Assembly: GCF_001720485.1 (NCBI RefSeq)
Contig: NZ_CP017114.1
Coordinates: forward strand, 2,480,001 to 2,544,000
Reading direction: 5' to 3'
Length of the DNA: 64,000 nucleotides
Source of the DNA: Cobetia marina
Lineage (GTDB): Bacteria; Pseudomonadota; Gammaproteobacteria; Pseudomonadales; Halomonadaceae
Of this stretch, positions 1-64,000 are shown piece by piece. Within the stretch, counting starts at the first letter, position 1. Each line of letters starts with the position of its first letter. A model generated the notes under the pieces. It ran no database searches. It worked only from the letters and a program-made list of their open reading frames with translations, and was not told where the DNA came from. The translations under genes were made by a program, and so were the position numbers.

Positions 1-298
1 CCGGCGTGTCGAAGACCTCGCCGCCATAGATGTGATCACTGTGGTTGTGGCTATACACCACATAGCGAACCGGAGTGTCGAAGCGCTGCTTGATCTCGTT
101 GTTCAACCAGCTCGCTGCGGCGTGATTCATCGGGTCCGTCACCAGCGCGCCCTGATCGGTGATCATGAACACGGAGCGATGGCGATCATCGATGAAGCGA
201 TAGAGCCCCTCTCCGAGAGGTTCTATCTCATAGGCCTGGGCCTGCAGACTGAAAGGAAGCGCTGCCAGCGCCAGTAGTGTCTTGAGGGGGCTCAGCAT
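1..298 (-). CDS. Metallo-beta-lactamase-fold hydrolase, C-terminus cut by window edge
   Basis: The gene begins at an ATG at 298 and reads leftwards off the window, so only about 99 N-terminal residues are present. A signal peptide is visible (MLSPLKTLLALAALPFS, cut near AQA-Y), so the product is probably periplasmic. The motif HNHSDH near residues 86-91 is the HxHxDH zinc-binding signature of the metallo-beta-lactamase superfamily. The fold covers beta-lactamases, glyoxalases, lactonases and alkylsulfatases, and the missing C-terminus prevents a finer call. The LysR gene at 424-1353 lies upstream on the same strand with a gap of about 125 bases. Confidence 0.75.
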   Translation of the reverse strand, partial: MLSPLKTLLALAALPFSLQAQAYEIEPLGEGLYRFIDDRHRSVFMITDQGALVTDPMNHAAASWLNNEIKQRFDTPVRYVVYSHNHSDHIYGGEVFDTP

Positions 299-423
299 CG
301 GAGGAAATCCTCGCATCAGGTGTTGTTGTCGTGAGATATCACTATGCCCAGACTCTGATACGAGAAGCCGTCAAGACTGGATGCGCCGAGGATTGACCCA
401 CTCGCGGCGCTGTCCAGCGGGTG

Positions 424-1353
424 TCACTTGCCGAGCAGTCGCGGCGCATCTGCGGTGAAGAACCGCAATCCCTGCTGCAGGTGGGTAAGGCAGGCCTCGA
501 CGGCCACCGTCATCTCACGCCCGCGCCGCGTACACATCTGCGCGCGGGTCTGTGCCAAGGCCGGATGCTGCATCGGCAGCAGGCAGATATCGCCACGCCG
601 CAACTCCTCCACCACGCTGAGCTCGGGCATGAAGGTGACACCGATCCCTGATCTCACGAAGTTCTTGAGCACCGAGACAGAATTGGTGCGCAATTGCGCG
701 CGCAGCGAGACCCGCTCCTGCTGCGCCGCCTGATTCACCATCTGGCGCATGCCGGTGCACTCGTCGATCAATGCCAGTGGCCAATCCGCCACCTTTGCGA
801 GCGTCAATGGCTTGCCGATCTCGAGCAGCGGATGTGCCGCCGGCACGATCAGATCCAACGGCTGACAGGTCTCCACATGACAGCAGAGAATCGGGTCTAC
901 CGGCGGGGCGTAGAGAAGCGCGATATCCACCTCGAAGTCGCGCAACAGCTCGGTCGCCTCATTCACCCCCGCCATGCGCACCACCACCTCGATGCCAGGA
1001 TGGCGGGCCATGAAGCTCTGCAAGGGCAGCGAGATCAGATCGGCGATGAAGCCCTCGCCCACCGCGATTCGCACTTCACCGCTACGCAGCCCCTGCAGGG
1101 CACTCAGCTGCGAGAGCGCTGCGGCCTCCGCCGCCTGCTGACGATGGAAATGATCCAGCAGCAACACCCCGGCCTGGGTCGCACGCATGCCCGTCTCGCT
1201 GCGCTCGCACAGCGCGACACCCACCTCTTCTTCCAGCTGCTTGATCTGGCGGCTGACGGCGGAAGGGTCGAGATTCAGGTGCCGTGCCGCACGGCGCAGT
1301 GAGCCGCGACGGATGATTTCATTCAGCGCCGTCAGCGCCTTGGGATTGAGCAT
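424..1353 (-). CDS. LysR-family transcriptional regulator
   Basis: This 309-residue protein has the usual LTTR length. Residues 1-60 form the winged helix-turn-helix (LNEIIRRGSLRRAARHLN followed by PSAVSRQIKQLEE), and residues about 90-300 form the periplasmic-binding-protein-like effector domain. It starts at an ATG at 1353. The next gene on the same strand is the metallo-beta-lactamase-fold gene, a possible target. The effector cannot be told from sequence. Confidence 0.9.
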   Translation of the reverse strand: MLNPKALTALNEIIRRGSLRRAARHLNLDPSAVSRQIKQLEEEVGVALCERSETGMRATQAGVLLLDHFHRQQAAEAAALSQLSALQGLRSGEVRIAVGEGFIADLISLPLQSFMARHPGIEVVVRMAGVNEATELLRDFEVDIALLYAPPVDPILCCHVETCQPLDLIVPAAHPLLEIGKPLTLAKVADWPLALIDECTGMRQMVNQAAQQERVSLRAQLRTNSVSVLKNFVRSGIGVTFMPELSVVEELRRGDICLLPMQHPALAQTRAQMCTRRGREMTVAVEACLTHLQQGLRFFTADAPRLLGK

Positions 1354-1465
1354 GGAATACGGTACCCGCCAGCAGCAGTGGAGGAAGAGGCAAGACTCGG
1401 ATCACTCAGGATATCCTTGCAGATCAAGCGACTCCAGAGGCCCATATCAGGAAGCGAGCGACAAC

Positions 1466-1493
1466 GAAAAAGGAGCCGCATGAGCGGCTCCTT
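1466..1493 (-). terminator. Rho-independent terminator of the small lipoprotein gene
   Basis: A perfect stem AAGGAGCCGC / GCGGCTCCTT with a 4-base loop, followed on the minus strand by five T. It lies 15 bases beyond the stop of the lipoprotein gene. Confidence 0.8.
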
Positions 1494-1507
1494 GTGGTTC
1501 GACGTGA

Positions 1508-1693
1508 TCAGCAGTTGCCTTTCTTGGCCTGCCCCGGCGGACAGAAGCTGCCACCTCCACGCTTGTGATCATGATGTCCATCACCGATCTCGATGATGGG
1601 TTCGGCATCGATCCGCGCCGGTGTATAACTGCACCCCGCCATGACAAGGGCACTCAGCATCACAAGGCTGACAACTCGCACGCTAGACTGCAT
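1508..1693 (-). CDS. Small lipoprotein of unknown function
   Basis: About 61 residues. The N-terminus is a lipoprotein signal peptide ending in LVMAGC, so the mature protein would start at a lipidated Cys. The remainder is short and polar, with a HHDH cluster and two further Cys near the end. Three ATG codons lie in a row (1699, 1696, 1693); the third is best spaced from AAGGA. No family is recognised. A terminator follows directly, so it is probably a single-gene unit. Confidence 0.65.
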   Translation of the reverse strand: MQSSVRVVSLVMLSALVMAGCSYTPARIDAEPIIEIGDGHHDHKRGGGSFCPPGQAKKGNC

Positions 1694-1831
1694 CATCATT
1701 TCCTTTCTTGAAAATACACATTTCTCGATGCTTCACATCGTACCGGAATGCACGCCATCGAGAACGCAATTTCTCAACGAATGGTAATGTGAGCCCCAAG
1801 CTTGCGGCATCAATCACGACAGGATCTGGCC

Positions 1832-2734
1832 ATGTTCGATTTCAAGGAAGTGGAAGCCTTCGTGTGGATCACCCGCCTGGGGTCGTTCCGACTGGCTGCC
1901 CAGCATCTGCATCTGACCCAGCCGTCGATTTCCGAACGTATCAACAAGCTGGAAACCACCCTGGAAACCCGCCTGCTGGAGCGCACTCGCCGACCGGTAC
2001 AGCCCACTCTCAAGGGGCGCGAATTCTATCGTCACGCCGAGGCGCTGCTGGAAGCGCGCCAGAAAGCACTGTCCATGATGGCATTGAGCACGCCCTTCCA
2101 GGGCGTGTTGCGACTGGGCGTCGTGGAGACCGTGGCGCATAGCTGGCTGCCCGGCTTTCTGGCCGAACTGGCGCGCCGCTACCCGGATCTCACCCTGGAA
2201 CTGGAGGTCGACAGCTCCCCGGGGCTTGCCGCCATGCTCACCGCCGGCGATATCGATCTCGCCTTCCTGATGGGGCCGGTCACGGCGGAGAACGTGCTCA
2301 ACCGCTTTCTGTGCAACTACACGATGGGCTTCGTGACCAGCCCGTCTCTTGGCTTCACCGAAGACAACTTCTCCTTGCGACGCCTGAATGCTCTGCCGCT
2401 GATCTCGTTTGCCCGCAACAGCCGGCCGCACCATGAACTTGGCTCGCTGCTGCATCAGATGGGACTCGATGACGTGAAGCTGCATTGCTCAAGCTCCTTG
2501 TGGACCATCGTGCGCATGACCTTGGATGGCCTGGGCGTCGGCGCCATCCCGCCGCGCATCGTCGCCGAGGAAATCCGCCAGGGCACCCTGCTCAGCCTGC
2601 CCTGCGACCTCCCCGAACTGACCTTCACCGCCTCCTGGCCGACCCATATGGAAAGCGCCCTCGCCGAAGGGGTCTGCGAGCTTGCCATCGAGATCGCCCG
2701 CCAGGATCAGGAGGCGCATTCACGCCTGTCCTGA
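1832..2734 (+). CDS. LysR-family regulator, probably of the adjacent TRAP/amidase operon
   Basis: A 300-residue LTTR with the N-terminal helix-turn-helix (FRLAAQHLHLTQPSISERIN) and the effector-binding domain from about residue 90. The ATG at 1832 was chosen over the upstream TTG at 1802 because AGGA lies seven bases before it and the family normally begins just before the first helix. It is co-oriented with and 215 bases ahead of the DUF1445/TRAP/DUF2848/amidase operon, which it probably controls; this is inferred from position. Confidence 0.88.
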   Translation: MFDFKEVEAFVWITRLGSFRLAAQHLHLTQPSISERINKLETTLETRLLERTRRPVQPTLKGREFYRHAEALLEARQKALSMMALSTPFQGVLRLGVVETVAHSWLPGFLAELARRYPDLTLELEVDSSPGLAAMLTAGDIDLAFLMGPVTAENVLNRFLCNYTMGFVTSPSLGFTEDNFSLRRLNALPLISFARNSRPHHELGSLLHQMGLDDVKLHCSSSLWTIVRMTLDGLGVGAIPPRIVAEEIRQGTLLSLPCDLPELTFTASWPTHMESALAEGVCELAIEIARQDQEAHSRLS

Positions 2735-2862
2735 GCATCGCTGTCTGCCAACGACGCTCTCGCATTCCCCATGTTCCTGCTCCCACGTTTCCTGTCTCGC
2801 TCACGTCTCGCGGGCCTGCGACGGGCCATTTCACACACCACATGAAAGGAATTTCCGATGGC

Positions 2863-2890
2863 TTGACTCGATAAAAATCGATTGGATTTA
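2863..2890 (+). promoter_or_regulatory. Candidate promoter and LysR-type operator of the TRAP/amidase operon
   Basis: TTGACT at 2863-2868 could be a -35 element, with a weak -10 (GATTTA) 16 bases on. Overlapping it is the perfect palindrome TCGATAAAAATCGA (2868-2881), a plausible regulator site. This is a visual match only. Confidence 0.35.
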
Positions 2891-2949
2891 TCCGGGCGTG
2901 CTTCTTATGGTGAAGACAGACAACAACAACTTCACAAGAAGCCCCCACG

Positions 2950-3750
2950 ATGCCCCAGACACTTCTCAGTGCCGCGTCGTCCCCCCGCGAGGCGCGCGAG
3001 CAGATCCGCAGCGGTCATTGGGCCAGCCACACCAGCGGTATCGCTGCAGGCTTTGCCCAGACCAACCTGATCATCCTGCCAGCCGAGGCTGCCGGCGAAT
3101 TCCTGCAATTCTGCCAGGCCAATCCCAAGGCCTGCCCGTTGCTGGATGTCACGGCCGTCGGTTCTCCCGCCCCGACAGGGCTCGGTGAGAACATCGACCT
3201 GCGCCACGACCTGCCCGCCTATCACATCTACCGTCACGGCAAGCTTGAAGAAACGCGCACGGATATCGCCGCCCTGTGGCAGGACGATTTCGTGGCGTTT
3301 TCCATCGGCTGCTCGTTCTCGTTTGAAGAGGCGCTGCTCAACGAAGGCGTCGAGGTTCGCCATGCGCGCCTGAAGCGCAACGTGCCGATGTATCGCACCA
3401 ACATTCCGCTGATCAGTGCCGGTCGTTTCCACGGCAACCTGGTGGTGTCCCTGCGCTCGATGTCGGCGGCGCATGCCATTCGCGCGATCCAGATCACCAC
3501 CGACATGCCCCGCGTCCACGGCGCGCCCGTCCATCTGGGTGACCCCGCCTTGATCGGCATTTCCGATATCAACACCCCTGATTTCGGCGATGCACCTACG
3601 CTTGAGACAGGCGACCTGCCGGTGTTCTGGGCCTGTGGCGTCACGCCGCAACTGGCACTGGAGAATGCGCGCCTGCCGTTGGCCATCGCACACAGTCCGG
3701 GCCACATGCTGATCACCGATATCCCCAATCATCGCCTCAAATACGGATGA
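2950..3750 (+). CDS. DUF1445 / YcsI-family putative hydro-lyase (D-glutamate cyclase-like)
   Basis: A 266-residue cytosolic protein with the full length of the DUF1445 family. Family-type segments include the start region (GHWASHTSGIAAGFAQTNL), the middle DDFVAFSIGCSFSFEEAL and the end FWACGVTPQLAL. Bacterial members are annotated as putative hydro-lyases. The mammalian relative that makes 5-oxo-D-proline from D-glutamate gave the family its other name, so an amino-acid-derived substrate is possible but unproven. It is the first gene of an operon with a TRAP transporter, a DUF2848 protein and an amidase, suggesting a role in breaking down the imported compound. Confidence 0.8.
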   Translation: MPQTLLSAASSPREAREQIRSGHWASHTSGIAAGFAQTNLIILPAEAAGEFLQFCQANPKACPLLDVTAVGSPAPTGLGENIDLRHDLPAYHIYRHGKLEETRTDIAALWQDDFVAFSIGCSFSFEEALLNEGVEVRHARLKRNVPMYRTNIPLISAGRFHGNLVVSLRSMSAAHAIRAIQITTDMPRVHGAPVHLGDPALIGISDINTPDFGDAPTLETGDLPVFWACGVTPQLALENARLPLAIAHSPGHMLITDIPNHRLKYG

Positions 3751-3842
3751 CCGCTTGTGGGAGCCACGGACCTGCTCCGCAACAGACAAGACCGTCAGAT
3801 TCTTTCGATAACACCAGATGCACAACAACAATGGTGACTCCC

Positions 3843-4889
3843 ATGAAGACACGTTTTGCCCTCTCCGCCCTTGGTCTCGCGCTCGCCGCTGCCGGTAGCG
3901 CCAATGCTGCCGACACCCTCAACGTGGTAGGCAGCTGGAGCAGTCTGGAGCTCAACCGTCAGTTCGAGAAGCCCTTCTGGAGCGAGACGCTGCCAGCTGC
4001 CAGCAGCGGTGAACTCAGCACCCAGGTGACCACCTTCGACCAGATGGGCATCCCCGGCTCCGACGTCTATCGCTACCTGGGCGATGGCGTCTTCGATGTC
4101 GGCATGACCGTGGCGGATTACACCGTGTCGGACGCGCCGGAACTCGAAGGTCTGGATCTGCCGATGATGGCCCCGACGGCCGAGGAGGCCCAGAAGGTGG
4201 CCGAAGCCTTCCGCCCACTGGCCGAATCCGCCATGAACAAGCGCTTCAACAGCCATGTGCTGGCGATCGTGCCGTATCCGGCCCAGGTGCTGTTCTGCAA
4301 TACCCCGATCGAAGGGCTCGATGGTCTGAAGGACAAGAAGGTACGTGCCAGCGGCCGCTCCACCGGTGAGTTCATCGAGGCGCTGGGCGCGCAGAGCCTC
4401 AACATCGCCTTCAACGAGGTGCCGGGCTCCCTGGAACGTGGCGTGATCGACTGCGCCGTCACCGGTTCGCTCTCCGGCTACAGCGCCGGCTGGCACGAAG
4501 TCTCCAGCCACCTGATGCCGCTGCCGCTGGGCGGCTGGGATTACGTGATCACCGCCATCAATCAGGACAAGTGGCAGAGCCTGAGCGCTGATAGCCAGAC
4601 GCTGATCCAGCAACAGGTGGACAGCGAGTTCACCGCGCCGGTGTGGGAAAACGCGCGTGGCGAGACCGCGCGTGGCGTGGCCTGTCTGACCGGCGAAGGC
4701 GATTGCCCGCTGGGCAAGAGTGCCGACATGACGCTGGTCGACTTCAGCGATGACGACGCCAAACGTGCTCGTGCGGCGCTCGAAGACACCGTCCTGCCTG
4801 CTTGGGCCGCGCGTGTCGATGCCGAGACGCGCAAGACCTGGAACGAGAGCGTCGGCAAGGTCGTCGGCCTGACCGCTAGCGCGGAGTGA
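3843..4889 (+). CDS. TRAP transporter substrate-binding protein (DctP-like)
   Basis: About 348 residues. A signal peptide (MKTRFALSALGLALAAAG, cleaved after NANA-type ANA) sends it to the periplasm. The rest has the TRAP receptor pattern: the early LNVVGSW strand, a central VRASGRSTGEFIEALG stretch and a helical C-terminus. It binds an organic acid or amide-like ligand and hands it to the DctQ/DctM membrane pair encoded next. An alternative ATG lies at 3831; 3843 sits directly before the basic signal-peptide start. The ligand is unknown. Confidence 0.85.
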   Translation: MKTRFALSALGLALAAAGSANAADTLNVVGSWSSLELNRQFEKPFWSETLPAASSGELSTQVTTFDQMGIPGSDVYRYLGDGVFDVGMTVADYTVSDAPELEGLDLPMMAPTAEEAQKVAEAFRPLAESAMNKRFNSHVLAIVPYPAQVLFCNTPIEGLDGLKDKKVRASGRSTGEFIEALGAQSLNIAFNEVPGSLERGVIDCAVTGSLSGYSAGWHEVSSHLMPLPLGGWDYVITAINQDKWQSLSADSQTLIQQQVDSEFTAPVWENARGETARGVACLTGEGDCPLGKSADMTLVDFSDDDAKRARAALEDTVLPAWAARVDAETRKTWNESVGKVVGLTASAE

Positions 4890-4895
4890 TCCAAC

Positions 4896-4933
4896 GGCAC
4901 CTGCTCACCGAAGCCTGTTCGCCAGCAGGTGCC
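4896..4933 (+). terminator. Hairpin between dctP-like and dctQ-like genes
   Basis: Inverted repeat GGCACCTGCT / AGCAGGTGCC with an 18-base loop, seven bases after the stop codon and without a T-tract. Such hairpins after a binding-protein gene commonly stabilise the 5' message or attenuate read-through so that binding protein exceeds membrane subunits. Confidence 0.5.
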
Positions 4934-5083
4934 TATTAGCCCCGCCCTGTCCCGACGTGGCAGACATGTTCCCCAGAGACGTAGCGCTGAACGACTCGCG
5001 CCTGTGTATTCAAGCGCAAGCTTTCAAAAGCAGGCTTTCTCGAGAAAGCGGCCTTCGTTCAGCGCCCCAGCAGGACCCGACTC

Positions 5084-5689
5084 ATGAACTCCTTCCTTCA
5101 CGCACTCGATGTCCTCGTGTCACTGACACGCGCGATATCACGCCACGCCGCACGCCTGATGGGCCTGTTGCTGCTGGCCGTCGTGGTCTTCATCGGCGCC
5201 GAAATCCTGATGCGCCAACTGTTCAATCATCCGCTGCCCGGCGTGCACGAATATGCCGGGTATGTGCTGGCGATGCTCTCGGCGTGGGGCCTTTCCCACA
5301 CCCTGATGGAGCGCGCCCACATCCGTATCGATGTCGTGCACGGCAAGCTGCCGGCCTTCTCGCGCCACACCCTGGATATCCTCGCGATGCTGGCGCTGAA
5401 CCTGGTGGCCTGGGTGATTCTGATCAATGCCTGGCCGGTGCTCGGCAAGTCGTTGAGCAACGGCTCCACCGCCAACACCCCGCTGGCGACACCGCTGTGG
5501 ATTCCGCAGCTGCTGTGGCTGTCCGGTTATGCCTGGTTCGCGATCACCACCAGCGTGCTGGGACTGCGCGTTCTCGTTGCCGCCTGTCTGCGTGATACCA
5601 CCACGCTCGAGACACTGGCCGGCCCCGATCACGGAGAAAGCGAAGGGGCTCTGGCCCAGGCTGCCTCCACGACCAAGGAGACTCGCTGA
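5084..5689 (+). CDS. TRAP transporter small permease (DctQ-like)
   Basis: A 201-residue membrane protein with four hydrophobic segments (about residues 20-45, 57-75, 98-120 and 140-165), the standard topology of the TRAP small subunit. The motif GAEILMRQLFNHPLPGVHEY near the first helix pair is typical. Its stop codon overlaps the start of the dctM-like gene (TGATG), indicating translational coupling. The C-terminal tail after the last helix is long and polar. Confidence 0.85.
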   Translation: MNSFLHALDVLVSLTRAISRHAARLMGLLLLAVVVFIGAEILMRQLFNHPLPGVHEYAGYVLAMLSAWGLSHTLMERAHIRIDVVHGKLPAFSRHTLDILAMLALNLVAWVILINAWPVLGKSLSNGSTANTPLATPLWIPQLLWLSGYAWFAITTSVLGLRVLVAACLRDTTTLETLAGPDHGESEGALAQAASTTKETR

Positions 5690-6969
5690 TGTTGGGCTTT
5701 CTTTCGGTGGGTATCCTCACCCTGCTGCTGGCCGGCATTCCCGTTGCGGTCACCCTCTTCCTGCTCGCCTTCGGGATCGACCAGTTCTATTCCTTCTTCC
5801 CGCTGACCAAGGCGCTGGGCCAGAACCTGTGGTCTGCCGCGGACTCCTTCCTGCTGATCGCGATTCCGTTGTTCGTGCTGATGGGCGAGATCATCGTGCG
5901 CGCCGGCATCGCCGAGAAGGCCTACCGCGCCATGGACCACTGGCTGTCGTGGCTGCCGGGCGGCCTGCTGCACGCCAACATCACCACCTCGGCACTGTTC
6001 TCGGCGACCTCCGGCTCCTCGGTAGCCACAGCGGCGACGGTCTCGACCGTGGCGCTCCCCCAGGGCAAGAAGCTCGGCTACGACCCCAAGCTGTTCTGCG
6101 GCAGCATCGCCGCGGGCGGCACCCTCGGCATCCTGATCCCGCCGTCGATCAACCTGATCGTCTATGGCTTCCTGACCGAGACCTCCATCCCGAAGCTGTT
6201 CATGGCCGGCCTGGTTCCGGGCCTCGGCCTGGCGGCGCTGTTCATGCTGGCCTCGCTGCTGCTGTGTGTCTGGAAGCCATCACTGGGCGGCCCGCGCAAG
6301 AGCGCGAGCTGGAGCACCCGCCTCAAGAGCCTGTCGTTCCTGCTGCCGCTGCTGGTGCTGTTCATCGTCATCGTCGGCTCCATCTATCTGGGCTGGGCGA
6401 CGCCCACCGAAGCCGCCGCCATCGGCGTGCTGGCCTCACTGGGCCTCGCCGCCATCAACCGCTCGCTGAACCTGTCGATGATCAGCCGCGCGCTGGACGG
6501 CACCGTCAAGACCACCTCGATGATCCTGTTCATCATCATGGCGGCCTCCTTCCTCAACTTCGCGCTGGCCTCCTCCGGCATGGTCCAGCAGGTCACCGGC
6601 CTGCTCGAAGCCTATGACCTGGGTCCCTTCGCGCTGCTGATGGCGGTGATCGCGCTGTTCATCGTGCTCGGCTTCTTCATCGAGACCCTGTCGCTGATGG
6701 TCATCACCATTCCCATCGTCACCCCGCTGATCGTCGCGGCCGGTTACGACAAGGTGTGGTTCGGCATCGTGATGATCCTGTTCGTCGAGCTGGCGCTGAT
6801 CACCCCGCCAGTCGGCTTGAATCTCTACATCGTGCAGGCCTCACGGCGTGGCGAAGCCTTCGCGGACGTCATCATCGGCACCCTGCCGTATCTGGGCGCG
6901 ATGCTGGTGATGGCAGCGCTGCTGGTGGCCTTCCCGCAGATCGCGCTGTGGCTGCCTTCGGCGCTGTAA
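5689..6969 (+). CDS. TRAP transporter large permease (DctM-like)
   Basis: A 426-residue polytopic inner-membrane protein of the usual DctM length, with about a dozen hydrophobic segments. Typical motifs include LIAIPLFVLMGEI, FSATSGSSVATAATV, GTLGILIPPSINLIVYG and the C-terminal ELALITPPVGLNLYI. It forms the sodium-coupled transport channel with the small subunit encoded just upstream and uses the periplasmic receptor encoded at 3843-4889. Confidence 0.92.
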   Translation: MLGFLSVGILTLLLAGIPVAVTLFLLAFGIDQFYSFFPLTKALGQNLWSAADSFLLIAIPLFVLMGEIIVRAGIAEKAYRAMDHWLSWLPGGLLHANITTSALFSATSGSSVATAATVSTVALPQGKKLGYDPKLFCGSIAAGGTLGILIPPSINLIVYGFLTETSIPKLFMAGLVPGLGLAALFMLASLLLCVWKPSLGGPRKSASWSTRLKSLSFLLPLLVLFIVIVGSIYLGWATPTEAAAIGVLASLGLAAINRSLNLSMISRALDGTVKTTSMILFIIMAASFLNFALASSGMVQQVTGLLEAYDLGPFALLMAVIALFIVLGFFIETLSLMVITIPIVTPLIVAAGYDKVWFGIVMILFVELALITPPVGLNLYIVQASRRGEAFADVIIGTLPYLGAMLVMAALLVAFPQIALWLPSAL

Positions 6970-6983
6970 AGCCGCTTTTGTGT

Positions 6984-7011
6984 GGCACCTGCTGGCACGC
7001 CGGCAGGTGTC
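6984..7011 (+). terminator. Hairpin after the dctM-like gene, related to the one at 4896-4933
   Basis: Imperfect stem GGCACCTGCTGGC / GCCGGCAGGTGTC, including G-U pairs and a very short loop, with no T-tract. The arm GGCACCTGC and its complement also build the hairpin after the binding-protein gene, so the two are probably related processing or stabilising elements. Downstream genes are in the same orientation and likely still co-transcribed. Confidence 0.45.
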
Positions 7012-7082
7012 ATTGGCGCCACACCGTTCATTCAAGAATTTTTCAAAGAACAACGACAACCCCGATAACGGAGCGATAAACC

Positions 7083-7766
7083 ATGCTGACCTTTACCCAT
7101 GACAACGGCGAATTCACCCTTGATATCCAGCGCGTCGCGATTGCCGGCTGGGCCGGACGCGACCAGGCGGGCGTGCAGCACCATATCGACGAGCTCAAGC
7201 TGCTGGGTGTGGCACCGCCCTCCCAGACTCCGCTGTTCTACCGCGTGAGCCGCGAGACCCTGACCCAGGCCTCTCAGGTCGCGATGCTCGGCGGCGAGGG
7301 CTCCGGTGAGGTCGAGACCTGTCTGGTCAGCGACGCCGAGGGCACCCTTTGGGTGACGATTGCCTCGGATCACACCGACCGCAAGCTCGAAGCCGTCGGC
7401 GTCGCCGAATCCAAGCAGCTGTGCGCCAAGCCGATTGCCCGCCATGCCTGGAAGCTCAGTGAGGTCATCGACCACTGGGACAGCCTCGAGATCGAAAGCG
7501 AGATCGAGGACGCCGGCAAGACCGTGCGCTACCAGCAGGGCACCCTCGCCGAGCTGCTGCCGGTCGCCACCCTGATGGAGCGCCTGCCCGCCGCCATCGC
7601 CAAGGATAGCCGCCTGGCCCCAAACAGCGTGCTGCTGTGCGGTACCGTGCCGGCGATCGGTGGCATCCGCCCCAGCCCGAGCTTTACCATGCGCCTGATC
7701 GACCCGCAGACGGGTCGTCGCATCGAGCACCGTTACGAGGTGGAAGAACTTGAGGTGGTGGCATGA
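7083..7766 (+). CDS. DUF2848 family protein
   Basis: A 227-residue cytosolic protein matching the length of DUF2848 proteins, which lack a settled function and are often found beside amidases and transporters. The central ASDHTDRKLEAVGV segment and the C-terminal PSPSFTMRLIDPQTGR segment are the most family-like parts. The fold is thought to resemble fumarylacetoacetate hydrolase-type proteins (recalled family knowledge). GGAG lies in front of the ATG. The gene overlaps the amidase start by four bases (ATGA), so the two products are probably made together and may act on the same substrate. Confidence 0.75.
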   Translation: MLTFTHDNGEFTLDIQRVAIAGWAGRDQAGVQHHIDELKLLGVAPPSQTPLFYRVSRETLTQASQVAMLGGEGSGEVETCLVSDAEGTLWVTIASDHTDRKLEAVGVAESKQLCAKPIARHAWKLSEVIDHWDSLEIESEIEDAGKTVRYQQGTLAELLPVATLMERLPAAIAKDSRLAPNSVLLCGTVPAIGGIRPSPSFTMRLIDPQTGRRIEHRYEVEELEVVA

Positions 7767-9169
7767 GTGATGAAGGCATGAGCGCTGAGCGCGTGAAGAT
7801 GGACAACGCCCGTGAATTCTGGGCGCGCTCGCCCCGCCAGCGTACGTTGACGCAGCTGCTGGCCGCCTATCAGGCAGGCAGTTTCGGTCCCGAGCAGACT
7901 GCCACGGTGCTTGCCGAGCGCCATCAGGCCCTGGGCGAGACCGCCAGCCACAGCATCATCAGCCGCGATGATGCTGGCATGAGCGCGCAGGCAGCGGCCC
8001 AGCAGCAACTCAAGGCAGCTGCGACGTCGTTGCCGCTGGGAGGGGTCCCTGTCTCGATCAAGGATCTCTTCGATGAGGCCGGCATGACGACTCTGGCAGG
8101 CTCTCGCGCACTGGCAGAGAGTCACCCAGCCGACCAGGACGCTCCGGCGCTGAGCCGCCTGAAAGCCGCCGGCATCCTGCATGCCGGCCGCACCAGCATG
8201 AGCGAGTTCGCGTTTTCTGGCCTGGGCCTCAACCCGCACGTCGGCACGCCGCCCAACCCCTTCGATGGCGAGCGCATCACCGGCGGTTCGACCTCCGGCG
8301 GGGCGGCCTCCGTCGCCTTCGGGCTGGCTGCGGCGACCCTGGGCAGCGATACCGGCGGCTCGCTGCGGATTCCGGCGGCCTTCTGTGGGCTGACGGGCTT
8401 CAAGCCGTCACAGGCCAGCGTGCCGGGAGATGGCGCCTTCCCGCTGTCACCGAGCCTGGACTGCATCGGCCCCATCGCGCCCAGCGTTGCCTGCTGTCGC
8501 ACGCTGTGGGAAGTCCTGAGCGGTGAGGTCGCTGACCCGACACCCCTTACCCGCCCGCTGACGCTGCTGGTGCCGGAGAGCGAGCTGGTCAGTGAAGTGG
8601 ACGCCGATGTAGCCGCCGACTTCGCCGCCCTGCTGGAACGACTCGAGGGGCTGGGTGTTCGCCTCCAGCGTGCGCCGGTCGAGGCCATCGAGGCCGCTTA
8701 CGCCATCAATCAGCGCGGCGGCCTGGTCATTCCGGAAGCGGCCGCCGTGCATCACGAACTGCTGGCTGCCCATGAAGATCAGTATGATCCGCTGATCGCC
8801 GAACGCCTGAATGGCGGGCGTGACATCACGGCCAGCGAGTATCTGGCACGCCTGTGGCCGCGCACCGCCATCCAGCAACGCTTCGCTCAGCAGGTGCAGG
8901 ATGTCGATGCGGTGCTGATGCCGACCGTGGCCATGCGCGCCCCGCGTCGTGACCTGCTGGAGCAGGATGGCGCGCTGTTTGCCCAGCTCAACAAGCGTGC
9001 GCTGCGCAACACCAGCGTCTTCAACTATCTGGATGCCAGCTCGATCTCGATTCCCGCGCCGGCACCACAGAACGAGGAACCGCTGGGCCTGATGCTGTCA
9101 CGCCCTCAGGGTCAGGATGTGGCGCTGCTGCGCGTCGCCCAGGCGCTGGAGACACTGCTGGCCCGATGA
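7763..9169 (+). CDS. Amidase (amidase-signature family)
   Basis: A 468-residue cytosolic enzyme that hydrolyses a C-N amide bond. The Ser-cisSer-Lys triad is visible: K100 in VSIKDLFD, S178 in GGSTSGGAAS and the nucleophile S200 in GSDTGGSLRIPAA. The length fits the family (450-500). It closes the TRAP operon and overlaps the DUF2848 gene by four bases, with a strong terminator after it. The family includes aryl and acyl amidases, allophanate hydrolase and GatA; the absence of gatB/gatC and the operon context argue for a catabolic role. Confidence 0.9.
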   Translation: MSDEGMSAERVKMDNAREFWARSPRQRTLTQLLAAYQAGSFGPEQTATVLAERHQALGETASHSIISRDDAGMSAQAAAQQQLKAAATSLPLGGVPVSIKDLFDEAGMTTLAGSRALAESHPADQDAPALSRLKAAGILHAGRTSMSEFAFSGLGLNPHVGTPPNPFDGERITGGSTSGGAASVAFGLAAATLGSDTGGSLRIPAAFCGLTGFKPSQASVPGDGAFPLSPSLDCIGPIAPSVACCRTLWEVLSGEVADPTPLTRPLTLLVPESELVSEVDADVAADFAALLERLEGLGVRLQRAPVEAIEAAYAINQRGGLVIPEAAAVHHELLAAHEDQYDPLIAERLNGGRDITASEYLARLWPRTAIQQRFAQQVQDVDAVLMPTVAMRAPRRDLLEQDGALFAQLNKRALRNTSVFNYLDASSISIPAPAPQNEEPLGLMLSRPQGQDVALLRVAQALETLLAR

Positions 9170-9200
9170 TGCTGTCCCGGCTGACTGCAAGACGAAAAAA

Positions 9201-9227
9201 GGGGCCTCCATCTGGAGGCCCCTTTTT
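9201..9227 (+). terminator. Rho-independent terminator after the amidase gene
   Basis: Stem GGGGCCTCC / GGAGGCCCC with a 4-base loop and five T. Six A precede the stem, so it can also act on the minus strand and stop the RcnB-like gene that ends at 9305. Confidence 0.85.
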
Positions 9228-9304
9228 CATGACACGGTTCTGATGACACGGTTTTCATTGTGCGATGCCATGGCGTGGTCAATGGACTGTCAGCCCAGGC
9301 GGCA

Positions 9305-9766
9305 TCACTGATTGAAAATGATCGCCGTGATCACACCGGTCGCGACGGCCGTCAGAACGTAGCGGCCATCCACATTCAGCCAGCGATGCCCTTCCGGCGG
9401 CCGGGACAGGTGGTGTGCCTTCCAGTCACTTACCCAGTAACGCTTGTTGCCGTAATAATCGCGCGAGACGTGGTCGCCCCGCTTCCAGTGCTGGGGCCCA
9501 GCGGAATGATGCCCCGCACGGGCCTTGCCGTGTCCTTGCGCTGCATGTTGCTGCTTGGCCTGGTGCTTCTGACCTTGCTGGTTGCCTTGATGGCTGCCTT
9601 GCTGATTGCCTTGCTGATTACCTTGCTGATTGCCTTGAGAGTGCTTGCGTTGCTGCTGATGCTGGCCTTGCCCACGATCATCACGATCATCAGGAGCCGC
9701 CTGCGCGACGGAGGCGCTCATCAGGGCAATCACCATGCTGCAGACTGTCAGGGTGCGGTTGCGCAT
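9305..9766 (-). CDS. RcnB-like secreted protein with Gln-rich repeats
   Basis: About 153 residues. A signal peptide (MRNRTLTVCSMVIALMS, cut after AQA) is followed by a Q/H/G-rich low-complexity stretch with five NQQG or SHQG units, then the RcnB-type C-terminal domain (HVSRDYY, YWVSDWKAHHL, GHRWLNVDGRYVLTAV). RcnB of E. coli is a periplasmic protein affecting nickel/cobalt homeostasis; many paralogues have no known metal role. The ATG at 9766 has GAGGAG eight bases upstream and was chosen over 9784. Paralogues lie at 9998-10516 and 59740-60114. Confidence 0.75.
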   Translation of the reverse strand: MRNRTLTVCSMVIALMSASVAQAAPDDRDDRGQGQHQQQRKHSQGNQQGNQQGNQQGSHQGNQQGQKHQAKQQHAAQGHGKARAGHHSAGPQHWKRGDHVSRDYYGNKRYWVSDWKAHHLSRPPEGHRWLNVDGRYVLTAVATGVITAIIFNQ

Positions 9767-9997
9767 CTTCGATCTCCTCGTCATGCCCGGGCACGTTCAA
9801 CACCGGGAATTAGAAAACACTGTTCCCTAATTCTGATGACTTACGCTGCACTCTGCAAGTCTGCGCAGATTTCTTCACGTTTCCCGACAATGTGACCGAA
9901 GTTGTCGCCAAGATACCCACATATGTCGCGACTTACCGACAGAGGTACCACGAAACACGACGAGATCCTGTCACGGGTGTCATGTCAGAAGTGCGGT

Positions 9998-10516
9998 TCA
10001 CGGCCCAAGCAGTATCTCTTCAATGGTGCCGCTCTGAATATCCGTCAGGACGAATCCGCTGCGAAGCTGGAGCCAGCGCTGACCTTCGCCAGGTTCGGGT
10101 AGCTGATGTCGCTGCCAGTCCTCCACCCAGAGCGCCTTGTCAGACGCCAAGGTATCGGGCAACTGACCGCCACGTCTGAGCAGGGGCCCAGGTGACGCTG
10201 CCTTCGTATCGGACTTTCCTGCCGGAGGAGTCTCCGGGGCGGCCTTGTCCGCAACGGCCTTGGTCGGGACAGCCTTGTCCGCAACCGCCTTGTCCGCCTG
10301 CGCTTCTGCAGCCTGGCGTTGTTTCTGAATCTGCTTCAGCTCATGCATCTGCTCGGCCTGAACGCGTTCAGCCTTGGCCTGCCCTTCTAGCGCTTCGTGC
10401 TTCTTCTTGAGCTGCTCTTCATGACTCTTGCCGTCATCCGCGGCCTCGGCCTGCACCACCGAGGCACCCAACAACGCCAACGCCAGAGTCAGCCCCGTCA
10501 ATGACCACCTGTTCAT
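9998..10516 (-). CDS. RcnB-like secreted protein with a Lys/Ala-rich helical middle
   Basis: A 172-residue protein with a signal peptide (MNRWSLTGLTLALALLGAS, cut near VQA). Residues about 30-75 are charged and probably coiled-coil. They are followed by short repeats (DKAVADKAV, TKAVADKAA) and a C-terminal domain (LWVEDWQRHQLPEPGEGQRW, then FVLTDIQSGTIEEIL) that is a diverged RcnB repeat. GAGGAG precedes the start. It is a neighbour and distant paralogue of the gene at 9305. Function is unknown. Confidence 0.65.
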   Translation of the reverse strand: MNRWSLTGLTLALALLGASVVQAEAADDGKSHEEQLKKKHEALEGQAKAERVQAEQMHELKQIQKQRQAAEAQADKAVADKAVPTKAVADKAAPETPPAGKSDTKAASPGPLLRRGGQLPDTLASDKALWVEDWQRHQLPEPGEGQRWLQLRSGFVLTDIQSGTIEEILLGP

Positions 10517-10980
10517 GTCTTGTCTCCTCGTCAGGCTGTATGCCTCTGGCGCCCTGAGCCCGGCTCAGACAACCATGAGTGGTCCCGGGAAGCGATGTGT
10601 CAGGCCCCCTGTTCTCCCCTCTCAGCATAACGCGTCAGCAGCGCAATGTGCGGTCGGATAACTCTCATCGGAACGATCTTTTATATGCCTGACAAGCACT
10701 TGACGCCAGATATCGCCCATCTGACCCAGATGAGAGGTGATCCCCGGGATCTCGGCAACGTACTGCCGCCACTGTCTCGACTCACCCCGTGAGGCGGTCA
10801 GGGAGCCAAGGGTTGCCGTGTACGATGGCCTGCGCGCCTTCATGCGCCAGCGATGCCCGGCGCTCGTCGCTCGTCGCTCGTCGCTGACCAGGATATTGGC
10901 AGCCCCTCTCCCGGACACAGGCGTGCGACCGGTTGCCCGGCCGCACGCCTTTCACGTCACCGCCTCAGCAGTGGGTTCGA
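10517..10980. other. Gene-free stretch
   Basis: About 460 bases between the start of an RcnB-like gene and the end of the reductase gene. The direct repeat CGCTCGTCGCTCGTCGCTCG lies near 10860-10882. A 98-codon minus-strand frame (10622-10918) shows no recognisable features and is not called. Nothing else is evident. Confidence 0.4.
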
Positions 10981-11994
10981 TCAGAAGCCTTCAAGCACGA
11001 TCTTGCCCCTGGCCTTGCCGCTTTCCAGCAAGGCATGTGCGCGCTTGAGATTTTCGGCATTGATGGTGCCGAAGGTCTCCGTTGCCGTGGAGGTGATCTT
11101 GCCAGTGTCCAGCAGACCCGCCACCTTGGTGAGGATCTCGCCCTGACGCGCGATATCAGCGGTGGTGAACAGTGAGCGAGTGAACATCAGCTCCCAGTGG
11201 ATGGACACGGCCTTGCCCTTGAACGGCACCACATCGAGGGTCTGCGGATCATCGATCATGCCGAAACGCCCCTGCGGCGCGATCAACTCAGCCACTTGCG
11301 GTGCGTAGTGCTCGGAGAAATTGGTCGAGAACACGAAGGCCGGTGCACCGATGCCCAATGCCTCGATCTGCGCCGGCAACGGCTGGCTGTGGTCGATGAC
11401 GTGATGCGCGCCCAGCGACGTGACCCACGCTTGGGTTTCTGGACGTGACGCGGTGGCAATGATGGTCAGATCCGTCAGTGCGCGCAGCAGCTGGATGGTG
11501 ATGGAGCCCACGCCACCGGCCCCGCCGATGATCAGGATGGCACGTGCAGCGCCGGGTACCGGCTCGGTGACACGCAGGCGATCGAAGAGCATCTCGAAGC
11601 CGGTCAGCGTGGTCAGCGGCAGCGCAGCCGCCTCATGGACCTCAACGGACCTGGGCGCATGACCGACGATGCGCTCATCCACCAGATGGAATTCGCTGTT
11701 GGTGCCGGCGCGGGTGATATCGCCGGCATACCAGACCTTGTCACCTGCGGCGAAGGAAGTGACCTTGTCACCGACGGCGACGACTTCCCCTACGGCGTCC
11801 CAGCCGATGACGGCAGCTTCGCCTGCGGCCGGCTCGCGGCTCTCGCGGATCTTGTAGTCCACCGGGTTGACCGAGACAGCGGCAACCTTGACCAGCAGGT
11901 CGTGACCGGTCGCGACCGGTGTGTCCAATTCGATATCGACCAGGGCATCATCACGATCGATGGAACCGGCAGCGAAGTAACCAATGGCTTTCAT
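10981..11994 (-). CDS. Zinc-binding-alcohol-dehydrogenase-family / quinone oxidoreductase
   Basis: A 337-residue medium-chain dehydrogenase/reductase. The N-terminal GroES-like domain (SVNPVDYKIRES) is followed by the NAD(P)-binding Rossmann motif IIGGAGGVGSI near residues 155-165. The zinc-ligand pattern of true alcohol dehydrogenases is absent, so it is probably an NADPH-dependent quinone or enone reductase. The start at 11994 has AGGAG eight bases upstream and replaces a TTG one codon earlier. It ends a minus-strand run with the MRJP-like and ABM genes, which could form a redox/quinone-stress group. Confidence 0.85.
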   Translation of the reverse strand: MKAIGYFAAGSIDRDDALVDIELDTPVATGHDLLVKVAAVSVNPVDYKIRESREPAAGEAAVIGWDAVGEVVAVGDKVTSFAAGDKVWYAGDITRAGTNSEFHLVDERIVGHAPRSVEVHEAAALPLTTLTGFEMLFDRLRVTEPVPGAARAILIIGGAGGVGSITIQLLRALTDLTIIATASRPETQAWVTSLGAHHVIDHSQPLPAQIEALGIGAPAFVFSTNFSEHYAPQVAELIAPQGRFGMIDDPQTLDVVPFKGKAVSIHWELMFTRSLFTTADIARQGEILTKVAGLLDTGKITSTATETFGTINAENLKRAHALLESGKARGKIVLEGF

Positions 11995-12217
11995 CAAAGT
12001 CTCTCCTGAAGATCATGTCAGTCACGGCAGCGCTGAATGGCTTTGCCATGAAGCGATGACACCATGCTAACTCCATGGGCTGAGCGTAAAAACGACCCAT
12101 ATCCGCAAAGTTAATCCGGATAAAGCGGATAATGAGCAGCGAGTTTGCGGGTTGCCTCCAGGGAGACGCCAGCGGGTCGTCGGCTACAGAGGCGAGAGGC
12201 GAGAGGCAAGAGACGAC

Positions 12218-12250
12218 AACGCAGGACGGTCATCAGACACGTCCTGCGTT
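12218..12250 (-). terminator. Hairpin downstream of the MRJP-like gene
   Basis: Stem AACGCAGGACG / CGTCCTGCGTT with an 11-base loop and no clear T-tract. It lies about 75 bases beyond the stop of the MRJP-like gene. Confidence 0.45.
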
Positions 12251-12277
12251 GGGGAAATACGCTGACAGGCAAGACAG

Positions 12278-12308
12278 GGCGAAGGACTGGCCAGACAAGC
12301 CCTTCGCC
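12278..12308 (-). terminator. Hairpin just after the MRJP-like gene
   Basis: Stem GGCGAAGG / CCTTCGCC with a 15-base loop, 18 bases after the stop. It is enclosed by a longer inverted repeat, GACAGGC (12263) / GCCTGTC (12324), that reaches into the stop codon region. Probably part of a composite terminator. Confidence 0.4.
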
Positions 12309-12326
12309 TGCCGCAAGCAGAGCCTG

Positions 12327-13517
12327 TCAGTTGGCGGGTGTCAGCTTGAGCAGGTAGTAAGGCTTGTCGCTGCCATCGACACCCTGATTGAGCGCCGGGT
12401 GAGCATTCAGCTGATTGGTGGTGAGGTAGAGGCTGCCATCGGGCGCGAAGGCGAAGCCATCCGGCCAGCGCAGACGCTCGTCATCCTGGGCGATCACCGA
12501 CATGCCCTCCGGCGATGAGAAGGTCAGTGCATTGTGCTCCGCGTCACCGGCGATGATGCCGCCGCGCTTGGCATCGAAGATGAAGCCATCATTGGGGCGC
12601 TTGGCGGCGTAAGGCGTGATGGCGCGAGCCAGTTCCGCCTGCGTGGCAGTGTCATCGGCCAGCTCAGCCGCTGGCAGGCGATAGATCTCACTGCCGTTCA
12701 CGCCACCGAAATAGACGACGTCATCTTCCGGATCGAAGGCGATGGCGTTCAAGCCCAGGTACCAGGGCTTCGGCTCGCCACTCTGCTCTCCCTCGCCATC
12801 ACCATCGCCCTTGGCCGCCATCAGACGCCCATTGATGACCATGTCATGCGCCACCGGCATCAGCCTTTCATCGCTCTGCAGCACACGGCGCGTCTTGCCA
12901 CTGGCGATATCCACCACCACGAAGGCCGGTTTCATGTGGGAGGCGGGGGCAGTGAAGGTCATGTCCGCGATATAGATCTTGCCGCGCCTTTCATCGATGA
13001 CGAAATCCTGCAGGAAGGAGATCGGCAGCACGCTGTCTCCCCCAAGCGGGATCACCTTCTTGAGCGAATCACTGCGGGTATCCCAGCCCACCAGCTTGGG
13101 CGCACTGTCCTGACTGCCCATGTCGAGCATCCATACCACGCCCTGACGGTCGGAATGTACGCCGATGATTGACGCGATGCCGACCTCGCCTTCTGCCGGG
13201 CCATCGGCCCAATCCAGGGTCGGGAATGGCACACGCTTGCCGTCCTGGGTGATCTCGACCACGCGCAGTGCCGGAGCATCGAGTGGCTGCTGGGACATGA
13301 TCAGGCGGCCTTCCGGCGTGAAGGTGATGTTGCCGGGGCGGGTGTCCGAATACTCGGCAAAGGTACTGAGGGTCGCGTGGCTCCAGGCACTGGCTGCGGC
13401 GCTCTGGTGGTTGTCGGCGGAGGCTTCAGCCGTTGTGGCATCAGCCTGCACGGCAGAGGCAGCGCTGACGCCCAGCGAGGCGATGAAGATGGCAGTCTTG
13501 AGGCGAGAAAAACGCAT
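12327..13517 (-). CDS. Secreted major royal jelly protein / yellow-family protein
   Basis: A 396-residue protein with a signal peptide (MRFSRLKTAIFIASLGVSAA, cut near VQA). The body looks like a beta-propeller of the MRJP/yellow family: GNITFTPEGRLIMSQ, GVVWMLDMGSQ, LQDFVIDERRGKIYIAD, LGLNAIAFDPEDDVVYFGG and the closing WPDGFAFAPDGSLYLTTNQ. Bacterial members are uncharacterised and may act as gluconolactonase-like or ligand-binding proteins. An acidic GDGDGEGEQSGE insert is visible. The start at 13517 has AGGAG ahead; the upstream 30 codons are Ser-rich and non-native-looking. Confidence 0.8.
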   Translation of the reverse strand: MRFSRLKTAIFIASLGVSAASAVQADATTAEASADNHQSAAASAWSHATLSTFAEYSDTRPGNITFTPEGRLIMSQQPLDAPALRVVEITQDGKRVPFPTLDWADGPAEGEVGIASIIGVHSDRQGVVWMLDMGSQDSAPKLVGWDTRSDSLKKVIPLGGDSVLPISFLQDFVIDERRGKIYIADMTFTAPASHMKPAFVVVDIASGKTRRVLQSDERLMPVAHDMVINGRLMAAKGDGDGEGEQSGEPKPWYLGLNAIAFDPEDDVVYFGGVNGSEIYRLPAAELADDTATQAELARAITPYAAKRPNDGFIFDAKRGGIIAGDAEHNALTFSSPEGMSVIAQDDERLRWPDGFAFAPDGSLYLTTNQLNAHPALNQGVDGSDKPYYLLKLTPAN

Positions 13518-13655
13518 GGGGACTCCTAGCCCGCCGGTTGGCGCTGTGCGCCGGGCCGGCAGGATCGATGAAGATGAGGTAGAGAGACTGGACGATGACG
13601 TGGTCATCGCCCGGGGGTTGTAGAGATTCAGGCGTGACGAATCAGATGAGACGAA

Positions 13656-13802
13656 TCAGGCACGGCGACGCAGTTCATCTTCCAGTTCACTGAGACGCGG
13701 ATTGCCGATGTAGAGCTGGGAGAGATCCTTGAGCGCCGCGGCGCCGATGAGCTGGCGAGCAAGCCTGTATTGCCTGCGTGGAATATCAGGACCACCTATC
13801 AC
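13656..13802 (-). CDS. Small 48-residue frame, faintly DUF1127-like, or a gene remnant
   Basis: A frame from a GTG at 13802 to a TGA at 13656 encodes a basic helical peptide containing RRQYRLARQLIGAAALKDLS and ending in ELEDELRRRA. The Arg-rich start and the L-x-D-L/I-G-like middle recall DUF1127 proteins only weakly. It begins 15 bases after the ABM gene stop. With no ATG and no strong ribosome site it could equally be the 3' remnant of a lost gene. Confidence 0.3.
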   Translation of the reverse strand: MIGGPDIPRRQYRLARQLIGAAALKDLSQLYIGNPRLSELEDELRRRA

Positions 13803-13816
13803 CCGGAGGCCACACC

Positions 13817-14107
13817 TCAGGCGAAAGCCGTCATCTCTTGCAAGGTGAACTCAGTGACCGCGCCTTCTGTCGCTGCCACGTACTCTTCCAGATGCGGTGC
13901 CTGCATGTGCTGCTGCCACAGCTCACGCGAGACCCAGTTCTCGTGAAAGGTGAAATGTGCCGGATTCTCGTTGTTCTGATGCAGGGTGTAAGTGAGACAG
14001 CCTTCTTCAGCGCGGGTGATCGGCACCAGCTTGAGAAGCGCCGCCTTGACCTTCTCGATCTGGTCCGGCTTGGCGTGGATATTGGCGATGATGGTCAACT
14101 GGGACAT
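13817..14107 (-). CDS. ABM-domain putative quinol monooxygenase (YgiN-like)
   Basis: A 96-residue antibiotic-biosynthesis-monooxygenase-fold protein, usual size for YgiN. Typical features are the start LTIIANIHAKPDQIEKVKAA, the EEGCLTYTLHQ strand, ENWVSRELWQQHMQ and the final LQEMTAF. Such dimeric ferredoxin-like proteins oxidise quinols or act on small aromatic substrates without a cofactor. It is divergent from the LysR gene at 14230, the likely regulator, and is followed by the MRJP-like and reductase genes on the same strand. Confidence 0.82.
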   Translation of the reverse strand: MSQLTIIANIHAKPDQIEKVKAALLKLVPITRAEEGCLTYTLHQNNENPAHFTFHENWVSRELWQQHMQAPHLEEYVAATEGAVTEFTLQEMTAFA

Positions 14108-14229
14108 GGAAGGAACTCCGTGATGTGTCAGGAAGGCTTGAGTTGCTCAAGCGATGTGATCATCCTAGTCACAAGCCTTGTCCGTATAAACATCACCTTT
14201 TCGCAAAGATAATTCGGAAAAACCGCACA

Positions 14230-15117
14230 ATGCTACTGGACAACATCGCGCTGTTTCTGACCATCGTCGAGAAAGGCAGCCTGACCGCCGCGGGGCGCGA
14301 GACGGGACTGTCGCCGACGACGGTATCGGAGCGTCTGGCTTCACTTGAGGCGCACTACGGGGTGGTGCTGCTCAACCGCACCACACGTGCCATCAGCCTG
14401 ACCGAAGAGGGCCGCACGCTGAGGGAAGAAGCCCGTGGTCTGCTCGACAGTGTCTCGGAGCTTGAGACCCGCATCCGCCTGGGCGCCCAGACACTCACCG
14501 GTCGAATTCGCATCAGCGCACCGAGCGATCTGGGTCGCAACGCCCTGTCACGCGCCATCACCGAATTTCAGCGTCAGCACCCCACCATCGAGATAGAGCT
14601 GCTGCTGTCGGACAGTTACATCGATATCGTCAGTCAGGGGATCGATCTTGCGCTGCGTTTCGGCACCATCATGGACAGCACGCTGCGCGTGCGTCATCTG
14701 GGCCAGAAACGCCGCCTGCTGTGTGCCTCTCCCGCCTATCTGGCGCAGCACCCCGCACCGCTGACGCCGGCCGATCTCAAGCAACACAACTGTCTGGTGA
14801 TGCGCTTTGGCAAGAGCCTCGACAATGAATGGCACTTCGGCAACCACAAGGTGCCACAGATCGTCACCGTCAGCGGCAATCGCATCGCCAATGATGGGGA
14901 GCTGGTGCGTCAATGGTGTCTGGAAGGGTTTGGTATCGCCCTGAAATCGGAAGTCGACGTGGCGGATGACTTGCGCGAGGGTCGCCTCGTGGAGCTGCTG
15001 CCGGAGCACGCTGCTCCGCCCTCACCGCTTCAGCTACTGTTCCCGCCCGCCCGCGCTCAACCACGCCGCGTGCAGGCCTTCGCCCAGCATCTGGTCGAGA
15101 CCTTTTCGGACCACTGA
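14230..15117 (+). CDS. LysR-family transcriptional regulator
   Basis: A 295-residue LTTR with helix-turn-helix GSLTAAGRETGLSPTTVSER at residues about 18-37 and an effector domain from residue 90. It belongs to the CrgA/DsdC-like subgroup by the pattern LLNRTTRAISLTEEGR and LALRFG. The ATG at 14230 starts right at the first helix; the longer frame upstream is not protein-like. It diverges from the ABM monooxygenase gene across 122 bases, an arrangement in which LysR proteins usually control the divergent gene. Confidence 0.88.
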   Translation: MLLDNIALFLTIVEKGSLTAAGRETGLSPTTVSERLASLEAHYGVVLLNRTTRAISLTEEGRTLREEARGLLDSVSELETRIRLGAQTLTGRIRISAPSDLGRNALSRAITEFQRQHPTIEIELLLSDSYIDIVSQGIDLALRFGTIMDSTLRVRHLGQKRRLLCASPAYLAQHPAPLTPADLKQHNCLVMRFGKSLDNEWHFGNHKVPQIVTVSGNRIANDGELVRQWCLEGFGIALKSEVDVADDLREGRLVELLPEHAAPPSPLQLLFPPARAQPRRVQAFAQHLVETFSDH

Positions 15118-15222
15118 TCTGCCAATGCCCGTCCGGCTCGCCCATTCTCCTCATGGCGTGCCGGGCAGAACGCACTTCCTGGCGAGAGACGACTCCTGCG
15201 CGGCCTTGGGGATCCCCCCACG

Positions 15223-15254
15223 AAAAAGCCCCCGCCAGCCTGAGGCTGACGGGG
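15223..15254 (-). terminator. Rho-independent terminator of the LEA-like gene
   Basis: Stem with arms CCCCGTCAGCC / GGCTGGCGGGG (minus strand, one G-U pair) and a 3-base loop, then a run of T on the minus strand. It lies 42 bases beyond the stop of the 118-residue secreted protein gene. Confidence 0.8.
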
Positions 15255-15295
15255 ACTGGGTGTCACATGACTCCCCCGAATCCAGGGGGATCAGA

Positions 15296-15652
15296 TCACT
15301 TGAACTTGTCTTCGTAGCTGGACTTGGTGGACTTGGCAGAGCTGACCTTGTCACTTGCCTTGGTCTTGGCAGAGCTGACCTTGTCACTTGTCTTGGCCTT
15401 GGCAGAGCTGGCCTTGTCACTTGCCTTGTGCTTGGCAGAGCTGGCCTTGTCACTTGCCTTGTGCTTGGCAGAGCTGACCTTGGAAGTGGCACTGTCAGTC
15501 CGGGAAGTCACCTTGGAACTGGCGTTGTCCTTGGCTGTGGTGTACTGGGACTTGGCACTGTCCTTCGCCGCATCAGTGTAGGAATTTGCCATTGCCACTG
15601 AGGAGCCAGCCATGCCCATTACCATGAGTGCTGCAATCGTCATCCTGCGCAT
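15296..15652 (-). CDS. Secreted Lys/Ser-rich protein with 11-residue LEA-like repeats
   Basis: A 118-residue protein. The signal peptide (MRRMTIAALMVMGMAGSSVA, cut after AMA) is followed by a hydrophilic body rich in Lys, Ser, Ala and Asp. Residues 60-103 are four tandem 11-mers of the form SSAKHKASDKA or SSAKTKASDKV, the periodicity seen in group 3 LEA proteins and in amphipathic desiccation-protective helices. No enzyme motif is present. A paralogue with an almost identical signal peptide lies at 15997-16335. A protective periplasmic role under osmotic or drying stress is only inferred. Confidence 0.7.
   Translation of the reverse strand: MRRMTIAALMVMGMAGSSVAMANSYTDAAKDSAKSQYTTAKDNASSKVTSRTDSATSKVSSAKHKASDKASSAKHKASDKASSAKAKTSDKVSSAKTKASDKVSSAKSTKSSYEDKFK
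15344..15475 (-). repeat. Four tandem 33-bp repeats inside the LEA-like gene
   Basis: Each 33-bp unit encodes one 11-residue repeat (residues 60-70, 71-81, 82-92 and 93-103). The first two units encode the same peptide, and the other two differ at two or three residues, so repeat number is likely to vary between strains. Confidence 0.8.
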
Positions 15653-15905
15653 CGTACCTACTCCTCTCTACTCGCGAATTGTCCCCTTCCTGACCTGAAG
15701 ACCAGGGTCCAGGGAGACAGGGTGGTGGCACACTAACTCCTTGATATTTATGTTCGCAAGCCAGTCAGGCTCGCTTGACGAATGCTTGCATCTTGTCGAG
15801 GTGAGCGTATGAAACACGCGACGTCAGCGTCTGATCACGCACACCAGAGGCACATCGCCTGCCGCGCCAGACGGGCGTGGATCTCAAGGAGCGTGCCCGG
15901 CATGC

Positions 15906-15941
15906 AAAGACCCCCTGCAACCGGAGGCTTCAGGGGGTCTT
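15906..15941 (-). terminator. Hairpin terminator of the second LEA-like gene
   Basis: Stem AAGACCCCCTG / CAGGGGGTCTT around a 13-base loop, about 55 bases beyond the stop at 15997. The trailing T-run is short. Confidence 0.6.
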
Positions 15942-15996
15942 GTCAACAGCGGGCAACTGCCCGACTCAAGCCGTGCCGAGCAAAAGCGTCATGCCA

Positions 15997-16335
15997 TCAG
16001 TGGCGCTCGTTCTTGAGCACGTCTGCATAGTTCTTCTTCTGATAGCGGGAATTGGTATCGCTCGCCTTGTTGCTCGCCTTGGACCTGGCATCGCTCGCCT
16101 TGTCGCTCACCTTGGACTTGGCATCGTGGGCCTTGCTGGCAACGTGAGAGGACTTGTCAGCCACCTGCCCGGAAGCGGCCGCCTTGTGGGATTGGGCAGA
16201 GGTCCTGACGCTGTCCTTGTGCTGGGTGTACTGGGACTTGGCAGCGTGGCCATCATCAGCCGGGTTGCCGGCCATCGCTACGCTGGAACCGGCCATGCTG
16301 GCCACCATCAGTGCCGCGATCGTCAATGTGCGCAT
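15997..16335 (-). CDS. Secreted Lys/Ser/His-rich protein, paralogue of 15296-15652
   Basis: A 112-residue protein with signal peptide MRTLTIAALMVASMAGSSVA (cut after AMA), nearly the same as that of the neighbouring paralogue. The body is low-complexity and hydrophilic with less regular 11-mers (SKAHDAKSKVS, DKASDARSKAS, NKASDTNSRYQ) and the shared KSQYT segment. Each gene has its own terminator and a gap of about 340 bases separates them, so they are separate units from an old duplication. Confidence 0.68.
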   Translation of the reverse strand: MRTLTIAALMVASMAGSSVAMAGNPADDGHAAKSQYTQHKDSVRTSAQSHKAAASGQVADKSSHVASKAHDAKSKVSDKASDARSKASNKASDTNSRYQKKNYADVLKNERH

Positions 16336-16787
16336 CGTGTCTACCTCATTGTCTTGCAGGAATACCGGCTCAAGAGGTCACACCTCAAGGCATACAATGA
16401 GTGCACACTAACGTGTTGATATTGCAGCCAGCAATTGCCCAACCGGGATATGACGATTCCTTTCACGTTGCTCGCAGGCTGTAGCCAACTCGAGACGAGC
16501 GTGTCTCATCAGGCACCTGTCCCACCCTCGCCCGCCTCATGGCTTTACCCTGCTCCGCGATCCCCCAAAGCGGTAAAAATTCATCAGTGAATCATTGTCT
16601 TCATTTCATGGACACTAACACCGGTCGACGCGTCGATCAGGCTTGACCCAGCGCCAGAAAAACATTGTTATTTACTTGAGAAGAAAATTAAGTCACTGAC
16701 AGGAAATAACCGAATCGAAACCACGTCAGTGAATGAGATTCTTCATATCACAATAACAATGCCTTTCTGCCGACATCGGAGCCCAGA
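16336..16787. other. Gene-free stretch upstream of purU
   Basis: About 450 bases, with the last 200 clearly AT-richer. It must hold the promoters of the LEA-like gene (leftwards) and of purU (rightwards). No canonical GG-N10-GC sigma-54 spacing was found here by eye; nearest matches have 9-base spacing. No coding frame is evident. Confidence 0.4.
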
Positions 16788-17666
16788 ATGCCTCACGCGA
16801 CCTGCACCTCAGACGATCACTTCATCCTCACCATCAGCTGCCCGGCGACGTCCGGCATCGTGGCGGCCATCACCACCTTCCTGACCACTCACGAGTGCTA
16901 CATCAGTGAGCTGGCGCAGTACGATGATGAGGACAAGGGGCAGTTCTTCCTGCGCGCACGCTTCCGTTTCAACACGGGCATCGAAGGCGATATCGAGCGT
17001 ATGCGTCAGGCCTTTGAAGATGTGGCGGCGCCCTTCGAGATGCAGTGGCAGATCCACGGTGGCAAGGACAAGATGCCGGTGCTGATCATGGTCTCCAAGT
17101 TCGACCATTGCCTGGATGATCTGCTCTACCACTATCGCAAGGGTGAGCTGGACATGCAGATCACCGCGGTCGTCTCCAACCACCTGGACCTGCGCCCGAT
17201 GGTCGAGCGCGAAGGCATCCGCTTCGTCTACCTGCCGATCACCAAGGACACCAAGGCGCGCCAGGAAGCGGCCTTGATGGACATCGTCGAGGAAACCGGC
17301 ACTCAGCTGGTGGTACTGGCGCGCTACATGCAGATTCTCTCCGATGAGCTGTGCCAGAAGCTGGCCGGGCGCGCCATCAACATCCACCACTCCTTCCTGC
17401 CGGGCTTCAAGGGCGCCAAGCCCTACCACCAGGCACACGCCCGCGGGGTCAAGCTGATCGGTGCCACCGCCCACTACGTCACGGCAGACCTCGACGAAGG
17501 GCCGATCATCGATCAGGCCGTACAGCGGGTCGAGCACAACTTCGCCCCGGATGACCTGGTCGCCGCCGGCCGCAATACCGAGACCCAGGCGCTGACCAAT
17601 GCCGTGCGCTATCACATCGAACACCGCGTCTTCCTCGCCAATGATCGCACCGTGATTTTCAAGTAA
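16788..17666 (+). CDS. purU: Formyltetrahydrofolate deformylase PurU
   Basis: PurU hydrolyses 10-formyl-THF to formate and THF in the cytosol. The 292-residue protein has an N-terminal ACT domain (about 1-85) and a formyltransferase-fold domain (about 95-290). Catalytic residues of this fold are visible: N198 and H200 in [19 protein letters not shown] and D236 in [10 protein letters not shown]. It starts a cluster with folD and the sox/mgd-type operon, where it would release C1 units from demethylation as formate. The 3' end carries a 24-bp tandem repeat. Confidence 0.93.
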
Positions 17667-17736
17667 GGCGTCAAATAAGTCTTCAAACAAGGCGTCAAAT
17701 AAGTCTTCAAGCAAGGCGTCACAAAAGCCTTCAAGA
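17665..17736 (+). repeat. Three tandem 24-bp repeats at the purU 3' end
   Basis: Units at 17665-17688, 17689-17712 and 17713-17736 share the core AAGGCGTCA..AAG.CTTCAA. The first two differ by one base; the third is more diverged. The array begins inside the purU stop codon and fills most of the gap to folD. Confidence 0.85.
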
Positions 17737-17785
17737 CAGACCACGCGTGAATCATCGGCCGTCACCCAAGGGAGGAAGCGCAGTC

Positions 17786-18733
17786 ATGAATACCCAAGCG
17801 ACACCCACCGCGATCGCGGACGAGACACTCGCACAGCCCACCGCCGCCGTGATCGATGGCAAGGCCGCCTCGGCGCGACTGCTGGAGGAAGTCACGGCAG
17901 AGGTTGCAAGCCTCGCGCAGCAAGGCGTGATACCGGGGCTTGCCGTCGTGCTGGTCGGCGAAGACCCGGCAAGTCAGGTGTATGTGCGCAACAAGCTCAA
18001 GCGTACCGTCGAGTGTGGCATGCAGTCCTTCGAGCACATCCTGCCCAGCGAGACCCGCGAGGCCGAGCTGCTGGCGCTGGTAGCGAAGCTCAATGCCGAC
18101 GCTGATGTGCACGGCATTCTCGTCCAGCTGCCGCTGCCGTCGCATATCCAGGAAGACGCGGTGCTGGAGGCCATCGACCCTGCCAAGGACGTCGACGGCT
18201 TCCATCGCATGAACGTCGGCGCACTGGTGCAGGGGGCCGATGCCCTGGCGCCCTGCACCCCCATCGGCTGCATGCGCCTGCTGCGTGACACCTTTGCCGA
18301 GCGCGGTGGTGATCTTTCTGGCCTGCATGCGGTGATCATCGGACGCTCCAACATCGTCGGCAAGCCGATGGCCAGCCTGCTGCTGGCCGCCAACTGCAGC
18401 GTCACCCAGCTGCACTCACGCAGCCAGAATCCCGCCGAACTCTGCCGCCAGGCCGATATCGTGGTGGCCGCGGTCGGGCGCCCGAACATGATCGGCGCCG
18501 ACTGGATCAAGCCCGGCGCCGTGGTCATCGATGTGGGCATCAATCGCATCGCGCAGTCCGCCGAGCAAAGCCCCACCGGCAAGGCGCGCACGCGACTGGT
18601 CGGGGATGTGGACTTCGCTGCGGTCAGCAAGATCGCGGGTGCCATCACGCCTGTCCCGGGGGGCGTCGGCCCGATGACCATCGCCTGCCTGCTTGCCAAC
18701 ACCCTGACTGCCGCGCGTCGCCAGTCGGCCTGA
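17786..18733 (+). CDS. folD: Bifunctional methylene-THF dehydrogenase / methenyl-THF cyclohydrolase FolD
   Basis: FolD interconverts 5,10-methylene-THF and 10-formyl-THF with NADP. The 315-residue protein has the substrate motif [14 protein letters not shown] with the catalytic K70, the nucleotide-binding [15 protein letters not shown] and the closing [13 protein letters not shown]. The N-terminus is about 25 residues longer than usual. The ATG at 17786 has GGGAGGA nine bases upstream. In this cluster it links CH2-THF from N-methyl oxidation to PurU; the genome probably has another folD for biosynthesis, which cannot be seen here. Confidence 0.93.
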
Positions 18734-18741
18734 ACCACTAG

Positions 18742-18760
18742 AGGTACGCCTGCGCGTACC
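18742..18760 (+). other. Small hairpin in the folD-soxB gap
   Basis: Perfect stem GGTACGC / GCGTACC with a 4-base loop, lying directly before the GGGAG ribosome site of the next gene. It could tune translation of the dehydrogenase operon or be a processing site. Confidence 0.4.
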
Positions 18761-18771
18761 GGGAGTGAATG

Positions 18772-20013
18772 ATGCCCTTTTCTCTGCTCAAGTACGGCCT
18801 GTCCTCCGAGTATCCGGCCGAAGTCGACCTCCCACCGCCCACGGAGCTGAAGTCCCGCTACGACGTGGTCATCATCGGCGGCGGCGGACACGGCCTGGCC
18901 ACCGCCTACTATCTGGCCAAGTATCACGGCATCACCAATATCGCCGTGCTGGAAAAGGCCTACCTGGGCAGCGGCAACACCGCGCGCAACACCGCGGTGA
19001 TTCGCTCCAACTATCTGACCCCGGAAGGCGTGCGCTTCTACAGCGAATCGGTGCGCATGTTCCAGGGACTGTCCAACGAGTTCGACTACAACATCATGTA
19101 CTCGGAACGCGGCCAACTGACCCTAGCGCATACCGACTCCACCGTGCGGGCCTTCCGCCAGCGCGCCGAGGTCAACACCCACTTCGGTGGGCGCACCGAG
19201 ATGCTGGATCGCCAGCAGATCCGCGAGCTGGTACCGAGCCTGAACCTGGACCCCGGCCACCTGCCCGTCATGGCGGGCCTGTGGCATATCGATGGTGCCA
19301 CTGCGCGGCACGATGCCGTCGCCTGGGGATACGCCAAGGAGGCCGCCAAGCGCGGTGTCGAGATCCACCAGCTCACCGAGGTGCAGGACCTCGTGGTCGA
19401 AGGCGGCAAGATCCGCGCGGTGAAGACCAATCGCGGCACCGTGCAATGTGGCTGCGTGGTGCAGGCGGTGGCCGGGCACAGCTCAGTGCTCGCCAGTAAG
19501 GCCGGCTTCACCATGCCCATCATCAGCTACCCGCTGCAGGCGATGGTCACCCAACCGTTCAAGCCGTTTCTCGATCCGCTGGTCAGCTCCTCGGCCCTGC
19601 ACTGCTACGTGCAGCAGACCAGCCGTGGCGAGGTGGTGTTCGGCGGTGGCTCCGACCCCTACCCGCTCTACAACACCCGCTCGACGCTGGACCTCAAGGA
19701 GAGCCTGATCGCCGCGGCGCTGGAGATGTTCCCCTTCCTGTCCCAGGCCCGCCTGATGCGCCAATGGGCAGGCACAACCGACATGACCCCGGACTACAGC
19801 CCGATCATGGGCGAGAGCCCCGTCGAGAATTATTACCTGGACGCCGGCTGGGGCACCTGGGGCTTCAAGGCGACGCCGATCTGCGGCAAGACCATGGCCG
19901 AACTGGTCGCCTCCGGCGGCAAGACCCCGGACCTGATCGCCCCCTTCGCGCTGGAACGCTTCGCGCGCTTCCGTCAGGTCAACGAGATGGGCGCGACTGC
20001 CGCCAGCCACTGA
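18772..20013 (+). CDS. Heterotetrameric sarcosine oxidase / N-methylglutamate dehydrogenase, beta (SoxB/MgdA-like) subunit
   Basis: A 413-residue FAD-dependent amine oxidase. The dinucleotide motif VVIIGGGGHGLATAYYLAK is at about residues 32-50, and the TARHDAVAWG stretch near residue 180 is where this family usually binds FMN covalently through His. It oxidises an N-methyl group, feeding CH2-THF formation on the large subunit. Start 18772 is better spaced from GGGAG than the ATG one codon earlier. The order beta-delta-alpha-gamma matches both soxBDAG and mgdABCD; gmaS and mgsABC nearby favour N-methylglutamate as substrate. Confidence 0.85.
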   Translation: MPFSLLKYGLSSEYPAEVDLPPPTELKSRYDVVIIGGGGHGLATAYYLAKYHGITNIAVLEKAYLGSGNTARNTAVIRSNYLTPEGVRFYSESVRMFQGLSNEFDYNIMYSERGQLTLAHTDSTVRAFRQRAEVNTHFGGRTEMLDRQQIRELVPSLNLDPGHLPVMAGLWHIDGATARHDAVAWGYAKEAAKRGVEIHQLTEVQDLVVEGGKIRAVKTNRGTVQCGCVVQAVAGHSSVLASKAGFTMPIISYPLQAMVTQPFKPFLDPLVSSSALHCYVQQTSRGEVVFGGGSDPYPLYNTRSTLDLKESLIAAALEMFPFLSQARLMRQWAGTTDMTPDYSPIMGESPVENYYLDAGWGTWGFKATPICGKTMAELVASGGKTPDLIAPFALERFARFRQVNEMGATAASH

Positions 20014-20108
20014 TGCCTCGCGACGGCTCGACCTACAAGGCTCGATGACTGCCCGGGAATGCGCACCCCACGCTGGATGTACAAGAACAACGGTCAAGGA
20101 TTTCCGCG

Positions 20109-20420
20109 ATGAAGATCATGCCCTGCCCACTCAATGGGCCCCGAAATATCAGCGAATTCGTGTATGGCGGCGAGCTTGCCGACATGCCAGACCCCGATAC
20201 CTGCAGTGATCGCGAGTGGGCCGACTACGTCTTCTTCAGCGACAACACCGCCGGTGTCGTCACCGAATGGTGGATGCACGCCGCCTCCAGCTACTGGTTT
20301 CTCGCCGAGCGTCACACCGTGACCGACGAGATCCTGCGCACCTTCGATCCCTCCGAGCGCTTCACCCAGCGCGTGGAGTTTCCACTGCACACCACGGATA
20401 GCTCGGGAGAACGCGCATGA
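20109..20420 (+). CDS. SoxD/MgdB-like delta subunit lacking most zinc ligands
   Basis: A 103-residue small subunit of the tetrameric N-methyl amino acid dehydrogenase. The family core EWADYVFFSDNTAGVV and the end ERHTVTDEILRTFD are present. Classical SoxD carries four zinc ligands; here only the first Cys (PCPLNGPRN) and a His (WMHAASSYW) remain at the expected places, and the CxxC second Cys and the late Cys are missing. This supports a non-classical, N-methylglutamate-type complex. Its stop overlaps the next start (ATGA). Confidence 0.85.
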   Translation: MKIMPCPLNGPRNISEFVYGGELADMPDPDTCSDREWADYVFFSDNTAGVVTEWWMHAASSYWFLAERHTVTDEILRTFDPSERFTQRVEFPLHTTDSSGERA

Positions 20421-23400
20421 ACGCCAGAGTCCCCATGACCCGAGGCGCACGTCTGCCGGCCCCGCTGGGCCGACTGATCGACCGTGACACGCCGGTGACC
20501 TTCAGCTTCGATGGTGTGAGCTACCAGGGCTTTGCCGGCGACACCATCGCCAGCGCCCTGGCCGCCAATGGCCGCTGGCTGCTGTCGCGCTCCTTCAAGT
20601 ATCACCGCCCGCGCGGCGCCCTGACCTTTGCCGGCCAGGATGCCAACACCCTGGTGCAATTGCCAGATGAGCCCAACGTGCTGGGCGATGAGCGCCAGAT
20701 CAGCAGCGGCTTGCAGGTCACTGCTCAGAACGTGAATGGCAGCCTGGACAATGACCGCGACATGCGTCTGGGCAAGTTCTCGAAGTTCATGCCGGTCGGC
20801 TTCTATTACCGCGCCTTCTACAAGCCCAAGGGCGTCTGGAAGTACTGGGAACCGTTGATTCGCCGCAAGGCCGGTCTGGGCACGCTGAATCTGGACGTGC
20901 GCGGCGACTACCACGACAAGGCCTATCTGTTTCATGACGTGGTGGTGGTCGGCGCAGGCCCGGCTGGCATGGCCGCGGCGCTGGCAGCCGCTGACGGTGG
21001 CGCCAGCGTGCTGCTGGTCGAACAGGGCCGTCTGCTCGGCGGCGCCTTGACCTATGCGCGCTTCGACGCCGAAGGCCTTGAGGCCAACCAGACACTGCAG
21101 ACGCTGAGCGCGGCCGTCACGGCGCATCCGCGCATCGACGTGATGACCGAGGCGACCTGCAATGCCTGGTTTACTGACAACTATCTGCCAGTGATTCGCG
21201 GCAAGCGCCTCTACAAGGTGCGCGCCAAGGAATGCATTCTCGCCAGCGGCGCCTTCGATCAACCGGTGGTATTTCGCAACAACGACCTGCCGGGCATCAT
21301 GCTCGCCAGCGCTGCCCAGCGCCTGATGCAGCACTACGGTGTGCGTCCGGGCAAGCAGGGCGTGGTGATCACCGGCAGCGATGATGGCTATCTGGCAGCA
21401 CTCGACCTGATGGAGCACGGCGTCAACATCGTCGCCCTGCTCGACATGCGCGTCCAGCCCGATGAGGCAAGCCTTGCCGATGCGGTGCGCCACTGCGGCA
21501 TCGCCCTGAAGCTCGAGCACGCCATCTTCGAGGCGCAGGCGGAGAAGTCGCTGCATCACGTCACGGGCGTCGAGGTACGCAAGATCATCGCGCGCGGCGA
21601 ACTGGCCACCGAGGGAGAGGTGATCCCCTGTGATCTGGTCTGCATGACGGCGGGCTACATGCCGGTCTACCAGCTGGCCTGTCAGGCGGGCGCCAAGCTC
21701 TCCTATCTGGATGACGATGCGCGTTTCAGCCTCAGCGGCCTGCCGAAACATTTGCACATGGCAGGCTCCGCCAATGGCCTCTATCACCTCAAGGACGTGA
21801 TCGCCGATGGTCAGCGTGCCGCGAGCGCCGCCCTGAACGGGCTTGCCGCGGCAGGCAAGGTCGTGGATGCCACGCTTGAGGCGAATGAGCCTGCGGCCGT
21901 CACGCCGTCACGCCCCTTCCGTCAGCATGGCTGGCCGCTGTTCGCGCACCCCAAGGGCAAGGAGTTCGTCGATCTGGATGAAGACCTGCAGATTCGCGAC
22001 ATCCTCAATGCCACCCGCCATGGCTATCGCGACATCCAGCTGGTCAAGCGCTTCTCGACACTGGGCATGGGTCCGTCCCAGGGCCGTCACTCGGCACTGC
22101 CGGCCGCGCGTCTGGTCGCCGAAGCCACACAGCGCAGCGTCAGCGAGACCGGCGTGACCACCGCGCGCCCGCCCTTCGTGGCCGAACCGCTGCCGCTGCT
22201 GGCCGGTCGCAGCTTCGACCCCTACCGCCAGACACCGATGCATCAGCGCCATCTAGCTCTCGGTGCCAACATGATGCCGGCCGGCCACTGGGCGCGCCCG
22301 GCCTTCTATGGCCGCCCGGAGCAGCGCAATGACGCCATGCAGACCGAGGCGCTGGCCGTGCGCAACGGCGTGGGCCTGATCGATGTCTCGACCCTCGGTG
22401 GCATCGAGCTGCGCGGGCCGGATGCCGCCGAGCTGCTCAACCGCCTCTACACCTTCGCCTTCCTCAAGCAGCCGGTGGGTCGCACACGTTACGCCACCAT
22501 GGCCAACGAGCAAGGCGTGATCATCGACGATGGCGTCTCGTGCCGCCTCGGTGAGGAACACTTCTATGTCACCGCCACCACCAGCGGCGTGGACCGTGTC
22601 TACCAGCAGATGCTGAAGTGGAATGCCCAGTGGCGACTCGATGTCGATATCACCAACGTCACCGCCGCTTACTGCGCCGTCAATCTGGCCGGGCCCAAGG
22701 CCCGCGAGGTGCTGAGCAAGGTGTGTCGCGACATCGACCTGAGCCCCCAGGCCTTCCCCTATCTGGAGCTGCGCACCGGCCATCTCGAGACCGAATTGCT
22801 GGGCACGCAGGGCAGGATTCCCGCCCGCCTGCTGCGGGTCGGCTTCGTCGGTGAACTGGGCTACGAGATCCACGTGCCGAGCCGTTTCGGCGAAGCGCTG
22901 TGGGACCTGCTGATGCTGGCAGGCGAGCAGGCCGACATCCGCCCCTTCGGCGTCGAGGCCCAGCGTCTGCTGCGTCTCGAGAAAGGTCACATCATCATCG
23001 GTCAGGATACCGATGGCATGAGCCATCCCGGCGAGATCGGCCTTGAGTGGGCAGTCAGCCACAAGAAGCCCTTCTGTGTCGGCCGTCGTGCGATCGAGAT
23101 TCTTGCCGCCCAGCCCCAGACCCGCAAGCTGGTCGGCTTCATGCTGCCCAAGGACAGCCCGCAACCGCTGGAAGGTCAGCTGGTGCTCAGCGGCGGGGAA
23201 CAGAGCGCCGACGCCGCCAAGCCCGGTGGCGATATCACCGGCAACGTGACCTCGTGTGAATACAGCGCGACGCTGGGTGCCATCATCGGCCTGGCCTACG
23301 CCGGAATCGACAGCAGTACGCCCGGCAGCAAGATCACCATCCGCACCCAGGGCGACGTACTGGTCCAGGCCGAGGTCGTGGCACTGCCCTTCTTTGATCC

Positions 23401-23425
23401 CAAGTCTGCCCGCCAGGAGCTGTGA
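20417..23425 (+). CDS. SoxA/MgdC-like alpha subunit
   Basis: A 1002-residue large subunit, full length for the family. The N-terminal region (about 20-100) resembles the small 2Fe-2S-like domain of SoxA. A Rossmann domain follows with VVVGAGPAGMAAALAAADGG near residues 175-194. The last 400 residues form a GcvT-like aminomethyltransferase domain with GELGYEIHVPSRFGEALWDL and EAQRLLRLEKGHIIIGQDT, which binds THF and captures the methylene group. It is translationally coupled to the delta gene and followed two bases later by the gamma gene. Confidence 0.9.
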   Translation: MNARVPMTRGARLPAPLGRLIDRDTPVTFSFDGVSYQGFAGDTIASALAANGRWLLSRSFKYHRPRGALTFAGQDANTLVQLPDEPNVLGDERQISSGLQVTAQNVNGSLDNDRDMRLGKFSKFMPVGFYYRAFYKPKGVWKYWEPLIRRKAGLGTLNLDVRGDYHDKAYLFHDVVVVGAGPAGMAAALAAADGGASVLLVEQGRLLGGALTYARFDAEGLEANQTLQTLSAAVTAHPRIDVMTEATCNAWFTDNYLPVIRGKRLYKVRAKECILASGAFDQPVVFRNNDLPGIMLASAAQRLMQHYGVRPGKQGVVITGSDDGYLAALDLMEHGVNIVALLDMRVQPDEASLADAVRHCGIALKLEHAIFEAQAEKSLHHVTGVEVRKIIARGELATEGEVIPCDLVCMTAGYMPVYQLACQAGAKLSYLDDDARFSLSGLPKHLHMAGSANGLYHLKDVIADGQRAASAALNGLAAAGKVVDATLEANEPAAVTPSRPFRQHGWPLFAHPKGKEFVDLDEDLQIRDILNATRHGYRDIQLVKRFSTLGMGPSQGRHSALPAARLVAEATQRSVSETGVTTARPPFVAEPLPLLAGRSFDPYRQTPMHQRHLALGANMMPAGHWARPAFYGRPEQRNDAMQTEALAVRNGVGLIDVSTLGGIELRGPDAAELLNRLYTFAFLKQPVGRTRYATMANEQGVIIDDGVSCRLGEEHFYVTATTSGVDRVYQQMLKWNAQWRLDVDITNVTAAYCAVNLAGPKAREVLSKVCRDIDLSPQAFPYLELRTGHLETELLGTQGRIPARLLRVGFVGELGYEIHVPSRFGEALWDLLMLAGEQADIRPFGVEAQRLLRLEKGHIIIGQDTDGMSHPGEIGLEWAVSHKKPFCVGRRAIEILAAQPQTRKLVGFMLPKDSPQPLEGQLVLSGGEQSADAAKPGGDITGNVTSCEYSATLGAIIGLAYAGIDSSTPGSKITIRTQGDVLVQAEVVALPFFDPKSARQEL

Positions 23426-23426
23426 A

Positions 23427-24122
23427 ATGACGACATCAATGACGGACCACCTGGATGGCGCCACGGCGTTGGCGCGCTGTGCATTGCCGGCAAGCCTCAC
23501 TGGCGCGTCGACAACCGACGCATCAAGTGACATGGCGACGGCCATCAGCCACTGCGCGCTCGCCGACATGAGCGCCTTGGGACGCGCAGGTCTTCGCGGC
23601 CGCGAGGCCGCCGACTGGCTGGGCGCGCTGGGCTTCACGGTGCCGGATACGCCCAATACGGCAAGGCTCCAGACGGATGGCAGCTGGCTGGTCAGGCTGT
23701 CAGTGGGTGAGTTTCTGCAACTGACGCCGACCATCACCCCCGATGCGGGCGTGGCCGAGCTGCCGCTCATCGCGCAGGCGGATGACGCACTGGCCCAGGG
23801 CAGGCGCGTGCATTCCCTGCCACGGCGGGATTCCCACGCCTGGTTCAGCCTGAGTGGCACCAGCGTACCGACGCTGATGGCCAAGCTGTGCGGGGTGGAC
23901 CTGCGCAGTGAGGCCTTCCCGCCCGGGAGCGTCGCGCAGACGTCAGTGGCACGCACCAACGCGATCATCGTCAACGTGGGAAGCCATCAGTGCCCCTGCT
24001 TCCACCTGCTGTTCGACATCGCCTCCAGCCACTATCAGTGGGGCGTCATGCTCGATGCCATGCGCGAATACTCGGGGCAGACCGTGACAGCCGCTGCCCT
24101 ACTGGCCCATCATCACGGCTAG
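23427..24122 (+). CDS. SoxG/MgdD-like gamma subunit
   Basis: A 231-residue gamma subunit, starting at an ATG one base after the alpha stop codon. Sequence conservation is low, as is normal for SoxG. Typical parts are SHCALADMSALGRAGLRG and, later, WFSLSGTSVPTLMAKLCGVD with SVAQTSVARTNAII. The GcvT-like fold places it beside the alpha-subunit C-terminal domain. It closes the four-gene operon; the IclR gene starts 142 bases later. Confidence 0.82.
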   Translation: MTTSMTDHLDGATALARCALPASLTGASTTDASSDMATAISHCALADMSALGRAGLRGREAADWLGALGFTVPDTPNTARLQTDGSWLVRLSVGEFLQLTPTITPDAGVAELPLIAQADDALAQGRRVHSLPRRDSHAWFSLSGTSVPTLMAKLCGVDLRSEAFPPGSVAQTSVARTNAIIVNVGSHQCPCFHLLFDIASSHYQWGVMLDAMREYSGQTVTAAALLAHHHG

Positions 24123-24263
24123 CGATTGCGACGCAACCTTGGCATCCGCTCGCGCATGCCTCTCACGTTGTCACCCGCTCCCCGTCGTCGTCTGAGTTCC
24201 AGGCAGCGACGGGGAGACTGCGTTTCACCTACGGCTCGCCATACGCAGCAAAAGGAACCAGGT

Positions 24264-25106
24264 ATGCCCGATTCCCACGCCTCGCTCCCTTCCGGGCAGG
24301 ATGTCGTGACCGATGACCCATCGCTCTCGACCGCGCCTGCTCGCGAGAATGATTACACCGTGCCGGCACTGTTTCGCGGGCTGAGAATCCTCGAGATGTT
24401 CAGCAGCAGGCGCAAGGTGCTGACCACCAATGACTTCGCCGAGGAACTGGGCACCACCAATTCGGCCATCTATCGTATCGTCATCACCCTCACCGACATG
24501 GGCTATCTCAAGAAGATCGCTCGCAACACCTATGAACTGGGGCCACAGGTCATCTCGCTGGGCTTCAGCTATCTGGCCAGTCGTGACCTGGTCGAGGTAG
24601 TGGCACCCCACCTGGACACCCTGCGCGACCAGACCACCATGTCGTGCCACCTGAGCGTTCGTGAGGGCACGGATGCCATCTATCTCTACCGCGCCTTCGC
24701 CGCACAGCGCATGTCGGTCAACATCCCCATCGGTTCCCGTCTGCCGTGTCATGTCAGCGCCATGGGGCGCATCCTGCTCACGGTGCTGGGCGAGGATGAA
24801 CTGCAGCAGCTCTACCGCCAGATCCGCCTGGATGACTACCCACCGCCGGCGCCCCAGAACCTGCCGGCATTGAAGGATGCCATCGAGGAGGCTCGCCGCC
24901 AGGGATGGGTGGAAAGTCGTTCCGACTACGCCACCGCCATCGCCACGGGACTGTACGACCACACCGGCCATCTGGTGGGCGCCATCAATATCTCGGGCCC
25001 CGATGCGATGATGGCCGACGAGCGCCGGCGTCTGCTGTTGCGCGGCGCGCTGATGGACTGCGCCCGCCATATCAATCATGAGCTGGGTGGCCTGCACCGC
25101 CGCTGA
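24264..25106 (+). CDS. IclR-family transcriptional regulator
   Basis: A 280-residue regulator with an N-terminal winged helix (about residues 25-85, VPALFRGLRILEMFSSRRKV and TTNDFAEELGTTNSAIYRIV) and a C-terminal effector domain (about 100-275) with CHVSAMGRILL and GAINISGPDAMM. AAAGGA lies seven bases ahead of the ATG at 24264; longer upstream frames look non-coding. Co-oriented with the sox/mgd operon, it may control that operon or the purU-folD promoter. The ligand is unknown. Confidence 0.87.
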   Translation: MPDSHASLPSGQDVVTDDPSLSTAPARENDYTVPALFRGLRILEMFSSRRKVLTTNDFAEELGTTNSAIYRIVITLTDMGYLKKIARNTYELGPQVISLGFSYLASRDLVEVVAPHLDTLRDQTTMSCHLSVREGTDAIYLYRAFAAQRMSVNIPIGSRLPCHVSAMGRILLTVLGEDELQQLYRQIRLDDYPPPAPQNLPALKDAIEEARRQGWVESRSDYATAIATGLYDHTGHLVGAINISGPDAMMADERRRLLLRGALMDCARHINHELGGLHRR

Positions 25107-25235
25107 CAGGCAGTTTCCGTCTGGTCGCTGCTTGTTCATCCCGGGACTTTCATCATCTCTCTTGTTTCCCGCTTGTTTCCCCCCTCCTTTCCCTGTCCCT
25201 TGCCCACCCTTTCCCCTTCCGCTCCCCCTGGAACA

Positions 25236-25267
25236 CGAGAAGGCCCGCCAATTGGCGGGCCTTCTCG
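25236..25267. terminator. Bidirectional terminator between iclR-type gene and amt
   Basis: A 32-base perfect palindrome with arms CGAGAAGGCCCGCCAA and its complement. It has no good T-tract but lies between two convergent genes. A pyrimidine-rich run (25160-25230) precedes it. Confidence 0.65.
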
Positions 25268-25324
25268 TATCACACGCTGACAGGACTCACCTCACTCGGG
25301 GAATCCAGCACTTGGGGGGCAGAC

Positions 25325-26671
25325 TCAACGCGCCGCCCCCTTGAGCACCGCAGCCGGAACTGCAGCGCTCGCCTTGCCGGCATGCCCGGACGCAGTGCTT
25401 TCTCCCTGTGACGGGGAGGACATGTTCACGAATTCCGGGTAGGCCCCCATGCCACATTCGTGCATGTCCATGCCTTCCAGTTCCTCTTCCTCGCTGACAC
25501 GCAGGCCACCACAGACCTTCTTGATCACCAGCAGCGCCACCAAGCTTGCGCCGAACATCCAGGCGAAGATGATCAGCGTGCCCAGGATCTGGGTACCGAA
25601 CGCGGCGTCCGGATTGGAGAACAGCACTGCCATGATGCCCCACAGGCCGGCGGAGCCGTGTACGGAGATGGCACCGACCGGGTCATCGATCTTGAGACGG
25701 TCCAGTCCCACCACCGACAGCACCACGATGATGCCGCCTACCGCACCGACCAGCACCGCAAGGCCGGCAGACGGCAGCAACGGCTCGGCGGTGATCGAGA
25801 CCAGACCGGCCAGCGCGCCATTCATCACCATCGTCATGTCAGTCTTGCCGAACATGGCGCGTGACAGCAGTGCCGCGGCCACCATGCCCGCAGAGGCCGC
25901 GGCATTGGTGTTGACGAAGATACGCGCCACGCTGTTGGCATCATCGAGACTGGCGATCTTGAGCATCGAGCCGCCATTGAAGCCGAACCAGCCCATCCAC
26001 AGGATGAACATGCCCAGCATGGCGATCGGCAGATTGGCACCCGGAATGGCACGTACCTTGCCGTCCACGCCGTAGCGCCCCTTACGCGGACCGACCAGCA
26101 GCACCGCCGCCAATGCCGCCGCCGCGCCCGCCATGTGCACGACCACCGAGCCTGCGAAGTCCTGATAGCCCATCGCATCCAGGAAACCGCCGCCCCACTT
26201 CCAGTAGCCTTCCACCGGATAGATGACCGCGACCATCACCACCGCGAAGATCAGAAACGGCCACAGGCGCATGCGTTCCGCCACGGCCCCCGAGACGATG
26301 GACATGGTCGCGGCGGCAAACACCGCCTGGAAGATGAAGTCCGCCATGCTGGAGTAATAGGCCGCCCCTTCGCCAGCACTGATGTCGCTGAGGGTATTGT
26401 CAGCGCCGAGCATGAACGACAGCCCCGGAATCACGCTGCTGATGGCGTTGTCACCGGGATACATCACGTTGTAGCCCACCACCAGGAACACCAGACAGGC
26501 GATGCCATAGAGCAGCGCATTCTTGGTCAGGATCTCGACGGTATTCTTGGAGCGCACCAGCCCGGATTCCAGCATCGCGAAGCCGCAGGCCATGAACATG
26601 ACCAGCGCGGTACACATCAGGAAGTAGAACGTATCCAGCGCGTAGCTGAGTTGCAGCACATCGATATTCAC
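25325..26671 (-). CDS. amt: Ammonium/methylammonium transporter (Amt family)
   Basis: A 448-residue inner-membrane protein with about eleven hydrophobic segments and Amt signatures: FMACGFAMLESGLVRSKN, DFAGSVVVHMAGAAAALAA and DPVGAISVHGSAGLWGIM with the channel His. It starts at a GTG at 26671, with AAAGGGG upstream, rather than the in-frame ATG at 26728. No glnK-like gene accompanies it. It follows the heme N-demethylase gene by about 100 bases on the same strand, so it is probably co-transcribed and may retrieve ammonium or methylammonium linked to methylamine use. Confidence 0.9.
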   Translation of the reverse strand: MNIDVLQLSYALDTFYFLMCTALVMFMACGFAMLESGLVRSKNTVEILTKNALLYGIACLVFLVVGYNVMYPGDNAISSVIPGLSFMLGADNTLSDISAGEGAAYYSSMADFIFQAVFAAATMSIVSGAVAERMRLWPFLIFAVVMVAVIYPVEGYWKWGGGFLDAMGYQDFAGSVVVHMAGAAAALAAVLLVGPRKGRYGVDGKVRAIPGANLPIAMLGMFILWMGWFGFNGGSMLKIASLDDANSVARIFVNTNAAASAGMVAAALLSRAMFGKTDMTMVMNGALAGLVSITAEPLLPSAGLAVLVGAVGGIIVVLSVVGLDRLKIDDPVGAISVHGSAGLWGIMAVLFSNPDAAFGTQILGTLIIFAWMFGASLVALLVIKKVCGGLRVSEEEELEGMDMHECGMGAYPEFVNMSSPSQGESTASGHAGKASAAVPAAVLKGAAR

Positions 26672-26775
26672 CAGCGTTTCCCCTTTGTTGTTATTCGCAA
26701 GCGCTTTCGTCAGCGGCTTGCGATCCATTCCCTATCACGCCCTCGGCGCCGAGAGCGGTTTGCCGAGAGCGTGGT

Positions 26776-27837
26776 CTAAACCGCTGCCTGCGCCGTCGCC
26801 TCGGCATTGGCCTTGGCCGCAACGCTTGCCTCGCGGGCTTCCAGCCACTCGAGCACGCTGGGCAGATAGCGCGTCAGCCCCTTGTAGTCGATCAGCTCCG
26901 CCGGCAGGGTCTTGAGCACCTTCAGCAGACGCGTCTGCCAGACCGGGTTGGTACACAGGTCCTCGAGGCTGATCAGATAGGTGCGGATACCGAAGAACAG
27001 CGCATGACTGCGCGGCATGCGCACCAGCGTCTGCAGCTCGACGCGCAGATGCACATCACGACCGGCGTTTTCGGCGGTGATGGTGGTGCGATCACTGCCC
27101 CACTCGGCATAGGTCTCCGGGGAGCTGTCCATGCGCGGATGGATGGTCATGGTCCAGTTGAGGCGTCGCACCGGCCCGCCGACCTGGATGGCGCACAGGT
27201 ATTTGAGCGCGCGATCGAACACGCCCATCTCATGCGCCAGCGGCACCGGACCATGCCACTGCTTGAAGCTCATGCCGGCATCGAAGGCCAGTGACCAGTC
27301 CGCCGGACAGGTGATCATGCCGGCGTCCATGAAGAGGTCACCGTCGCGCTGGTCGAGCAGCGCGATATCGCCCTGCATCTGCCGGCCGATATAGTCCAGT
27401 GGCGGCAGTGGCAGGCTGGCGTCATCGCCCATGCGGAAGCTCTGTTCCAGCTCCAGCAGATGGTTGCGCCACACGCAGTCATCGCCGTCGCGCTCGAAAC
27501 TGAAGGCCTCGGGATAGTCCCGGGCGTAGTGCGTCATCACGAATTCCAGGAAGTCCCAGGCTGCCGGCTGCATGTGTGGCATCACCAGGCAGCGTCTGGG
27601 GTCCTTGGCCAGCACCCGCTCACGCTCGGCGATCTCGCTCAGATAATGCTCATCGATATCCAGCATGTGCTCGGTGATGGAACCCGGCTTGCCCGGCAAG
27701 ACATGTGGCTCGATATTGACCGAGTAACGGTACTCATCTTCCGGGAACGGGAAGGGAAAACGCTGGATGGCGTAGTCGGAATTCTTGAAGGTGAACTGAC
27801 CATGGAACGCCTGGTCATCTCGCGGGGAAAATTGCAT
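26776..27837 (-). CDS. Heme-dependent oxidative N-demethylase alpha subunit (DUF3445)
   Basis: A 353-residue cytosolic protein of the DUF3445/HODM family, whose characterised members carry heme and demethylate secondary amines with O2. Family-like parts include FPFPEDEYRYSVNIEPHV, the middle DWSLAFDAGMSFKQWHGPVP and RRLNWTMTIHPRMD. It is the catalytic partner of the reductase and DmmA-like genes upstream, together forming a dimethylamine monooxygenase that yields methylamine and formaldehyde. The C-terminus is an Ala-rich tail. AAGGAG precedes the ATG. Confidence 0.85.
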   Translation of the reverse strand: MQFSPRDDQAFHGQFTFKNSDYAIQRFPFPFPEDEYRYSVNIEPHVLPGKPGSITEHMLDIDEHYLSEIAERERVLAKDPRRCLVMPHMQPAAWDFLEFVMTHYARDYPEAFSFERDGDDCVWRNHLLELEQSFRMGDDASLPLPPLDYIGRQMQGDIALLDQRDGDLFMDAGMITCPADWSLAFDAGMSFKQWHGPVPLAHEMGVFDRALKYLCAIQVGGPVRRLNWTMTIHPRMDSSPETYAEWGSDRTTITAENAGRDVHLRVELQTLVRMPRSHALFFGIRTYLISLEDLCTNPVWQTRLLKVLKTLPAELIDYKGLTRYLPSVLEWLEAREASVAAKANAEATAQAAV

Positions 27838-27876
27838 GTTCCTGCTCCTTGGGGGTCCATCTCGCGAAAGACGGTT

Positions 27877-28821
27877 TCAGAGATCCAGCACCAGCCGCTG
27901 GCTGCGTGCCCGGGAAACGCAGGGCATCACGCAGCGCTGACTGGCCCGCTCCTGTTCATCGAGGAAGGCGTCACGGTGTTCCGCCTCCCCCTCCAGCATC
28001 TCGACCCGACACTGTCCGCAGACCCCGCCGCGACACAGGCTCGTCACCTCGACACCGCTGCGCTCCAGCGCTTCCAGCAGGGATTCCTGGGCACCGACCG
28101 CCACTTCCACGCCGCTGCCACGCGCCACGGCCATGAAGGGAGTCCCCGGCTCCGGGGCGGCAAAGACCTCGTGATGGATGCGCGCGAGACTCCAGTGCAA
28201 CTCGCGCGCCGCGTCCTTCACGGCATCGATCATGGCCTGCGGGCCGCAGAGGTAGACGTGCGTGCCGGCGGGCTGACGCGCCAGCAGGGCCTTGAGATTC
28301 GGACGCTCGAGACGGTGCTGGGTGATGTTGCCACTCGCCAGATAGGGCGCGGCCTCCGGGAAGCGGGCGACGTCGAGGTCCTGGCTGCGCAGGTGCAGCT
28401 CCCAGCTGGCGCCACGCCTCTCCAGTTCCGGCAGGTAGGAGAGAAACGGCGTGATGCCGATGCCGCCTGCCAGCATCAGGTGATGGCGCGCCTGCCAGTG
28501 CGGCAGAAAGAGGTTGGCCGGCGGGCTGAGCTCCAGCTCGTCGCCGACCTTGACGCGGGAATGGATGGCTTCGGAGCCGCCACGCGAGACCGGCTGACGA
28601 CGCACCGCGATGCAGTACTGCGAGGGATCATCCGGCGGGCTGATCAATGAGTAGGCGTTGCGACACACCCGCCCTTCTCCTGGAATGCCCAGCACCACAT
28701 GACTGCCCGGCGAGAACGGCGTGAAGGGGGAAGCCTCATCGGCAGGCACCAGAGTGAGACGGCGCACGCTGCTGCTGAGCTGATCGACCGCGGCGACCCG
28801 CGCCTTCATGAAGCGAGACAT
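27877..28821 (-). CDS. PDR/VanB-type oxidoreductase: FMN/NAD domain plus C-terminal 2Fe-2S ferredoxin
   Basis: A 314-residue electron-transfer subunit. In order it has a flavin-binding barrel with CRNAYSLISPP near residue 55, an NAD(P)H domain with LAGGIGITPFLSYL near 117-130 and CGPQAM near 195, and a plant-type 2Fe-2S domain with CRGGVCGQC and a distal Cys near the end. It passes electrons from NAD(P)H to the heme demethylase encoded next. Its start overlaps the DmmA-like gene by 16 bases, so the two are translationally coupled. Confidence 0.87.
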   Translation of the reverse strand: MSRFMKARVAAVDQLSSSVRRLTLVPADEASPFTPFSPGSHVVLGIPGEGRVCRNAYSLISPPDDPSQYCIAVRRQPVSRGGSEAIHSRVKVGDELELSPPANLFLPHWQARHHLMLAGGIGITPFLSYLPELERRGASWELHLRSQDLDVARFPEAAPYLASGNITQHRLERPNLKALLARQPAGTHVYLCGPQAMIDAVKDAARELHWSLARIHHEVFAAPEPGTPFMAVARGSGVEVAVGAQESLLEALERSGVEVTSLCRGGVCGQCRVEMLEGEAEHRDAFLDEQERASQRCVMPCVSRARSQRLVLDL

Positions 28822-29492
28822 GGTGCCACCTCCTCCTGTGGGGGGATCTCTCCCGGGGCTTCCGCATCGATTCGCACGCCCATGTAGGCACCGAGGCGCT
28901 TGGAAAAATGATCACGCACTTCCAGCATCAAGCCGCAGCCATCGCAGGCCGCCGGCGAGTGGATGACATGCTCACTGACCTGCTGACAGTGCACGCAGAA
29001 CACATGCCGCCCCAGGGCAGCGACCGGCAGCATCACCATGTCATCCAGCAACAGCCCCTGCAGCTGAGCCAGATTGGCGACCTGCCACACGAAATGCTCA
29101 CTGCCGATGATGACCAGACACCCCGCCGCGCCTACCTCGCCGATGGCACCCGCCAGCGCATCGCAGGCCAGGGGGCGATCATCGACGTCGTACCAGCGAT
29201 GCAGGCGGGCGCTGTCGGCGGGCCCCGTGGGCAACGCCTCTGTTGCCGGAGCGGATTGCACGGCGCCTCCCACCTCGCGGCTACCGAGCTGCCCCAGCAG
29301 CGTACTGATCAGCTGACAATGCATCTGCAGTTGCTGACGGGCGTTGCCCGCCGCCTCTCCAGTGCCTGGCAGGCTCTCGGGAGACTGGCATGCCACCAGA
29401 TAGCGTTGGGCATCGGGCAGCGCCTCGATGCGTGGATAGTGTTGCCGACTTCGAATCCCGGCAGTGACAGAGGATGATTGCGGGCTTTTCAT
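28806..29492 (-). CDS. DmmA-like subunit of dimethylamine monooxygenase
   Basis: A 228-residue protein with a variable N-terminal half and a conserved C-terminal half: LVIIGSEHFVWQVANLAQLQG, then a four-Cys knuckle FCVHCQ and ACDGCG (about 30 residues apart from the first pair to the end), then LEVRDHFSKRLGAYMGVRID. The Cys pairs probably hold zinc or an iron centre. The family is named after the dmm genes of marine dimethylamine users. First gene of the operon, it lies about 90 bases from a sigma-54-like promoter. The ribosome site is weak. Confidence 0.75.
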   Translation of the reverse strand: MKSPQSSSVTAGIRSRQHYPRIEALPDAQRYLVACQSPESLPGTGEAAGNARQQLQMHCQLISTLLGQLGSREVGGAVQSAPATEALPTGPADSARLHRWYDVDDRPLACDALAGAIGEVGAAGCLVIIGSEHFVWQVANLAQLQGLLLDDMVMLPVAALGRHVFCVHCQQVSEHVIHSPAACDGCGLMLEVRDHFSKRLGAYMGVRIDAEAPGEIPPQEEVAPCLAS

Positions 29493-29578
29493 GACACGAC
29501 CCTGCTCTGAGAAATTGTCCTTGTTGTAATGCCGCCGTCTTGACGATGACGCGCATCCGACTACCACTCCATTTCTTG

Positions 29579-29594
29579 AGCATATTTCGTGCCA
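29579..29594 (-). promoter_or_regulatory. Sigma-54-like promoter of the N-demethylase/amt operon
   Basis: On the minus strand TGGCACGAAATATGCT matches the -24/-12 consensus TGGCACG-N4-TTGCW except for one base. GG and GC are separated by exactly 10 bases. The start of transcription would fall near 29567, about 75 bases before the first gene. Confidence 0.7.
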
Positions 29595-30178
29595 TTGACG
29601 GCAAAATCATTCCCCAATATACCCGGCAAAATCGTCTGAAAACCCCACTTCACATATGAACAATCAATAGAGGAACTCACGCACCAAAACAGAGCGCAAA
29701 ACTCGTGAATAACGGCTTTTATTCACCATTATTGCCCTGATCCAATCTCACCTCATAAGCCAATCGCTACGCCTGACATATTTCTCATTCAATATCTTCA
29801 AGATGCTGAAAGAATGGAAAAACTTTATCCTGGGAGAATCATGACCTCACGATCCACACGACACTACATGCTCTCCACCACCAGCATTATTATGCATTTT
29901 CGCTTGCATGATATTGGCCTTTTTCCTTGATTGCACTCACCACAAAAGAAAGCGCCTCACCGAAGGGTGAGGCGCTTTGATAACTCAATATCGTCAGGTC
30001 ATATTTTTCTACATCAACCGGAGCAGAGTTCTTGTCATTGCGACATTTTGCCTGGACAACATTGCGGCGAGCTTGCTGACAAAAGGCTTCGCAGCTTTGC
30101 CATGACAATCATGCGCAATGGCAGCCATGCACGATCGCTCTCATGCGCAATGGCACACGCACGATAGAGATCGTGCCA
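29595..30178. other. AT-rich gene-free stretch between mgsC and the N-demethylase operon
   Basis: About 580 bases of lower G+C than the flanks. It contains the mgsC-side terminator (29949-29978) and could hold enhancer sites for the sigma-54 promoter. Near 30108-30150 the sequence CATGCGCAATGGCA occurs twice, and a hairpin GCACGAT / ATCGTGC (30159-30176) touches the mgsC stop. No credible gene was found. Confidence 0.45.
29949..29978 (-). terminator. Terminator downstream of mgsC
   Basis: Perfect stem AAAGCGCCTCACC / GGTGAGGCGCTTT with a 4-base loop, then a T-rich run on the minus strand. It separates the gmaS-mgs operon from the N-demethylase operon. Confidence 0.75.
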
Positions 30179-31519
30179 TCAGTATCCGCCCTGCCCCGGC
30201 ACCCAGTTGGTGCCCGCCAGAGGCACCCGGGCCATGGCCGCGGCTTCCACGTTCAGGGCGACCAGATCTTCCGGTTCCAGGTGGTGCAGGTGCGATTTGC
30301 CACAGGCACGTGCCAGGGTCTGGGCTTCCAGCGTCAGCACGCGCAGGTAGTTGGCCAGACGCTTGCCGGCTGCGATCGGGTCCAGTCGCTGGCTCAGCTC
30401 CGGGTCCTGGGTGGAGATACCGGCCGGACACTTGCCATCCTGGAAGTCGTCATAGAAACCGGCGGCGGACCCCAGCTTCTGATACTCATCGGCATAGCGC
30501 GGATGGTTGTCGCCCAGCGCAATCAAGGCGGCAGTACCGATGGCCACGGCATCGGCACCCAGCGCGATCGCCTTGGCCACATCGGCGCCATTGCGAATCC
30601 CACCGGAGACGATCAGCTGCACCTCACGGTGCAGGCCCATCTCCTGCAGTGCCTGAGTGGCCTGGGGGATGGCGGCCATGGTCGGGATACCGACGTGTTC
30701 GATGAAGACATCCTGGGTGGCGGCGGTGCCGCCCTGCATGCCATCCAGCACGATGACATCCGCGCCCGCCTTCACCGCCAGCTTGACGTCATAGTAGGTG
30801 CGGGTCGCGCCGATCTTGACGTAGATCGGCACCTGCCAGTCGGTGATCTCACGCAGTTCGGCAATCTTGATCGCCAGGTCATCCGGGCCGGTCCAGTCCG
30901 GGTGGCGACAGGCGCTGCGCTGGTCAATGCCCTGCGGCAGCGTACGCATGCCCGCGACCCGCTCGGAAATCTTCTGGCCCAGCAGCATGCCGCCACCGCC
31001 GGGCTTGGCGCCCTGGCCGAGCACGACTTCAATTGCGTCGGCCTTGCGCAGGTCGTCCGGGTTCATGCCATAACGTGACGGCAGATACTGATAGACGAGG
31101 CGCGAGGACTGGCCGCGCTCCTCCGGGGTCATGCCGCCATCGCCGGTAGTGGTGGAGGTGCCGATTTCCGAGGCACCACGCCCCAGCGCTTCCTTGGCCT
31201 GGGCGGACAGGGCACCGAAGCTCATGCCGGCGATGGTCACCGGCGTGCTGATCACGACCGGCTTCTTGGCATGGCGCGTGCCGAGCACGACTTCGGTCTC
31301 GCACTTCTCGCGATAGCCTTCCAGCGGATAGCGCGACATGCTGGCGCCGAGGAACAGCAGGTCATCGAAATGCGGCACCTTGCGCTTGGCGCCCCAGCCA
31401 CGGATATCGTAGATTCCCGTCTCCGCCGCGCGCTGGATCTCATGGATGACATCGCGGCCGAAGGTGGCGGATTCCCGCAGTGCCGGGTTGTAAGGCTGTG
31501 TTTGAGTTTCGTCAGTCAT
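30179..31519 (-). CDS. mgsC: N-methylglutamate synthase, FMN glutamate-synthase-type subunit (MgsC/GlxD)
   Basis: A 446-residue FMN-dependent protein like the central domain of glutamate synthase. Visible motifs are TIAGMSFGALSAQAKEALG, TTTGDGGMTPEER, VYVKIGATRTYYDVKLAVKA, VLDGMQGGTAATQDVF and GADAVAIGTAALIALG, with CPAGISTQDPE in the Cys-containing C-terminal part. With the two partner subunits it would make N-methylglutamate from gamma-glutamylmethylamide and 2-oxoglutarate. The second Met (31519) has AGGA eight bases upstream. The homologous GlxD annotation is an alternative name. Confidence 0.85.
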   Translation of the reverse strand: MTDETQTQPYNPALRESATFGRDVIHEIQRAAETGIYDIRGWGAKRKVPHFDDLLFLGASMSRYPLEGYREKCETEVVLGTRHAKKPVVISTPVTIAGMSFGALSAQAKEALGRGASEIGTSTTTGDGGMTPEERGQSSRLVYQYLPSRYGMNPDDLRKADAIEVVLGQGAKPGGGGMLLGQKISERVAGMRTLPQGIDQRSACRHPDWTGPDDLAIKIAELREITDWQVPIYVKIGATRTYYDVKLAVKAGADVIVLDGMQGGTAATQDVFIEHVGIPTMAAIPQATQALQEMGLHREVQLIVSGGIRNGADVAKAIALGADAVAIGTAALIALGDNHPRYADEYQKLGSAAGFYDDFQDGKCPAGISTQDPELSQRLDPIAAGKRLANYLRVLTLEAQTLARACGKSHLHHLEPEDLVALNVEAAAMARVPLAGTNWVPGQGGY

Positions 31520-31533
31520 GTTGGGCATCCTGA

Positions 31534-32220
31534 TCAGTAGGCTGAGGCGTTGTCGACCTTGAAGTGATAGAGCTGACGCGCAGATCCATAACGCGTGAAG
31601 CTGGCCGGGTCTTCATCGATTCCGGCACTCGCCAGCAACTCCGCCAGTTCTTCCAGGTGCTCGGCACGCATGTCCTTGGCGATGCAGTCCGCGCCCAGCG
31701 ATGCGACCGTGCCCTTCACGTAGAGTCGCGCTTCATAGAGCGAATCGCCGAGTCCTTCGCCGGCGTCGCCGCAGACCACCATGCGCCCCGCCTGGCCCAT
31801 GAAGGCACTCATGGCCCCGATGTTGCCCTTGACGACGATATCCACGCCCTTCATCGAGATGCCGCAGCGCGCCGAGGCGTTGCCTTCGATGATCAGCAGG
31901 CCGCCGTGGGCGGTCGCGCCCGCGGACTGGGAAGCATCGCCCTTGACCCGCACGCAGCCGGACATCATGTTTTCCGCCACCCCGACCCCGGTGTTGCCGT
32001 GGATGGTGACGCTGGCCTTCTGATTCATGCCCGCACAGTAGTAGCCCGCGTGGCCATCGATATCGACACTGATAGCGTCATTGATGCCGCAGGCGATGTT
32101 GTGGGCGCCGTCGGAATTGACCACTCGCCACTCACGCGCGTCCTTCAGGGTGTCGGCATCGTGCAAGGCCTGGTTCAATTCGCGCAGCCCATCAACGGCC
32201 AGATCGTGAGTCTTCATCAT
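31534..32220 (-). CDS. mgsB: N-methylglutamate synthase, GltB-C-terminal-like subunit (MgsB/GlxC)
   Basis: A 228-residue right-handed beta-helix protein like the C-terminal GXGXG domain of glutamate synthase (GNTGVGVAENMMSGCVRVKG, then HGGLLIIEGNASARCGISMK and GQAGRMVVCGDAGEGLGDSL). It probably holds the synthase subunits together. The ATG at 32220 overlaps the mgsA stop codon (TAATG), with GGAGG seven bases ahead, so the three subunits are translationally coupled. Confidence 0.85.
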   Translation of the reverse strand: MMKTHDLAVDGLRELNQALHDADTLKDAREWRVVNSDGAHNIACGINDAISVDIDGHAGYYCAGMNQKASVTIHGNTGVGVAENMMSGCVRVKGDASQSAGATAHGGLLIIEGNASARCGISMKGVDIVVKGNIGAMSAFMGQAGRMVVCGDAGEGLGDSLYEARLYVKGTVASLGADCIAKDMRAEHLEELAELLASAGIDEDPASFTRYGSARQLYHFKVDNASAY

Positions 32221-33137
32221 TACGCGGCCTCCGAACGGGCGGTGTCTTTTTCCCACAGATACAGGCGGCCGGGTTCCGGCTCCCACACGCGGGCATCCTT
32301 GATGCCCGGCAGACTGGCCAGGGCGCGGTATTCCGAGGCCATGGCCACGTAATCATCGGTCTCGGCGATCACGGCAGGCTTGCAGGCGATCGGGTCACGC
32401 ACCACGGCGAAGCCATCACGGGTGCCAATGGTGAAGGTGAAGAAGCCATCAAGGTCCTTCAGGGCGCCGGTGATCGCGGCTTCCAGGCTGTCGCCCTGCT
32501 CCAGACGCCAGGTCAGGTAGCCAGCGGCGACTTCGGAATCGTTGTCGGTCTCGAAGCTGATGCCCTCACGCTTGAGCTTGGTGCGCAGCCAGTTGTGGTT
32601 GGACAGCGAGCCATTGTGGACCAGGCACAGATCACGCCCGGTGGAGAACGGGTGGCTGCCCTGCAGGGTCACGGCGCTTTCGGTCGCCATGCGGGTATGG
32701 CCGATGATGTGGCTGCCCTGCATGCCCTTGAGGCCATAGAGGCTGGCGATATGGGCCGGCAGGCCCACTGCCTTGAGGATTTCGATGCTCTGCCCCACGC
32801 TCAATACGCGAATCTGCGGGGCACTGTCGGCAAGCCAGCTACGCACGGCGCTCTCTTCCCCGGCGATCTTGAATACCGCGACACTGGCATTGCTGAACCA
32901 GTCCGCCACCGTGCCGACCTGCTCGCCCAGGCCCTTGGCGATCGCCTCCCAATCCTCATCGACACCATCGCTTTGCAGCGTCAGCTTGATGCCAGCGTCA
33001 AATTCGTCGCCATAGATGGCGAAGCCAGCGCTGTCCGGGCCGCGATCGGTCATCGCGATCAACATCGGCTCGAACAGCTCCCCCAGGCGCGATTCCAGCG
33101 CCGGGTTCTTGAGATAAAGCCCTACGATTCCACACAT
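32220..33137 (-). CDS. mgsA: N-methylglutamate synthase, glutamine-amidotransferase-like subunit (MgsA/GlxB)
   Basis: A 305-residue class II (Ntn-type) glutaminase domain. The nucleophile is Cys2 (MCGIVGLYLK), exposed once Met is removed, and RGPDSAGFAIYG, IGHTRMATES and LVHNGSLSNHNWLRTKL are the usual glutamine-binding segments. In this pathway it would release methylamine from gamma-glutamylmethylamide and channel it to the FMN subunit. It follows gmaS on the same strand with a gap of about 117 bases. Confidence 0.87.
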   Translation of the reverse strand: MCGIVGLYLKNPALESRLGELFEPMLIAMTDRGPDSAGFAIYGDEFDAGIKLTLQSDGVDEDWEAIAKGLGEQVGTVADWFSNASVAVFKIAGEESAVRSWLADSAPQIRVLSVGQSIEILKAVGLPAHIASLYGLKGMQGSHIIGHTRMATESAVTLQGSHPFSTGRDLCLVHNGSLSNHNWLRTKLKREGISFETDNDSEVAAGYLTWRLEQGDSLEAAITGALKDLDGFFTFTIGTRDGFAVVRDPIACKPAVIAETDDYVAMASEYRALASLPGIKDARVWEPEPGRLYLWEKDTARSEAA

Positions 33138-33254
33138 GGTGATGTCCTCTCACGGGCAGGAGGCGTCTCCTGCCTGGTGTCTTGAGCGTGGTGGTGACAG
33201 TGGCGACCCTCGTCTGACATGATCCGCGAGGTCCGCGAGCGCCGCCGGATGAGA

Positions 33255-34589
33255 TCAGAAGAATTCGGCGTAGCGCTGGACTTCCCAAGCACTGACGTGC
33301 GCGTTGTAATCCCGCCATTCCTCGCGCTTGAGGCGCATGAACTCGGCGCAGATCCCCTCGCCCAGGCTCTCGCGCAGAATGCTGTCCGCCTCGAGCGCAT
33401 CGATGGCCAGGGCCAGATTCTGCGGCAGCGTCTCGATGCCCTTCTCGGCGCATTCGCTCGGGGTCAGCGAGTAGAGATTGATGTTGTGGGGCGTGCCCGG
33501 GTCCAGCTTGCGCGCCACGCCATCCAGCCCCGCCGCGATGATGGCGGCGTGCACGAGATAGGGGTTGCAGCCGGCGTCCGGCAGGCGGAACTCGAGGCGA
33601 CCGTAGGGCACGCGCACCATGGCCGAGCGGTTGTTGTCCCCGTAGGCGACGAAGACCGGCGCCCAGGTCGCGCCGCTGGTGCTGCCACCCCCGACCAGAC
33701 GCTTGTAGGAATTGACGGTCGGCGCGGCAAAGGCACACAGCGCCGGGGCATGCGCCAGCAGACCGCCGAGGAAGTGATACGCCAGCGGCGACAGGCCCAT
33801 GCCCTGGGAATCGGAGTCATCGCCAAACAGATTGCGGCCGGTGTCATCACACACGGACAGGTGGAAGTGCATGCCGTTGCCCGGGCGGTCCGCCAGCGGC
33901 TTGGGCATGAAGGAGCACACCATGCCCAGGTCATTGGCGATCTCGCCGGCAGCCATGCGCACGAAGGTGAAGCGGTCTGCCGAGGTCAGCGCATCGCTGT
34001 AGGTGTAGTTGATCTCGAACTGGCCATTGGCGTCCTCGTGATCGATCTGATAGACGTCGAAGTCCACCGCCTGCAGCGATTCGACCAGACGCTCGAGGAA
34101 TTCACGCGAACGTGACAGGCCCTTGTAGTCGTAGCAGGGCTTGGCGAGGGTATCGCTCTCATCCACCGGCAACAGCTCACCCGCTTCCCCCCGGCGGAAC
34201 AGTGAGAATTCCGGCTCCAGCCCGCTATTGAGTGTCCAGCCCTTCTCCTTCATGCGCTCCAGCTGCTTGAGCAGTACCACACGGCTGTCGTTGGCGAACG
34301 GTTGCCCATTGACGTAGCCATCACAGGCCATGCGCGCATAGCCCGGCTGCCACGGCACCAGGCACAGCGAGTCCAGATCGCCACGCGCCATGAAGTCCGG
34401 CCCCTCCGGCGACATGCCGAGACCACTGACGGCGAAGCCGGCAAAGCCGGCGCCCTTCTCGACCACATCCATCAGGCAATTGGCCGGCACGGACTTGGTC
34501 TTGGCAGCGCCATGAATATCCACGAACTGCGCCAGCAAGTAGCGAATATCGTGATCCTTGATGAACTGTTGCGCCTTTTCGGGTGACAT
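33255..34589 (-). CDS. gmaS: Gamma-glutamylmethylamide synthetase (GmaS; glutamine-synthetase-like)
   Basis: A 444-residue member of the glutamine synthetase superfamily of GmaS/type III-like length, shorter than GlnA. It would join methylamine to glutamate using ATP. The N-terminal beta-grasp contains [20 protein letters not shown]; the catalytic domain has [28 protein letters not shown] and the [20 protein letters not shown] nucleotide/glutamate region. The ATG at 34589 has AGAGGAA ahead. Glutamine synthetase-like enzymes with other amines cannot be excluded, but the mgsABC genes directly downstream make GmaS the best reading. Confidence 0.87.
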
Positions 34590-34745
34590 CTGGGTTTCCT
34601 CTGAGAGCGGACCGGGTTCCATCTCCCTCGACACTGTCTGCCACCCCGGGAAACCTGACCCCTTGTGGTGACACGCCACGCCAAGATAGCGGATGAAACG
34701 AGTTTTTGTGATTCCTGCTGGTCAACTTTATTTCCCTCAAAGAAA

Positions 34746-34761
34746 AGCATGCAGCATGCCA
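34746..34761 (-). promoter_or_regulatory. Sigma-54-like promoter of gmaS-mgsABC
   Basis: On the minus strand TGGCATGCTGCATGCT has the GG-N10-GC spacing and differs from TGGCACG-N4-TTGCW at two positions. Transcription would begin near 34735, about 145 bases ahead of gmaS. The palindromic GCATGC character of the site is a caution. Confidence 0.55.
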
Positions 34762-35025
34762 TTTCGCCAGCTGCCGCCCAGAACTTTTCATCAACCTCAT
34801 GTTTTGCATGGGAATTTATTTTCCGAGCTCGTTTTACCCCACATAAAACGCCAGGTGATCCTGAGTGAAATCCTGCCCGTTTCTCGAAATAGGCATCATT
34901 TCGGTGCCCAAAGCCCCCTCTTCGCACCAGCATGACGCAAAGCGCTGATATTCACGCCCGAATTCGTGCTGCCAATCAGCGCCTGACCCGCTCAAGGATT
35001 GCCGTGTCCATGGCCTTTGACGGAA

Positions 35026-35042
35026 TTGGCAAGCCCCTTGCT
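35026..35042 (+). promoter_or_regulatory. Sigma-54-like promoter of the GcvT-like gene
   Basis: TTGGCAAGCCCCTTGCT matches the -24/-12 consensus YTGGCACG-N4-TTGCW with one mismatch and exact GG-N10-GC spacing. The leader to the start codon at 35276 would be about 220 bases, unusually long. Confidence 0.65.
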
Positions 35043-35275
35043 TAACCATGAGGAATGTTTCTTTCCTTTCAAGAATCGACACTCATGCGATCAGGCAAGG
35101 CAAGCAGCAGGCACAAGTCCTTGTGAAGCGCCTGAAGAGGCGCCTGAAGAGGCAACAGAACAACAACACCTCCTGCGGCGAATGCGCGTCTTGCGCGCCA
35201 TCTCCGCCAGCACCAGCAGGACTACGGCACCACCCACTTACGCTAGGCAGCACGACTCACAGGAGAAAGGGACGC

Positions 35276-36421
35276 ATGGCGAATTCATGGCGCATCTCGG
35301 CATTGGCCGAACAACACCGCAAGCTGGGCGCGGAGCTGGAAGACTGGAATGGCATGGGCACTGCCTGGAATTACGCCGTCTCGGACACGGCCGATGACCA
35401 CGAGACCATCCGCACCCGCGCCGGTCTGATGGATGTCTCGGGGCTCAAGAAGATCCACTGCAACGGCCCGCACGCTCAGGCCGTGCTGGATTACGTCACC
35501 ACGCGGGACATGTCCAAGCTGTATCCGGGCAAATCGGTGTACGCCAGCGTCTTGAATGAGGCCGGCAAGTTCGTCGACGACTGCATCGTCTATTGCCTGG
35601 CGCCGAACTCCTATCTCGTGGTGCACGGCACGGGCACCGCGAATGAAATGCTGGCCAAGAGTGCCCTGGGGCGTGCCGTCAGCCTGACCTTCGATGACGA
35701 CATGCATGACATGTCACTGCAGGGGCCGGTCGCGGTGGATTTCCTTGAGCGTCACGTGCCGGGCATCCGTGAGCTGCGTTACTTCCACCATCTGCAGACC
35801 CAGCTGTTCGGCTACCACGTGATGATCTCGCGCACCGGCTACACCGGCGAGCGGGGCTACGAGATCTTCTGCAAGGCCAAGGACGCTCCCTCTCTGTGGG
35901 AACAGATTCTCGAAGATGGCGCCGACATGGGCATCAAGCCGTGCAGCTTCGGCACCCTTGACTGGCTGCGGGTCGAGAGCCACCTGCTGTTCTACCCGGC
36001 GGACAATTCCGAAACCTACCCGTATCCCGACCAGCCGGTGGGCGACACCCTGTGGGAGCTGGGCCTGGACTTCACCGTCTCACCGGGCAAGACCGAATTC
36101 CGTGGCGCCAGCGAACACTTCGCGCTGCAGGGCAAGGAGCGCGTCAAGGTCTATGGCGTGCTGTTGGACTCGAAAGACGTCGCCCAGATCGGTGACAAGA
36201 TCTACGCCGACGGCAAGTGCGTCGGTGTCATCACCCAGGGCATGTACTCGCGCCTGAGCGATCGCTCCATGGCGCTGGCACGTCTCGAACCCGGCTATGC
36301 CGAGCATGGCACCCCGCTGACCCTCAAGACCGGCACTGACGGCGAGACCAGCCTCTCGGCCATCAGTCATTCCCTGCCCTTCGATGACCCGGAAAAGGCC
36401 AAGCGACTGGCGCGCGGCTGA
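35276..36421 (+). CDS. GcvT-like THF-dependent aminomethyltransferase
   Basis: A 381-residue protein of the GcvT/DmdA fold. Features are the early AGLMDVSGLKKIHCNGPHAQ, the central TGYTGERGYEIFCKA and the C-terminal barrel from about residue 290. Such proteins move a methyl or methylene group from an amine or sulfonium compound to THF. The lack of gcvP/gcvH nearby argues against the glycine cleavage system. The position opposite gmaS suggests a demethylation of a methylated nitrogen (or sulfur) compound; the substrate is not evident. AGGAGAAAGG precedes the chosen ATG, and a terminator follows. Confidence 0.82.
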   Translation: MANSWRISALAEQHRKLGAELEDWNGMGTAWNYAVSDTADDHETIRTRAGLMDVSGLKKIHCNGPHAQAVLDYVTTRDMSKLYPGKSVYASVLNEAGKFVDDCIVYCLAPNSYLVVHGTGTANEMLAKSALGRAVSLTFDDDMHDMSLQGPVAVDFLERHVPGIRELRYFHHLQTQLFGYHVMISRTGYTGERGYEIFCKAKDAPSLWEQILEDGADMGIKPCSFGTLDWLRVESHLLFYPADNSETYPYPDQPVGDTLWELGLDFTVSPGKTEFRGASEHFALQGKERVKVYGVLLDSKDVAQIGDKIYADGKCVGVITQGMYSRLSDRSMALARLEPGYAEHGTPLTLKTGTDGETSLSAISHSLPFDDPEKAKRLARG

Positions 36422-36735
36422 TCGCGCGCCACAACCTCGAGGCAATAGCCAAAGCCCCGAGGCAACAGCGCGAATCGCGCGATGCTGGATAGCGTGAAAC
36501 CTGAGAGGCCTCCTCGGCATGGCGTCGAGGAGGCCTCTTGCATCACTGCCATGGAGTCAGGCTGAGGCATGCTTGCCGCGAGGACTGGCCACCAACGTGG
36601 ATGAGGGGTGGCGGTAAACTTGATAATCTCACCCGATATCCGCACGCGGGTGACGCGCAATGACTCCCACAAGGACGCGTTTCTTGTCCCGCCTGCTCAT
36701 CCCTATCGCATCCCCCTCCGCCACAGGAGTTATCC
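36422..36735. other. Intergenic region before the XRE-cupin regulator
   Basis: About 310 bases holding the terminator of the GcvT-like gene (36504-36540) and the promoter region of the regulator. Just after the GcvT stop an imperfect direct repeat is seen (CCTCGAGGCAATAGC, then CCCCGAGGCAACAGC). Nothing else is evident. Confidence 0.4.
36504..36540 (+). terminator. Terminator of the GcvT-like gene
   Basis: Stem AGAGGCCTCCTCG / CGAGGAGGCCTCT with a 9-base loop, about 80 bases after the stop codon and with little T-run. Confidence 0.6.
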
Positions 36736-37461
36736 ATGCCGCGAGAATCCTCCCATTCCTCCGACACACCTCAACCGACAGCGCCGGACACGAAAGCGAC
36801 TGAGACGAAAACCGCGTCGCTGACCGCAGAACCTGCCGCGCAGTCCGAGGTGAAAGAGACCATCACCGCGGCAGCCGACGAGACGCGCCTGGGACTTGAG
36901 CAGCACATTGCGCGCGCGCTCAAGCAGCAGCGAGTCTCGCAGGGCTACAAGATTTCCGATGTCTCGCGTATCGCCGGTGTCAGTCAGGGCATGATCAGCA
37001 AGGTGGAGAACGCCCAGGTGTCCACCAGCCTCGATACCCTCAACAAGCTGTGCAATGCCTTGAGTCTGCCGATCTCGAAGCTGTTCAGCGATTACGATGT
37101 CAATGGGCGTGGTGCCCAGCACATCAAGGCCGGGCAAGGCATGCAGGTGGTACGCACCGGCACGGAAGTCGGCCATGCCTATCAACTGTTGAGCTACAAG
37201 CAGGGCCCCAAGAAGCGCTACGAACCCTTCCTGATCACCATGGATGATGCCAGCGAAGTCTTCCCCAACTTCTGCCATGCCGGACATGAATTCATCTACC
37301 TGCTGTCAGGACATCTCACCTATCGCCACGGTGACAAGTTCTATGAGATGGGCCCCGGCGACAGCCTGGCCTTCGATGCCGGCGTTCCGCATGGCCCCGA
37401 GAAGTTGAACGAGGTCCCGATTCAGCTGCTGTCGATCATTCACTACGACGACAACGAATAG
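36736..37461 (+). CDS. XRE-family regulator with C-terminal cupin domain
   Basis: A 241-residue regulator. After a disordered 50-residue N-terminal extension rich in Thr, Ala and Pro comes an XRE helix-turn-helix (ISDVSRIAGVSQGMISKVEN, about residues 73-92) and then a cupin ligand domain (HAGHEFIYLLSGHLTYRHGD to the end). Such regulators often sense amines or amino acids. It follows the GcvT-like gene and may govern the methylamine genes, or the beta-alanine genes further right; position alone does not decide. Confidence 0.87.
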   Translation: MPRESSHSSDTPQPTAPDTKATETKTASLTAEPAAQSEVKETITAAADETRLGLEQHIARALKQQRVSQGYKISDVSRIAGVSQGMISKVENAQVSTSLDTLNKLCNALSLPISKLFSDYDVNGRGAQHIKAGQGMQVVRTGTEVGHAYQLLSYKQGPKKRYEPFLITMDDASEVFPNFCHAGHEFIYLLSGHLTYRHGDKFYEMGPGDSLAFDAGVPHGPEKLNEVPIQLLSIIHYDDNE

Positions 37462-37536
37462 GTCATCCGCTTCACCGCGCCTGATGACCCCGACAGTCTC
37501 CCCGCCCCTGGATGGCCCACTTCCCCTGGTGCTGGT

Positions 37537-38523
37537 TCATGACCGGCCCTCCTGGGTAGATGGCGCTTTCCGTGTCGGTGTCACCTGGCGCAGGGCGTCC
37601 AGCTCGGTCAGATAACGCTCCAGCACCAGGTTGGGCGCGCGGCTCTTGCGCGTGATGGCGCTGTAATAGGTGACATAGGAGTTGGCCACCGGGCTGAGCG
37701 CCTGCATCTGGCCATCGCGCACCCAGCGCTCGGCATAGTGGGTGGGCAGATAGCCGAGATAACGCCCGGAGAGCACCAGAAAGGCGATGCCCTCGCGGTC
37801 GGTCGCCGAGGCGGATGCCCTGAGTGGCTCATGCAGCGCCTTGATCGTGGGCGTCTGCGCGTAGGCAGGCAGCACGGCATCATGCTGGCGTATTTCCTCC
37901 TGCCCCACCGGACGACCGCGCGCGCGAGTGTCGCCTTCCCGGGGCTCGCGAAACAGCACATGACCCCGCGCGCAGTAAAGGCAGGAGGTTTCCTCGTAGA
38001 GCGAGCGATACTCGAGTCCCGGCAGCGTCTTGAGCGTCGGGATCACGCCGGTATGCAATCGCCCATCCAGTACGGCGCGCTCGATCTCATTGGGCGGGAT
38101 CATGCGGATGTTGATCTTCACTTCCGGGCCGTGCTTCTTGAGCGCGCTCAGGGCGTGAGTGATGTGCATCTCCGGCATGGTGACCAGGTTGTCGGTGATG
38201 CCGATGTTCAGCTCGCCCTTGAGCCAGGCGTGCAGTCCGTTGATGCGCGTGCGAAAGCCTTCCGCCGCTGCCAGCATCTGCATCGCGGCTTCATGGACGT
38301 CTCTTCCCTCATTGGTGAGCGCGAAACCACTGCGACCCCGCTGGCAGAGCTTGAGGCCAAGCCGCGTCTCCAGGTCACTCATCGCCATGCTGATGGCGGA
38401 GCGACTGATGTTGAGCTCGATCTCGGCCGCCGAGAAGCCGCCGCATTCCACCACCTTGCGAAAGATGCGCAGCAAGCGCAGATCGGCATCGCCAAGCTGT
38501 CCTCTCATGCCGTCCTTGCGCAT
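37537..38523 (-). CDS. LysR-family regulator, divergent from the beta-alanine genes
   Basis: A 328-residue LTTR. Helix-turn-helix GFSAAEIELNISRSAISMAM lies at about residues 30-49 and the effector domain extends from about 95 to 310, with a longer than usual tail. The ATG at 38523 has AGGAGG well placed ahead of it; the first in-frame ATG (38550) does not. It diverges from the aminotransferase gene across 150 bases, which makes it the probable activator of aptA-mmsA. Confidence 0.88.
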   Translation of the reverse strand: MRKDGMRGQLGDADLRLLRIFRKVVECGGFSAAEIELNISRSAISMAMSDLETRLGLKLCQRGRSGFALTNEGRDVHEAAMQMLAAAEGFRTRINGLHAWLKGELNIGITDNLVTMPEMHITHALSALKKHGPEVKINIRMIPPNEIERAVLDGRLHTGVIPTLKTLPGLEYRSLYEETSCLYCARGHVLFREPREGDTRARGRPVGQEEIRQHDAVLPAYAQTPTIKALHEPLRASASATDREGIAFLVLSGRYLGYLPTHYAERWVRDGQMQALSPVANSYVTYYSAITRKSRAPNLVLERYLTELDALRQVTPTRKAPSTQEGRS

Positions 38524-38673
38524 GGTCTGCCCTCCTGAGTTCCACGACATGGAAAGTTAAGTAAATGCTTTCCTGAAGATAAAGACAACGGCATTTATCT
38601 TATCAAAAGGGCTTTCTAATCTAGCCAGACAGGAGCCGAGATCCAACAACAACAGCACTCTTCGGGAGACATC

Positions 38674-40023
38674 ATGACCGCCTTCGACACATCCCCTTCC
38701 GCCCAGGCAGGATTGAGCAAGGAACAACTTGACGCCTACTGGATGCCCTACACGGCCAATCGGCAGTTCAAGCAGGACCCACGCATCATCACCAAGGCGC
38801 AGGGTGCCTACTTCACGGATTCCCGGGGACGCCAGATATTCGATGGCCTGTCGGGTCTCTGGACCTGCGGTGCCGGCCATTGCCGCCCGGAGATCGCCGA
38901 AGCGGTCAGCGCACAGCTGCGCGAGCTGGATTACGCGCCATCCTTCCAGTACGGCCACCCCAAGGCCTTCGAGCTGGCACATCGCATCACGGGACTGATG
39001 CCCGAGGGGCTGGATCACGTCTTCTTCACCGGCTCAGGTTCCGAAAGCGCCGATACCTCACTGAAGATCGCGCGCGCCTACTGGCGCAAGAAAGGCAAGC
39101 CGACCAAGACCAAGCTGATCGGTCGCAGCAAGGGCTATCACGGCGTCAACTTCGGGGGCTTCAGCGTCGGCGGCATCGGCGCCAACCGCACGCTCTATGG
39201 CCAGGGGGTCGATGCCGACCATCTACCGCATACCCTGCTCAAGGAAAATGTCTTCACCCCCGGCATGCCCCAGACCGGTTCCGAGCGCGCCGATGAGCTG
39301 CTGGAGCTGATCGCGCTGCATGATGCCTCCAACATCGCGGCCGTCATCGTCGAGCCGATGGCAGGCTCCGCCGGCGTGCTGCCGCCGCCTGTGGGCTATC
39401 TCAAGCGACTGCGCGAGCTGTGTGACCAGCACGATATCCTGTTGATCTTCGATGAGGTCATCACCGGCTTCGGGCGCATGGGCGCCATGAGCGGCGCCGA
39501 GGAATTCGGTGTCACACCGGACATCCTCAATGTCGCCAAGCAGCTTACCAATGGCGCAGTGCCGATGGGTGCAGTGGTCGTCAAGGGCGATATCTACCAG
39601 ACCTTCATGGACAACGGCGGCGCCGATTACATGATGGAGATTCCCCACGGCTACACCTACTCCGGTCACCCGGTGGCGTGTGCCGCGGCACTGGCGGCCC
39701 TCGACGTGCTCGAGAATGACCAGCTCATCCCCCGTGTCCGTGAACTGAGCCCGGTCTTCGAGAAGAAGCTGCACGAGCTCAAGGGCACTCGCTACATCAG
39801 TGACATCCGCAACTACGGCCTGGCCGGTGCTCTGCAGGTCGAGGCCTATCCCGGCGAGCCGGCGCGGCGTCCCTACGAGATCGCCATGCATTGCTGGAAG
39901 GCCGGCTTCTATGTGCGTTACGGCGGCGACACCATCCAGCTGGGCCTGCCGTTCATCACCGAGCACGATGAACTGGACCGTCTGATCAATGCCCTGGGCG
40001 ATGCCTTCGCCGCACAGGACTGA
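38674..40023 (+). CDS. Beta-alanine (omega-amino acid):pyruvate aminotransferase
   Basis: A 449-residue class III PLP aminotransferase of the length of AptA/BauA. The PLP lysine is K289 in ILNVAKQLTNGAVPMG; D260 in LLIFDEVITGFGRMG contacts the pyridine nitrogen; GSGSESADTSLKIARAYW binds phosphate. It transfers the amino group of beta-alanine to pyruvate, giving malonate semialdehyde. The N-terminus DAYWMPYTANRQFK is characteristic of the beta-alanine type. It is followed by the matching semialdehyde dehydrogenase. Confidence 0.9.
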   Translation: MTAFDTSPSAQAGLSKEQLDAYWMPYTANRQFKQDPRIITKAQGAYFTDSRGRQIFDGLSGLWTCGAGHCRPEIAEAVSAQLRELDYAPSFQYGHPKAFELAHRITGLMPEGLDHVFFTGSGSESADTSLKIARAYWRKKGKPTKTKLIGRSKGYHGVNFGGFSVGGIGANRTLYGQGVDADHLPHTLLKENVFTPGMPQTGSERADELLELIALHDASNIAAVIVEPMAGSAGVLPPPVGYLKRLRELCDQHDILLIFDEVITGFGRMGAMSGAEEFGVTPDILNVAKQLTNGAVPMGAVVVKGDIYQTFMDNGGADYMMEIPHGYTYSGHPVACAAALAALDVLENDQLIPRVRELSPVFEKKLHELKGTRYISDIRNYGLAGALQVEAYPGEPARRPYEIAMHCWKAGFYVRYGGDTIQLGLPFITEHDELDRLINALGDAFAAQD

Positions 40024-40039
40024 TGATCGACGCTTAAGA

Positions 40040-40073
40040 CTGACAATCACGTTCAGGGCTGACAATCACGTTC
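40040..40073 (+). repeat. 15-bp direct repeat after the aminotransferase gene
   Basis: CTGACAATCACGTTC occurs at 40040-40054 and again at 40059-40073, close after the stop codon. It resembles in kind the 3'-end repeats of purU and of the following mmsA-type gene. Confidence 0.7.
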
Positions 40074-40142
40074 GGACTGGCGATCGACGCCAGCCCCATC
40101 ACTGCCCTTTTTCTTGCAAGTCATTTCATGGAGCCCACAACA

Positions 40143-41617
<1,475 letters not shown>

Positions 41618-41633
<16 letters not shown>

Positions 41634-41680
41634 TCGATCGCCTTCCCGGCCTGATCGATCGCCTTCCCGGCCTGATCCCT
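41618..41680 (+). repeat. Three 21-bp tandem repeats across the mmsA stop codon
   Basis: Units at 41618-41638, 41639-41659 and 41660-41680 with consensus CGCCTTCCCGGCCTGATCGA plus one base. Because 21 is a multiple of three, the stop TGA recurs in frame in each unit, so the coding end has been copied twice. Confidence 0.85.
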
Positions 41681-41711
41681 CACGATCACGGATCATTGCC
41701 TGGTGACAACT

Positions 41712-41738
41712 GCGCCGGACAGCCCTGCTGTCCGGCGC
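41712..41738 (+). terminator. Terminator of the beta-alanine operon
   Basis: Stem GCGCCGGACAGC / GCTGTCCGGCGC with a 3-base loop and a short T-run. Confidence 0.7.
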
Positions 41739-41880
41739 TTTGGTGTGCGCATCACGCGAGATCATGCCGGCAGTCAGCCGCCGCCCCTTGCAGTGGCCAG
41801 AAACGACTCCACATAGTCAGGACATCTCATCACGAGAATCCCTGCCACAACTGCGGTCAACACCGTCACAAGGAGCCAGG

Positions 41881-42192
41881 ATGATCTGGGTAATCGCCAC
41901 CATTACCGCCAAGGAAGGTCACGTTCAGGATGTCTTCAATGAACTATGCGCCGTCGCGCCCACCGTGCGCGAGGAAGATGGCTGCCACGCCTACCACCCG
42001 TGCCTGGACTCCGAGCGCGCCGCCGACAAGGACAACGACCCACGCCCCGACACCATCACCGTGGTAGAAGCCTGGGAATCCCACGATGCGCTGCAGGCCC
42101 ACCGTGAGACCGAACATATGCAGCGCTTCCGCGACAACGCCGGTGACTGGATCGCCGATGGCGATATCCGCATCCTGAGCCCGGCGGGCTGA
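41881..42192 (+). CDS. ABM-domain small monooxygenase-like protein
   Basis: A 103-residue member of the antibiotic biosynthesis monooxygenase fold: MIWVIATITAKEGHVQDVF, REEDGCHAYHPC and VVEAWESHDALQAHRETEHM. Similar in size and fold to the protein at 13817-14107 but clearly diverged. AGGAG lies just before the ATG. It stands alone between two terminators, so it is probably a single-gene unit. The substrate is unknown. Confidence 0.8.
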   Translation: MIWVIATITAKEGHVQDVFNELCAVAPTVREEDGCHAYHPCLDSERAADKDNDPRPDTITVVEAWESHDALQAHRETEHMQRFRDNAGDWIADGDIRILSPAG

Positions 42193-42235
42193 AGACGCCC
42201 CTCAGTGACGTGCTCTGCACTGAGAACATCATCTT

Positions 42236-42264
42236 GCCGCTCCCGTTCAGGGGGCGGTTTTTTT
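42236..42264 (+). terminator. Rho-independent terminator of the ABM gene
   Basis: G+C-rich hairpin (CCGCTCCC / GGGGGCGG with one mismatch) with a 5-base loop and seven T. Confidence 0.75.
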
Positions 42265-43155
42265 GACTCATCGGCCAGCAAGGTGGCGTACAACCGTCGA
42301 GACAGCCTTCCCTTTTTTTCTTGTTTTCCTCTCGCCCTCTCCTCTCACTCTTCTCGCCCTCTCTTCGTACTCCTCTCGCGCCCTCCTCGTCATCACAGTA
42401 TTCATGAGAACTGGCCGAACGCTGAGCAATAATAGACAAACAACCTTTAAAACAATCACTTGCGTGAAATCATTGAATATCCATCAATATGAAACCCCAC
42501 GATGAGGCAGAGAAAATCCCTCAAAGATCCGAGAGGCATCACGAGAAAAAGAAGGGGAATTCACACAGTTCAATGACATTAAATGACAGACTTTGACGCC
42601 CTGAAACACCAAGAATTACACTTGATTTATATTGAATGAAGATTCAATAAAACGCCAGATACCTCTGGGCATGACGCCATCTTTATGGACCTGGAGTTCA
42701 GGCAATACCTGAGAGCGATCTGCTGGAATCTGTCAAGGGTGGACATGTCGCAAACCAGACACTAAGGTATGCAGCCTTCATTAACTCAATCTTAACGCTC
42801 ACCGAAAGCACCAAGACTCGCGACCCACTGGATCACCAGTATTTTCGAAAGACTGTCGAAACCTCGACATTATCGATAAGAGAGGGAATCCATGACGCAG
42901 CATTACGCTGATGAGGGCAAGTGCATGCCACGACGCCCGCCACCCCGCACTTTCTTCCCTGGAAAGTGATGACACCTCGTAGCTCGCAAGTGTGACAGGG
43001 TCTGCCTGTTCACCAGACGAAGACGCCTTGGACACGACAACCATCTCAAGGCAAGACGGCTCAGAACCTTCCTTTCATGACTCTCATCACCGCACTCCTG
43101 AACAGCTCGCTGCTCAGGTCAACAGGTGTTCTGTCATCCATTGGAGGCTCCGTAC
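42265..43155. other. 890-base gene-free stretch upstream of the symporter
   Basis: The first 100 bases after the terminator are almost pure pyrimidine on the plus strand (42305-42390, many CTCTC/CCTC units). They are followed by an AT-rich region (about 42420-42680) and then ordinary sequence. No gene could be supported. It is long for a promoter region and may hold a leader RNA or the residue of a lost gene. Confidence 0.4.
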
Positions 43156-44799
43156 TTGAACAACGACTCTCTCTATCAATTCTCGACCATTACCGTTCTT
43201 CTCCTGCTGATCGCCTTCTATGGCGGTACCTACCTGATCACTCTCACCATTCGCAAGAAAAAGGAAGATGCTGACGAGTTCATGGTGTCCAACCACCGTG
43301 TCGGCTTCGGCATGGGCGCCGCCAGCATGACCGCCACCTGGATCTGGGCCGCCTCCTTCTATGCCGCTGCCACCTCCGGCTATACCTATGGCGTGTCAGG
43401 CCCGATCCACTATGGATTCTGGGGCGCGCTGATGATCCTGTTCATCTATCCCTTCGGCCGCCGCTTCCGCAAGCTGGCCCCCAACGCCCATACGCTGGGC
43501 GAGCTGATCCATGCACGCCACGGTTCGAGCAGCCAGCTGATTCTGGCCTTCTCCAACGTGCTGGGCAGCATCATCAGCCTGATGGTCAACTTCACGGCCG
43601 CCGGTGCGCTTGTCTCGGTGCTGTCGCCGCTGTCCTTCCAGACAGGCGTCATCCTGGCGGGGGTCGGAGTGCTCTGCTATACGCTCTGGTCGGGCTTCCG
43701 CGCCTCGGTATTGACGGATTTCGCCCAGCTGGTGGCACTGATGGCCATCGCCATCGTCATCATTCCGGCCGTGTTCTTTGCCATGGGTGGCCCTTCGGAG
43801 CTGGTGGAAGGGCTCAAGCATGTCACGCCGCAACAGGCCGACTTCTTCTCGACTGATGCCATCCTCAATCAGGGGGCGCCCTTCTTCGTGGCCGTGCTGG
43901 CGTATGCCATCGGCAATCAGACGATTTCCCAGCGCCTGTTCGCGGTCAATGAAGATCACATCAAGCCGACCTTCATCACGGCTACCGTCGGCTACGGTGC
44001 CATCGTGATCGGTCTGGGGATGATCGGTCTGATGGCGCTGACCCTCGGGGTCGAGCCGCTCAATGGCGACATGAACAACCTGATTCCGCAGATGGTGTCG
44101 GAGTACCTGCCGCCCTTCTTCATCGCCCTGTTCTTCATCCTGGTGATCGGCTCGCTGTCCTCCACCGCTGACTCCGATCTCTCGGCACTCTCGGCGATCA
44201 TGATGGCAGACGTCTACGGCAAGAACATCGCCCGTGGCAAGGCCGACCCTCGCCGCATGTTGCTGGTCGGTCGTCTGACGATGATCATCGCCACCGTGCT
44301 GGGGATCGTCTTCGCCAGCTTCTCCCTGGATATTCTGGTGATGCTGGTCTTCGTCGGCGCACTCTGGGGCGCCATCGTCTTCCCGGTGATCGCCAGCTGC
44401 TTCTGGGATCGCATCACCAATCTGGCCTTCACCAGTTCCGTCCTGGTCGCCATGGTGGTGTTCTGCATGGCACGCTTCGAGTGGGTGCCGCTGGAGGGTA
44501 TCAGTGGGCTGATCTTCGAGCTGCTCGCCAGCATCGGCGGCGGCGTCATCATCGGCCTGATGGTCTTCGGCTTCCTCGGTCGCATCGCCGGACTGGTCGC
44601 CGGCGTGCTGGCCATGCTGGCCATGGTCATCTTCGCGACCGGCGAACTGCGTGACTACACCGTGCTGCTGGCCTCGCTCACGGCCTACGGCACCAGCACC
44701 CTGGTCTGCGTGATCATGAGTCTCGCCAGCCGCCAGCCGCGCTTTGACTTCACCACCATCACCGACAAGGTCGGCCATTACGACGAGTCCCTGACCTGA
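43156..44799 (+). CDS. Sodium:solute symporter (SSS family)
   Basis: A 547-residue inner-membrane transporter with about 13-15 hydrophobic segments. It begins at a TTG at 43156, eight bases after TTGGAGG; the GTG at 43126 precedes that site. Typical SSS parts are ADEFMVSNHRVGFGMGAASM, AIGNQTISQRLFAVNEDHIK and FILVIGSLSSTADSDLSALS, the last near the second sodium site. The substrate is not evident (urea- and organic-acid-type members look alike). It is followed by a 42-residue small subunit, and its 3' end is duplicated at 48183. Confidence 0.88.
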   Translation: MNNDSLYQFSTITVLLLLIAFYGGTYLITLTIRKKKEDADEFMVSNHRVGFGMGAASMTATWIWAASFYAAATSGYTYGVSGPIHYGFWGALMILFIYPFGRRFRKLAPNAHTLGELIHARHGSSSQLILAFSNVLGSIISLMVNFTAAGALVSVLSPLSFQTGVILAGVGVLCYTLWSGFRASVLTDFAQLVALMAIAIVIIPAVFFAMGGPSELVEGLKHVTPQQADFFSTDAILNQGAPFFVAVLAYAIGNQTISQRLFAVNEDHIKPTFITATVGYGAIVIGLGMIGLMALTLGVEPLNGDMNNLIPQMVSEYLPPFFIALFFILVIGSLSSTADSDLSALSAIMMADVYGKNIARGKADPRRMLLVGRLTMIIATVLGIVFASFSLDILVMLVFVGALWGAIVFPVIASCFWDRITNLAFTSSVLVAMVVFCMARFEWVPLEGISGLIFELLASIGGGVIIGLMVFGFLGRIAGLVAGVLAMLAMVIFATGELRDYTVLLASLTAYGTSTLVCVIMSLASRQPRFDFTTITDKVGHYDESLT

Positions 44800-44882
44800 T
44801 CGGGATGCTTGCCACAAGCGCCCCGGCGGCCCTTGGCGTCGCCGGGGACTTTCCTACTGCACATTTCAGGAGACACACGCCC

Positions 44883-45011
44883 ATGACATTCCTGTTTGCC
44901 ACCTATGTCCTCATCTGGCCATTGCTGACCCTTGGCGTACTCGCCGTGATCTGCGGCGCCGTGGTGCGTGACAGTCGTCGCGCTCGCAAGGAGCACCGCG
45001 AGCTGGTCTGA
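44883..45011 (+). CDS. Putative transporter small subunit, single-helix membrane peptide
   Basis: A 42-residue protein with one hydrophobic segment (about residues 4-28, FLFATYVLIWPLLTLGVLAV) and a strongly basic end (RDSRRARKEHREL). AGGAGA lies nine bases ahead of the ATG. Such peptides are encoded directly after certain SSS-type transporters and are annotated as small subunits; their role is unknown. A truncated second copy lacking the start and half of the helix lies at 48305-48377. Confidence 0.7.
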   Translation: MTFLFATYVLIWPLLTLGVLAVICGAVVRDSRRARKEHRELV

Positions 45012-45025
45012 TCGGTCCGCGCGCA

Positions 45026-45074
45026 GAAGACGAAACGCCCGCCTCGAGACTCTCGGGGTGGGCGTTTCGTCTTC
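45026..45074. terminator. Terminator of the symporter operon
   Basis: Long stem with arms beginning GAAGACGAAACGCCCGCC and ending GGGCGTTTCGTCTTC (one G-U/mismatch position). It lies between convergent genes and could act on both strands. Confidence 0.7.
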
Positions 45075-45115
45075 AGGCAGGGCACTCCAGCTCGCTGCCC
45101 TCTGGTCGGAGTCAC

Positions 45116-45925
45116 TCAGCGGCCAATCCGGTCAAGCATTCTCTCCATCGTCGCGACCACTTGACGGCACAGCGCATCATCGAGTGCGTCGGCGTGCGGC
45201 GGTGCGAAACGCTGGGCGTCGTTGTCGAAGTACTGACTATTGGCGCCGGCGAATTCCTCATCCAGTGCCGCACGTACCAGGATATCGGCACCGATGCCAA
45301 GATCCTTGCCCGGTACGCCGAAGCCTTCCTTGACCATCTTGCTGGCCAGCAGAGAGCCCGGGTTGACCGCGATCAGGATAGGCCCCTGACCTTCCCAGTC
45401 CTGGGCAAGCATGCGGGTCCACATGGTGATCGCGAGCTTGCTCTGGGCATAGGCCGCGTAGTGGTCGTTGAACGCGACCTCGCCGGTCAGGGCCTTCACG
45501 TCCACGGGGGATTGAGCCGCCGAGGACAGATTGACGACCCGCCCGGCCGGACGCAGTGCCGGCGCCAGTTTCTGGGTGAGCAGATAGGGAGCAAGGGTAT
45601 TGACCACGAAGCGCAGGTCGAGACCGTCCGCCGTCACGACCTTGGGTGCCTGGAAGACACCGGCATTGTTGATCAGGACATCCAGACTGGCATTGGCCGC
45701 CAGCACATCGCTTGCCAGTGAGTCGATGGCGACCAGGTCGGACAGGTCGGCCACGAAACCGGCGACACGCTCAGCCCCTGCCAGCGTCGCAAGTTCGGCG
45801 ACGACACCATTGACCTTCTGCTCGCTACGCCCGTGGATCAGCACGCGATGGCCGCGCTCCAGCAGGGCCTTGGCCGTGACCAGGCCGATGCCATCGGTGG
45901 AACCGGTGATAAGAATGGTTTTCAT
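45116..45925 (-). CDS. Short-chain dehydrogenase/reductase
   Basis: A 269-residue SDR. The nucleotide motif TGSTDGIGLVTAKALLERG sits at the N-terminus, NNAGVF near residues 85-90, and the catalytic pattern S...YxxxK is seen as the Ser of LSSAAQSP and YAQSK. Retinol-dehydrogenase-like SDRs share this layout. AAGGAGAG precedes the ATG at 45925. It is one of three genes (with the MDR and LysR genes) lying between the two copies of the symporter 3' end. The substrate is unknown. Confidence 0.87.
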   Translation of the reverse strand: MKTILITGSTDGIGLVTAKALLERGHRVLIHGRSEQKVNGVVAELATLAGAERVAGFVADLSDLVAIDSLASDVLAANASLDVLINNAGVFQAPKVVTADGLDLRFVVNTLAPYLLTQKLAPALRPAGRVVNLSSAAQSPVDVKALTGEVAFNDHYAAYAQSKLAITMWTRMLAQDWEGQGPILIAVNPGSLLASKMVKEGFGVPGKDLGIGADILVRAALDEEFAGANSQYFDNDAQRFAPPHADALDDALCRQVVATMERMLDRIGR

Positions 45926-46059
45926 GCGCTCTCTCCTTGATATGTCCCACGACGCTTGAGACGCGAACGACAGGGTGTGCCGTATGGCCACACCCTGTCG
46001 TTTGTCTGTGCCAGCGCAGTGTCAGGATGATCCTGCCAATGTGGCTTTCGGTCACGGTA

Positions 46060-47046
46060 TCAGACCTCGACGATGACCTTGCCGGTTGCCTGACCGCTGC
46101 CCAGCCGCGCGTGGGCCTGGCCCACTTCCGCGAGCGGGAAGACCTGATCATCGATGATCGGCTTGAGTGCGCCGGCATCGGCGATACGCGCCATGTCGGC
46201 CAGAATCTCGTGGTGCTCCTGACGACGGAAGTCATGCAGCATCGGGATCAGCATGAAGACGACATGCAGTGACAGGCCCTTGAAGTGCGCGGTGGTCAGA
46301 TCGATGTCCATGAAGGACACGGTCGTCGAGACATGGCCATTGAGCGCGGCAGCCTCGAAGGAGGTCGGCAGGTTGGCGCCGCCGACGGAGTCGAACACGA
46401 TGTCGAAGCCCTTGCCGTCGGTGAGCCTGGCCACATAGTCGGCGACCTGCTCATTGCGGTAATTGATGGCACTGGCCCCCAGGCCTTCGACCAGCGTCTC
46501 GTGCTCATCACGACCGACGGTAGAGGCGACATCGGCACCGAAGTGACGGGCCAGCTGGATGGCGATGTGACCCACACCCCCCGCACCACCGTGAACCAGC
46601 ACCTTCTGACCGGCCTGGATGTTGGCGCGCTTGAGGCCTTCATAGGCCGTGATGCCGACCAGCGGCAGCGCCGCGGCTTCCACCATGCTCAGGGACTTCG
46701 GCTTGTGGGCGATCAGGCGAACATCGGCGGCGATGTACTCGGCCAGCGTACCCGGCAGGTCGGCCAGGCCACCAGCACAGCCATAGACTTCATCCCCGAT
46801 GGCGTAGCCTTCGACGTCCTCGCCCACGGCTTCGACAGTACCGGCGAAGTCCATGCCCAGCAGCGCCGGCAGTGCCGGAGACAGCGGAAGCTCTGCGCCC
46901 ATCTCGCGAATCATGGTGTCGACGGTATTGATGCTGGTGGCGGCGATGCGCACCAGTACCTGACCTGCCGCCGCTTGGGGCTTGGCGATTTCCGCCGCTT
47001 CGAACACTTCGGGACCACCGAATGACGTCACCAGCATCGCTTTCAT
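46060..47046 (-). CDS. Zinc-independent medium-chain reductase (quinone oxidoreductase-like)
   Basis: A 328-residue MDR protein. The N-terminal domain has SINTVDTMIREMGAELP and GMDFAGTVEAVGEDVEG; the cofactor site is VLVHGGAGGVGHIAIQLARH near residue 145. Catalytic zinc ligands are absent. The ATG at 47046 follows AGGAG; the longer frame upstream is not protein-like. It diverges from the LysR gene at 47183 across 136 bases and, with the SDR gene, probably forms that regulator's target operon. Confidence 0.87.
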   Translation of the reverse strand: MKAMLVTSFGGPEVFEAAEIAKPQAAAGQVLVRIAATSINTVDTMIREMGAELPLSPALPALLGMDFAGTVEAVGEDVEGYAIGDEVYGCAGGLADLPGTLAEYIAADVRLIAHKPKSLSMVEAAALPLVGITAYEGLKRANIQAGQKVLVHGGAGGVGHIAIQLARHFGADVASTVGRDEHETLVEGLGASAINYRNEQVADYVARLTDGKGFDIVFDSVGGANLPTSFEAAALNGHVSTTVSFMDIDLTTAHFKGLSLHVVFMLIPMLHDFRRQEHHEILADMARIADAGALKPIIDDQVFPLAEVGQAHARLGSGQATGKVIVEV

Positions 47047-47182
47047 GAGTCTGACTCCTGCGTGAATGTTCATGCCATGGTAATTATCTTCGGCATGAAC
47101 AATAAACGGCGAGTTGATACAATCAGTTTCTATATTTTGTTGAATATCAGTCCACAACACCATCGCCTCGGGGGGAGATGAC

Positions 47183-48085
47183 ATGAATCTTGAGCACCTG
47201 AAGCTGTTCGTCCGTCTCGCCGCCGTGAACAGCATCAGTCAGGCCGGCGAGGACCTGGGACTGTCGCCCGCCGTCGCCAGCTCTCACCTGCGCAAGCTCG
47301 AGGACAGTCTGGGGGTACGCCTGTTGCATCGCACCACGCGTCATGTGGCACTGAGCGAAGAAGGTCGCGCCTTTCTCCCCCACGCAGAAGAGGTGCTGGC
47401 CAGTGCCGAGGCGGCGCGGGCTGCCGTCGGTGCCGGCACCACCACCCCCACCGGCACCTTGCGCATCACGGCATCGGCCTCCTTCGGACGCATGCATCTG
47501 ATCCCCGGGCTGGCCGGCTTTCTGGCACGCTACCCGGACCTCGAGCTGGATCTGCGCCTGACGGATACCATCGTCGATCTGGTGGAAGGCGGCTTCGACA
47601 TCGCGATCCGCAACTCCGCTCTCAAGGATTCGAGTCTGATCGCGCGGCGCCTGGCCCCGGACAAGCGTATCCTGTGTGCTTCTCCGCAATACCTGCAGCG
47701 CCATGGCACTCCAACCCGCCCTGCGGAACTGAAACACCATGAATGCCTGACGCTGATCGGGATGGATCAATGGAGTTTCCAGCACGAGAATCGCGTCGAG
47801 GTGATACGCATCAAGGGCCGCATACGGACCGACAATGGCGAAGCGGTGCGCGATGCCTGCGCCGCGGGCCTGGGCATCACCCTCTCCTCGACCTGGAGTC
47901 TCTATCGTCATCTGGCGAGGGGCGAGCTGGTGGAAGTGCTGCCCGAGACACCGCTGGTCAACGAGACCGGTATCTGGGCGATCTATTCAAGCTCCCGACA
48001 ACTGGCCCCCAAGATCCGGGCGTTTCTGGACTACTTCTCCGAGTACTTCGGTAGCCCGCCTTACTGGGACTTCCCCCAGTCCTGA
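47183..48085 (+). CDS. LysR-family regulator of the SDR/MDR pair
   Basis: A 300-residue LTTR of the CrgA-like subgroup: helix-turn-helix NSISQAGEDLGLSPAVASSH, then LLHRTTRHVALSEEGRAFLP and an effector domain with FDIAIRNSALKDSSLIARRL. GGGGGAG precedes the start. The divergent arrangement suggests control of the reductase genes on the other strand. The truncated symporter copy begins about 100 bases after its stop. Confidence 0.88.
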   Translation: MNLEHLKLFVRLAAVNSISQAGEDLGLSPAVASSHLRKLEDSLGVRLLHRTTRHVALSEEGRAFLPHAEEVLASAEAARAAVGAGTTTPTGTLRITASASFGRMHLIPGLAGFLARYPDLELDLRLTDTIVDLVEGGFDIAIRNSALKDSSLIARRLAPDKRILCASPQYLQRHGTPTRPAELKHHECLTLIGMDQWSFQHENRVEVIRIKGRIRTDNGEAVRDACAAGLGITLSSTWSLYRHLARGELVEVLPETPLVNETGIWAIYSSSRQLAPKIRAFLDYFSEYFGSPPYWDFPQS

Positions 48086-48182
48086 GCCGAAGGCGCGACG
48101 ATTTCGCTTAAGACGGGCCCGCACGTCATAGAAGATGAGCGGCGCGACTCAGGCGATCTTCCAGCGCTTGAGCATCGGCCTG

Positions 48183-48377
48183 GAGTCTCGCCAGCCGCCA
48201 GCCGCGCTTTGACTTCACCACCATCACCGACAAGGTCGGCCATTACGACGAGTCCCTGACCTGATCGGGATGCTTGCCACAAGCGCCCAGGCGGCCCTTG
48301 GCGTACTCGCCGTGATCTGCGGCGCCGTGGTGCGTGACAGTCGTCGCGCTCGCAAGGAGCACCGCGAGCTGGTCTGA
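48183..48377 (+). pseudogene. Truncated second copy of the symporter 3' end and small subunit
   Basis: This 195-base stretch repeats 44718-45011 with one clear mismatch (48289). It contains the last codons of the symporter including its stop, part of the spacer, and the last 24 codons of the small subunit. A 99-base segment (between two copies of CCCTTGGCGT at 44830 and 44929) is missing, removing the small subunit start codon. The near-identity indicates a recent duplication. No product is expected. Confidence 0.9.
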
Positions 48378-48394
48378 CCTTGCCCACACGTAGA

Positions 48395-48449
48395 ACAGCC
48401 ACGGAAAGGCCCGCCCCGAGATGCTCGAGGCGGGCCTTTCAGTGGCTGT
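48395..48449. terminator. Terminator after the truncated symporter copy
   Basis: Nested stems: outer ACAGCCAC / GTGGCTGT and inner GGAAAGGCCCGCC / AGGCGGGCCTTTC with one or two mismatches. It resembles the terminator at 45026-45074 in layout but is clearly diverged. Confidence 0.6.
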
Positions 48450-48598
48450 CGGGTCAACCGGATCCGCTCAGGCCACCCGATGGGCAGATGTCATGACCAG
48501 CAGACTCAGCAGTCGGTGGCCGATGACGGTTGGCGCTCGCCAGGCACGAGCATATCATCGTCGCAACGCAGGATGACCGCGACACGAGGACGAACCAC

Positions 48599-49057
48599 AT
48601 GGACATGATGAGCAGCATGAAAGGACTCGCCGGCGGCGTTCTGATCGGTCTTTCGGCAGTGATGCTGATGGCCTTTCTGGGACGTATCGCCGGTATCAGT
48701 GGCATCACGCGGGGCGCGCTGCTGGAATCAGGCCCGGACCGCCGCTGGCGTATCGCCTTCGTGCTCGGGTTGATCAGCGGCCCGCTGCTCCTTGTGCTGT
48801 TCAATCTTGACTGGGGCAATGTGGCCGAGGGCACGGATGCGCTGATCGGCGATCCCGCCAGCGGGGTGCTGAGCATGATGTTCGCCGGCCTGCTGGTGGG
48901 CCTGGGAACAGGCATCGGCGGCGGCTGCACCAGTGGCCACGGCGTCTGCGGCATCGCGCGTCTCTCCCCGCGCTCGCTGGTGGCCACGGGGGTGTTCGTG
49001 GCCATCGCCATGCTGACGGTCTTCGTGACCCGACATCTGCTGGGAGAGTCACCATGA
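48599..49057 (+). CDS. YeeE/YedE-family half-transporter, first subunit
   Basis: A 152-residue membrane protein with four or so hydrophobic segments. GLGTGIGGGCTSGHGVCGIA contains the conserved Cys of the YeeE/YedE (thiosulfate/sulfur-compound transport) family. The full-length family proteins have two such halves; here they are encoded by two genes, as in PmpAB-type pairs. The ATG at 48599 follows GAGGA. The stop overlaps the next start (ATGA), so the halves are made together. Confidence 0.82.
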   Translation: MDMMSSMKGLAGGVLIGLSAVMLMAFLGRIAGISGITRGALLESGPDRRWRIAFVLGLISGPLLLVLFNLDWGNVAEGTDALIGDPASGVLSMMFAGLLVGLGTGIGGGCTSGHGVCGIARLSPRSLVATGVFVAIAMLTVFVTRHLLGESP

Positions 49058-49467
49058 AAGCTGTCACCGGCTTCATTACCGGGCTGGTCTTCAGCCTCGG
49101 CCTGACACTCAGCGGCATGACCGACCCCGCGCGTGTCGTCGGCTTTCTCGACGTGGCCGGAGACTGGGACCCCACGCTGATCTTCGTGCTTGGCGGGGCG
49201 GTCATCACCACCTTCCTCGGTTATCGCCTCGCCTGGCGACGCAGCACTCCCCTGTTGGGTGAGCGATTCCAACTGCCTACACGCCGCGATATCGATGGTC
49301 GCCTGCTGCTCGGCGCGGCCCTGTTCGGTACCGGCTGGGGCCTGAGCGGATACTGCCCCGGGCCTGCCATCGTCTCCAGCAGCGCCATGAGTCTGCCATT
49401 GGCGGGTTTTCTACTGACGATGCTACTGGGCTGGTGGCTGGCCACGCGCCTGACTCGCGCTCACTGA
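49054..49467 (+). CDS. YeeE/YedE-family half-transporter, second subunit
   Basis: A 137-residue membrane protein with about four hydrophobic segments. The start MKAVTGFITGLVFSLGLTLS and the motif GTGWGLSGYCPGPAIVSS, with its conserved Cys, identify the second half of the transporter. It is coupled to the first by a four-base overlap and is followed by a strong inverted repeat. The transported compound is presumably a sulfur species; the sequence does not say which. Confidence 0.82.
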   Translation: MKAVTGFITGLVFSLGLTLSGMTDPARVVGFLDVAGDWDPTLIFVLGGAVITTFLGYRLAWRRSTPLLGERFQLPTRRDIDGRLLLGAALFGTGWGLSGYCPGPAIVSSSAMSLPLAGFLLTMLLGWWLATRLTRAH

Positions 49468-49491
49468 TCCGAGCGCCACGCAAGAGAAAAT

Positions 49492-49539
49492 CCTTGCATG
49501 AGAAACGCCCGCCGAATGGCGGGCGTTTCTCATGCAAGG
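49492..49539. terminator. Long perfect inverted repeat after the YeeE/YedE pair
   Basis: Two 22-base arms (49492-49513 and 49518-49539) pair perfectly around a GAAT loop. The inner part GAAACGCCCGCC / GGCGGGCGTTTC is an ordinary terminator stem; the outer CCTTGCATGA / TCATGCAAGG extends it well beyond normal length. Confidence 0.75.
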
Positions 49540-49662
49540 CGAGTCACCACGACCACACGGCGCCCTTTCTCTCACGGGACCTCATTGCGATGATCTCGCT
49601 GATCAACAGCCCCGTGGTTCGTGTGCTGGATGAAGTCACATCCACATGAAGCGTCGAAAAGC

Positions 49663-49688
49663 CAAAAAAAAGCCCGCCAATGGCGGGC
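49663..49688 (-). terminator. Terminator downstream of the secreted-protein array
   Basis: Minus-strand stem GCCCGCC / GGCGGGC with a 3-base loop and eight T. It lies about 265 bases beyond the last gene of the six-gene array. Confidence 0.7.
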
Positions 49689-49952
49689 AGGGAATGTCGG
49701 GACAGGACATTCAGGACAGGAAAGCGTTTGAGCAAGGGTTCTGCCATTGACGACGAGTGCGGTCTTGCGTTCGGGTCAAAACACTTGCTCAAGCGTTCTT
49801 CTCTCTCACGAGTTGTTCTCTGGAGCACTGACCATCAGGAGACAACGTGATGGTCAGTGGGTCCATTCAGCAACTGACAGAGGTAGGTCGATGGCATATC
49901 GGCGTCCTTGGCTGTCTTGCAGAGTCGGGGACTATTGCGTTGCCGCGAGCGG

Positions 49953-50300
49953 TTACGCGCTCTCGTTCAAGGCATGTTCGACGCGTGTGGCAGAGACACT
50001 CTTGCCGGCATCGTTGACGTAATCCGCCGAATCGCTTGCCAGTGCACGGGTGGTGCCCTGGATGCCGGCGTTGCTGATGGATGTCTGGACGCGGCTGGCA
50101 GCGACACTCATGCCGGTTTTCACGACATCATCATGATGCAGTGTGGCTTGCTGAGTGACCGGCTGTGCCTGACCCATGATCACGCGATCACTGAGGGTGG
50201 CACGTACGCGGGCATCGGCTTCGCTGTCATTGGCAGAGGCCACGCCAGTGGCGGCAACGGACAATGCGGCAATGGCGAATAGAGACTTGAGAGATTGCAT
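49953..50300 (-). CDS. Secreted repeat-motif protein, array member 1 (most diverged)
   Basis: A 115-residue protein with a signal peptide (MQSLKSLFAIAALSVAATG, cut after ASA). Its mature part contains two copies of the motif G-x-S-V-x-A-x-R-V: KTGMSVAASRVQTSISNAG and DAGKSVSATRVEHALNESA at the C-terminus. The start follows AGGAG. It is the last gene of a six-gene tandem set on this strand. No known family is recognised; the length and motif are shared with its neighbours. Confidence 0.65.
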   Translation of the reverse strand: MQSLKSLFAIAALSVAATGVASANDSEADARVRATLSDRVIMGQAQPVTQQATLHHDDVVKTGMSVAASRVQTSISNAGIQGTTRALASDSADYVNDAGKSVSATRVEHALNESA

Positions 50301-50377
50301 GGGGGTTCTCCTATTGAAAAAGGTCATGTCAGTACAGACACCTGGCCTGCAAGCGTCTGACGCAGACATCGGGCGTC

Positions 50378-50716
50378 TCAGACGTTGACGTCGCTCACGG
50401 CGTGACGAACACGGGTGCCGGCAACGCTATCGCCTGAATCATTGGCGACATCGAATTCCTGCAGGTGGATGGAGCGGTCATGGCCACGGATCTCGTCGTC
50501 ACCGGAGGCAATCTGGAAACGGCCTGCAGAAGTGCTCATGCCGGTTTCCGCGAAGGTCGCCTGGCCTGTCGGTGCCTGCTGAGCGGCACCATGGATGACA
50601 CTTTCACTGACGTTGTGCTGGACACGCTGGGCGGCCGGGCTGTCATCCGCCGCAAAGGTGGCGGTGCTGACGGTGGCGAGAGCGGCGGCGGCGATCAGGG
50701 TCTTGAGAGTGTTCAT
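50378..50716 (-). CDS. Secreted repeat-motif protein, array member 2 (diverged)
   Basis: A 112-residue paralogue with the signal peptide of members 3-5 (MNTLKTLIAAAALATVSTA, cut after TFA) and a more diverged mature part: ETGMSTSAGRFQIASGDDEI and DSGDSVAGTRVRHAVSDVNV. The region upstream of the gene and the first third are nearly the same as in the other units, so divergence is concentrated in the middle and end. Confidence 0.65.
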   Translation of the reverse strand: MNTLKTLIAAAALATVSTATFAADDSPAAQRVQHNVSESVIHGAAQQAPTGQATFAETGMSTSAGRFQIASGDDEIRGHDRSIHLQEFDVANDSGDSVAGTRVRHAVSDVNV

Positions 50717-50783
50717 GATGATTTCCTCGATGAAGATGATGTGATGATCAGGCCTGGAAATGCAGGCCAGGGATGACGGTCAA

Positions 50784-51122
50784 TCAGACGTTGCTGTCGC
50801 TCAGGGCGTGCTGAACGCGGGTAGCGGCGACACTCTTGCCAGCGTCATTGTCGAAGGCCTGTTCACGGCTGGCGGTAGCGCTGCCGTGCCCTTCAATGGA
50901 CGACTGGGTCAGGGCGGTCTCGACACGACCTGCCGCGACGCTCTTGCCGGTTTCCGCGAAGGTGGCCTGAGCCGTCGGGGCCTGCTGGGCGGTGCCGACG
51001 ACGACGTCCTGGCTGACGGACTGCTGGACACGCTGGGCAGCCGGGCTGTCATCCGCCGCGAAGGTGGCGGTGCTGACGGTGGCGAGAGCGGCGGCGGCGA
51101 TCAGGGTCTTGAGAGTGTTCAT
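50784..51122 (-). CDS. Secreted repeat-motif protein, array member 3
   Basis: A 112-residue protein differing from member 4 by a single residue (His for Gln in SSIEGHG). It carries a signal peptide and then AAQRVQQSVSQDVVVG, ETGKSVAAGRVETALTQSSI and DAGKSVAATRVQHALSDSNV, the last two being copies of one 20-residue unit. Only a handful of silent or conservative base changes separate it from members 4 and 5. Confidence 0.7.
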   Translation of the reverse strand: MNTLKTLIAAAALATVSTATFAADDSPAAQRVQQSVSQDVVVGTAQQAPTAQATFAETGKSVAAGRVETALTQSSIEGHGSATASREQAFDNDAGKSVAATRVQHALSDSNV

Positions 51123-51189
51123 GATGATTTCCTCGATGAAGATGAAGTGATGATCAGTCCTGGAAATGCAGGTCAGGGATGATGGTCAA

Positions 51190-51528
51190 TCAGACGTTGC
51201 TGTCGCTCAGGGCGTGCTGAACGCGGGTCGCGGCGACGCTCTTGCCAGCGTCATTGTCGAAGGCCTGTTCACGACTGGCGGTAGCGCTGCCTTGCCCTTC
51301 AATGGACGACTGGGTCAGGGCGGTCTCGACACGACCTGCCGCGACGCTCTTGCCGGTTTCCGCGAAGGTGGCCTGAGCCGTCGGGGCCTGCTGGGCGGTG
51401 CCGACGACGACGTCCTGGCTGACGGACTGCTGGACACGCTGGGCAGCCGGGCTGTCATCCGCCGCGAAGGTGGCGGTGCTGACGGTGGCGAGAGCGGCGG
51501 CGGCGATCAGGGTCTTGAGAGTGTTCAT
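51190..51528 (-). CDS. Secreted repeat-motif protein, array member 4
   Basis: A 112-residue protein identical to member 5, and its 406-bp unit including the upstream region is identical too as far as can be read. The signal peptide and the paired GKSVAA-x-RV motif are as in member 3. Such identity points to a very recent duplication or active gene conversion. Confidence 0.7.
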   Translation of the reverse strand: MNTLKTLIAAAALATVSTATFAADDSPAAQRVQQSVSQDVVVGTAQQAPTAQATFAETGKSVAAGRVETALTQSSIEGQGSATASREQAFDNDAGKSVAATRVQHALSDSNV

Positions 51529-51595
51529 GATGATTTCCTCGATGAAGATGAAGTGATGATCAGTCCTGGAAATGCAGGTCAGGGATGATGGTCAA

Positions 51596-51934
51596 TCAGA
51601 CGTTGCTGTCGCTCAGGGCGTGCTGAACGCGGGTCGCGGCGACGCTCTTGCCAGCGTCATTGTCGAAGGCCTGTTCACGACTGGCGGTAGCGCTGCCTTG
51701 CCCTTCAATGGACGACTGGGTCAGGGCGGTCTCGACACGACCTGCCGCGACGCTCTTGCCGGTTTCCGCGAAGGTGGCCTGAGCCGTCGGGGCCTGCTGG
51801 GCGGTGCCGACGACGACGTCCTGGCTGACGGACTGCTGGACACGCTGGGCAGCCGGGCTGTCATCCGCCGCGAAGGTGGCGGTGCTGACGGTGGCGAGAG
51901 CGGCGGCGGCGATCAGGGTCTTGAGAGTGTTCAT
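51596..51934 (-). CDS. Secreted repeat-motif protein, array member 5
   Basis: Identical in protein sequence to member 4 (112 residues). The upstream 67 bases, with the ribosome site GAGGAAATCATC before the ATG, are also the same in members 3-5. Each gene could therefore be translated separately from one long message or from its own promoter. Confidence 0.7.
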   Translation of the reverse strand: MNTLKTLIAAAALATVSTATFAADDSPAAQRVQQSVSQDVVVGTAQQAPTAQATFAETGKSVAAGRVETALTQSSIEGQGSATASREQAFDNDAGKSVAATRVQHALSDSNV

Positions 51935-52001
51935 GATGATTTCCTCGATGAAGATGAAGTGATGATCAGTCCTGGAAATGCAGGTCAGGGATGATGGTCA
52001 A

Positions 52002-52346
52002 TCAGACGTTGCTGTCGCTCAGGGCGTGCTGAACGCGGGTCGCGGCGACGCTCTTGCCAGCGTCATTGTCGAAGGCCTGTTCACGACTGGCGGTAGCGCT
52101 GCCTTGCCCTTCAATGGACGACTGGGTCAGGGCGGTCTCGACACGACCTGCCGCGACGCTCTTGCCGGTTTCCGCGAAGGTGGCCTGAGCCGTCGGGGCC
52201 TGCTGGGCGGTGCCGACGACGACGTCCTGGCTGACGGACTGCTGGACACGCTGGGCGGCCGGGCTGTCATCCGCCGCGAAGGTGGCGGTGCTGACGGTGG
52301 CGAGAGCGGCGGCGGCGATCAGAGTCTTGAGATTCAGAGTTTTCAT
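52002..52346 (-). CDS. Secreted repeat-motif protein, array member 6 (first in transcription)
   Basis: A 114-residue protein with the same mature sequence as members 4 and 5 but a slightly different start (MKTLNLKTLIAAAALATVS), an extra two residues and a different upstream region with GAAAGGAAAA before the ATG. It is the promoter-proximal gene and presumably carries the original control region. Confidence 0.7.
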   Translation of the reverse strand: MKTLNLKTLIAAAALATVSTATFAADDSPAAQRVQQSVSQDVVVGTAQQAPTAQATFAETGKSVAAGRVETALTQSSIEGQGSATASREQAFDNDAGKSVAATRVQHALSDSNV

Positions 52347-53127
52347 TGGGTTTTCCTTTCTATGTCCTGGGCAATATTGCCCTTGTGATGTCGTATGCAG
52401 TCTTGGCTGCATCCGTCTAGCTTGTTAACAGACTAATGATTATTGCGCTATCACACTAGCCGTGCTGCTGGCAGCTCACTGTTTCCATCAAAGAACCAGA
52501 TTGCGTTGCCTGGGCATTGCCCTGCCCCTGAGGAGTGTTGGTGAACCTCAAGAGGTACAACCTTCAATCCTCTTCTGCATCACTTCTGTACAATCTTGAA
52601 GGTGCGGACATCCCATGATCGAGAGCGGATCAGATGCTTGGCACTGTCCAGGACACTGCCGTATGACGTTTAAACTTTGGTCGCAATCATCAGAAAGGCA
52701 TTCATCAGCAACTTGTCCTCTTACCCTGCTGAAACCCTCACCGTTGTGCTTGATGAGTATTACGCTTGAGCAAACGGGTTGGATGCATGCCATCTTCAAA
52801 AAAGTCGCAGGCGTCTTGACAGATGCCTGCCGTCGACCAGATCCAGACTGCCGTTTCGTGCAATGTGGAGTGAGCGCATTGTGGACGAATCCCGCATCGG
52901 CACATATCCCCCACTGGAACAGCATTGATTCCACTGGCGAACCAATAAAAGCCTGTATTGAACGTCTGGTCAGGCAGCAGTCTACGACTTTGGTAATAAC
53001 CGCAGCGTTATCAATCGCTTACGAAACCCTCTGATGTTGTCCTCGGATCGCCCACATGAGGCATGCCCTCACCTTTGCGCTACCGACGTTTCGTGACAGC
53101 CGGCAAAAAGGCATCGTCAGACACGAA
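52347..53127. other. AT-richer stretch upstream of the array, no supported gene
   Basis: About 780 bases with visibly lower G+C (near 48%) than the flanks. It must contain the array promoter (TTGTTAACA and ATTATTGCG near 52427-52450). Frames at 52548-52934 (minus) and 52615-53034 (plus) overlap each other, are Cys/Ser-rich and match nothing recognisable. Possibly decayed foreign DNA. Confidence 0.4.
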
Positions 53128-53159
53128 AACGCGGGGCAATCCAAGGATTGCCCCGCGTT
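53128..53159 (-). terminator. Terminator of the ADP-ribosylglycohydrolase gene
   Basis: Perfect 15-base arms AACGCGGGGCAATCC / GGATTGCCCCGCGTT with a 2-base centre, then TTTT on the minus strand, 25 bases after the stop. Confidence 0.8.
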
Positions 53160-53183
53160 CAGTCAGCTAGCGTTGCGCGTATC

Positions 53184-54278
53184 TCAATAGCCCGGGTATT
53201 TCTCCCAGACCCACCGCTCGTCCTTGCCACCCCCGTCGGTATAGAGCTCCCAGCGAGCGCAATCGTGCAGGTCCTGGGCGACCTCGCCGATGACCTCTCG
53301 CAGTTCAAGCGGCTCCAGCCAATCAGCAGGTATCGCCTCTTCTCCCCATTGCGCCCCGAGCAGGTTGCCCGTGATGGCCCCCGTGGAATCCGAATCCCCA
53401 TCATGATTGACCGCGATCTGGATCGCGGAGCGGAAATCCCGCGCGGTGAGCGCGCAATACACGGACATCGCCAGGGCCTCTTCCGCGATCCATCCCAACC
53501 CCAGCATCACGACAGCCACCTGCGGCGCAGTGTCGGACTCGGCAAGCTCGCAGGCTTGCTTCAGGGCCTGCATGGTCTCTTCGCAGCCTGATTTGCGCTC
53601 GAGAATGCGCATGGCGTGCGCAAGTGCCTGTGCCATCGAGTCACCCGCCACCAGGCATTGGGTCATCACCGCCAGCACCCCGCCCGTCAGCTGACCGGTC
53701 ACGTGGCCATGGGTCAGCGCGCAGACCTCTTCCCCGAGCGCGAAGCACATCTCATGGGAGGCTCCCATCACATGCGCGAACAAGCCGACGGGGGCCACGC
53801 GCATCACACCCCCACAGCCCTTGCTGTCGTTCTGCGCGGTGTCACTGTAGGTGCGCACATGCTTGAGCGCGGACAGACACGTCATGCCCGGGGCGCGGCG
53901 CGAATGCAGTGCCGGCTGCTTGATCAACCAGCCACTGTCCAGCCATTCCTGTTCCGTTGCCTTTTGCGTGCGTTCCCCTTGGGTGTACAGCCAACGTTCA
54001 TAGGCACTGTTGACCAGGCTACCTTGCGTCGTGATGCCTCTCAGACAGCCGCGCACGTGGCTACGCAACAGACCCTCGGCGGTAAACAGTGTCATCTGCG
54101 TATCATCGGTAATCCGCCCCAGCCCGCCATAGGCCGGTGCGTAATCGCGTATTCCTTCACTTCCGAAGCGCGCCTGGATCTCCTCGTGCGACAGGAACTC
54201 CACTGCCGCCCCCAGCGCATCTCCCACCGCACCACCCAACAGGCAACCCCGAAACCGCGATGTCGTCTCAAGCGTCAT
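53184..54278 (-). CDS. ADP-ribosylglycohydrolase family protein
   Basis: A 364-residue cytosolic protein of the DraG/ARH fold. The N-terminal GCLLGGAVGDALGAAVEF, the metal-binding GRITDDTQMTLFTAEGLLRS with its DDT, and the late NHDGDSDSTGAITGNLLGA with the second Asp cluster together provide the two-magnesium site. It removes ADP-ribose from a protein or small molecule. No nitrogenase genes are present, so a DraG role is unlikely; the target is unknown. The ATG at 54278 was chosen because the family begins just before this motif. Confidence 0.9.
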   Translation of the reverse strand: MTLETTSRFRGCLLGGAVGDALGAAVEFLSHEEIQARFGSEGIRDYAPAYGGLGRITDDTQMTLFTAEGLLRSHVRGCLRGITTQGSLVNSAYERWLYTQGERTQKATEQEWLDSGWLIKQPALHSRRAPGMTCLSALKHVRTYSDTAQNDSKGCGGVMRVAPVGLFAHVMGASHEMCFALGEEVCALTHGHVTGQLTGGVLAVMTQCLVAGDSMAQALAHAMRILERKSGCEETMQALKQACELAESDTAPQVAVVMLGLGWIAEEALAMSVYCALTARDFRSAIQIAVNHDGDSDSTGAITGNLLGAQWGEEAIPADWLEPLELREVIGEVAQDLHDCARWELYTDGGGKDERWVWEKYPGY

Positions 54279-54465
54279 GTCCCTTTCCCCTTCAATGGCC
54301 ATCAAGATGGCATCAACGACCCTCAACACGGCTTACGCTAGCAGCAACGGCACCTTTGCGGAAAAACGCCCACATCCGGTGGTGCACATAATCAGGCAGA
54401 ACTGGATGGGCGCCCAGTAACGGTGAGCACTGAGGATGACAGCGGCGACGATGGCCACCTTATAT

Positions 54466-54499
54466 AGAAGAACGGCCGCCCAGGGGCGGCCGTTCTTCT
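54466..54499 (-). terminator. Terminator of the Ldh-type/TRAP operon
   Basis: Perfect 15-base arms AGAAGAACGGCCGCC / GGCGGCCGTTCTTCT with a 4-base loop, about 85 bases beyond the dehydrogenase stop. Confidence 0.75.
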
Positions 54500-54583
54500 T
54501 GCTGCAGTCATGACCTCATGCCCTCATGACGTCCTGCCGCGTGCCTGTCAGCGATGACTCGGCTGCTCGGCGCAGGCAAATTC

Positions 54584-55624
54584 TCAGGAGGCAAGCTCGA
54601 GAATGTCATCATACAGCGCCCGGGAGAGTGTGACGCCCTCCTCCAGATGCTTCTGGCGAGCCTGATAGCGACGCTCGGAGGAAAGACGCGCGCCCTGCTG
54701 CTTGACCAGGTCGAACAGCCGTTCAGAGCGCAGCATGTGCTGCTGGGGGCTGCCCCCCGTGAGACGCGCCGGGTCCATCGCGATGATCATCTCCCCATGA
54801 TACGGCAGGCTGCCCTTGCCTTGATCATGCTCGCTGGATTCGATACTGAGCATGTCACCGATCAGCGGCCCTGCGATCAACTCGATCATGATCGCCAGCG
54901 CAGAGCCCTTGTGCTCACCGAACGGCAGCATCGCGCCATGATCCAGCACCTCGGCCGGGTCACGGGACGGCGCACCGTCTCGATCAACCCCCCAGCCCAG
55001 CGGGATCTCATCGCCTTGACGACGATGCAGCTCGATATCGCCACGTGCGATGGCACTGGTCGCGAAGTCGAACACGTAGGGATTGCCATCCCCGCGCGGC
55101 CAGCCGAAGGCAATGGGGTTGGTGCCCAGCAGGGGCTGGCTGCCGCCATGAGGCGCCATGTACGACTGGGTCGGGTTGCAGGCGATGGCTACCAGTCCTT
55201 CACGGGTCAGGCGCTCGATCTCGACCCACAATGCCGTGCCATGCACGCAATGGTTGATGGCCAGAATGGCAATCCCATTGGCTCTCGCCTTGCTGAGCAG
55301 CTCAGGCACGCCCTGCTGGAAGGCCAGCGACGAGAAGCCACCCTTGGCATCCACCTTGACGATGGAGGGCGCCGTATCCTCGACCACCGGCACGGCGTCC
55401 GGCACCACTCCTCCATTGTTCAGCGTGGCCACGAACCCCATCAGGCGATAGAGCCCATGGGATCGACAGCCATCCATCTCGGCCGCGACCAGCGCATCAC
55501 TCATGGCCTCGACATTCGATTCGCTGAAGCCATGGCGTGTCAGCACCTTGTGGCATAGCGAGGTGAGCGCCTCTCGATCGAGATTGATGTCCATTTCAGT
55601 ATCTTCGTGCTTTGCATCACTCAT
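54584..55624 (-). CDS. Ldh/YlbC-type NAD(P)-dependent oxidoreductase (malate/L-lactate dehydrogenase family)
   Basis: A 346-residue protein of the Ldh_2 family (not related to ordinary lactate dehydrogenases). Signatures are the early EMDGCRSHGLYRLMGFV, INHCVHGTALWVEIERL with the catalytic His, LLGTNPIAFGWPRGDG and LPFGEHKGSALAIMIEL. Members reduce or oxidise 2-keto/2-hydroxy acids, ureidoglycolate, or cyclic imino acids (delta1-pyrroline/piperideine-2-carboxylate). As last gene of a TRAP operon it probably acts on the imported acid. Start 55624 follows AAAGGAA. Confidence 0.85.
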   Translation of the reverse strand: MSDAKHEDTEMDINLDREALTSLCHKVLTRHGFSESNVEAMSDALVAAEMDGCRSHGLYRLMGFVATLNNGGVVPDAVPVVEDTAPSIVKVDAKGGFSSLAFQQGVPELLSKARANGIAILAINHCVHGTALWVEIERLTREGLVAIACNPTQSYMAPHGGSQPLLGTNPIAFGWPRGDGNPYVFDFATSAIARGDIELHRRQGDEIPLGWGVDRDGAPSRDPAEVLDHGAMLPFGEHKGSALAIMIELIAGPLIGDMLSIESSEHDQGKGSLPYHGEMIIAMDPARLTGGSPQQHMLRSERLFDLVKQQGARLSSERRYQARQKHLEEGVTLSRALYDDILELAS

Positions 55625-55655
55625 GCGAACGCGTTCCTTTTCGATAAGGCGACCA

Positions 55656-56984
55656 TCATTTCCAGGACGGCCCGCTGATGGCATCAGGCAACCACAGCGC
55701 AAGCCCCGGGAATGTGAGAATCAACGCCAGTACCACCAGCTGCAGGACGATGAAAGGCACGACCCCCTTGTACATGTGCTTGAGCGTCACTTCGGCAGGC
55801 GTGATGGCGCGTAGATAGAAGATGGAGGGGGCAAGCGGCGGGGTCAGATAGCTCGTCTGCATCACGATGAGGAAGGCCACGCAGAACCAGATCTCATCAA
55901 ACCCGAGCAGACCGATGACCGGCATGGCCACGGGGATGACGATCAGCACCACCGAGATCATGTCGAGCACGAAACCGGCCAGGAAGGCGATCAGCAGGAT
56001 GGCACCGAGAATGAACCATGGGCTCATGCCGGTATCCAGCAGCAGCGACTGAACGGTCGCCATGCCACCGGAGGCGAAGAAGACACCGGCGAACATGTTG
56101 CCACCCAGCACGATGAGCAGAATCATGGCGGTGATGTTGAGCGTGCGTATCGCGGCATTCCACAGGATGGACAGCGTGAGATTGCGATAGCCCAGTGCCA
56201 GCAAGACGGAGCCTAGCGCACCACAGGCTGCCGCTTCCGTCGGCGTGGCGATGCCCATCAGAATCGTGCCCAACACCACCATGATCAGACTCATGGTCGG
56301 CAGCAACGCACTCAGGGTGATGGTGAGCAGCTTGCCCCAGCCCGGATGTTGCTCATCTTCTTTGAGTCGCGGCGCAAGCGCAGGCTTCAGCGCGCAGACC
56401 ACGACGATATAGACGAGGAACAACAGCGCCATCAGAAGCCCCGGAATCAACAGACCACTGAACAGTGACCCGACGGAGACACCCGCGACAGGCCCGAGAA
56501 TGACCACGGTAATGGAAGGCGGAATCGCCGTGCCCAATGAGCCACTGGCGCAGATGGTGCCGGAGATGAGTGACTTGTCATACTGATGCTTGAGCATGAC
56601 CGGCACTGCCAGCATACCGATCACTGCCTCGGTCGCCCCGACGACGCCGCTGGCAGCCGCGAAGATGGTCCCCATGATGACCGCACCGACGCCCAGCCCA
56701 CCGGGCAACCGGCGCGTCCACAGATGGATGGCACCGAAAAGCCGCTCGGCGATGCCGGAATTCTCGAGCATCGCGCCCATGAAGATGAACAGCGGCACGG
56801 CCGCCAGAATGGAGTTGGACGCCGTGTCTTCGATCTTGGTCAACAACTGATAGGCCGCAGCATCACCGAACTGGGCGACGCCGAAGACCGTCGCGACGAC
56901 GATCATCGAAAACGCGATAGGGAAGCCGAGCACGATCAGCGCGATGAGGGCCGGGAACATGATCAGGGCAAGGAAATCGCTCAT
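55656..56984 (-). CDS. TRAP transporter large permease (DctM-like), second system
   Basis: A 442-residue polytopic inner-membrane protein. Typical motifs are LAAVPLFIFMGAMLENSGIA, AAASGVVGATEAVIGMLAV, SLGTAIPPSITVVILG and, near the end, TSYLTPPLAPSIFYLRAI. It shares only the family pattern with the large permease at 5689-6969. It overlaps the small permease gene by four bases and precedes the dehydrogenase gene. Confidence 0.9.
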   Translation of the reverse strand: MSDFLALIMFPALIALIVLGFPIAFSMIVVATVFGVAQFGDAAAYQLLTKIEDTASNSILAAVPLFIFMGAMLENSGIAERLFGAIHLWTRRLPGGLGVGAVIMGTIFAAASGVVGATEAVIGMLAVPVMLKHQYDKSLISGTICASGSLGTAIPPSITVVILGPVAGVSVGSLFSGLLIPGLLMALLFLVYIVVVCALKPALAPRLKEDEQHPGWGKLLTITLSALLPTMSLIMVVLGTILMGIATPTEAAACGALGSVLLALGYRNLTLSILWNAAIRTLNITAMILLIVLGGNMFAGVFFASGGMATVQSLLLDTGMSPWFILGAILLIAFLAGFVLDMISVVLIVIPVAMPVIGLLGFDEIWFCVAFLIVMQTSYLTPPLAPSIFYLRAITPAEVTLKHMYKGVVPFIVLQLVVLALILTFPGLALWLPDAISGPSWK

Positions 56985-57496
56985 GAGGACACCTCCGCGC
57001 CATGATCATGACCCAGCAACGTGCTCCAGAGTTTGAACATCTCCGCGATCACCTGCAGCGTCAGATAGACAAAGCCCAGCCACCACACCCCGAAGACCGG
57101 CCAGATCACCGGATTCCAGGCCGAGCGACCAGAGCGCTCATTGCTGGAGAAGGCCTCGATCGCATAGAACGAAAGCTCCCAGACCAGCCAGCCCAGTACG
57201 GGGAGCAATACGCCATAACAGGCCAGATGCACCCCGGCTTTCAGACGTGGCGAAAAGTTCTGACTCAACACATCCACACTGACGTGCTGGCCCACGCGAA
57301 GTGCATTCGCCATGCCAAACATGAAGATGGCGCCCATCACCATGTAGCTGACCTCGAACGCCCACAGGGTGGGCCTTCCCAGCACATAGCGACTGAAGAC
57401 CTCATAGACCAGCGCAAGCACCAGCGGCAGTATCAGGACAGCCCCCAGATACCCCGCCCAACGGGTTTGACGCTCAATGGCATCGACTATTTTCAT
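56981..57496 (-). CDS. TRAP transporter small permease (DctQ-like), second system
   Basis: A 171-residue membrane protein with four hydrophobic segments and the family motif YEVFSRYVLGRPTLWAFEVS near the first helix pair, with LRVGQHVSVDVL in the middle loop. It starts 80 bases after the binding-protein gene stop and is coupled to the large permease by an ATGA overlap. Confidence 0.88.
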   Translation of the reverse strand: MKIVDAIERQTRWAGYLGAVLILPLVLALVYEVFSRYVLGRPTLWAFEVSYMVMGAIFMFGMANALRVGQHVSVDVLSQNFSPRLKAGVHLACYGVLLPVLGWLVWELSFYAIEAFSSNERSGRSAWNPVIWPVFGVWWLGFVYLTLQVIAEMFKLWSTLLGHDHGAEVSS

Positions 57497-57526
57497 GACA
57501 ACCTACCGAATGACAGTCAGGGGGAA

Positions 57527-57551
57527 GCACAGGCAAGGGCCTTGCCTGTGC
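57527..57551 (-). terminator. Hairpin between the second dctP-like and dctQ-like genes
   Basis: Stem GCACAGGCAAG / CTTGCCTGTGC with a 3-base loop and no T-run. It occupies the same place as the hairpin in the first TRAP operon and may favour binding-protein production. Confidence 0.5.
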
Positions 57552-57575
57552 CGGAAACGTCAGTTCCTGCGGGGG

Positions 57576-58633
57576 TCAGCGCCCCATTTCCCCGATCGGC
57601 AGACGGTAATCCTGCCAGGTGGTCATGCTGTCCTTGAAGGCGCGTTGTGACTCGAGCACGCGCGCGAACCACTCGTTCTCACCCGCCTTCTCATCTTCCC
57701 AGGCACGTGTCTCTTCGTAGATGGCATCGATGAAGGATTGATCCAGCTGCACGATCTCATTGGGCCCCTCTTCCAGCTCCTTGAAGGCCTTGAGGTCGGC
57801 ATAGGAGCTGTCGAGCCAGGATTCGAACACGCTCAACTTGCCGGCAAGACGCAACTGACTCTGCTGGGCTTCGCTCAGGCCATCCCAGGCATCGACATTC
57901 ACTTCGCACTCGAGGATGCCACCGGACTGGTGGACGCCGGGCAGGATGACGTACTGCGCCACGTCCTGGAAGCCGGTCGGCTTGTTGAGCTCCGGGCTGC
58001 CCCACTCCGCGGCATCGATGACGCCACGATCCAGCGCCGTGTAGATGTCACTGCCTGCCATCACCACGGTAGAGGCCCCCAGGCGCGAGGCGATTTCCGC
58101 CCAGGCACCGGATGTTCTCAGTCTCAGTCCCTGGAAGTCTTCCAGCGTCTGTACCTTCTTGCTTGAGTGCAGGAATATCTCGGTGCCCAGGGTGGAGCAC
58201 GGGAAGGCCACGACTCCGAAGACTTCACGACGGAACGCTTCATAGAGCTCGACACCGCCACCCTCGTACATCCACAACATGAACTCTTCCGGCGTCAGGC
58301 CACTGGAGTGCCCAGCCAACAGCGCCGCCGTCGGGTCCGTCCCGTAGTCATAGTTGATGTAGTTGTGGCTGACCTGCGCGACACCGGACTTCACGGTATT
58401 GGTCACGCGCAGCGCGCCACCCAGCGTACCGCCCGGGAACACCTGAATGCTCACGTCACCATTGGTCAGCTCATTGGCATAATCGGCAAACGTCTTGGCA
58501 TCTCGCTCAAGCCAGGGGCCGCCCCCCAGGGGGTTGCCATCTTCCACTCGATATCGGCGGCCTGGGTGGTCGCGGTGACCAGCAGACCGGCTGCGATGCC
58601 CATGCCGAGCACATTTTTCGTGAGGCTATGCAT
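57576..58633 (-). pseudogene. TRAP substrate-binding protein gene (DctP-like) with a frameshift near the N-terminus
   Basis: The gene begins at an ATG at 58633 with GAGGAAAA ahead, encodes a signal peptide (MHSLTKNVLGMGIAAGLLV, cut near TQA-A) and IEWKMATPWG, then loses frame in a run of six G (58522-58527 on the plus strand as C). With a seventh G, the frame would continue as GGPWLERDAKTFADYANELT to the end at 57576. As written, the first frame stops at 58466, and the rest lacks a signal peptide. It may be a true mutation, a phase-variable tract or a sequencing error. The receptor domain itself (HSSKKVQTLEDFQGLRLRTS, then WGSPELNKPTGFQDVAQY) looks intact. Confidence 0.85.
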
Positions 58634-59035
58634 TCTTGTTTTCCTCGTATTGTTCCAGTCGAAGGTGATTCCGTCTCTGAGCGTCTTGCACCGCAGTGCG
58701 GGCATCCCCCATCTCACGATGCCCGCGATCACACATTCTCTCGCTGGAAGACCTCCACCGGGCGCGACATGACGTCCACGAAGGCGAGCAGATCCACCAC
58801 CAGCAATTTCACTTCAGGAACCAGAGTTGCATATACGCAACATTGCGTCAAATGTGAATATTGGCTCGACATTTTGCACGAGGAAGCTCTAAATGAACCC
58901 TATCAAGACCTACGAGCACGCCGCTTCCCCATGACTCGGCACGCGGTGGCAAGCGCTTTTCAGCCGACAGGCGCTGCGCACTGACAACGCTCAGGGACCC
59001 GACAATTGCAGACGATCACGATGGAGCACGCTGAC
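58634..59035. other. Divergent control region of the second TRAP operon
   Basis: About 400 bases between the TRAP operon and the XRE-cupin regulator gene. The stretch near 58800-58900 is AT-rich, contains the candidate operator GTTGCATATACGCAAC and a neighbouring TTGCGTCAA. No gene is evident. Confidence 0.45.
58826..58841. promoter_or_regulatory. Candidate regulator-binding palindrome
   Basis: GTTGC-ATATAC-GCAAC is an inverted repeat in the gap between the divergent TRAP operon and XRE-cupin gene, a natural place for an operator. It is a short match and could be chance. Confidence 0.35.
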
Positions 59036-59644
59036 ATGACATCTCACCAGGAAACGCCGATCGCTCTGAAGCACAGAGAACGCAAGGCAGGCGCCATTGG
59101 TGACAACCTCAAGGCGCTACGCAAGGAGAAGGGACTGACCATCGCGGCCGTGGCCAGCGCGTCAGGAATCTCGGCGGCCAGCGTGTCGAGAATCGAGAAT
59201 GGACGCATCTCACCGACCTTCGAGGCGATCGTGAATCTCGCCAAGGGCCTGAAGGTGGATGTCAGCGAGCTGTTCTATCACACGGAAGACACGTCATTTC
59301 GGGGGTGGCTCGCCTTGACGCGAGCGCAGGAGGGAGACGTCATCGAGACGCCCAACTACCGGTATCGGCCGCTTTGCAACAACGTGGCGTCCAAGGAGTA
59401 CATGGTATTGGAAACCACCGTGCTCAATCGCAGTCTCGAGGAATTCGGCGGCCTGCAGAAACACTCCGGCCAGGAACAGATCATCGTGACCAGCGGCGAG
59501 GTGACCGTCTGGACCGAGCTTTACGACCCCATCCAGCTCAAGGTCGGCGATAGCCTGGCCTTTGACAGCACCCTCGGACACGCCATCACCTACAACGGCG
59601 ACACCCCGGCGACCATGACCTGGGTATGCAGCGCCTACGCCTGA
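59036..59644 (+). CDS. XRE-family regulator with C-terminal cupin domain, beside the second TRAP operon
   Basis: A 202-residue regulator. The helix-turn-helix (LTIAAVASASGISAASVSRI, then ENGRISPTFEAIVNLAKGL) occupies about residues 30-75 and the cupin domain the last 100, with KHSGQEQIIVTSGEVTVW and GDSLAFDSTLGHAI. GGAGC lies eight bases ahead of the ATG at 59036; an alternative ATG lies at 59021. It probably controls the divergent TRAP/Ldh operon in response to the imported compound. Confidence 0.88.
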   Translation: MTSHQETPIALKHRERKAGAIGDNLKALRKEKGLTIAAVASASGISAASVSRIENGRISPTFEAIVNLAKGLKVDVSELFYHTEDTSFRGWLALTRAQEGDVIETPNYRYRPLCNNVASKEYMVLETTVLNRSLEEFGGLQKHSGQEQIIVTSGEVTVWTELYDPIQLKVGDSLAFDSTLGHAITYNGDTPATMTWVCSAYA

Positions 59645-59670
59645 AGCCACTGCCGGCAAACGGCGCATGC

Positions 59671-59700
59671 AAAAAGGGCCTCATGAGAGGCCCTTTTCTT
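59671..59700 (+). terminator. Terminator after the XRE-cupin gene
   Basis: Stem AGGGCCTC / GAGGCCCT with a 4-base loop, A-run before and TTTTCTT after. It may also stop the RcnB-like gene on the minus strand. Confidence 0.75.
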
Positions 59701-59739
59701 GAAGCTGGCTTGAGCAGCCGAGAACAACGATCCGAGTGA

Positions 59740-60114
59740 TCAGCGATTGAGGATGATCGCAGTGATCGCGCCCCCGGCAACGGCCGCCAGGACATAGCGC
59801 CCATCAATGTTCAACCAGCGATGTCCGCGCGGCGGCTTGGACAGGTGACGGTGATGCCAGTCCTTTACCCAATAACGCTGATCGGAATAATAGTGACGCG
59901 GCAGGTGGTCGCCACGACGCCAATGATGATCACGGCGCGCCTCGTGGCGGCGTTCTTGATGCTTGTGGTGTTTCTTGTAGTGCTTCTTGTGATGATGCTT
60001 GTCGTGATGACCATGTCCATGGCCATGACCACGATCATGCGGCCCGGCCTGCGCCAGGGGAGCGCCCATCAGGGAAACGATCATCATCAGAATGGTCAGT
60101 GTGCGTGTTCGCAT
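59740..60114 (-). CDS. Histidine-rich RcnB-family secreted protein
   Basis: A 124-residue protein with a signal peptide (MRTRTLTILMMIVSLMGAP, cut after AQA), then a His/Lys/Arg-rich linker (GHGHGHGHHDKHHHKKHYKK) that is well suited to bind metal, and the RcnB C-terminal domain (HLPRHYYSDQRYWVKDW, GHRWLNIDGRYVLAAVAGGA). The C-terminal domain is very like that of the gene at 9305-9766, while the linkers differ (His-rich here, Gln-rich there). Confidence 0.78.
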   Translation of the reverse strand: MRTRTLTILMMIVSLMGAPLAQAGPHDRGHGHGHGHHDKHHHKKHYKKHHKHQERRHEARRDHHWRRGDHLPRHYYSDQRYWVKDWHHRHLSKPPRGHRWLNIDGRYVLAAVAGGAITAIILNR

Positions 60115-60869
60115 GGCTGGCCTCCTCGCAGTGCCCCGCCGCCCTGTCGGCGCCGGGTGTCAATAAGGGCATTTCCTGATTAGGAAACAGTGTTGCATAA
60201 CCTTATCGACATCCCGAGGAGGCCGCAAGATGTCTCAATTTTCACGATCTTTGTCGTTATTTCGTGCATATTCCGTCGCCTGGCACCGAAGTTGATGTCG
60301 CTTCTACCCAACACCCTGCTGCCTTGCACCATCTCTCTCGGTGAGCGGTCACGGTACCGCCATGCCTGCCTTGCGCACTTCGCTCGCTCCTCCATTGCCT
60401 CCCCCATTGCCTCCTCAGTGCCCGAGTACCTGTCAGGAAATCGATAGCGAGTCATGCACCACATTGGTTCACCCAAACCATGCTCGACTCGATCTTTCAT
60501 CACCTTCTCTATAGGCAGGTTTCGCCAGGACACCAGGTTTCCATCGCCGGACAGAGCGTGAGAACGGAAAAATCCACTTTGCTGAATCGTGTCATTGAAC
60601 ACCGACATCTCCCCGTAACCTCACGTTTCATGCGGCCTTCAGCCCCTTCGAGACCAGAATCTCCGAGATCACCCGGGGACATAGCCCAAAGTTCAAGCAC
60701 GCGGGCTTTGCGTTTTGATGACCATTCATCGATCATTTGCACCACACCTGAGTCATTTGATCGATAAAAGACGATCTACCCCTGTCATCGCCGATAGGAA
60801 CGCCAAGGCGGCTGCGTGACACCTCGGGTAGGAGCAGCAAGACAAGCCGTAAAAAAACAGGAGCCAATC
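60115..60869. other. 750-base stretch without a supported gene
   Basis: The region between the RcnB-like gene and the NCS1 permease is AT-richer than average. A 142-codon minus-strand frame (60180-60608) shows no recognised feature and no good ribosome site. The inverted repeat near the permease is described separately. No clear function otherwise. Confidence 0.4.
60728..60765 (+). promoter_or_regulatory. Candidate operator upstream of the NCS1 permease
   Basis: Inverted repeat ATCGATCA (60728-60735) / TGATCGAT (60758-60765), 22 bases apart, about 105 bases before the permease start. Spacing is consistent with a dimer or tetramer site; visual match only. Confidence 0.35.
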
Positions 60870-62630
60870 ATGGCCAGTACTGCGCCAGATTTGGATCGGC
60901 AGATCGCCCATATGGACGACGAGCTACTGCCGGTACCACGTCACAAACTGCACCGGTGGCCGCACTTTGCCGGTCTCTATGCCGCCGAGCACGTTGCCGC
61001 GACCGAGTTCGTCATCGGTGCCACCTTCGTGGCACTCGGTGCCGGTATCTGGGATATCCTGCTGGGCCTGCTGATCGGTAATGGTCTGGCGGTACTCAGT
61101 TTCTGGTTGATCACCACACCGATCGCCATCGAGACTCGCCTCAGCCTCTTCACCTATCTCCACCGCATCGCCGGTGATTCGATGTCACGGCTGTACAACT
61201 GGGCCAACGTGATCATATTCACCGCCATCTCGGCGGCCATGATCACCGTCTCCGCCACGGCGGTCAGGCTGTTGTTCGACATACCCGCCCAGACCCAGGC
61301 CTACCCCACCAGCTTCGAGTTCATCCTGCTGGCGCTGGCCGTTGCCGCCATCGTGGTACTGGTTGCCGTCTATGGCTTCAATGCTCTGACGGAATTTGCC
61401 AGCATCTGCGCTCCCTGGCTGATGCTGATGTTCACCGTCGGCGGCCTGGTGCTGCTGCCGGAACTGGCCGAGTCCGTCACCGGCAACACCAGCCTGGACA
61501 GTTTCTCGAGTTTCATTGATGTCGCAGGCAGTACCGTCTTCACCGGGATCAATTCCCAGGGCGAGGCAGGCATCGGTATCTGGGAAGTCATCGGCTTCTC
61601 CTGGGCGGCCAACACCTTCTCCCACTTCGGTCTGATCGACATGGCGCTGCTGCGTTATGCCAAGCGCATGCGCTCCGGCCTTGCGACCAGCACCGGCATG
61701 ATGTTCGGTCACTACGTCGCCTGGATCTCCGCCGGTCTGATGGGCGCCGCTACCGCTGCCGTCGCGGGTATCAGCATCGATGTGCTGGAGCCGGGTGAAG
61801 TGGCACTGCACGCCCTTGGCGCCGCCGGCTTCGTGATCGTGGTCGTCGCAGGCTGGACCACCGCCAACGCCAACCTGTATCGCGCGGGCCTTGCCGCACA
61901 GTCAGCCATGCCGAACCTGTCGCGCAACAAGGCGACGCTGGCCGTGGGTATCTGCGTTGCGGTACTCAGCTGCTTCCCGTTCGTCTATCGCAGCATGCTG
62001 CCGCTGCTGACCTACGCCGGTCTGGTACTGGTGCCGGTCGGCGGGATCATCTTCGCTGAGCATCACCTGTTTCCGAAACTCGGCTTCAGCCGTTACTGGG
62101 CGCGCTACAAGGGGGTGAAGCACAACACACCGGCGCTGGCGACCTGGGCGCTGTCTCTGATCTTCGGCTTCGGTCTCGAGATGGTCGACGTGATCCCGTT
62201 CTATTATCTGTTCCTGCCGACCTGGTTCGTCTCCATCATTCTCTACACCCTGATGGCCAAGTCCGCCGGCGCCGCTGAGTCCTATCCGGAAGCGGAAGCC
62301 ACCGAAAAGCACTTCCAGGAGCGAGTCGATGCCTTCCACGCCAAGCAGGCCGACACGACCAATCATGCCCCGGTCAAGGATACGTCAGGTCTGACCAAGG
62401 TCATCCGAGCCATCTGGATGGTGATCGGTCTCGTCATTCCCCTGGTGCTGGCGCTGCGCGTACTGTTCGGCAGCCCGGACCTGGCAAGCTACGAAGCGAA
62501 CCGCGAGCTGTTCTATGACGTGACCATCTGGTCGACGATCATCTACTTCATCTTCGCGTACTGGGAACTGCAGCGCAGCAAGGCGCTGTTCAACAAGCAG
62601 TCCCCGAAGCAAGCGGCCACCGCTGGCTGA
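60870..62630 (+). CDS. NCS1-family permease (purine-cytosine permease-like)
   Basis: A 586-residue inner-membrane transporter with about twelve hydrophobic segments. NCS1-like features are ATEFVIGATFVALGAGIWDI, the EVIGFSWAANTFSHFGLIDM region and GWTTANANLYRAGLAAQS, which resembles the codB-type motif. It is longer than CodB, with a polar loop near residues 490-525. Start 60870 follows CAGGAG. The substrate is not evident; the neighbour being a polyol dehydrogenase gene is unusual for a nucleobase permease. Confidence 0.82.
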   Translation: MASTAPDLDRQIAHMDDELLPVPRHKLHRWPHFAGLYAAEHVAATEFVIGATFVALGAGIWDILLGLLIGNGLAVLSFWLITTPIAIETRLSLFTYLHRIAGDSMSRLYNWANVIIFTAISAAMITVSATAVRLLFDIPAQTQAYPTSFEFILLALAVAAIVVLVAVYGFNALTEFASICAPWLMLMFTVGGLVLLPELAESVTGNTSLDSFSSFIDVAGSTVFTGINSQGEAGIGIWEVIGFSWAANTFSHFGLIDMALLRYAKRMRSGLATSTGMMFGHYVAWISAGLMGAATAAVAGISIDVLEPGEVALHALGAAGFVIVVVAGWTTANANLYRAGLAAQSAMPNLSRNKATLAVGICVAVLSCFPFVYRSMLPLLTYAGLVLVPVGGIIFAEHHLFPKLGFSRYWARYKGVKHNTPALATWALSLIFGFGLEMVDVIPFYYLFLPTWFVSIILYTLMAKSAGAAESYPEAEATEKHFQERVDAFHAKQADTTNHAPVKDTSGLTKVIRAIWMVIGLVIPLVLALRVLFGSPDLASYEANRELFYDVTIWSTIIYFIFAYWELQRSKALFNKQSPKQAATAG

Positions 62631-62777
62631 GTCGGCAGGGGACACGCAAGTCCCCTGCCTGGTCCGCGGCGAAGGTAGCCTGACTCACGAGGGCAACCTT
62701 CGCCGCTGGCCGTTACGACCTACCCTTTCTTTACCCATCTTGACCCGACCGCGATATGCGGCAGGAGACCTCCCCCC

Positions 62778-64000
62778 ATGACTCGTCTCTCCAATGCCAG
62801 TCTGACTCAGCTGGACGCCAAGGTTGCCACCCCGAACTATGATCGTGCGGCGGTCAGCGCCGGCATCGTTCACTTCGGCGTGGGCGGCTTCCATCGTGCA
62901 CACCAGGCCATGTACCTCGACGAGCTGATGAACCAGGGCAAGGCACTGGACTGGGGCATCGTCGGTGTCGGCGTGATGCCGGGCGATCGCCGCATGCAGG
63001 AAGCCCTGTCCTCTCAGGACCACCTCTACACCGTCGTGCTCAAGCACCCGGACGGCAACTACGAGCCGCGCGTGGTGGGCTCCATCATCGATTATCGCTT
63101 TGCCCCGGACTCCCCGGATGCCGTGATCGAGCTGATGGCCGACCCGGCGATCCGCATCGTCTCGCTGACCGTCACCGAAGGTGGCTACAACTTCCACCCG
63201 GTCAGCGGCGAATTCAATCTCGAGAACGCCGACGTCCAGCACGACCTGGCCAACCCGGGTGAGGCCAAGACCAGCTTTGGCCTGATCACCGAAGCCCTGG
63301 CACGTCGTCGCGAGCGCGGCGTCGCCCCGTTCACCGTGATGTCCTGTGACAACATCGAAGGCAACGGCAACGTCGCTCACAAGATGTTCACCGCCTACGC
63401 GCGTGCACGCGATGCCGAACTGGCCGCCTGGATCGAAGCCGAAGTGCCCTTCCCCAACTCCATGGTCGACCGCATCACGCCGGTGACCACCCCGGATGAC
63501 ATCGAAGAGCTGTCCTCACGCTTCGGCGTGGAAGACGCCTGGCCGGTGGTCTGCGAGCCCTTCACCCAGTGGGTGCTGGAAGACCACTTCGCCAATGGCC
63601 GCCCGGCCTTTGAAGATGCCGGCGTGCAGCCGGTGGAAGACGTCGAGCCCTATGAGCTGATGAAGCTGCGTCTGCTCAACGCCGGCCACCAGGCACTGTG
63701 CTACTTCGGCTATCTGGCCGGCTATCGCTACGCCCACGAAGCCTGCAACGACCCGCTGATCGTCGACTTCCTGCTCGGCTACATGAACGAGGAAGCTCGC
63801 CCGACGCTGGCCCAGCTGCCGGGTATCGATCTCGATGCCCACTGCCAGACGCTGATCGAGCGTTTCGCCAACCCGGAAGTCAAGGACACCCTCGCGCGCC
63901 TGTGCGCCGAGACCTCCGACCGCATTCCGAAGTTCCTGATCCCGGTGGCCCACGCACAGCTCAAGACCGACGGCGAACTGCGTCGTACCGCGGCTGTCGT
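62778..64000 (+). CDS. Mannitol dehydrogenase-family (polyol) oxidoreductase, 3' end cut by window edge
   Basis: About 407 residues are present of an expected 480-500. The N-terminal VHFGVGGFHRAHQAMYLDEL is the NAD-binding signature of the mannitol/fructuronate reductase family, followed by VTEGGYNF, MSCDNIEGNG and the catalytic-domain KLRLLNAGHQALCYFGYLAG with the catalytic Lys. It oxidises a sugar alcohol (mannitol, arabinitol or similar) to a ketose. GGAG lies ahead of the ATG. It follows the NCS1 permease by about 150 bases on the same strand and may be co-transcribed with it. Confidence 0.9.
   Translation, partial: MTRLSNASLTQLDAKVATPNYDRAAVSAGIVHFGVGGFHRAHQAMYLDELMNQGKALDWGIVGVGVMPGDRRMQEALSSQDHLYTVVLKHPDGNYEPRVVGSIIDYRFAPDSPDAVIELMADPAIRIVSLTVTEGGYNFHPVSGEFNLENADVQHDLANPGEAKTSFGLITEALARRRERGVAPFTVMSCDNIEGNGNVAHKMFTAYARARDAELAAWIEAEVPFPNSMVDRITPVTTPDDIEELSSRFGVEDAWPVVCEPFTQWVLEDHFANGRPAFEDAGVQPVEDVEPYELMKLRLLNAGHQALCYFGYLAGYRYAHEACNDPLIVDFLLGYMNEEARPTLAQLPGIDLDAHCQTLIERFANPEVKDTLARLCAETSDRIPKFLIPVAHAQLKTDGELRRTAAV

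Follow-up and report, generated by a model that had tools for sequence, protein, structure and literature searches.

The DNA analysed here (the window, 64,000 nucleotides) spans positions 2,480,001-2,544,000 of the single contig that represents this Cobetia genome. It carries a tandem array of six open reading frames, all on the minus strand between 49953 and 52346, which we named A1, A2, A3, A4, C, and D in the order of transcription (Table 1). An initial annotation of the sequence had described four gene starts exactly 406 bases apart and two units that read the same base for base. The former description applies to the starts of A2, A3, A4, and C, and the latter to A2 and A3, which have 0 differences over the 406-bp unit. 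The stops of all five genes from A1 to C are likewise spaced by 406 bp; the start of A1 precedes that of A2 by 412 bp, as the signal peptide of A1 is longer by two codons. Tandem Repeats Finder reported a period of 406, 4.4 copies, 97% matches, and a score of 3365 (the runner-up array in the window scores 254), and a perfect run at lag 406 extends over 964 bp (50887-51850). Over 406 bp, A1 and A2 differ at 8 positions, 7 of them within the first 18 nt of the register; A3 and A4 also differ at 8 positions, and A4 and C at 142, of which just 2 fall within the first 101 nt. Gene D has diverged further, sharing 49% identity with A3, and lies out of the 406-bp register. Three further family members are located elsewhere in the genome (nine in total).

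Table 1. Genes and predicted signals of the array (window coordinates)
Feature	Position	Strand	Description
Gene A1	52002-52346	-	type I, 114 aa; signal peptide MKTLNLKTLIAAAALATVSTATFA, judged by eye
Gene A2	51596-51934	-	type I, 112 aa; 406-bp unit identical to that of A3
Gene A3	51190-51528	-	type I, 112 aa
Gene A4	50784-51122	-	type I, 112 aa; differs from A3 by one amino acid (Q/H)
Gene C	50378-50716	-	type I, 112 aa; head near-identical to A genes, tail 36% different in DNA
Gene D	49953-50300	-	type II, 115 aa; last gene of the array
Predicted promoter block, 86 bp	52418-52503	-	gapless alignment before 14 family arrays in 6 Cobetia genomes
25-bp box TNC-N7-GAAACA-NN-GAGCT-N-C	52471-52495	-	within promoter block; putative regulator site
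Leader hairpin GGGC...GCCC	52369-52382	-	upstream of A1 ribosome-binding site
Intrinsic-terminator-like hairpin and T run	49672-49688	-	after gene D; likely transcript end

Pfam assignments place the array (array 1) among genes for a TRAP transporter subunit, a malate/L-lactate dehydrogenase, an ADP-ribosylglycohydrolase, a DUF6691 protein, and a LysR regulator, and a second array (array 2) beside genes for a HAD hydrolase and a DUF1853 protein. The ADP-ribosylglycohydrolase gene adjoins the array in all five Cobetia relatives, and therefore the arrays are at the same locus. This locus has four genes (A, B, C, and D) in G001, G004, and G005, and three in G002 and G003; each of the six Cobetia genomes has 3-6 family members here and 8-10 in all. 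Among these six, four A genes occur in the present genome only, where gene B is missing and three extra A genes take its place. Other repeats in the window include 122-bp and 83-bp stretches that occur twice, 99-100% identical and 3.4 kb apart (44718-45011 and 48183-48377). One occurrence covers the end of a long ORF resembling a membrane transporter and the small ORF that comes after it, and the other is a shortened remnant beside a LysR gene (kinds judged by eye). In addition, 33-bp direct repeats form two clusters about 0.6 kb apart at 15295-16145.

The array had initially been attributed to recent unequal recombination or gene conversion, and evolutionary distances support recent unequal recombination. 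Among the A copies, dS is 0.024 (A1-A2), 0 (A2-A3), 0.036 (A3-A4), and 0.062 (A1-A4), whereas comparison with the G001 orthologues gave 0.54 for A1, 0.40 for C, and 0.25 for D. Control values were 0.54 for the dehydrogenase and 0.56 for the ADP-ribosylglycohydrolase (against G001), and 0.35 for catalase (against G005). Because dS among A copies is 0-0.06 versus 0.54 for the A orthologues, these distances date the extra A genes to the time after this genome split from its relatives, three of which have one A gene and gene B. The dN/dS ratios against G001 orthologues are low (0.067 for A1, 0.085 for C, and 0.079 for D).

Exchange between units appears to have taken place at the signal-peptide end. 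In the first 33 codons, C differs from A1 at 3 of 99 positions and from its own G001 orthologue at 14 of 99; in the remaining sequence, it differs from A1 at 85 of 237 positions and from the orthologue at 20 of 237. The Fisher p values for this comparison, in which sites are not independent and the pair was chosen from 14 listed, are 0.009 for the head and 3e-13 for the tail. Since the head of C is closer to A1 and its tail closer to the orthologue, gene conversion or crossing-over in the signal-peptide segment is supported. The heads and spacers of A2-A4 resemble those of C, and so these three genes probably represent A bodies with a C-like head.

To define the family, a profile built from 30 members was searched against 201 Halomonadaceae genomes and matched six, all Cobetia. 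Single-sequence searches of these genomes (G000 to G005) gave 9, 9, 8, 10, 8, and 9 matches, i.e., 53 genes. Among 5.8 billion proteins, 25 matches were found at E up to 0.001, and at least 40 (E up to 0.01) and at least 46 (E up to 1) among the 8000 best candidates scored. Among the matches listed, those carrying names were from Cobetia, except one from Halomonas sp. SF2003 and one from a Gammaproteobacteria MAG. As delimited by these searches, the family is a Cobetia-restricted orphan. The earlier statement that no family is recognised is correct for curated families, as no Pfam or NCBIfam cut-off was reached (the best Pfam E value over 30 members was 0.0046), but it does not extend to the genus-wide family of 53 genes in six genomes. 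A search for relatives among 177,635 distinct PDB sequences returned a single match with an E value of 1.4. The regular expression S-x-A/S-x-x-R-V matched exactly three times in 44 of the 53 proteins, including all six array proteins of the window, four times in 5, and fewer times in 4. One metagenomic protein, P0039 (201 aa), joins an MmgE/PrpD N-terminal domain to the tail of the family and may be a chimeric assembly.

Two known families were considered and rejected. DUF4148 proteins are short and have a signal peptide, like the Cobetia proteins, and a short Arg/Val-containing motif behind the signal peptide adds to the likeness. The source database (UniRef) applies the DUF4148 name to some Cobetia relatives (three in one protein search and one in another). 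However, only 1 of 30 members matched DUF4148 (PF13663), with an E value of 0.13 and a score of about 13 bits, whereas the gathering cut-off is 27 bits. Ten further proteins gave one match, at 13.1 bits also under the cut-off, and DUF4148 exceeded the cut-off in none of the six Cobetia genomes, where the sub-threshold matches fall outside the arrays. The BhsA/McbA/YbiJ (DUF1471) stress proteins are of the same length class and have a similar signal peptide, and the best match to BhsA/DUF1471 (NF047859), gene C, had an E value of 2.5e-6 and 28 bits versus a cut-off of 90 bits. In a search with mature sequences, C, A3, D, and the singleton gave no BhsA/DUF1471 match. The match of gene C disappears without the signal peptide, and thus the similarity does not reach into the mature part.

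Family proteins have n-, h-, and c-regions and an A-x-A motif, as judged by eye, which suggests that they are exported via a cleaved signal peptide. They lack Cys, contain one to three aromatic residues after residue 22, and are rich in Ala, Ser, Thr, Gln, and Asn. The array proteins are acidic (pI 4.6-5.4), and the singleton has a pI of 8.6. An internal repeat with an offset of 35-37 residues was detected in 26 of 30 proteins; its score was reached by 0 of 500 shuffles in 19 of the 30 and by at least one shuffle in 11. Hydrophobic moments do not discriminate between helix and strand.

Codon adaptation is 0.735-0.766 for A1-A4 and C and 0.736 for the second array-2 gene. These values lie just above the 95th percentile (0.729) of 38 long ORFs in the window (mean 0.61) and fall inside the span (0.55-0.81) observed for 17 genes, picked by eye, from the ribosomal-protein region. 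Ordinary values were obtained for the singleton (0.524), the first array-2 gene (0.59), and D (0.571). Selection for dosage, as originally proposed, is therefore plausible for A1-A4 and C, which have ribosomal-protein-like codon usage; D, the first array-2 gene, and the singleton, three of the nine members, do not share this feature. Literature searches revealed no published transcript or protein data for the array genes among the matches listed.

Array genes separated into two types in a tree of the 53 proteins: type I, with the N-terminal sequence DDSPAA-x-R-VQ, and type II, with D-x-x-VR. The deep forks have SH-aLRT values of 88-93 and therefore only moderate support. In 14 of 14 promoter-led arrays, a type I gene is first and a type II gene last by regular expression, in agreement with the tree. 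A two-gene cluster in G003 that has no promoter block consists of type I genes only. Three singletons are type II by regular expression but form long branches on the type I side of the tree, and this disagreement leaves their type unsure. Although the promoter block upstream of them aligns without a gap, the proteins that head arrays 1 and 2 share only about 55% identity. It is likely that the ancestral unit consisted of the promoter, a type I gene, and a type II gene, and that the second locus was copied before the six genomes diverged.

The predicted promoter block has 37 of 86 columns invariant across the 14 arrays, but several rows are near-copies, and the 14 rows are not independent because three of the genomes are close kin. 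When a sequence model of the block was used to scan the six Cobetia genomes (150 of 784-923 first-look candidates scored per genome), the 14 promoters were the only matches below an E value of 0.4, and the next match had 0.445. A wider regulon of the block inside Cobetia was thus rejected for the candidates scored. With up to three mismatches, a short pattern had 82 matches in the present genome versus 45 for the reversed pattern, and exact matches were limited to the two family promoters. No site satisfied the rule of the promoter scan for a sigma-70-type promoter, and Rfam had no match within the window.

The GGGC...GCCC hairpin is kept in all seven aligned array-1 leaders. The fold of the 97-nt leader has a z-score of -2.21, and 4 of 200 shuffles fold equally well. 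A palindrome, GGGCAATATTGCCC, was rejected as an operator, because it is part of the leader, where an mRNA hairpin is the better interpretation. Six terminator-like sites were found in 49400-53200 versus a mean of 3.3 in shuffles; on the minus strand, none is within the array and one is behind it. A 20-pair hairpin at 49492-49539, between the DUF6691 gene and the array, is separate from this terminator-like site.

One family member has a different genomic context. In G000, G001, and G005, i.e., three of the five genomes with this catalase, a paralogue is located downstream of a pair of genes for a catalase and an ankyrin protein, which we take to be katB and ankB. The catalase and ankyrin genes are also present in G002 and G003, where the paralogue is absent, and G004, which lacks this catalase, has no such paralogue. 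Gaps of 116, 219, and 253 nt separate the catalase-ankyrin pair from the paralogue in the three genomes, where a regular expression for the promoter block had no match; because of this, the link speaks only indirectly for the array. In G003, two copies of a periplasmic-type catalase gene (2494615-2496147 and 2497124-2498662) flank one ankyrin gene (L135, G003:C1:2490000-2500500).

We favour the reading, with a probability of about 0.5, that the array is a single operon for large amounts of a small, acidic, Cys-free exported protein, which would have a stress-protective or matrix role and would have been amplified for dosage. Codon usage, the signal-peptide-like start, the repeats, and the catalase-ankyrin paralogue together favour a protein that is abundant, exported, and either protective or structural in its role, and the paralogue is the best hint at a function in stress, in the periplasm, or at the surface. 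Transcription would proceed from the promoter block to the terminator-like hairpin. The products would be abundant proteins of about 90 mature residues with three diverged copies of S-x-A-A-x-R-V-x-x-A-L, and would most likely serve, in the periplasm or on the cell surface, as non-catalytic bulk material for stress protection or for a matrix. In such a bulk role, copy number would set dosage. Recombination between units, aided by the near-identical signal-peptide segments, would both add copies and homogenise them, and types I and II would be made together and may also act together.

Several observations could also be read in other ways. The two types recall curli, in which CsgA and CsgB are the major and minor partners, and the proteins might be subunits of a secreted fibre or matrix with type I and type II in comparable roles. 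The constant order of the types, the internal repeats, and the amino acid composition described above, poor in aromatic residues and without Cys, would suit such subunits. Nevertheless, we consider this unlikely, as curlin is absent from the 21 Pfam families matched by 30 members at E values up to 1, and none of the neighbours tested at arrays 1 and 2 resembles a gene for fibre secretion or nucleation. Similarly doubtful is a function in periplasmic peroxide defence together with the KatB-type catalase and AnkB, for which the arrays would be the high-dose form. The presence of the paralogue behind the catalase-ankyrin pair in three genomes and its absence from the catalase-less one are in line with this idea. 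In Pseudomonas aeruginosa, katB and ankB form a small operon, and AnkB supports KatB, its loss leading to lower KatB activity and higher H2O2 sensitivity (PMC2830190). On the other hand, two of the five genomes with catalase and ankyrin genes do without the paralogue, the arrays have a different promoter and different neighbours, and the catalase-linked paralogues are long branches in the tree.

A further concern is whether copy number has biological significance at all, since the array could be an assembly artefact or could have grown as a repeat without selection on copy number. The identity of A2 and A3 would be compatible with a miscounted repeat, and in another assembly (a contig of 3,345,506 bp) an A-like copy is broken into two frames (P0009 and P0020), by either sequencing error or decay of the copy. 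However, A1, A2/A3, and A4 differ from each other at several sites in a genome that is one contig, all six Cobetia genomes have multiple members at the locus and elsewhere, and dN/dS of the orthologue pairs measured is far below 1. This explanation is therefore very improbable. Near-identical genes in long tandem arrays are generally regarded as unstable in bacteria, and yet 8-10 family members have been kept in each of the six genomes.

An exported, dosage-amplified protein as favoured here has partial parallels in other organisms. PrsQ1 and PrsQ2 of Cupriavidus metallidurans, which are CopQ-like, also are predicted small periplasmic proteins with several paralogues, and deletion derivatives of a silver-resistant mutant lost resistance (PMC7380067), which indicates a resistance role. 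The Cobetia copies differ in being arranged in tandem arrays. The CUP1 metallothionein arrays of yeast likewise consist of tandemly duplicated genes for a small protein, but CUP1 is eukaryotic and copper-binding (PMC4232551), whereas the Cobetia proteins have no Cys. The Cobetia arrays offer a natural system for following copy number, homogenisation, and co-expression of two subtypes among close relatives. Their mechanism of growth is ordinary; what is unusual is the order of two subtypes, the private promoter block, and a box that is shared with an unrelated exported family, and these features go beyond the initial annotation.

The evidence for the shared box came from outside Cobetia. A model scan of 81 Halomonadaceae genomes (55 candidates scored per genome) found the 14 Cobetia sites and four weak ones (E values of 0.0096-0.075), and one weak site precedes the gene of a different repeat protein, small and exported, in genus g16 (L145; motif SIDSRPGGN). 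Searches with this protein matched 4 of 201 genomes, strongly just two g16 species with three loci each. Comparison of one g16 sequence, minus its first five residues, with the profile of the Cobetia family detected no relation (hhalign probability 0.3%). A box pattern of 14 specified bases, drawn after both families had been seen, had 19 matches in 275 Halomonadaceae genomes versus 1 for the reversed control. Thirteen of the 19 are at 13 of the 14 Cobetia promoters and four precede the multicopy secreted g16 repeat family; the other two are in G099 (204 nt before the nearest listed same-strand frame) and in G040 (inside long reading frames). The four g16 sites count as one coincidence, not four, because they are copies of each other and because of the way in which the pattern was drawn. 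At two of the four, the start codon was inferred from the other two, as the reading frame is open upstream through the site. Outside the fixed bases, the Cobetia and g16 consensus boxes match at 8 of 16 of the first-30 positions, versus 4 expected. Further downstream, the similarity of the two promoters is not significant, with matches at 13 of 42 positions and 175 of 1000 shuffles as good. At the divergent g16 loci L152 and L153, the box was absent by both the regular expression and the 14-base pattern.

That one regulator recognises the box before both families is a real possibility. A broader and more tentative proposal, rather unlikely as a whole, is that a shared regulator in Halomonadaceae drives genus-specific exported repeat proteins via GTTTC-N7-GAAACA-NN-GAGCTTCC. 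The promoter and the signal-peptide end would then form a conserved export cassette, and its payload would be copied, swapped, or replaced by recombination in the signal-peptide segment, so that the same switch would control a different, unrelated multicopy repeat protein in each genus. The occurrence of the box before two unrelated exported repeat families can be tested through the prediction that both respond to one regulator and to one stress.

Similarity to the 3' half of the promoter block was also found in a core sequence (TTAGTCTGCGAAT) at L142 (1743-1777), L143 (1701-1735), and L144 (2165-2201), with model E values of 0.0096, 0.0133, and 0.0611. It precedes a glyoxalase-I-like gene (identified by eye) in two species of one genus, and in the third case, in another genus, no clear gene. 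A few such matches are expected by chance in 81 genomes. Finally, at L156 and L147 (G040:C1:673744-674379), a second small exported gene, similar in its C-terminal end, comes after the g16 repeat-protein gene on the same strand, and hence the g16 family, too, may be organised as a short array behind the box.
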